This document shows, piece after piece, positions 1 to 34,717 of a stretch of 34,717 bases of DNA (the stretch's first letter is position 1; the number at the start of each line of letters is the position of its first letter). The translations under genes and the position numbers were made by a program. Location of the stretch: contig WAOK01000093.1 of NCBI GenBank assembly GCA_015521325.1, forward strand, positions 1 through 34,717, in the 5' to 3' direction. The notes below the pieces were generated by a model. It saw only the letters and a list, made by a program, of their open reading frames with translations, had not been told where the DNA came from and made no database searches. Source of the DNA: Desulfurococcales archaeon. GTDB taxonomy: Archaea; Thermoproteota; Thermoprotei_A; Sulfolobales; NBVN01.

Positions 1-138
1 ATCCATATTGATAATTATTGAGAATTCGTTTGTTTTAGAAGATTCCAGTCTCAACCTGTCTATAACCTTATTAATGTCCTCATAAATCTCGCTTAGAGAT
101 AATTCAACAGTGACGTCCTTCGAAGTCTCGCTTCCCAT
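1..138 (-). CDS. hypothetical protein, N-terminal fragment truncated by window edge (MGSETSKDVTVELSLSEIYEDINKVIDRLRLESSKTNEFSIIINMD...)
   Basis: Open minus-strand frame from ATG at 138 to the window edge, 46 codons without stop. Confidence 0.5.
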   Translation of the reverse strand, partial: MGSETSKDVTVELSLSEIYEDINKVIDRLRLESSKTNEFSIIINMD

Positions 139-217
139 GCTCAACACCTTTTCCAATATCCGCCAATTTACGATACAGACGTAGGTATATTAAAAGGGTA
201 TGGTGTAAAGTCTAAAT

Positions 218-461
218 AGTGATTATCTAAAAAGGATTAGTACGTCCATATCCATCATGCCGATTTTATGACTACAAGCTTGTTCATCCTTCCTGCTGGT
301 CATTCCTCAAAGTGTTTGTATCCGCTCTAGAGTTCCTGAGTAGTGTTTCTGCTGGTAGTTCTTCTTTTTTTTGTAGCATTCTAGCGTAATGTAAGATAGT
401 GTAAAATCTATTAACGTTTGCACTGTGTTAGATAAAGTTATTATTATGAGTGATTATCTAA
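218..461. repeat. 13-bp direct repeat AGTGATTATCTAA at 218-230 and 449-461; TTAGATAA (428-435) forms an inverted repeat with TTATCTAA (454-461)
   Basis: Read directly in the AT-rich intergenic region. Confidence 0.6.
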
Positions 462-504
462 GCCTACTTTTATATTTGTTAAGAGACTTGGGGCTGAATG
501 TCCC

Positions 505-520
505 TTAGCGTGTTCGCTAA
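505..520. repeat. perfect 6-bp-arm hairpin TTAGCG-TGTT-CGCTAA
   Basis: Read directly. Confidence 0.6.
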
Positions 521-646
521 CTACCCAAAGATTACATAGTTCCATACTTCACTACTATTTATTTCTGGTAATTCTTGTTCTTGCTCGCAATCAGCATCTG
601 GGCCATCATGCATAGATACAGAATTAATTGTACGTCTCGAGGCTTG

Positions 647-725
647 TGGCGGGCCCGCCGGGATTTGAACCCGGGGTCTCCGGCTCCGGAGGCCGGCGCC
701 CTGGTCCTGGCTAGGCTACGGGCCC
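647..725 (-). tRNA. tRNA-Arg(CCG), CCA encoded
   Basis: Minus strand GGGCCCG...CCGGC-CTCCGGA-GCCGG...CCGGG-TTCAAAT-CCCGG...CGGGCCC-G-CCA; acceptor, anticodon and T stems pair; anticodon CCG. Confidence 0.93.
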
Positions 726-815
726 GTGGTTATTGGTTGTTGTGGGTTTTATTTGCTGGTTTTCTGTTCTTGTTTCGGTGACCACGGTTTTATGTGAGTT
801 TTTGGTGTCTGTGTT

Positions 816-3536
816 TTGGTGGTGGTTGGTATCAGGGGTGGTTCGGTGCTTGTTGGGCGGCGTGGTGGGAGGCAGCTGACGTTGCTTCATTTCGTTGGTA
901 GGCCGGGTAGTGTTAGGCGTTATGTGTTTGGGGGTGTTGAGGTCGTTGTTAGGTTGCCTAGGCGGCACTCCCCCGCGGCATATCCCTTGACCTCCCCTAT
1001 CTTTGGGCTTGTTTCTTCCTTCGACAGGGCGTACCTCCTCGGATCTTACTACGATGGTAGGGCCGCTAAGGCCGTGCTCAAGTTCTTCGAGCCTTCGAGC
1101 GGGAGGGTGTTGTTGTGGTATGATAATACGGGACACCTCCCTTATTTCTTGGTTGATGTGAGGCCTGAGGTGATTAGGGAGAGGCCCGAGTATAAGGCGG
1201 TTGTTGATGATAAGTCGCTTGAGAGGCTCGAGGTCGTTGAGAAGTACGACCTCCTAACAGGGAGGAGGGTCTCGCTCACTAAGATCGTTGTGAAGAACCC
1301 CCTCGCCGTCGTTAGGCTAAGAAAGGTATTCACCAGAGTCTGGGAAGCGAACATCAAGTACCACGACAACTACCTCTTCGACAACGCCCTCGTCCCGGGA
1401 ATGATCTACAGAACTAACGGTAAGGGCCTCGAGATGGTGAGGGTGCCGATACCCGACGAGATAAGGGCGATGTACAGGAGAGCCTTCGAGGGCGAGCCGG
1501 ACAGCGTGAGGGCCTCCGCCGAGAGGATGACCCCCTTCTTTGAGACGGAGCCCCCAGCACCGCACAGGCTGGCCATAGACATAGAGGTCTACACGCCGTT
1601 CAGGGGGAGGATACCTGACCCGGAGTACGCTGCTTACCCGATCATAAGCGTTGCGCTGACTGCAACGGATGGGTTAAGGAAGGTGCTGGTGCTCAGGAGG
1701 CCTGACGTGGGGTTCGGGGACCTCACCGAGCTCCCAGAGGGCTATGAGGTGGAGGTCTTCGACTCGGAGTACGGCCTCCTGAGGGAGCTCTTCCGCATAG
1801 TCTCGAAGTACCCCATAATACTGACATTCAACGGCGACGACTTCGACATACCCTACATAATCAACAGGGCCCTCAAGCTCGGCATAAGGCCCGACGAGAT
1901 ACCGTTCCACGTCGTGAGGGACTTCTTCGGCGTGAGGAACGGGTTCCACATAGACCTCTACAGGTTCTTCAGCATCGAGGCCATCCAGAACTACGCCTTC
2001 GGGCAGGCATACAAGGAGAAGACCCTCGACGCCATAGCGCAGGCACTCCTCGGCGAGGCGAAGGTGAGGATAGACGAGAGCATCAGCGACCTACCCATAT
2101 CACTGCTAGTGAAGTACAACGCAAAGGACTCCGAACTAACACTAAGGCTCACAACATTCGACGGGGACCTCGTGTGGAAGCTCATAGTCCTGATCATGAG
2201 ACTCGCCAAGATGAGCCTGGAGGACGTCACCAGGAGGAAGGTATCGGCATGGATCAAGAACCTGATGTACTGGGAGCACAGGGTCAGGGGGTACCTAATA
2301 CCTAACAAGGACGACCTCATGAAGCTCAAGGGCCAGGCAAAGACAGCGGCGAAGGTCGGCGGCAAGAGGTACGCGGGAGCCATAGTGATCAACCCCGTCC
2401 CAGGCGTCTACTTCGACGTGGTGGTCGTCGACTTCGCCTCCCTGTACCCATCAATAATCAAGGTATGGAACCTCAGCTACGAGACAGTTGACCCACCGAG
2501 AGGGTGGTGCGGAGGGAAAGAGGCGGAGGTGAGGGACGAGAAGGGCCAGCCCCTCCACAGAGTATGCCTCGCGAGGAGGGGAATCACCTCGGAGATAGTC
2601 GGCCTCCTAAGGGATATGAGGGTGAAGATATACAAGAAGATGGCGAAGAGGAAGGACCTGCCGGAGATACTCAGGTCATGGTACGACGTCGTCCAGGCAG
2701 CTATGAAGGTATACATAAACGCTTCCTACGGCGTCTTCGGCCACGACAAGTTCCCATTCTACACACCCTCGCTCGCAGAGTCGGTCACGGCCCTCGGCAG
2801 ACACGTGATCACCTCAACCCTGAGGAAGGCGTCGAGCCTCGGCCTCAAGGTCCTCTACGGCGACACGGACTCCCTCTTCCTCTGGCACCCGGACAGGGGG
2901 AAGCTGGAGGAGCTCATAGAGTGGGTTGAGAGGGAGTTCCAGCTCGACCTGGAGCTGGACAAGGTCTACAAGTTCGTGGCCTTCGCACTAAAGAAGAACT
3001 ACATCGGTGTGAGGGACAGCGGCAAGATAGACATCAAGGGCCTCATGGGCAAGAAGAAGAACGTGCCCAAAGCCATACAGGAGGTGTTCGCGAAGGTCGT
3101 CGAAACCATAGCCAGCATAGAGGCGAGTATTGAGTCCCTGGACAACGTGAAGAGAGGGTTGAGGGACACCATACACGGCCTATACACGAGGATGAAGGAG
3201 AAGAGGTTCTCCCTCGATGAGGTAGCGTACAGAACAACTCTAAACAAGCCCCTCAGCGCCTACACAAAGACGACCCCAATCCACGTAAAGGCGGCGAAAC
3301 TCCTTCAGAGGAACGGGATACAGGTGGCGAAGGGGGACGTCATATACTACGTGAAGACCAGGTCCAGGGACAAGGTCAAGCCCATACAGCTCGCCAAGCT
3401 CGACGACGTCGACATAAACACCTACATCGACGACGCGAAGTCAGTGCTCCAGCAGCTCCTACTACCGTTCAACATGCAGTGGGACGAGGTAGTGGGGAGA
3501 GGCGTGAACGGACTAGTCGGGTTCTTCGGAAGGTGA
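816..3536 (+). CDS. polB1: family B DNA polymerase, PolB1 (Dpo1) type; exact start uncertain
   Basis: DIEVYTPFRGRIPD, TFNGDDFDIPYI, DFASLYPSIIKVWNLSYETV, YGDTDSLF motifs; resembles crenarchaeal PolB1 from about residue 68 onward. Confidence 0.95.
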   Translation: MVVVGIRGGSVLVGRRGGRQLTLLHFVGRPGSVRRYVFGGVEVVVRLPRRHSPAAYPLTSPIFGLVSSFDRAYLLGSYYDGRAAKAVLKFFEPSSGRVLLWYDNTGHLPYFLVDVRPEVIRERPEYKAVVDDKSLERLEVVEKYDLLTGRRVSLTKIVVKNPLAVVRLRKVFTRVWEANIKYHDNYLFDNALVPGMIYRTNGKGLEMVRVPIPDEIRAMYRRAFEGEPDSVRASAERMTPFFETEPPAPHRLAIDIEVYTPFRGRIPDPEYAAYPIISVALTATDGLRKVLVLRRPDVGFGDLTELPEGYEVEVFDSEYGLLRELFRIVSKYPIILTFNGDDFDIPYIINRALKLGIRPDEIPFHVVRDFFGVRNGFHIDLYRFFSIEAIQNYAFGQAYKEKTLDAIAQALLGEAKVRIDESISDLPISLLVKYNAKDSELTLRLTTFDGDLVWKLIVLIMRLAKMSLEDVTRRKVSAWIKNLMYWEHRVRGYLIPNKDDLMKLKGQAKTAAKVGGKRYAGAIVINPVPGVYFDVVVVDFASLYPSIIKVWNLSYETVDPPRGWCGGKEAEVRDEKGQPLHRVCLARRGITSEIVGLLRDMRVKIYKKMAKRKDLPEILRSWYDVVQAAMKVYINASYGVFGHDKFPFYTPSLAESVTALGRHVITSTLRKASSLGLKVLYGDTDSLFLWHPDRGKLEELIEWVEREFQLDLELDKVYKFVAFALKKNYIGVRDSGKIDIKGLMGKKKNVPKAIQEVFAKVVETIASIEASIESLDNVKRGLRDTIHGLYTRMKEKRFSLDEVAYRTTLNKPLSAYTKTTPIHVKAAKLLQRNGIQVAKGDVIYYVKTRSRDKVKPIQLAKLDDVDINTYIDDAKSVLQQLLLPFNMQWDEVVGRGVNGLVGFFGR

Positions 3537-4328
3537 CCTCACAACCTCCCCGCCGAGGGCCTTCAGCCTCTCAATGAGTTCCTTAACAGCCCTCTCAACC
3601 AGCCCCTCGGGGTCCTCGTCAACGCTTGAGGCGCTCACGTAGAAGTCGAGGATAGGCTCCCCCGTCTCGGAGCCCTTGGGATGTGACTTAATGTACAGGC
3701 TCCTCCCCCCAACCAGCTTAAGCACCTCCTTAACCACGGCCGCGGCGCTCGACTCCGGAACCCCGACGACGCGGAACCACCTCTCAACAAGCCTCACCCC
3801 GGGGAACAACTGCCTAAGCCTCGGCTCCACGAAGCCCTCCCACATAGCCTTGAGTTCCCTGGGCACCCCAGGGAGGGACACGATGACTGTGTCGCCGAGG
3901 GAGAGCCAGGAACCCGGCGCGGTACCGACGGGGTTAGGTATGGGCTCGGCCCCCTCCGGTAGGTAAGCCATCTTCTCCCTCTCAGGCGTCAGCCCCATAC
4001 CAGCCGACTCGTACTTCTCCCTAACCATCCTCAGTGCCTCCTCGTTAAGGACGAGCCCCCTATTCGTGGCCTTGGCCACGGCCTCAAGAGTCCTGTCATC
4101 GTAGGTCGGGCCCAGCCCCCCGGTAGTGACAACGAGCCCCGGTCTCCTAGAGAGGACGTACCTAAGGAACTGCGTCACCAGGTCGACGTCGTCGATGAGG
4201 GAGATGTTCCCGAAGACCTCGAGGCCCAGGAGCGTGAGCCTCCTTCCAAGGTAGGCGGCGTTAGTGTTCACGATCCTCCCGTCAACCACCTCGTTGCCGA
4301 GTGTGAAGATCCATGCTTCCCTCCTCAT
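3513..4328 (-). CDS. CinA N-terminal/molybdopterin-binding-like domain protein (COG1058 type)
   Basis: IFTLGNEVVDGRIVNTNAAYLGRRL, TTGGLGPTYDDRT motifs; converges on and overlaps the polB1 3' end by 24 nt. Confidence 0.88.
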   Translation of the reverse strand: MRREAWIFTLGNEVVDGRIVNTNAAYLGRRLTLLGLEVFGNISLIDDVDLVTQFLRYVLSRRPGLVVTTGGLGPTYDDRTLEAVAKATNRGLVLNEEALRMVREKYESAGMGLTPEREKMAYLPEGAEPIPNPVGTAPGSWLSLGDTVIVSLPGVPRELKAMWEGFVEPRLRQLFPGVRLVERWFRVVGVPESSAAAVVKEVLKLVGGRSLYIKSHPKGSETGEPILDFYVSASSVDEDPEGLVERAVKELIERLKALGGEVVRSPSEEPD

Positions 4329-4903
4329 TCCCTAACACCACTAAGGATAGTTACCCAGCGCTGAATAACGGTAGCGCTGGTCAAAGCAAAGAACACGGCG
4401 AGCGCGTACTCCCCGTACCTCACCGACGTCAACCCGGTAACCAAGTAAATTATGAGGAGGGCCAGCACCCTATCACCCCTCTCCATAAGCCCCACACCCT
4501 CCATCCGGAGCCCGGCCGCCTCCCCCCTAGCCCTCAAGTAGCTGATGAGGAACGACGACGTTAAGGAAGCGATCACGAGCAACTGGTTAATCCCGACCAG
4601 AGCAAGGGAGCCGATGAAGAAGGCATCGCTCACCCTGTCAGCGAACGAGTCGAAGATGGCGCCGACCCTGCTAACCATCCCACCAGCCCTCGCGACAGCC
4701 CCGTCCAGTACATCAAGCGCTGCTGACATAAGTATAACGGCGGACGCGGGGAGTGCACCAAAGCGAATGAGAACGAGCGGGAGAGCAGCGGCAACTACCA
4801 GTGATAAGGCGGTGATGTGGTTGGGGCGCACACCCGCGGCGGCGAGAGCTCTCCCCAGCCTGTCGAGGAAAGGCTTGACCGACCCCCTCAGCCTAGTCAG
4901 CAA
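4325..4903 (-). CDS. CDP-alcohol phosphatidyltransferase, probable archaetidylinositol phosphate synthase
   Basis: DGAVARAGGMVSRVGAIFDSFADRVSD matches D-G-x2-A-R-x8-G-x3-D-x3-D; multiple TM segments; TTG start. Confidence 0.88.
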   Translation of the reverse strand: MLTRLRGSVKPFLDRLGRALAAAGVRPNHITALSLVVAAALPLVLIRFGALPASAVILMSAALDVLDGAVARAGGMVSRVGAIFDSFADRVSDAFFIGSLALVGINQLLVIASLTSSFLISYLRARGEAAGLRMEGVGLMERGDRVLALLIIYLVTGLTSVRYGEYALAVFFALTSATVIQRWVTILSGVRE

Positions 4904-4958
4904 TCTCCCACCAACACACCATTTTACTTTTCCGTGGGAGTAATAGGTGGTTCGGGGG

Positions 4959-5006
4959 ATGTTGAGGAATCCGGGAACTGAGCTGTGATGTGTGCAGTGC
5001 CTCTGA
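4959..5006 (+). ncRNA. candidate C/D-box sRNA: C ATGTTGA (4959-4965), 12-nt guide, D' CTGA (4978-4981), C' GTGATGT (4985-4991), 11-nt guide, D CTGA (5003-5006)
   Basis: Box order and spacing read directly; C and C' each have one mismatch to RUGAUGA. Confidence 0.5.
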
Positions 5007-5054
5007 ACCTCCCCCTTTAATAATCCCTTGCCAACCTAACCTTGGTGTAATCCG

Positions 5055-5375
5055 ATGGCAGGCGTCAAGAAAATAATACTCGTGACGGCCGAGCACCACC
5101 CGAGCCATAAGTTCTTCAAGCAGCTCGCTGAGAAGCTCGCCGAGGAGTTCGGGGCAGAGCTCGAGATCAAGATCGAGGACTACGTCTTCCTCATAGAGCA
5201 CGGTGACACCGACGAGTTCGGGATGTCGTGGGTGCCCCAGATATTGGCGGAGCTTGAGGACGGCCGCATAGTTAAGGTGCTGACGAAGCCCGTGCTGACG
5301 AGCATGGGAGCCATAGATGAGGAGGGCTCCTACCAGGCGGCCAGGAAGGCTCTGGAGGAGGCCCTCCAGCAGTAA
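5055..5375 (+). CDS. conserved-looking hypothetical protein, possible cysteine-free thioredoxin-like fold
   Basis: 106-aa ORF with ATG start; TAATG overlap with downstream gene; GMSWVPQILAELEDGRIVKVLT resembles a thioredoxin cis-Pro strand region. Confidence 0.8.
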   Translation: MAGVKKIILVTAEHHPSHKFFKQLAEKLAEEFGAELEIKIEDYVFLIEHGDTDEFGMSWVPQILAELEDGRIVKVLTKPVLTSMGAIDEEGSYQAARKALEEALQQ

Positions 5376-5866
5376 TGGGGCCACCAAGAGTACCTTTTGT
5401 TCCAACACCCGCGACCATCGTCCACGAGATGCTTTCTTTAGCGGATGTTGGCCCAGACGACACACTCTATGACCTGGGCTGCGGTGACGGACGAATACCC
5501 ATACTGGCGGCGATAGAGCGGTGGGTGCGTAGGGCCTACTGCGTCGAGGACAACCCGGTCCTCGCCATGATAGCGAGATCGCTCGCGGAGGCGTCGGGGG
5601 TAGGGGATCGGGTGATGGTGATCGAGAAGAGCATGTTTGACGTGGAGCTAACGGACGCTACCGTTGTTACCCTCTTCCTCATAACGTCCGCTAACGAGGC
5701 ACTGCGGCCTAAGCTGGAGGAGGAGCTTAGGAAGGGTGCAAGGGTTGTCTCCAATGTTTTTGAGGTGCCTGGCTGGATCCCGAGGAAGGTCTTGCCATAC
5801 TATGTCGAAGGTCACGTGAGCAGGATATATCTCTACGTCATTGGGGAGCATCTAAGGAGTTCATGA
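5375..5866 (+). CDS. class I SAM methyltransferase resembling archaeal protein-lysine methyltransferase aKMT
   Basis: VPFVPTPATIVHEML, DLGCGDGRI, VVTLFLITSANEALRPKLEEEL, RVVSNVFEVPGW, YLYVIGEH match recalled Sulfolobus aKMT. Confidence 0.87.
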   Translation: MGPPRVPFVPTPATIVHEMLSLADVGPDDTLYDLGCGDGRIPILAAIERWVRRAYCVEDNPVLAMIARSLAEASGVGDRVMVIEKSMFDVELTDATVVTLFLITSANEALRPKLEEELRKGARVVSNVFEVPGWIPRKVLPYYVEGHVSRIYLYVIGEHLRSS

Positions 5867-7841
5867 AGGCACCTATCTCGTGGGCCCCGGCCTCCTTCGC
5901 CTCTGCCGTCTCGGCCTGCCTCTTAGACTTGTAGAGTGTGATGCTCGCCGATGACGGCTTCCTAGGCCTACCTTTGTGAGAGCCGACTATCTGCGAGACG
6001 ATCAGCTTCTCTGTGAACACCTCCGACATAGGGCACACCTCGACACAGACCCCGCACGATATGCACTTGCCCCCGTCCACTTCGGGTTTCCCGCCCTCGA
6101 TTGATATGGCACCGGTCGGGCACCAGGTAACGCAGTTCCCGCAACCAGCACACCTTTCCCACCTAACCGCGAGCTTGAGTGCCGTGAACAGCGTCTCCTC
6201 CCTCTCCCTTCTGCTGGGGGACTCAGCAACCAGCTCACTACCCTTGATTGTGAGCCTGGCGCGCCCAACCCTCACCTCCACTCCTCCGTCGGCCTCCCTA
6301 ATGGTGGCATCCGGTCCGAGCACCTTGGCCTGCTCAGTGATCCCCTCAACTGGTAAGGGTCTGCTCAACCTTACTCTTAGGGTATCATCTTTTTCGACAC
6401 CTTCGACCCTAATACCTGCTCTGGCTGAGTACTCCTCTCTCCAGTCCCTAGCCTTCTTGATACCGAGCCATATCTCCACACGCCTCCTACCCTGGGCAAG
6501 CGGGCTGAGCCATCTCCACAGGTGGTACCTGACCCACTCCTCGCCCACGGGGAGCTTCTTTCTCCATTCTCTCAGCACAGCTTCCCATTTCTCCCAGAGG
6601 TCCGGGTAGACCTTTTGAATGAGCGAGTACTCAGCTATGGGGGATGCCGGGCACATGAAGCACCCGAGCCTCTCGAACCCCATGAAGTAGAGCTTGTTCA
6701 CCGGGAGCTTGTTCTTGAGGATATAGATCCACTCTGTCAGTAGATCCCACTCTTGAATCGGGGACACATTCAGCGAGGTGGGTAACCACCTATTCCTCCA
6801 GACACCGCCGGACCAGGATCTGTCGATGGACTCAAGCGCTCTCTGCCCAATTATCACGAGCGCCCCGTCCGGGAAGTGCTCCTTGTATACCCTCCCTATG
6901 GGCGCCATCTTAACTACTTTGCAACACCACCTGAACTCCTTCGCTGGCGGAGAGAACTTGCTGACGGCTTCCCAGAACCTGTCACCAGCGTCTGCCACTA
7001 TCAGCTTGAGCCCATACATGTCCGCAACCTTATACACGTTCTCTATGGTCTCAGGTAGCTCGAGCCCTGTGTTATTGAATAACATCACGGGCTCGATCCC
7101 TGCCCTAACAGTCAGGTCAAGAGCCACCAGCGAGTCCTTGCCGCCCGAGTAAGACACGACCACCGGCAAACCTGTCCTCTCCGCCAGGACGGACACCCTC
7201 TTAATGGCCTTGGACACCATCCACCTCAGCCTGAACTCGTTAGCCTTGGCGAGGTCCTCGAAGCTCGGGTTCCCGCTGTAGGGCTCCTCACGCTCCGCAC
7301 CCCTGTAGACGACCTGGACACGGAACCGTCCCCTCTTAGATATGGCCAGGCCGATCACGTTACCTGACCTATCGAGAACAGCTGCCTGCTCCCCCTCTTC
7401 ACCCCCCTCTCCTAGGATCTGGAGGGGTTTCGCCTTATCCACGACGAACTTCCGAACGAGGTCCTTCTCAGCAGCTATTGGGAGTGAGTAGGCGCTGAGC
7501 CTCCACCTCCAAGATAGCCTCATGGGGTCGAAGAAGAGCCTCCCAACGACGACGGCACCGACGATCACCTCCTTCATATCGTCCACGTACGCCGTCCTGT
7601 TAAGGTAGGTTCTCCACTCCCTGATACCGAGTTCATTCATCAGCTCGTCGCTGCCGAACTCCCGCTTCATCGCCTCCTTTATGAGCTGTATATCGCCCTT
7701 GAATGCAGGCCTGATATCTGAGGGGTCAGAAAACCTGACCTCTACCCCTCTCGCACCGCACCTACCGCAGGTGTCCTGACGAAGCGGGACGTTGCAGTTA
7801 GGGCACCACCACAGCCTTACTCTGTAGCCCCATCGCCTCAC
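5838..7841 (-). CDS. PAPS reductase-like (PP-loop) protein with N-terminal zinc ribbon and C-terminal 2x[4Fe-4S] ferredoxin domain
   Basis: CPNCNVPLRQDTCGRCG; VVVSYSGGKDSLVALDL; CAGCGNCVTWCPTGAI...CISCGVCVEVCP. Confidence 0.9.
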   Translation of the reverse strand: MRRWGYRVRLWWCPNCNVPLRQDTCGRCGARGVEVRFSDPSDIRPAFKGDIQLIKEAMKREFGSDELMNELGIREWRTYLNRTAYVDDMKEVIVGAVVVGRLFFDPMRLSWRWRLSAYSLPIAAEKDLVRKFVVDKAKPLQILGEGGEEGEQAAVLDRSGNVIGLAISKRGRFRVQVVYRGAEREEPYSGNPSFEDLAKANEFRLRWMVSKAIKRVSVLAERTGLPVVVSYSGGKDSLVALDLTVRAGIEPVMLFNNTGLELPETIENVYKVADMYGLKLIVADAGDRFWEAVSKFSPPAKEFRWCCKVVKMAPIGRVYKEHFPDGALVIIGQRALESIDRSWSGGVWRNRWLPTSLNVSPIQEWDLLTEWIYILKNKLPVNKLYFMGFERLGCFMCPASPIAEYSLIQKVYPDLWEKWEAVLREWRKKLPVGEEWVRYHLWRWLSPLAQGRRRVEIWLGIKKARDWREEYSARAGIRVEGVEKDDTLRVRLSRPLPVEGITEQAKVLGPDATIREADGGVEVRVGRARLTIKGSELVAESPSRREREETLFTALKLAVRWERCAGCGNCVTWCPTGAISIEGGKPEVDGGKCISCGVCVEVCPMSEVFTEKLIVSQIVGSHKGRPRKPSSASITLYKSKRQAETAEAKEAGAHEIGAFMNSLDAPQ

Positions 7842-8539
7842 TTCCCAGCCCTTTCATAGAGGCGTTTCTTCAGTTCATAACTGTCCCTATCCCCGATGAT
7901 CCTTGCTGGCACACCGGCCACCACAGCCCTCGGCGGGACGTCCTTCGTGACTACGGCCCCAGCAGCCACGACCGCTCCCTCACCCACCCTCACGCCCGCA
8001 ACCAGGACGGCGTTAGCTCCTATCACTGCGTTGTCCTCGATGACCGTCTCAACGAGCCTGGAGCTGGGCGGGTACTTGTCGTTGGTTATGACGACCCTCG
8101 GGCCCAGGAACACGTTCTTCCCTATCCTGGCACCTATGGGTATGTAGACACCGGACTGTATGCTCGTTCCGTCACCCACAACGACGCCGCCGTCTATTAT
8201 GGTGCCCGTACCGACAACGACGCCGTCGCCTATCATGGTCCTCTCCCGGATCAGGACGTTGTGCCCTGTCTGTACCCTATTCCCTATCCTCACATCCTCA
8301 TAGATCGTCGTGCCGCCCCTTATCACGCACGCCTCACCGATGACGGCCCCGCTACTCGCGCTCGAGAGTTCTTCGAAATTCGTTACCACTCCCTTGAGGG
8401 ATGATCTTTTCGGGAAACCTACGATGATGGTGCCGAGGAGCATGGTGTTTCTTCCGATCACCGAGTTTCCGAGAATTGCTACGTCACCGACCATTGACAC
8501 GCTCTCCCCTATCCTAGCGTTCCTCGACACGAACACCAA
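7838..8539 (-). CDS. left-handed beta-helix hexapeptide-repeat acyltransferase
   Basis: Hexapeptide repeats (IGNRVQTGHNVLIRERTMIGDGVVVGTGTIIDGGVVVGDG; GAVVAAGAVVTKDVPPRAVVAGVPARIIG); 4-nt overlap with next gene. Confidence 0.9.
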   Translation of the reverse strand: MVFVSRNARIGESVSMVGDVAILGNSVIGRNTMLLGTIIVGFPKRSSLKGVVTNFEELSSASSGAVIGEACVIRGGTTIYEDVRIGNRVQTGHNVLIRERTMIGDGVVVGTGTIIDGGVVVGDGTSIQSGVYIPIGARIGKNVFLGPRVVITNDKYPPSSRLVETVIEDNAVIGANAVLVAGVRVGEGAVVAAGAVVTKDVPPRAVVAGVPARIIGDRDSYELKKRLYERAGK

Positions 8540-8570
8540 AGCCGGTCCCCGGTAGAGGCTACCGCACGCT

Positions 8571-8578
8571 TTATAAGG
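8571..8578 (+). promoter_or_regulatory. TATA-box-like element (TTTATAAG) of Ced-like operon
   Basis: TTTATAA about 25-30 nt upstream of TTG start at 8602. Confidence 0.5.
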
Positions 8579-8601
8579 CTCCGATACAGCGGGGCGAGAG
8601 G

Positions 8602-8871
8602 TTGAGCATAGTTGACTTCGTTAGGGATATGACTGTCCAAGTGATGACGGTCGCGTGGTTCGTCTTTCTGGTAACTTGGGTTATTGGGTGGGCCATAAAG
8701 GGCTCGCCCATACCGTTCCACAGGGTCAAGAGGGCCGGGCAGTCCCTCGTAGAAGACGCTGTCCTCGCAGCCTTCTGGTTGGCCATAGGGACGACGGTGT
8801 TCGCCCTCATCTCCTACATAGTTTCCAACATCGGCACAGGCATGCCTCCACCGCCCCAGCCATGGGGATGA
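8602..8871 (+). CDS. small two-TM membrane protein, CedA1-like
   Basis: 89 aa, two hydrophobic segments, TTG start; immediately upstream of a CedA-like polytopic gene; shares a hairpin motif with its N-terminus. Confidence 0.75.
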   Translation: MSIVDFVRDMTVQVMTVAWFVFLVTWVIGWAIKGSPIPFHRVKRAGQSLVEDAVLAAFWLAIGTTVFALISYIVSNIGTGMPPPPQPWG

Positions 8872-8875
8872 TGCC

Positions 8876-10210
8876 TTGGAGCTCCTCACGCTCGCCGTCG
8901 CGCTAGCCTCGCTTACCTATGCCTTGGGGGCACTGATACTTGGTTTGCCGATACCCTACAGACCCCTCAAGCGCTGGGGCCCTAGGCTAATGGCGGACGC
9001 CGTCGCCACAATGATCATTGTGTCATCGCTCGGTATTCTGTTGTGGTTGTCCGATAAGGTGATGGAGATCATTGGGGTAACGTGGGGGAACTTCTACGAC
9101 TGGATGACGGTGAGGTTCACGGTACTCCTAGCGGTCTATGGTGTCTTACAGTACGTTTCCACTCTCCTCCATAGCTCTGGCCTAGACGTCCTCATCCCCA
9201 TAGTGTCGGGCACCGTCTCAGCAGTAAGCGCCGCGCTTACCGGGCTCAGGCTCATATTCTTCGTAGCCCTAGCCCTTCAGCGCCTGAGGTACTATTTCGT
9301 TGTCCTAGGCTCTGTCTTCTATTCGATACCCTTCAGGATCGGCAAGTCCGTCGGGGCCACGATGATCTCGATAGGTTTGGTCGCTTACATAGCGATGCCC
9401 GCCCTACCGCTCTTCGTGGAGGCATTCAGCCCGGATGTTCCCGGGCTCAGTATGCCCTCCAACCAGACATTCGTAGTGAATGTTAAGGACTCAGTGGGCA
9501 CCCCGGTCCCTTACCCGCTTCTCGAGCTCCGAAGCAGTAGGGGCGAGGTAGAGGGGATGATAGTGGGTGACATGTATGGGCGGGTAATACTTGGCGGAGG
9601 GAAGGATATGCTCCCGCCTACGTTCAACTACAGCGTTAGGGTGGGGTTCCTCGGCTACTACTTCGACACTGTCCCGAGTTTCATAACGGAGCTCAGCAAC
9701 GACTCAACCATAGTGATACCGAACCTCGTTTACTATGCTGGCGTCGGTGTGTTGACTCGTGGCGTGATGATGGATGTTGTGAGGGATGAGCCCGGGAAGA
9801 TAAGGCTCCGAGTGGTAGCGGTACTCACGTCGCCGGAGGTGCTGGTGACTAAGGTTGCCTACATAAGAGATGCTAGTGTGCGCGTAGGTAACGGTACATA
9901 TGAATGTCAATGGATTAGAAGTTATTGGCTCGACATACCGCTGGATACATGCCAAATCACAGGGCTCGAGAAAGGGAATATGCTGAGCATTGACTACCTT
10001 CCCGGTCCGTACCCGGGGCCGAACATCCGGGAAAAGAGAATAGTCTACGGAGACTCAGTCGAGGAGATGGTGGAGTCTTTAACTACGTACGCCGCTGCGG
10101 TGCTTTACAGGGAGCTCGTGCTACCGGCGATGTACATGGGGGTGGTGGCGTCCCTCACCGCTGCGGCGGCGAGGGTTCTCGGCGGCTCGATGAGGCTTCT
10201 TCCGAGGTGA
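8876..10210 (+). CDS. polytopic membrane protein, CedA-like DNA import protein with large predicted extracytoplasmic domain
   Basis: 444 aa; N-terminal TM cluster, beta-rich soluble region (about residues 185-405), C-terminal TM segment; TTG start 4 nt after upstream stop. Confidence 0.72.
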   Translation: MELLTLAVALASLTYALGALILGLPIPYRPLKRWGPRLMADAVATMIIVSSLGILLWLSDKVMEIIGVTWGNFYDWMTVRFTVLLAVYGVLQYVSTLLHSSGLDVLIPIVSGTVSAVSAALTGLRLIFFVALALQRLRYYFVVLGSVFYSIPFRIGKSVGATMISIGLVAYIAMPALPLFVEAFSPDVPGLSMPSNQTFVVNVKDSVGTPVPYPLLELRSSRGEVEGMIVGDMYGRVILGGGKDMLPPTFNYSVRVGFLGYYFDTVPSFITELSNDSTIVIPNLVYYAGVGVLTRGVMMDVVRDEPGKIRLRVVAVLTSPEVLVTKVAYIRDASVRVGNGTYECQWIRSYWLDIPLDTCQITGLEKGNMLSIDYLPGPYPGPNIREKRIVYGDSVEEMVESLTTYAAAVLYRELVLPAMYMGVVASLTAAAARVLGGSMRLLPR

Positions 10211-10215
10211 GCCGT

Positions 10216-10374
10216 ATGCTCAGTAAGAGGGACCTGTCCGTTGCCCTAGCTTTGCTGCTTGCCCTCCTGATCCCCGGCCTCATTGACAGGGTTTTGCTTT
10301 TCCTCTCCGCCCTCCTCGTTCTTGCTGTCAGCAGGCTTCATAGTGACTCTGGTGCCGAGGAGCCTGGAGAGTAG
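10216..10374 (+). CDS. unlisted 52-aa hydrophobic hairpin protein, CedA2-like candidate (MLSKRDLSVALALLLALLIPGLIDRVLLFLSALLVLAVSRLHSDSGAEEPGE)
   Basis: ATG 5 nt after the CedA-like stop, GAGGTGA Shine-Dalgarno-like sequence overlapping that stop, two hydrophobic stretches around PGLIDR; below the ORF-track length cutoff. Confidence 0.65.
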   Translation: MLSKRDLSVALALLLALLIPGLIDRVLLFLSALLVLAVSRLHSDSGAEEPGE

Positions 10375-10770
10375 TTCGCTAACAGCCCCCACCTCGTCGG
10401 GGAACATTTGTCTCACATCACTCCTGAACACCCTCTCCCTGTTTACGTAGACCCAGTCACACATCATGGACACGTTGAGCGTGCCCCTAGCGATGTTTAG
10501 GAGTAGCGGGAACATCCTGCAGGACAGGGGCTTCTTCTCGTGTATGGTGCAGGAACTGCTTGCGAAGTCGTAGAAAGGGCAGAAGCCCTCAATGGCCCAG
10601 AGATAGAACCCGTTCGCAATTCTTATAAAGGATAGTGATATGCCTCTCTTTCTCGCCTCTTCCTCAAGAACCTTGACCTCGCCCTCAAGAACTACTGGGT
10701 AGTCATGCTCTCCGGTGAAGAAGCAGCAGTGGGAGCACCTGAGGCACTTAAACCTAGTCATCGGCGTCAC
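10246..10770 (-). CDS. YkgJ-type cysteine cluster protein (Fe/Zn binding)
   Basis: KCLRCSHCC, CPFYDFASSSCTIHEKKPLSCRMFPLL. Confidence 0.88.
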   Translation of the reverse strand: MTPMTRFKCLRCSHCCFFTGEHDYPVVLEGEVKVLEEEARKRGISLSFIRIANGFYLWAIEGFCPFYDFASSSCTIHEKKPLSCRMFPLLLNIARGTLNVSMMCDWVYVNRERVFRSDVRQMFPDEVGAVSELLSRLLGTRVTMKPADSKNEEGGEEKQNPVNEAGDQEGKQQS

Positions 10771-11164
10771 CGCACACGAGCTTGAGAGTCACTACAGACC
10801 CGTTCCTCAAGCCGAGGCTCTCCCTTAGATTCGCTGGCGAGACAGCCTCGATAACGTTCGGTGAGTGCCTACTGAGAAGGGGCCTTAGGATCAGCACGTT
10901 ACTGACTGCCCTTTCCTCCGCGAGTATCTCTCCCCTCCACACGAGGAGGGCCCCGACACCCGGCCCGAACTCGACCTTCGTCGGAAGACATTCTGAAGCT
11001 ATCTCCTCGAAACCATACTCTACTGACACATTGAGTGTGCCTGGGTACGGCTCAGCACCTAGCTCCTTAATGAAGTACTTGAGGTAGGGGTTCCGGGTGA
11101 CGTATTTCCCGCCCTCACCGAAACCCTCACTCACCTTACCGCGGAGAATAATTTCCCTGCTCAC
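10754..11164 (-). CDS. ribK: CTP-dependent riboflavin kinase (archaeal RibK, DUF120)
   Basis: GKVSEGFGEGGKYVTRNPYLKYFIKELGAEPYPGTLNV; size 136 aa. Confidence 0.9.
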   Translation of the reverse strand: MSREIILRGKVSEGFGEGGKYVTRNPYLKYFIKELGAEPYPGTLNVSVEYGFEEIASECLPTKVEFGPGVGALLVWRGEILAEERAVSNVLILRPLLSRHSPNVIEAVSPANLRESLGLRNGSVVTLKLVCGDADD

Positions 11165-11799
11165 TTCCTACCAACCACCGATCTCCTAAACCTCTTGGTT
11201 ATGTAGTCCGCGTACCACGTGGGCTCGGGTAACGAATGGCTTCCCTTGAATAGCGTGGGAGAGAGGCGGACTATCTCGTCGATTGAGACCATGTGCCCAA
11301 TGCTTAAGTAGACAGTCTTCCTTCCTCTCCTAACCACGAGCGCCCCCCGCTTACCACCTATCTCTACGTAATCTCTTCCGTCATCTCCCTTAACGATCCT
11401 GCCAGCCAAGATCTTCTTAGCCGCTCCAATGCTTGGCCTCTCAAGAACGACACCCAAATGTGACGCTATCCCTACCCCCCTGGGGTGTGTCACACCATGC
11501 CCGTCCACCATGATTAGGTCGGCGTCAACACCGAGCTTCTCATACGCTTTAAACATGAGTGGAGCCTCCCTGAAGGCTAGGAGCCCGGGGATGTAGGGTA
11601 TGTCGACCTCACCCATAACGACGACGTATTCCCTCAGCTCAAGGTCCGGGTACGTGACCAGCGCTGCCGCAGCAATGCCTGTGTTCTTCACGTAGGCTAG
11701 GTCAAGGCCCACGATGTTCTTGAGATTATCTATTCTCCCCTCCCACGAAACCAGCCCCGCTAGTGCCCTCTGCAGAGCGATCGCTTTCCTAGCGTTCAT
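11161..11799 (-). CDS. nfi: endonuclease V
   Basis: VGLDLAYV, YIPGLLAFREAP, MVDGHGVTHPRGVGIASHLGV. Confidence 0.94.
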   Translation of the reverse strand: MNARKAIALQRALAGLVSWEGRIDNLKNIVGLDLAYVKNTGIAAAALVTYPDLELREYVVVMGEVDIPYIPGLLAFREAPLMFKAYEKLGVDADLIMVDGHGVTHPRGVGIASHLGVVLERPSIGAAKKILAGRIVKGDDGRDYVEIGGKRGALVVRRGRKTVYLSIGHMVSIDEIVRLSPTLFKGSHSLPEPTWYADYITKRFRRSVVGRK

Positions 11800-11813
11800 T
11801 ACAGCTCCTTCAC

Positions 11814-12416
11814 CTACAGCTTTACGAATATCTCCTTAGTACCGGTTCTGTCGATTACGGCCACGTCTATACCGTCGCCTGAGTACACGTCTCTCTTGAT
11901 AGCCGTCTTAATCGCCTCAACCGCGAGTTCGACTGCCTCATCCTTGCTCAGATCCTCCTTATACCTGTTCTCGAGTACGGCTATGGCGATTGGGCCGCCC
12001 GAGCCGACGGCGGCGTAGTCGTCCTCGATCATTGAGCCGAGGGCATCCATCACTATTAGGTGGGAGCCCTCCTCATCAACACCACCGAATATTACCTCCG
12101 ACAAGAATGGGAACCACTTGTACTGATACAGAATAACAGAGAGCAGCTTGGCTGCCGACCTAACGGGGAGCTTAACGCCGTTCTCTATCTCGTAAGCGTG
12201 TAACTCAACATCCATTATCCTCTTCAGTGTCTGGATATCTGCGAAGAGCCCGGCGAAGGCTATTCCGTACCTGCCCTTGAAGGTGAAGACCTTCTTACCT
12301 GCCCTACTCATTATGAAGCCGCCGTAAGCGACCCTCCTCTCGGCGGCGAGGACGACGAAGTCCTTCGTCTTTAGACCTATCGCCGTCGCTGCTGAGCCAA
12401 CATTGCTCATCCTCAT
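11814..12416 (-). CDS. psmB: 20S proteasome beta subunit, apparently lacking catalytic Thr1 (start at 12416 or 12410)
   Basis: GSAATAIGLKTKDFVVLAAERRVAYGGFIMSRAGKKVF, GSGGPIAIAVLE; beta-type N-terminus. Confidence 0.92.
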   Translation of the reverse strand: MRMSNVGSAATAIGLKTKDFVVLAAERRVAYGGFIMSRAGKKVFTFKGRYGIAFAGLFADIQTLKRIMDVELHAYEIENGVKLPVRSAAKLLSVILYQYKWFPFLSEVIFGGVDEEGSHLIVMDALGSMIEDDYAAVGSGGPIAIAVLENRYKEDLSKDEAVELAVEAIKTAIKRDVYSGDGIDVAVIDRTGTKEIFVKL

Positions 12417-12470
12417 CAACCAACCTAAGCTCCCACCCTAGGTTATAAGGCTTTGAAGAACTAGCAGGAG

Positions 12471-12737
12471 GTGGGCGCTACGGGGAAGAACACAATAAGG
12501 TCGGTGGTGAAGAGGTACATCTACGAGGGCTGTCAAGACTGCGTTGTGGTCGTACTCGATAGGGCCTCACCCTCGGGTATAAGAGAGATATCGCTTGCCC
12601 TCGTCAAGGTGCTCGGCGATTACCTTGTTATAGGTGAAGTACTCATACCTATGCATAGGGTAGTGGAGATAAGGAAAGGGGGTAAAACGGTTTGGAGAAG
12701 GAAAGGAAGTGCGTACCGGAACTCTTCCGGAAGGTGA
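12471..12737 (+). CDS. MJ1316/DUF504 (UPF0248)-like protein
   Basis: IPMHRVVEIRKGGKTVWRRKG C-terminal signature; GTG start. Confidence 0.65.
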   Translation: MGATGKNTIRSVVKRYIYEGCQDCVVVVLDRASPSGIREISLALVKVLGDYLVIGEVLIPMHRVVEIRKGGKTVWRRKGSAYRNSSGR

Positions 12738-13720
12738 GCGTCCCAACGTTCGAGGATCTGAGGTCACTCATACTTAGGCGATTCCCCGAGCCAGTCACGC
12801 TTCCCAAGTCAGTGAAGAAGAGGGGTATGGTGAAAGAGCTCATCAGGATTGAGAGGATCTACAACATAACGGATGACAGGCTAGCAAGGCTCGCAGAGAC
12901 CCTGCCGGAGCCGAAGGAACTTGGCCCGTTCTACAGGGAGCTCTTGTCAATATCTGGAATAACCAATTACGAGGAGGCTCTCGAGAGACTCATGGTCATG
13001 AGGAGAATAATAAAGAGCTTGTACCTCAGGTATAAGGCAAGGATAAAGGCGAGCTTCGACGCCGCGGAATCAAGGAAGCTTTCCAGGGAGTTCGTCGGCA
13101 GGGTGATCTCCGTACTAAGGAGGAACAGGTGGGTCTTGAACGGGCTCAAGGAGGCGTCAGTGACGATCTCCGGGATGCCGTGCATCAGCGAGGAGGAGCC
13201 CACAGTCGTTGAGGCGGGCACGCCCCAGGTAGGCAAGTCATCGCTTGTGAGGGCCCTCTCCACAGCGAAACCCGAGGTCTCACCGTTCCCGTTCACAACG
13301 AAGACGATAATCCTGGGTCATGTATACATAGACGAGTACCTGAGGATCCAGCTCATCGACACGCCCGGAATACTCGACCGCCCAATAGAGGAACTGAACC
13401 CCATAGAGAAGAAGGCACTGGCGGCGCTAAAGCACCTACCCAACGCCGTGCTCTTCGTCATAGACCCGAGGAGGGGCGCTTACTACTCGCTGGATAAGCA
13501 GCTCAAGCTATTGAAATCCGTTAAGGAACTGATCGGGGACAACGTGCCCTTCGTAATAGCGATAAACAAGGTCGACATATCGAAGCCTGACGAGGTCGCT
13601 AGGGCCGAGGCAATGGTTAGTGAGGTGTGCCCCACATGCCCCGTGATCAAGGTCTCCGCCCTCACCGGCGAGGGACTCGACGACCTCCTGAAGACTCTCC
13701 GCAGGGTTCTAGGTATTTAG
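12692..13720 (+). CDS. NOG1-like GTPase (start TTG 12692 or GTG 12734)
   Basis: GTPQVGKSSLVRAL, FPFTTKTIILGHV, IDTPGILDRPIEELNPIEKKALAAL, NKVD. Confidence 0.92.
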   Translation: MEKERKCVPELFRKVSVPTFEDLRSLILRRFPEPVTLPKSVKKRGMVKELIRIERIYNITDDRLARLAETLPEPKELGPFYRELLSISGITNYEEALERLMVMRRIIKSLYLRYKARIKASFDAAESRKLSREFVGRVISVLRRNRWVLNGLKEASVTISGMPCISEEEPTVVEAGTPQVGKSSLVRALSTAKPEVSPFPFTTKTIILGHVYIDEYLRIQLIDTPGILDRPIEELNPIEKKALAALKHLPNAVLFVIDPRRGAYYSLDKQLKLLKSVKELIGDNVPFVIAINKVDISKPDEVARAEAMVSEVCPTCPVIKVSALTGEGLDDLLKTLRRVLGI

Positions 13721-14464
13721 TATCCTCTTAAAACGAGTAGCGTCATCCCTCATGAATACGTTATTAAACATAACGAAGACCTCACCATCAACCTCAGCAA
13801 CCATCTCCTTGAGCCTAGCAAGATCCTCGTCGCTGTACTTGTACCTGTAGTTCGTTTCTCTGCCACCGATTCCGTGGAGCCTAAGGTAAACTGTGGGAGA
13901 CAACCCACTCGTTGGCGGCCACCACCTGAACGGGTCGACGACATGGATCAGGCGATCAACGGACTCAACTATCCTGGCAACAGTCTCCGGACGCTCTCTC
14001 CAGGAACCCCTCGGCTCCCACCCTATCAATACGGATGACCCGCAGATGCTTGAGGCCTCACGGAAGAACCTGAGCACACGCTCCACGTTCTCCTCACTGT
14101 ACCCGAACCGAGGTGGTGTCTGTACAACCACAACTCTTGCCTTAAGCGCCTCAGCGGCGTCGCAAGTTACTTCCCACGCCTCTATGTTCTCCCTCGTCGG
14201 CTTCAGGTCGCCGTACCTCTCCCACAGCTCCTTAGGGGGCCTCCACTTAGACCTCCTCCACGTCGGGGAACTCGGGGGATGAGTCACGGCTTGCCATGCC
14301 TTCATGTTAAACACGAAGCCCTCTGGGGCCTCATTCCTCAGCTTTGCCATCCTCTCTGGGTTCGGTCTGTTATAGAACGTCTCTTGAAGCTCGACGGTAT
14401 CGAATGTTTCGTAGTACTTTCGTCTCGACATGGGGAAGCCGCAGCATCCCACATACACCCTCAT
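13709..14464 (-). CDS. DUF72 (YecE-like) protein
   Basis: VYVGCCGFPMSRRKYYETFDTVELQETFYNRP; FNMKAWQAVTHP; WEPRGSW; YLRLHG. Confidence 0.93.
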   Translation of the reverse strand: MRVYVGCCGFPMSRRKYYETFDTVELQETFYNRPNPERMAKLRNEAPEGFVFNMKAWQAVTHPPSSPTWRRSKWRPPKELWERYGDLKPTRENIEAWEVTCDAAEALKARVVVVQTPPRFGYSEENVERVLRFFREASSICGSSVLIGWEPRGSWRERPETVARIVESVDRLIHVVDPFRWWPPTSGLSPTVYLRLHGIGGRETNYRYKYSDEDLARLKEMVAEVDGEVFVMFNNVFMRDDATRFKRILNT

Positions 14465-14850
14465 CCGCGACCCCTCCTCACGGGCTTATACTCGATGACC
14501 TTGACTCCACCCTCACTCAGTCTATCAACGAGCTCCTTGACCATAGAGTAATCGAGTAGGGTGATGATTAGCTCGCACCTCATACTTGCGTCCCCAGCAC
14601 CGCATTTCAGGTACCTGAGCTCCGATCCTGTCTCGGCAGCAGCATCAACTACCTTACTTACTCCACTAATGTCCGGTATCTCAACAACGAGGTCGACTAT
14701 CACTCCCTCACCGCTCACGGGCCTGATCACTATGATGCCCTTATCGGGGTCGGACTCTATCTCTACTATCGAGTTCGGCCCTAAGCCGAGCTCATCCCTA
14801 ATAACAGAGGGTATGGTCACACGGCCTTTTGAATCGATCCTTACAGTCAT
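14461..14850 (-). CDS. AbrB/SpoVT-type DNA-binding domain protein with C-terminal extension
   Basis: MTVRIDSKGRVTIPSVIRDELGLGPNSIVEIE; internal ATG at 14850 preferred over 14904. Confidence 0.85.
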   Translation of the reverse strand: MTVRIDSKGRVTIPSVIRDELGLGPNSIVEIESDPDKGIIVIRPVSGEGVIVDLVVEIPDISGVSKVVDAAAETGSELRYLKCGAGDASMRCELIITLLDYSMVKELVDRLSEGGVKVIEYKPVRRGRG

Positions 14851-14917
14851 TCTCAAAAGCCTTACCCAATGATGAGGTAGGGCTTCTCCGTATATATCCC
14901 CCAATGGCTAGTGCTCA

Positions 14918-14979
14918 GTGGGTGTGATTAAGGAACACGGGTCTGAGTAGGTGATGATAGCCCCGCATTAATGACCCAC
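14918..14979 (+). ncRNA. candidate C/D-box sRNA: stem GTGGG/CCCAC, C GTGATTA, 12-nt guide, D' CTGA, C' GTGATGA, 13-nt guide, D ATGA
   Basis: Box order, spacing and 5-bp terminal stem read directly; D box deviates from CTGA. Confidence 0.55.
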
Positions 14980-15033
14980 CGGTTAAGGTTTTAGTTTCTC
15001 AGTGAGGTCATAAGGAGGTGAACGCCTATTGTT

Positions 15034-17982
15034 GTGTGCCCAGGGGAGCCGCCGGCAAGCGAGGAAGGCTTCATAGAGTGGCTTAAGTGCATAGCAGATA
15101 AGTGGTCGAGGAAATGGTTCGAGGAACGCGTCTACGAACCCAAGCCCTTCCAGGGCCCTAAGTTCTTCGTGACCGCGGCGTTCATGTACCCCAACGGCCC
15201 CGCCCACGCGGGGCACGCGAGGACATATGTCGTCGCGGACGTGCTGGCGAGGTTCAAGAGGCTGGTGGGCTATAACGTCCTGTTCCCGATGGGTTTCCAC
15301 TACACAGGAACACCTATACTGACCGCCGCCGAGAGGATCGCTTCAGGTGACGAGGACTACATACGCAAGCTAGCGCAGAGCTTCGGGGTTGACCCAGAGA
15401 TCATAAGGGGCCTTAATGAGCCGCTCAAGCTGGCGAGGTACTTCCATAGAACGTCTAAGGAGGCAATGATCAGGTACGGCCTCTCTATAGACTGGAGCAG
15501 GGAGTTCACAACCGTTGACGAGGAATTCAAGTCCTTCATAAGGTGGCAGTTCAGCAAGCTGAAGGAGAAGGGGCTCCTCGTAAAGGGTTCCTACCCGGTT
15601 GGGTGGTGCCCGCGGCACTCGATGCCTGTTGGGCAGCACGACACCAAGGATGATGTCGAGCCCGAGATAGGGGAGATAACCATTATCAAGTTCCTAGGAG
15701 AGGATGGCCTGATCTACCCTGCGGCGACCCTCAGGCCCGAGACAGTGCTCGGAGTCACTAACATGTGGCTGAACCCCGGGATCGAGTACTGCATATCCGA
15801 GGTCGACTCCATCGGGAGGAGGGAGAGGTGGGTGCTCTCATGCGACGCTGCTGAGAGGCTGAGCCACCAGAGGGAGGTAAGGGTAGTGGGTAAGGTCATG
15901 GGTGAGGAACTGATAGGGAGGCTAGTAAAGAACCCGGTAACGGGTAGGGACGTCCGGATACTGCCCGGGACATTCGTGCGGGCGGACTTCGGCACAGGGG
16001 TCGTTATGAGCGTGCCTGCCCACGCGCCCTACGATTACGCGGCACTAAGGGATTACGTGAGAAGCGAGCACGGCGGTGTGTGGCCTGAGGAGCTGCGCCC
16101 GATCCCGCTCATAGAGGTGAAGGGCTACGGCGAGCTCCCTGCTAAGGAAGTGGTCGAGTCCATGGGGATAACGTCTCAGGAGGATAGGGAGGGACTGGAT
16201 AAGGCCACTAAGGAAATCTACATGAAGGAGTTTAAGAGCGGGCGCATGAGGGAGGACGTAGCTAACCTAGTGGTTGATGAGGTGATCACCAGGATAAGGG
16301 AGTGGATAAGGTCCAAGGTCGCTGGAAGACCTGTGAGCGAGGCAAGGGAGGTAATCAAGTCGGTCCTCATCGAGCACGGGTTCGGCGACACGATGTACGA
16401 AATAATGAACGCACCTGTCTACTGCAGGTGCGGAACAAGGATTGTTGTGAAGCTTCTGCACGACCAGTGGTTCATAGACTACGGGAACAGGGAGTGGAAG
16501 GAACTGGCGAAGAAAGCTCTCTCAAGGATGAGGATAATACCCGAGACAGGAAGGAACCAGATACTGGCAACCATAGACTGGCTCGGGCCAAGGGCCTGCG
16601 CGAGGACCAGGGGCCTCGGCACGGAGCTCCCGTGGCAGAAGGGGTGGGTGATCGAGTCCCTCAGCGACTCAACAATCTACATGGCATTCTACACGGTGAT
16701 AAAGAGGATCAGGGAAGCGGGGATAGACCCCTCAAGACTCGGCAACTCGTTCTGGGACTACGTAATGCTTGGTATAGGAGACCCGGAGAACGTGGCTAAG
16801 GAGGTCGGGGCGACTGCGGACGTAGTTAAGGGGATAAGGAGGGAGTTCCTGTATTGGTACCCACTGGACTCAAGGCACAGCGGCAAGGACCTCCTCCCCA
16901 GCCACCTAACGTTCTTCATCTTTAACCACGCCGCCATATACCCCGAGGAACTATGGCCGAAGCAGATAGTAGCGAACGGGTGGGTGCTGGTCGCCGGGGA
17001 GAAGATGTCGAAACAGAAGGGCAACTTCAGAACGCTCGAGGGCCTTATCGAGGCGTTCTCCCCCGACATCGTGAGGCTGATGATGACACTCCAAGCCGAG
17101 GTTGAGCAGGACTTCAGCATGAGTGACGCATCGGCGGCGTACGTGGACAGACTTAGGCGCGTGTGGCGCCTGGCCCTAAGTGTTATGGCGGATGTCAGTG
17201 CGGAGAAGGAGAACTTTGCTGAGAGATGGCTTAGGGCAAGGCTCAGCAGGCACCTCAGGGAGGTGAGGGAGGAACTCGAGAACGTCCGCGTCAGGGCAGC
17301 CGGTGTGAGGGTACTCTTCAACATGGTAAGCGACCTAGAGAAGTACATAGAGCTAGGCGGGTCAGGGAGCGCAGCCGCTGAGTACGTGAGAGAGCTCGTG
17401 AAACTCATCTCGATCTACGCACCCTTCTTCGCCGAGGAGCTGTGGCACAGAATAGGGATGGAGGGCTCGGTAACAAGCGCGAGGCTCAGCGAGCCAGGCA
17501 GTCCTGATCCTGAGGCCGAACTAGCGATAATGTACGTTGATGACCTGATAAAGGACATCAAGGCAATAACGAAGGTTGTCGGGCCACCGAAGAAGGTAAC
17601 GATAATCGTGTCCGACGACGAGAGAAAATGGGCAATAATCAGATCTGTGGCGGAGTCACTTACCCGGAAGCTCTCAAAGCGCGACGCAATAAGGGAGGCC
17701 GTGAAGAGAGCGGGAGAAGCTGGGATGTCTCCCAAATCTGTTGCTAGGGAGGTGTCGAAGATGTATGATAGGTTCGGTAATCTGCCCAGAGACCTCCTTG
17801 CATACATCGCTCGGGGCGGTAAGGTGCACGAATTTGATGTACTTAGTGAGCTCATGGGTTACCTAAGGTTAAAGGTGGGCGCGGAAGTCGTGGTGACTAA
17901 TGCCTCGCGGGCTGTGGGTGTGCCGGAGCAGAAGGCTAAGGCAGCTATGCCGCTGAGGCCAAGCATATATATTGAGTCGTGA
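15034..17982 (+). CDS. leuS: leucyl-tRNA synthetase
   Basis: FFVTAAFMYPNGPAHAGHARTYVVADVLARFKRL..NVLFPMGFHYTGTPI; EKMSKQKGN (KMSKS); archaeal LeuRS size. Confidence 0.95.
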   Translation: MCPGEPPASEEGFIEWLKCIADKWSRKWFEERVYEPKPFQGPKFFVTAAFMYPNGPAHAGHARTYVVADVLARFKRLVGYNVLFPMGFHYTGTPILTAAERIASGDEDYIRKLAQSFGVDPEIIRGLNEPLKLARYFHRTSKEAMIRYGLSIDWSREFTTVDEEFKSFIRWQFSKLKEKGLLVKGSYPVGWCPRHSMPVGQHDTKDDVEPEIGEITIIKFLGEDGLIYPAATLRPETVLGVTNMWLNPGIEYCISEVDSIGRRERWVLSCDAAERLSHQREVRVVGKVMGEELIGRLVKNPVTGRDVRILPGTFVRADFGTGVVMSVPAHAPYDYAALRDYVRSEHGGVWPEELRPIPLIEVKGYGELPAKEVVESMGITSQEDREGLDKATKEIYMKEFKSGRMREDVANLVVDEVITRIREWIRSKVAGRPVSEAREVIKSVLIEHGFGDTMYEIMNAPVYCRCGTRIVVKLLHDQWFIDYGNREWKELAKKALSRMRIIPETGRNQILATIDWLGPRACARTRGLGTELPWQKGWVIESLSDSTIYMAFYTVIKRIREAGIDPSRLGNSFWDYVMLGIGDPENVAKEVGATADVVKGIRREFLYWYPLDSRHSGKDLLPSHLTFFIFNHAAIYPEELWPKQIVANGWVLVAGEKMSKQKGNFRTLEGLIEAFSPDIVRLMMTLQAEVEQDFSMSDASAAYVDRLRRVWRLALSVMADVSAEKENFAERWLRARLSRHLREVREELENVRVRAAGVRVLFNMVSDLEKYIELGGSGSAAAEYVRELVKLISIYAPFFAEELWHRIGMEGSVTSARLSEPGSPDPEAELAIMYVDDLIKDIKAITKVVGPPKKVTIIVSDDERKWAIIRSVAESLTRKLSKRDAIREAVKRAGEAGMSPKSVAREVSKMYDRFGNLPRDLLAYIARGGKVHEFDVLSELMGYLRLKVGAEVVVTNASRAVGVPEQKAKAAMPLRPSIYIES

Positions 17983-18066
17983 GGACTCTCAATTTTTCAT
18001 CGAATGGGTTGGTCGGATCCTCAAGGACTGTACTGCACTCATATTATGCTCCGTAACGCCCGAATA

Positions 18067-18129
18067 ATCGGATGATGTCCCGCTCGACGGGCAGTCTGAG
18101 GGATGATGATCCACTGCAGAACTGACGAT
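18067..18129 (+). ncRNA. candidate C/D-box sRNA: stem ATCG/CGAT, C ATGATGT, guide, D' CTGA (18096-18099), C' ATGATGA (18103-18109), 12-nt guide, D CTGA (18122-18125)
   Basis: Full C-D'-C'-D architecture with complementary termini in the leuS downstream intergenic region. Confidence 0.68.
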
Positions 18130-18134
18130 CGGTG

Positions 18135-18356
18135 CTAGCCGGAGATGAATTTATTCCTTAGTTTGATCGTGAGTTTGTAGAGGCTGTATAACCACCCAGC
18201 AACAAATACCGCCATCGCTACCCATGCGAGGATTCCTGGCCTAAGGACGGTGACGAGGATCTTAGCGAGTATGGGGGTGATTGATAGCATCAAGATAGTG
18301 TAGAGCGTTAGCGCGGCCGGAACGGCAAGGGGCTTCACCATGTCTTTGACACCCAA
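18135..18356 (-). CDS. hypothetical two-TM membrane protein
   Basis: 73-aa ORF with two hydrophobic segments and basic tail. Confidence 0.55.
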   Translation of the reverse strand: MGVKDMVKPLAVPAALTLYTILMLSITPILAKILVTVLRPGILAWVAMAVFVAGWLYSLYKLTIKLRNKFISG

Positions 18357-18418
18357 CCACGTCCCCGAGTGTAGCTATGGCGTAGGTTAATATTGGGTGG
18401 GAGACTGCCTAATAGTGA

Positions 18419-18469
18419 GTGATGACTACCTCCGGTGCTGATTAGGATGAAGAGAAGGCATTTGTCTGA
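18419..18469 (+). ncRNA. candidate C/D-box sRNA: C GTGATGA (18419-18425), 12-nt guide, D' CTGA (18438-18441), C' AGGATGA (18444-18450), 15-nt guide, D CTGA (18466-18469)
   Basis: Exact C, D' and D boxes with typical C-D' spacing; no clear terminal stem. Confidence 0.5.
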
Positions 18470-18643
18470 GTAATCAGCGGTCGCCGCGTGGGTTTGTCAT
18501 CACTTCCTCAGCGCTTATAGACCCAGCTCATCCCAATCAATATAGTAGGGCCTAGCTAGGTTTTAAAGGGGGTAATTTTAGTCGAGGTTAATTTATACTC
18601 CTTAATGAAGAAGTTCATTGGCTAATGAAAGAGGTAATGGGCC

Positions 18644-19330
18644 ATGTATCTAGATCTCGGAGAGAAATATACGAGGCAGGCTATCCGTGTTGAGGCGGTG
18701 GAGTTGCTCGTTGCTTATAAGTCGTTCTTTAGACATGAGGAACTATCCTCGGTACTCGGCATACCGCCATCCGTACTCAGCAGATACCACCTAGGGCACA
18801 TGGTGCCTAACACCGAAACAGCGGAGAGAATTGTGAAGACGCTCCTCTCTGACGAACTCGTGAAGAAATTCGTCTCAAGAGCATTAATGAAGCTTAAAGG
18901 TGACATATTCCGCTTTCTCATGAACCAAAGGAACCTTGAGGTCGTGTCTGCGTATATCTCTAGAAAATTGATAGATAACTTTGGTATCGAAGAAGTGAGT
19001 AATTATTCAATAGTTACCATACCCGATTATTCAGTTCCTCTTGCTTCATCCGTGGCTAAGAGATTAGGCCTCAGTATGGTGATACTAAACCCTGTAGTTA
19101 GCGCCTCTGTTCAGAAGCTAAGTTCCGTACCATCAATAGAGAAAAGAAGCGGTGTGGTAGCAGTCATAGCATTGCTGTGTCAAGACACATCAACAGACCT
19201 CATTAGTAAGATAGCCGAAGCCGGGGCGTTATTGAGAGGCGTTGCATCGATACTTAAGGCAGAGGTACCGAAGTCAGTCATGAACGGTTTCAAGAGATCC
19301 GGGGTTACTGTCTTCAGTGTCTTGCCATAG
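18644..19330 (+). CDS. HTH-phosphoribosyltransferase-like fusion, GfcR-like transcription regulator with degenerate PRTase motif
   Basis: N-terminal HTH (RHEELSSVLGIPPSVLSRYHLGHMVPNTETAERI) followed by PRTase-like alpha/beta region (DYSVPLASSVAKRLGLSMVILNP; IAEAGALLRGVASI). Confidence 0.72.
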   Translation: MYLDLGEKYTRQAIRVEAVELLVAYKSFFRHEELSSVLGIPPSVLSRYHLGHMVPNTETAERIVKTLLSDELVKKFVSRALMKLKGDIFRFLMNQRNLEVVSAYISRKLIDNFGIEEVSNYSIVTIPDYSVPLASSVAKRLGLSMVILNPVVSASVQKLSSVPSIEKRSGVVAVIALLCQDTSTDLISKIAEAGALLRGVASILKAEVPKSVMNGFKRSGVTVFSVLP

Positions 19331-19341
19331 GAGCGGTTTTG

Positions 19342-19418
19342 TGGCGGGCCCGCCGGGATTTGAACCCGGGACCTACGGGTTAAAAGCCCGCCGCTCTACC
19401 TGGCTAAGCTACGGGCCC
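19342..19418 (-). tRNA. tRNA-Lys(TTT), CCA encoded
   Basis: Minus strand GGGCCCGTAGCTTAGCC...GCGGG-CTTTTAA-CCCGT...CCGGGTTCAAATCCCGG-CGGGCCC-G-CCA. Confidence 0.95.
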
Positions 19419-19568
19419 AGCCAATCTATTATCTCAGTAGAGGGGCTTTATCAATTGTTTCTCTTACCTCGGAGGAAAGGTTTATTTTACCCTCTCCGCT
19501 GATCCCCCAGCTAATGCTTATTAGTTGGGTACCATTTCCTATCGGTTGAGTCGGAAGGGTTGGGCGTT

Positions 19569-19838
19569 ATGGCGGGGAGTAAGAGGAAGACGAAATTCAG
19601 CGTGTTGGAGCACGAGCTCGTACCAATGCACGAGATAGTGCCGCCGGACGAAGCGCTAAAAATTCTTCGGGAACTTGGCCTCAAGCCCACCGAGTTACCG
19701 ATGATAAAGGTGACTGACCCGGTGGCGATGGAACTGGGTGCGAAGCCGGGTGACTTAATACGTATAATTAGGAAGTCCCCAACCGCGGGGGTAGCTATAT
19801 ATTATAGGTACGTGGTTCCCGTCATAACCAAGAAGTAG
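19569..19838 (+). CDS. rpoH: DNA-directed RNA polymerase subunit H (Rpb5-like)
   Basis: [67 protein letters not shown]. Confidence 0.96.
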
Positions 19839-19860
19839 GTCCTGGGGGTGTTTCATTTCC

Positions 19861-22800
19861 TTGACGCGGAAAAACCCGAATCTTTGGTTGACCCCGGAGC
19901 AAAGGTGGGTTGTCTTCAAGGCCTTCATTAAGGAGACGGGCCTCGTCAAGCAGCACATCAACTCCTACAACAGGTTCGTGCAGGAGGAGATCCACAAGAT
20001 AGTGAGCGATATAGGGAAGATAGAACTCGGGCCCTCATTCAAGGTCGAGATAAGGGATGTGAGGATAGAGGAACCGACAATTAAGGAAGTAGTCGGTGTC
20101 TCCCTAAAAATAACGCCGATGGATGCTAGGATACGGAATCTAGCTTACTCGGCACCCATGAAAGCGACCATAGTCGTTTATGACAACGGCACTGAAGTGA
20201 GGAGAGAGGAGATAGACCTCGGGAAACTGCCCGTAATGCTGAGATCAGTGCTCGATCCTATGTCCAAAATGAGTGAGGAGGAGCTCCTGGAGACGGGTGA
20301 GGACAGGGGTGATCCGGGAGGGTACTTCATCATCAAGGGTTCTGAGAGGGTTCTCGTGACCCAGGAGGACCTCGCCCCGAACAGGATATTTGTCGACAAG
20401 GCGAAGGAGGGCACGAACATAACGCACACGGCCAAGGTTATTTCGGCGAAGGCGGGGTTCAGGGTTCCTGTGCACCTGGACAGGCTCAAGAACGGGACGC
20501 TGAAGCTGAACTTCCCACCGCTCTCAGCTAAGGTGCCGTTCGCCGTTATGATGAAGGCTCTGGGCCTAACAACAGATAAGGAGATAGTGCTGGCCGTATC
20601 GACGGACCCAGCGATCATGAACGAGCTGAGGCCGTCGCTGGAGGAGGCGAGGGCTATTAAGACTCAGGAGGAGGCGCTTGAGTATATAGGCTCGAGGATA
20701 CTCATAGGTAGCCCGAAGGAGATAAGGATCCAGCGTGCCCGGCAGAACATAAACAACTTCTTCCTTCCGCACCTCGGCACCGACGAATCTTCTTGGCGTA
20801 GAAAGGCCCTCTTCCTCGGCCAGATGGCGAACAAGTTGCTCGAACTCGCTCTCGGTAGGCGCGACCCCGACGACAAGGACCACTACGCGAACAGGAGGCT
20901 CAGGCTAAGCGGTGACCTCCTCTCACAGTTGTTTAGGGCGGTCTTCAAGCAGTACATGAAGAGCCTGAGGGACACTATTACTAAATATAAGGTAAGGGGA
21001 CGGCCGAGTAAGCTGAGCGCCTACACCAGGCCTGACCTCATCACTGAGAGGATAAGGCATGCACTCTCCACTGGCAACTGGGTAGGCGGCAGGACGGGCG
21101 TGAGCCAGATCCTGGACAGGGTTAACTGGATATCGATGCTCAGCCACCTACGCAGGACAATAGCACCGCTTAGCAGGGGTCAGCCGCACTTCGAGGCAAG
21201 AGACCTCCACCCGACGCAGTGGGGCAGGATATGCCCGTTCGAGACCCCAGAAGGCCCGAACTGTGGGCTCGTGAAGAACCTAGCGCTCAGCTCCTACATA
21301 TCGGTCGGCGTTGACGAGGAAACAGTGCTCCCAATAATCTTCAGCATGGGTGTCGTACCTGTTGAGCAAATATACGAGAGACTCCTCAAGGACGACGTCC
21401 AGCTAATGATGAGCCTCACGAAGATGACTAAGGTGTTCCTCAACGGAACCCTCATCGGCTATTACCTGAGTGAGGACGCTACGGACTTCGTCGAGAAGCT
21501 AAGGAAGCTCAGGCGGGAGGGCAAGATCCACTACGAGGTAAGCATCTCCTACCTCCGGAAGAAGTACACGGCGATAAACCCGCTGGGCATCGAGGAGGAG
21601 CGCGTCCTCAACGAGGTCTACATAAACACTGACTCCGGCCGTGTCATGAGGCCCCTCTTCGTTGTGGAGAACGGGAAGCTGAAGATAACGCCCGACGTCA
21701 TAGAGAAGCTCAAGCGCGGGGAGCTGAAGTTCTTCGACCTCGTGCGCATGGGCTACATAGAGCTCCTCGACGCCGAGGAGGAGGAGAACGCCTATATAGC
21801 GATCAACCCAGAGGACATAACACCGGAGCACACACACCTCGAGATATGGCCGCCTGGCATATTCGGTGTGGCGGCCGCCACCATACCTTATCTCGAGCAT
21901 AATCAGTCCCCAAGGAACGCATATCAGTCAGCTATGGCTAAGCAGGCTCTCGGGCTGTACGCGGCGAACTACAACCTGAGGTTCGACAGTAGAGCGCACA
22001 TATTGCATTATCCACAGAAGCCGATAGTGCAGACAAAGTTCCTTGACATCATAGGGTATAACAAGAGACCGGCAGGACAGAACTTCGTCGTGGCTGTTCT
22101 CTCCCTAACAGGCTATAATATGGAGGACGCCATAATAGTCAGCAAGACCTCCGTTGAGAGGGGTCTTGCCAGATCAACATTCCTCAAGGAGTACACAACC
22201 GAGGTAGCCAAGTACCACGGCGAGAAGGTCGGCGAGCCACCTATGTCTGCTCACGGGTTCAGGGGTAAGCAGAAATACAGGCTCCTCGACATGGACGGCA
22301 TAATATCACCTGAGGTCGAGGTCAAGGCTGGCGACGTCCTCGTAGGCAAGATCTCGCCACCTAGGTTCGTCGAGGAGTCCGAGGTGCTCGGCGTTGGTGC
22401 CCCAACGGCGAAGGTGAGGGACACCTCCCTAGCAATAAGGCACGGTGAGAAGGGTGTGGTTGACACTGTCGTCCTCACGATAAGTGAGGAGGGTAACCCG
22501 CTGATAAGGGTGAGGGTAAGGGACCTCAGGATACCTGAGATCGGCGACAAGTTCGCGTCGAGGCACGGCCAGAAGGGTGTCATAGGCCTCCTGATACCGC
22601 AGTACGACATGCCCTACACGCCGGACGGCATAACACCCGACCTAATAATCAACCCGCACGCCCTCCCCTCACGAATGACCGTCGGCCAGCTGATAGAGAC
22701 CATAGCGGGTAAGGCAGGCGCGCTGTCGGGTAGGCTCATCGACGGCACCCCGTACTTCGGCGAGAACGTGAATGACCTCGGGAAGGAGCTGCTGCTCCAC

Positions 22801-23306
22801 GGGTACCCTGCGGACGGCACTGAGCCCATGTACGACGGTAGAACAGGCGAACTCCTGATGACACCAATCTTTATAGGGATAGTTTACTACCAGCGCCTGC
22901 ACCACATGGTGGCCGACAAGATACATGCTAGGGCAAGGGGTCCGGTGCAGATACTCACGAGGCAGCCAACTGAGGGCAGAGCACGCGAGGGCGGCCTCAG
23001 GATAGGTGAGATGGAAAGGGACTGTATGGTAGGTCACGGCGCTCCAATGCTTCTCCTTGAGAGAATGCTCAAGAGCTCTGACGAGACGACGATATACGTC
23101 TGCGAGCTCTGTGGCATGATAGGGTGGTATAACAGGAATAAGAAGAGGCTGGAGTGCCCCATACATGGGGATAAAGGCAGACTCTATCCGGTGAGGGTGT
23201 CGTACGCGTTCAAGCTACTTCTCCAAGAGCTTATGTCGATGTGTATCTACCCGAGATTGATTTTGAGGGATAAGTACAGGCCCAGAACGAGCGTGGGAGG
23301 TGGGAA

Positions 23307-23310
<4 letters not shown>
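19861..23310 (+). CDS. rpoB: DNA-directed RNA polymerase subunit B (undivided)
   Basis: [70 protein letters not shown]-terminal zinc region; TTG start. Confidence 0.97.
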
Positions 23311-27465
<4,155 letters not shown>

Positions 27466-27466
<1 letters not shown>

Positions 27467-27777
27467 TGAAGGCCGTAACCGGGCTGGAGGGTGAGATAAA
27501 GCAGGTCCTCAAGACCGGTAAATACATACTCGGGTACAGGAAGTCAATCCGCGCTATTAAGACGGGCAAAGCGAAGGCAGTCGTAATAGCGTCTAAGATA
27601 CCCAAATGGATGGAAGACGACGTAATGTACTACGCCAAGCTAGGGGAGATACCGGTCATAAAGTTTAAGGGCACAAGCTACGAGCTAGGTATGGTATGCG
27701 GTAAACCGTTCCCCGTGGCCGTGATGGCGATCCTTGACCCCGGCACATCAAGAATAACTGAGCTGGCAGGTGAGTGA
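27466..27777 (+). CDS. rpl30e: 50S ribosomal protein L30e
   Basis: LKTGKYILGYRKSIRAIKTGKAKAVVIASKIP; 1-nt overlap with rpoA2. Confidence 0.95.
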
Positions 27778-28229
27778 GCGTGAGCACGAGCCGCAGGAAG
27801 GCCGTGACAATATCGGGAGAGTGCCTCATGTACATGAGCTTCGCAAGCGACATAACGGGCGTCGCCCCCGTCGACTGCATAATTGATGAGGAGACGAACT
27901 CCATAATTTTCCTCGTCCCAGAGGGCACCGCAGGTAAATTCGTCGGCAGGGGCGGCAGGAACGTTAGGAGATTATCCAAGGTTCTCGGCAAGAGGATAGA
28001 GGTGGTCGAGATGTCGAACGACCTGAAGTCGATGGTGCAGAACATATTCCTTCAGGCCCACGTCCTCAGCACGATGCTGAGGGTCACAGCAAACGGCTCG
28101 AAGATACTACATGTCAGGGTGAGGCCTGAGGACAGGGGCCTAGCCATCGGGAAGAACGGGAGGAACGTGAGGAAAGCGACGCTGATACTGTCGAGGCACT
28201 TCGGGATCGATAAGGTAGTGATTGAGTGA
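27774..28229 (+). CDS. nusA: NusA-like transcription factor (KH domains)
   Basis: GKFVGRGGRNVRRLSKVLGKRIEVVE; GLAIGKNGRNVRKATLIL; 151 aa. Confidence 0.93.
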   Translation: MSVSTSRRKAVTISGECLMYMSFASDITGVAPVDCIIDEETNSIIFLVPEGTAGKFVGRGGRNVRRLSKVLGKRIEVVEMSNDLKSMVQNIFLQAHVLSTMLRVTANGSKILHVRVRPEDRGLAIGKNGRNVRKATLILSRHFGIDKVVIE

Positions 28230-28271
28230 GGCGAAGACTTATAAGAAGGGTTCCCCACACCCTTGTAGGCG

Positions 28272-28724
28272 GTGGGCGCGTTGCCAGGTAAGAAGTCCCC
28301 CTATGGCCTCTACGCGGCCAGGAAGCTGAGGAGGAAGAGGCTTAAGTTCAGGTGGTCTCAGAGAGAGTTCCGCGTCAGGATGTTGAGGCTCAAGGAGAAG
28401 TACGACCCCCTAGAGGGCGCTCCGATGGCGAGGGGCATAGTCCTTGAGAAGGTCGGTGTGGAGGCCAGACAGCCTAACTCAGCGCTCCGAAAGTGTGTGA
28501 GGGTACAGCTGGTTAAGAACGGTAGGACGGTCACCGCCTTCGTCCCCTACGACGGCGGTGTCACGTTCATTGACGAGCACGACGAAGTGATCATAGTCGG
28601 CATCGGTGGCTCGAAGGGCCGCTCAATGGGCGACCTGCCTGGCGTTAGGTATAAAGTAATAATGGTTAACGGCGTCTCTCTAGACGCGCTGATCAAGGGG
28701 AAGAAGGAGAAGCCGCACAGGTGA
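28272..28724 (+). CDS. rps12: 30S ribosomal protein S12
   Basis: [48 protein letters not shown]. Confidence 0.97.
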
Positions 28725-28726
28725 CC

Positions 28727-29299
28727 TCACTCACCGTAGCCTTCCTGTGGCCCGTAGCCCAACCCCGGCATCATCCTCGCGTACCTTCTTATCACGTCCT
28801 CATCAACGAATATCCTCTTGCTGAATAGCTCCGCCAGAAATATAGCCGAGCTAGCGTCCATCCTTATCCCCGCCTCTATGCCCTTGAAGTTCTTGTTCTT
28901 CGTGTCGAAATAGGCTGTAGCGTACATGCCAAAGGTCTCGTCTATGTCGTCGATGATCACGTACTTCAGTGAGTCGCCGAGGATCTTCCTAGCCCTATAG
29001 GAGAGGAGGGTCAGTATGTCGTACACCGTGAAGTAGTCCTGCGTCTCCGGGTACCTCACGTCTATCTCTCCCCTCATCCTCAGGAGGGCCACGACAGCGT
29101 TCTGATCCGGGTCCGGCACCTCGAGCTCTATCCCGTTCTCGAGGACTAGTAAGAGGGCGTAATCGACTGCCTCGCCGTCGATTCGCTGGATCTCCGGCAC
29201 CACAGTGTCGACCTCAAGTAATCTCCTGCTGCCCACTCTGTACCACCTTATGACCGAGTGCTGAGGTGTGAGGAAGCTAATAACCTGATTCCTCAGCAA
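28727..29299 (-). CDS. DUF151 (bifunctional nuclease-like) domain protein
   Basis: [57 protein letters not shown] resembles the DUF151 core; TTG start uncertain. Confidence 0.65.
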
Positions 29300-29326
29300 C
29301 GCTTAAAACTTCCCTATAGAGGACTC

Positions 29327-29938
29327 ATGGGACGAGAGGGGAGTGACGTGTCAGAGCAGTACGAGCCCAAGTCTGTGAAGATACTGCTGTTCGGTAAGTG
29401 GACGTATGAAGGCGTGGTCGTGAGCGACCCCAGCCTCAAGAAGTACATATCCCTCCGCCCGGTGTACCTCCCGCACACCGGCGGTAGGCACGAGCACAGG
29501 AGGTTCGGTAAGGCAGAGGTACCGATTGTTGAGAGGCTGATCAATAAGCTTATGAGGAAAAAGAAGAACACTGGGAAGAAGCACAAGGCGTACAACATAG
29601 TGAAGAGGGCCTTCGAGATAATTCACCTCAAGACTGGGGAGAACCCGATACAGATTCTTGTTAGGGCGATAGAGCACTCAGCGCCTAGGGAGGAGACTAC
29701 AAGAATAATGTACGGTGGCATAATCTACCATGTCGCGGTTGACGTAGCACCGCTCAGGAGGGTGGACCTTGCCCTCAGACACATCGTTGAGGGCGCTAGA
29801 AACTGTGCGTTCAGGAGTACCAAGAGCATAGCGGAGTGCCTAGCTGACGAGCTAATAGCTGCCGCGGCCGGTGACACAAGGAGCTACGCTGTGTCGAGGA
29901 AGGAGGAGATCGAGAGGATCGCTCTCAGCTCGAGGTAA
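29327..29938 (+). CDS. rps7: 30S ribosomal protein S7
   Basis: [44 protein letters not shown]; internal ATG 29327 preferred over 29258. Confidence 0.96.
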
Positions 29939-30090
29939 GGCAATATTTATTCCCCATACTTACCTCATCTCCGCGAAGCCGATCCATTATTACTTATACA
30001 GGTTATCTAGACATCTAAACCGTTTGCCTAGGTTAATACGCTCCCCGGAATCCTTATAAGCCCTTGCGCCATTAAGCACTGAGCTATGGG

Positions 30091-31422
30091 GTGAGCATGA
30101 TGAGCGCGAAGAAGTCGAAGAAGCCTCACCTTAACCTGGTTGTGATAGGCCACGTCGACCACGGCAAGAGCACTCTGGTAGGTCATCTACTGTACCTCAC
30201 CGGCGCTATCGACGAGAAGAAACTGAAGGAAGTCGAGGAGATGGCGCGGAAGAAGGGTAAGGAGTCCTTCAAGTACGCCTGGTTCCTCGACAAGCTGAAG
30301 GAGGAGAGGGAGAGGGGCGTCACCATCGCCCTGACCTTCATCAAGTTCGAGACCCCGAAGTATGAGTGGACCATCATAGACGCACCGGGCCACAGGGACT
30401 TCATTAAGAACATGATCACCGGCACCTCCCAGGCCGACGTAGCACTCCTCGTCGTGTCCGCAAGGCCAGGCGAGTTCGAGGCAGGCATGTCCAGGGAGGG
30501 CCAGACCAGAGAGCACATAATCCTCGCCAAGACCATGGGCATTAACCAGCTCGTCGTCGCCGTCTCCAAGATGGACGCTACCGAGCCACCGTGGTCTCAG
30601 AAGAGGTACGAGCAGATAGTGGGCATACTCAAGAAGTTCCTCAAGTCCCTCGGCTACGACGTCAACAAGATACCGTTCGTGCCGGTGTCCGGCTGGACCG
30701 GCGACAACATCAAGGAGAAGTCACCGAACATGCCGTGGTACAAGGGCCCGACCCTGATCGAGGCCCTTGACATGATGGAGGTGCCGCCGAAGCCAATTGA
30801 CAAGCCGCTGAGGATACCGATCCAGGAGGTCTACAGCATTAGGGGCGTCGGCACCGTCCCTGTTGGCAGGGTGGAGACCGGCGTCCTGAAGGTCGGCGAC
30901 ACCGTGGTCTTCATGCCTCCGGGCAAGGTCGGCGAGGTCAGGTCCATAGAGATGCACCACGAGAAGATCGACGTAGCAGAGCCCGGCGACAACATAGGCT
31001 TCAACGTGAAGGGCATCGCTAAGAACGAGATAAGGAGGGGTGACGTAGCTGGTCACCTAGACAACCCGCCGACTGTCGCTGAGGAGTTCATCGCCAGGGT
31101 CTTCGTGATCTGGCACCCGAGCGCTGTGCACGTGGGTTACACGCCTGTCATCCACGCCCACACCGCCTCGGTGGCGGCCAGGATCGTTGAGATCGTCGGT
31201 AAGCTAGACCCGAGGACCGGTAAGATAGTGGAGAGGAACCCGAACTTCATCAAGCCCGGCGAGTCCGCCATCATAAGGTTCAAGCCAATCAAGCCGATGG
31301 TCATAGAGAAGTACTCCGACTTCCCGCAGCTAGGCAGGTTCGCAATGAGAGACATGGGCAAGACCATAGGCATTGGCGTCGTCATGGACGTCAAGGCCAA
31401 GGAAGTCAAGATCGGCAAGTAA
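30091..31422 (+). CDS. tuf: translation elongation factor 1-alpha
   Basis: IGHVDHGKSTLVGHLLY, DAPGHRDFIKNMITGTSQADVALLVV; start GTG 30091 or ATG 30097/30100. Confidence 0.98.
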   Translation: MSMMSAKKSKKPHLNLVVIGHVDHGKSTLVGHLLYLTGAIDEKKLKEVEEMARKKGKESFKYAWFLDKLKEERERGVTIALTFIKFETPKYEWTIIDAPGHRDFIKNMITGTSQADVALLVVSARPGEFEAGMSREGQTREHIILAKTMGINQLVVAVSKMDATEPPWSQKRYEQIVGILKKFLKSLGYDVNKIPFVPVSGWTGDNIKEKSPNMPWYKGPTLIEALDMMEVPPKPIDKPLRIPIQEVYSIRGVGTVPVGRVETGVLKVGDTVVFMPPGKVGEVRSIEMHHEKIDVAEPGDNIGFNVKGIAKNEIRRGDVAGHLDNPPTVAEEFIARVFVIWHPSAVHVGYTPVIHAHTASVAARIVEIVGKLDPRTGKIVERNPNFIKPGESAIIRFKPIKPMVIEKYSDFPQLGRFAMRDMGKTIGIGVVMDVKAKEVKIGK

Positions 31423-31496
31423 GGGAAGTATCAAACCATTTTATCTTAAATACCCCAAACAACCTTTGATAACAGCCACAGAAACGGGCGATAGCC

Positions 31497-31808
31497 ATGG
31501 TCACCAAGATAAGGATCAGGCTGTGGTCAAAGAACCTCGACCACATACAGGAGGTAGCCACGCAAATAGTTCAAATAGCAAAGAGAGCTGGCGTCAGAGT
31601 TAAGGGTCCAGTACCCCTTCCGACGAAGAGGCTCGTCGTCCCGGTGCTGAGGCCGCCCCACGGCGAGGGCACAAAGGTCTACGAGAAGTGGGAGCTTAGG
31701 ATCTACAAGCGACTCATAGACATAGATGCTGACGAGAGAATAATGAAGCAGATAATGAGGGTCAAGGTGCCAGAGGACGTCAGGATAGAAATCGAGCTAC
31801 TCAGGTAA
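31497..31808 (+). CDS. rps10: 30S ribosomal protein S10
   Basis: IRLWSKNLDHIQEVATQIVQIAKRAGVRVKGPVPLPTKRLVVPVLRPPHGEG. Confidence 0.97.
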   Translation: MVTKIRIRLWSKNLDHIQEVATQIVQIAKRAGVRVKGPVPLPTKRLVVPVLRPPHGEGTKVYEKWELRIYKRLIDIDADERIMKQIMRVKVPEDVRIEIELLR

Positions 31809-31854
31809 CACTCCGCTAAAGCCTTTTAGGGAAGCTCAACAAACAACTTTCTGG

Positions 31855-31941
31855 GCCGGGGTGCCCGAGCGGCCCAAGGGGCCGGCCTTGAGAGCCGGTG
31901 GGCGCACGCCCACGCGGGTTCGAATCCCGCCCCCGGCACCA
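31855..31941 (+). tRNA. tRNA-Ser(TGA), long variable arm, CCA encoded
   Basis: GCCGGGG...CCGGC-CTTGAGA-GCCGG-variable stem GTGGGCG..CGCCCAC-GCGGGTTCGAATCCCGC-CCCCGGC-A-CCA. Confidence 0.93.
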
Positions 31942-31963
31942 CAAGCAATGTTTGGTTATAATT

Positions 31964-32548
31964 CTAAAGCAGATGATCCTGACCTACCTCCACACCCAGC
32001 CGCTTGAGTCTAGCAGCACACGCTGCGCAGAACTTATCAGTCTTCAGGTCGACCTCAAAGACACTGTTACTGAAGCTCATAACGCACTTTCTTACCCTAC
32101 AGTGCCCAAGCCCAAGGAGGTGCCCGACTTCATGAAGCACTTCCTTTCTCACTCTCTCAAGGTAGCGTTCTAGGGACGAAGTCCTCAGCCTGTAGGTAAA
32201 GATGACTGCAGAACCGGCGAGGGGGAGGGCGATGCCGAAGACGAAGTTAAGTCCGGGGACGTATCCGTCGTCAGGCGACACACCGAGAACCATACACCTA
32301 TCCCTGCACCCGTGTGTTCTCCTCGCCCACATCGCTAGGCCGTAAGCCACTGCATCAGCCCTCCACTGACCCCTTATCCCGTCATATGCTTCTATCTCGG
32401 GGATGTATGGCCCCTCAACAGGTGTGACCTCGAAGTCAGGGAACGCTGAGGCAAGGACTCTGCGTGCTTCTCCCACTGTTTTCCTGTCGATTAGGTGGAC
32501 GGGGGCGACGAGCAGTTTACGGCTCAAAACACAATTCCCTTTACTCAA
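31964..32548 (-). CDS. amzA: archaemetzincin-type zinc metallopeptidase
   Basis: HEVGHLLGLGHCRVRKCVMSFSNSVFEVDLKTDKFCAAC. Confidence 0.95.
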   Translation of the reverse strand: MSKGNCVLSRKLLVAPVHLIDRKTVGEARRVLASAFPDFEVTPVEGPYIPEIEAYDGIRGQWRADAVAYGLAMWARRTHGCRDRCMVLGVSPDDGYVPGLNFVFGIALPLAGSAVIFTYRLRTSSLERYLERVRKEVLHEVGHLLGLGHCRVRKCVMSFSNSVFEVDLKTDKFCAACAARLKRLGVEVGQDHLL

Positions 32549-32610
32549 TGGAATAACCTTTATTATCGGCTTTTAACTGAGTACCCCTAGGTTAGGGAGG
32601 AGAGTGCCGT

Positions 32611-33063
32611 ATGCCGGAGGACACGTACAAGCACATAGTGAGGATAGCCGGTGTGGACATACCGGGAGACCTGCCTCTCCCGTACGGCCTTGCCCTTATC
32701 AAGGGCGTGGGCTACCACTTCGGCCTAGCCATTGTTAGGAAGCTCGGCTTGGATCCCTCGCTAAGGGTTGGTTACCTGAGTGAGGAGGACGTCGAGGCCA
32801 TAGAGGACGTCATCAGTAACCCGCATCGGTACGGGTTCCCGAGCTGGTACCTTAATAGGAGGAAGGACTACGACACGGGGAAGGACATGCACCTCATAGG
32901 TGCTGACCTGATCTACGTGGCTAAGAGGGACATAGAGAGGGAGATGAGGATAAGGTCCTGGAGGGGTGTCAGGCACGCCGGTGGCTACAAGGTGCGTGGC
33001 CAGAGGACCCACACCACCGGCAGGTTTGGCCCCACGGTTGGTGTGAGCAAGAAGAAGAGGTGA
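32611..33063 (+). CDS. rps13: 30S ribosomal protein S13
   Basis: HIVRIAGVDIPGDLPLPYGLALIKGVGYHFG; SWRGVRHAGGYKVRGQRTHTTGR; strong SD. Confidence 0.97.
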   Translation: MPEDTYKHIVRIAGVDIPGDLPLPYGLALIKGVGYHFGLAIVRKLGLDPSLRVGYLSEEDVEAIEDVISNPHRYGFPSWYLNRRKDYDTGKDMHLIGADLIYVAKRDIEREMRIRSWRGVRHAGGYKVRGQRTHTTGRFGPTVGVSKKKR

Positions 33064-33069
33064 TGGTTC

Positions 33070-33597
33070 ATGGGTGACCCACGCAAACCGAGGAAGAAGT
33101 GGCAGAGGCCCGGACATCCCTGGATTAAGGAGAGGCTCATTCAAGAGATGGAGCTCGTCGGCACGTACGGCCTGAGAAACAAGAGGGAGCTCTGGAAGGC
33201 GCAAACACTCCTGAGGGACATAAGGCGGAAGGCCAAGGCCCTCCTCTCTCTCCCGCCTGAGGTCAGGGCTGTTAGGGAGAGAGAGCTCGTGAGAAGGCTG
33301 TACCACATGGGCTTGCTTGAGAGTGAGGACGCCACAATAGACGACATCCTCGGACTCACGGTGGAGTCGATCCTCGAGAGGAGGCTCCAGACGATCGTTT
33401 ACAGGAGAGGCCTCGCTAAGACGATCAATCAGGCGAGGCAGCTCATCGTCCATGGCCATATAGCGATAAACGGTAGGAGGGTTAGGTCCCCTGGCTACCT
33501 TGTATCAAGGGATGAGGAGGAGCTGATCGGCTACGCGCCTGGCTCCCCATTCGCGTCGAGAGGCATAATAGAGCAGACAGAGGAGGTAGGGGGGTGA
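33070..33597 (+). CDS. rps4: 30S ribosomal protein S4
   Basis: [65 protein letters not shown]. Confidence 0.97.
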
Positions 33598-33603
33598 GGA
33601 TAG

Positions 33604-34005
33604 GTGTCGTTCCTTGGGAGAGAGGTCAAGTGGGGCGTCGCTCACATACTCGCGACGTACAACAACACCTTCGTCCACATAACCGACCTCAGCGGCGCGG
33701 AGACCGTGAGCAGGTGGACCGGCGGCATGGTAGTTAAGGCAGACAGGGAAAAGCCCTCCCCGTACACAGCAATGATGATCGCCTACAGGGCCGCGCAGGA
33801 GGCGATGGACAAGGGCATCAAGGCAATCCACATAAAGGTGAGGGGCCCCGGCGGCCACGGCCCCAAGGTGCCCGGCCCCGGTGCTCAGGCAGCTATCAGG
33901 GCCCTCGCGAGGTCGGGCTTCATAATCGGGAGGATCGAGGACGTCACGCCGATACCGCACGACACGACGAGGAGGCCCGGCGGCAGGCGCGGTAGGAGGG
34001 TCTGA
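33604..34005 (+). CDS. rps11: 30S ribosomal protein S11
   Basis: [73 protein letters not shown]. Confidence 0.97.
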
Positions 34006-34020
34006 CCCGGGTGTTTATTC

Positions 34021-34717
34021 ATGCCAAAGAAAGCTGTCGAGATAGAGGTGAAGGAACTCACCCGCGAGCGGTTCTCGGGCAGGATAAGGGGGGTGCCCCT
34101 CCCGGTCGTTAACGCTATAAGGAGGGCTGCTCAGTCTGAAGTCCTCACGATGGCCGCGGATTACATAATTTTCTACGACAACAACACAGTACTCTACGAC
34201 GAGTACATAGCGCACAGGATAGCCATGATCCCTCTGACCTCGGACGCAGCGCTCGAGAAGTACAAGAGACCGGAGGAGTGCGTCACCGACGGCTCCCGCT
34301 TCGACGAGGACTGCTATGCAACGCTGAGGCTCGTTGTGGAGCGGCCTGGGGAAACACCTCTCTCCGGGCTGACGGAGATGGAGATAATCTACTCTGACAG
34401 CATCGTCAGCGAGGACCCGGACGTGAGGCCGATCAGCGGCAAGATACCTGTCGCCGTGATTAGCCCGGGCCAGCGCATCCACGCAGAGATCAAGGCGAGG
34501 CTAGGAAGGGGGAAGGAGCACGCTAAGTGGCAGGCGGCCACAGTCTCGGTTCTCACTTACGTAGCCGACATAAGGATAGACTGGGAACGCTGCGACAACT
34601 GCGGCGACTGCGCTGCCGTGTGCCCGACCGGGGCACTGAAGATCGTTAAGGGTAAGCTGAAGGTCGACAGCGAGAAGTGTAACCTCTGTAGGCAGTGCCT
34701 TAAGGCGTGCCCGGCAG
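34021..34717 (+). CDS. rpoD: DNA-directed RNA polymerase subunit D with ferredoxin-like domain, truncated by window edge
   Basis: Translated from ATG 34021: MPKKAVEIEVKELTRERFSGRIRGVPLPVVNAIRRAAQSEVLTMAAD...CDNCGDCAAVCPTGALKIVKGKLKVDSEKCNLCRQCLKACPA. Confidence 0.94.
   Translation, partial: MPKKAVEIEVKELTRERFSGRIRGVPLPVVNAIRRAAQSEVLTMAADYIIFYDNNTVLYDEYIAHRIAMIPLTSDAALEKYKRPEECVTDGSRFDEDCYATLRLVVERPGETPLSGLTEMEIIYSDSIVSEDPDVRPISGKIPVAVISPGQRIHAEIKARLGRGKEHAKWQAATVSVLTYVADIRIDWERCDNCGDCAAVCPTGALKIVKGKLKVDSEKCNLCRQCLKACPA

Follow-up and report, generated by a model that had tools for sequence, protein, structure and literature searches.

Ancient paralogy of the CedA1 pilin and the N-terminal hairpin of CedA in a Ced DNA-import locus of an uncultivated archaeon

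The closest described relatives of the locus considered here belong to the Ced system of Aeropyrum pernix and the Sulfolobales (CedA1, CedA, CedA2 and CedB, with CedD and CedE), in which CedA1 makes up the pilus, CedA is needed for import, and the cedA gene directly follows cedA1. CedA1, CedA2 and CedA form a membrane complex (PMC9905601). The VirB2 and VirB6 proteins of bacterial type IV secretion (R388 TrwI, A. tumefaciens) are likewise a pilin and a polytopic channel at the base of the pilus, helix 1 of VirB6 having been proposed as the site at which VirB2 is recruited. For R388, a VirB6 pentamer is the proposed pilus base, the top 50 co-evolving VirB2–VirB6 pairs all lie in VirB6 helix 1, and mutations in this helix reduce conjugation (PMC9259494). 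In the Ted system of the Thermoproteales (TedC/TedA), a pilin gene again adjoins a CedA-like gene, as in our locus; TedC has a cleaved signal peptide, and the Ted and Ced pilins share no sequence similarity (PMC9905601). The homology of CedA1 to the N-terminus of CedA, and its reading as a common origin, are already known from Beltran et al. 2023 (PMC9905601), who also reported a weaker mutual homology of VirB2 and VirB6. As the main point was thus published in 2023, the gain here lies in the motif, in the breadth of the survey and in the conservation of the turn only; the counts across genomes, the reciprocal monophyly of the two families and a profile test against the PDB that returned a single match are also new.

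The source of the window, a stretch of 34,717 nucleotides, is an uncultivated member of the Desulfurococcales/Sulfolobales archaea whose own genome comprises 1.72 Mb in 103 contigs; its CedA1 has 97% identity to the closest named record, from a 'Desulfurococcales archaeon' MAG. The preliminary description had located a small CedA1-like protein and the N-terminal part of a CedA-like protein within positions 8602–9060, and both proteins were found where it put them (Table 1), with cedA directly after cedA1 as in the known Ced loci, on the same strand and after a gap of 4 nt. It had also taken the small protein for a member of the VirB2-like pilin family, and this was borne out, as CedA1 scored 124.2 bits against the NCBIfam CedA1 model (NF041797, cut-off 100) and matched the solved A. 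pernix pilin (PDB 8dfu_B) over residues 2–73 with an E-value of 3.7e-23. CedA scored 142.7 bits (E 1.5e-41) against the NCBIfam CedA model NF041796, under its curated cut-off of 330; with its 259 positions, this model is as long as the CedA of Sulfolobaceae, and the present CedA was therefore filed as a CedA-family homologue rather than as an equivalog hit. On these family matches, cedA1 and cedA are assigned as the predicted pilin and channel genes of a chromosomal Ced DNA-import system. The kinship of CedA to VirB6 comes from published profile (HHpred) comparisons only: a solved VirB6 was absent from the CedA matches in an hmmsearch of the PDB, and also from the 50 Foldseek matches listed for the whole of CedA, a fold search that the ectodomain dominates.

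Table 1. Features of the cedA1–cedA locus, with positions in the window
Feature	Position	Strand	Remarks
Putative TATA-like box CTTTATAAGG, 5' of cedA1	8569..8578	+	read from sequence
cedA1	8602..8871	+	89 aa, TTG start; VirB2-like pilin, Ced DNA-import system
Pilin hairpin module of CedA1, residues 14-80	8641..8841	+	HHalign, CedA1 against CedA families
CedA1 conserved turn GSPIPFHRVKRAGQSLVEDA, residues 34-53	8701..8760	+	core motif; invariant G, P, P, G, E, D columns
cedA	8876..10210	+	444 aa, TTG start; VirB6-like channel protein
CedA N-terminal pilin hairpin module, residues 3-69	8882..9082	+	PDB profile search and Foldseek
CedA conserved turn GLPIPYRPLKRWGPRLMADA, residues 23-42	8942..9001	+	core motif in 77/78 CedA, none elsewhere in CedA
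Second P-x4-[KR]-x2-G motif of CedA, residues 145-164	9308..9367	+	candidate degenerate hairpin turn
CedA beta-rich ectodomain, residues 185-391	9428..10048	+	predicted strands, four N-glycosylation sequons
CedA2-like ORF by position	10207..10374	+	55 aa, hydrophobic; overlaps cedA stop

As its third gene, the locus has a divergent ORF, CedA2-like by its position, that is absent at this place in A. pernix. Although the ORF itself has no direct NCBIfam match, the Sulfolobaceae ORFs in the slot after cedA do match the NCBIfam CedA2 family, and 37 non-Sulfolobaceae ORFs from the slot, taken as a family, matched the Sulfolobaceae CedA2 with an HHalign probability of 89% (E 2.2e-6; reversed control 0.8%). 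Many genomes of the Desulfurococcales type have a comparable short ORF after cedA. At the level of sequence, this suggests that CedA2 is distributed more widely than in the Sulfolobaceae, although it is missing in A. pernix. The idea that CedA2 might be yet another copy of the hairpin, the third, was rejected, there being no match to CedA1 (HHalign 0.1%). In Acidilobaceae-like genomes and in Aeropyrum (loci L170, L174, L188, L197 and L200, and L107 of A. pernix), the CedA2-like ORF is replaced, directly after cedA, by a longer gene whose product begins with a hydrophobic segment and, in the complete examples, has about 500 aa; the presence of this gene in the A. pernix slot is consistent with the published absence of CedA2 from that organism. 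CedB-like and CedD-like ATPases are encoded elsewhere in the same genome, unlinked to cedA1–cedA: the best family of one (L118; G000:C51, about 176.9 kb) is CedB, with an E-value of 4e-57, and that of the other (L114; G000:C79, about 15.1 kb) is CedD, with an E-value of 6.6e-26, both below the equivalog cut-offs.

The likeness of CedA1 to the CedA N-terminus had been noticed as 14 identities in 34 ungapped columns, a count that proved exact for the strings starting at CedA1 residue 21 and CedA residue 10 (BLOSUM62 score 64); the full diagonal gives 19 identities in 78 columns. The Smith–Waterman score of the two proteins was 75, a value that none of 6,000 shuffles reached: these were run as three sets of 2,000, whose highest scores were 62, 70 and 68, and two of the sets kept the composition of helices and loop apart. 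The score was 29 for CedA1 against either CedA residues 71–444 or reversed CedA. Searched against the whole of its own genome, CedA1 found the CedA N-terminus at an E-value of 2.8e-4, and CedA found CedA1 at 0.02. Cross-matches were also seen with the NCBIfam models, the CedA1 protein matching positions 6–72 of the CedA model (E 4e-8) and the CedA protein matching the CedA1 model (E 1.9e-5).

Profiles of the two families, built separately from 73 CedA1 and 78 CedA proteins, aligned CedA1 residues 14–80 with CedA residues 3–69 (full-protein numbering) at an HHalign probability of 97.0 and an E-value of 9e-11, which is the HMM–HMM comparison proposed in the preliminary description. Nothing comparable was found when CedA without its N-terminus was compared with the CedA1 family (HHalign 1.1%). 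Both helices align, and so the original fragment of 34 columns had understated the extent of the module. A profile of CedA residues 1–70 had a single match among 177,635 distinct PDB sequences, namely 8dfu_B, with an E-value of 2.1e-11. The predicted fold of the CedA hairpin agrees as well: AlphaFold2 models the CedA N-terminus as two helices (residues 2–23 and 29–66; pLDDT 94.8), and the top Foldseek match of this predicted hairpin among 350,542 chains was 8dfu, the A. pernix CedA1 pilin (TMq 0.69, probability 1.00), with an E-value of 0.15; a hairpin of only 70 residues can be expected to give such a weak value, and the method also scores sequence. The profile alignment and the two matches to the solved pilin uphold the proposal that the CedA N-terminus is a paralogous hairpin and that the pair arose by duplication, and we regard it as virtually certain that a single two-helix membrane hairpin is ancestral to both CedA1 and the first ~70 residues of CedA.

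The shared turn can be written as the motif P-I-P-x4-[KR]-[KR]-x-[GA]-x2-L-x2-D or, with alternatives at some positions, as the core motif P-[ILVA]-P-x4-[KR]-[KR]-x-[GA]-x2-[LMIF]-[ILMV]-x-D, which was slightly relaxed for searching. It is general, as the preliminary description had asked: all 73 CedA1 proteins and 77 of the 78 CedA proteins carry it, and it occurs nowhere else in any CedA. Of 144 genomes of the class, which represent almost only one order, 122 have matches to the CedA-N profile; there are usually exactly two per genome, and such pairs, among the matches listed, are CedA and the adjoining CedA1. Three or four matches occur in some Sulfolobaceae, which agrees with the CedE paralogue described for Saccharolobus. 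All 80 named loci have both genes on one strand, with cedA 4–69 nt downstream of cedA1; members of one family (G035, G045) have the two genes apart and still keep the motif. Both genes are present in 77 genomes, neither in 18 and one only in three, an agreement of 95/98, and the three one-gene genomes are two cases of fragments at contig ends and one genome that is 81% complete. Whole genera of the order are without both genes (genomes G010, G017, G022, G025, G028, genus g10, and others), and such joint loss fits an obligate pair.

A tree built from the 60 shared columns separated the CedA1 and CedA families completely, with reciprocal monophyly in 100/100 and a stem of 2.56 changes per column, from which it follows that the duplication is ancient and predates the spread of the order. 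With so few columns and an arbitrary root, the tree is silent on which protein came first. The similarity of CedA1 to the CedA of its own pair, 0.269, is only slightly above the 0.258 of cross-pairs, and co-evolution of CedA1 and CedA is thus not demonstrated; together with the reciprocal monophyly, this led us to reject recent duplication or gene conversion within the lineage. An origin from mobile elements was also rejected, as relatives of this pair were absent from viral contigs, searched with the CedA1 alignment only, and from 72,556 plasmids.

What CedA has kept of the pilin is concentrated in one region. Five of the 12 pilin-invariant columns are retained in CedA (G29, P36, P38, G46, as G or A, and D52), all of them in the turn and its flanks, while G34 is kept in only 23% of CedA proteins and W19, W26, W30, E51, G63 and F67 are missing. 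The distal part of helix 2 has lost all of its pilin-invariant residues (G63, F67). Several positions of helix 1 are also common to both proteins (A18/7, L24/13, T25/14, an aromatic at 26/15 and G29/18, in CedA1/CedA numbering). The solved A. pernix pilus has Lys15, a residue close to where helix 1 begins, in contact with the lipid head group that faces outward (PMC9905601), from which we infer that the turn should sit at the lumen end. Since W19, W26, W30, E51, G63 and F67 are missing, CedA is unlikely to pack throughout as an ordinary pilus subunit. That the turn end is kept and the distal helix 2 residues are lost favours docking or recruitment over a full imitation of the pilin that would carry on the helical lattice.

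We therefore consider that the CedA hairpin would act as a resident pilin paralogue, staying in the membrane around the mouth of the channel and offering a like-with-like docking surface on which CedA1 may be recruited or added at the base of the filament, in the manner that VirB6 helix 1 is thought to serve VirB2. The basic turn (PIPxxxxKRxG..L..D) would be cytoplasmic in both proteins, and in an assembled pilus this side of the pilin would face the lumen. The CedA copy might line the channel mouth with basic residues as in the pilus lumen and present a similar basic rim to the DNA. The chances of such a docking or recruitment role appear about even to us; the overall explanation, of a Ced pilin/channel pair that are ancient hairpin paralogues with the CedA copy receiving CedA1, we hold to be fairly probable. 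The earlier suggestion of a template or adaptor joining the filament to the membrane base is a plausible hypothesis.

That the likeness is due to chance or convergence has to be considered because membrane hairpins have a biased composition and hairpins with the loop inside are often basic. Nevertheless, this is hardly credible, as shuffles that preserve composition and segments never reach the observed score, the remainder of CedA fails to match CedA1, and the only match of the CedA-N profile in the PDB is the CedA1 pilin. In the main rival explanation, both proteins would take one insertion route and the shared hairpin would be a signal for membrane insertion and export, or for extraction, with the PIP-KR turn recognized either by the machinery of insertion or by the ATPases CedB and CedD and with no direct contact between the CedA1 and CedA hairpins. 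Conservation centred on the turn, rather than on the pilin packing positions of distal helix 2, speaks for such a signal; a common export pathway has been suggested by Beltran et al., and the A. pernix pilin is reported to undergo no proteolytic processing (PMC9905601). The shared positions of helix 1, however, exceed the needs of a loop signal, and we see this explanation as a possible but somewhat doubtful one, which is in any case compatible with docking.

In a literal template, the N-termini of several CedA copies would make up a ring that serves as the lowest layer of the pilus and dictates the helical geometry of its lattice. The fold and length that the CedA hairpin has in common with the pilin speak for it, and the twist of 76.5 degrees in the A. 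pernix pilus (PMC9905601) corresponds to about 4.7 subunits in each turn, close to the pentamer of R388 VirB6. Against it, the distal packing residues G63 and F67 are gone from CedA, as are W19, W26 and W30 of helix 1, and the R388 model sets the pilus atop VirB6 rather than in the same layer (PMC9259494); we judge it unlikely.

The remainder of CedA has features of its own. AlphaFold2 predicts six long helices and the ectodomain (mean pLDDT 92.3), and the hydropathy is compatible with six or seven membrane crossings. With six simple crossings, an external ectodomain would imply an external KR turn; seven fit the positive-inside rule, but need a split of helix 104–149, which is continuous in the AlphaFold2 model. 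The beta-rich ectodomain, with its four sequons, has no counterpart in the Sulfolobaceae CedA of about 260 aa, and its Foldseek matches are Ig-like and below significance. A second turn of CedA, SIPFRIGK..GA.LI, repeats the P-x4-[KR]-x2-G spacing found in the turn of the pilin, and its P152, [KR]157 and G160 are present in 78/78 CedA proteins. The hairpin around it scored 20.1 against the CedA-N profile, where the maximum of a permuted-column null was 16.8, but 15.9 against the CedA1 profile, within the null (maximum 20.2). CedA might have been assembled from more than one pilin-like hairpin, the N-terminal one recruiting CedA1 and a degenerate copy at about residues 120–184 lining the channel, a VirB6-like channel then having arisen by repeated duplication; we put this forward as a speculative and rather improbable extension.

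Through this paralogy, both the filament of a DNA-transfer machine and its membrane channel can be traced to one ancestral hairpin. It also names the turn residues PIP, KR, G and D as targets for mutation. If the CedA copy is indeed a docking site, there would be a structural reason for VirB6 helix 1 to recruit VirB2 in bacterial conjugation. The co-evolution signal of R388 could itself come from the homology of VirB2 and VirB6, in which case VirB2–VirB6 co-evolution may partly reflect shared ancestry.
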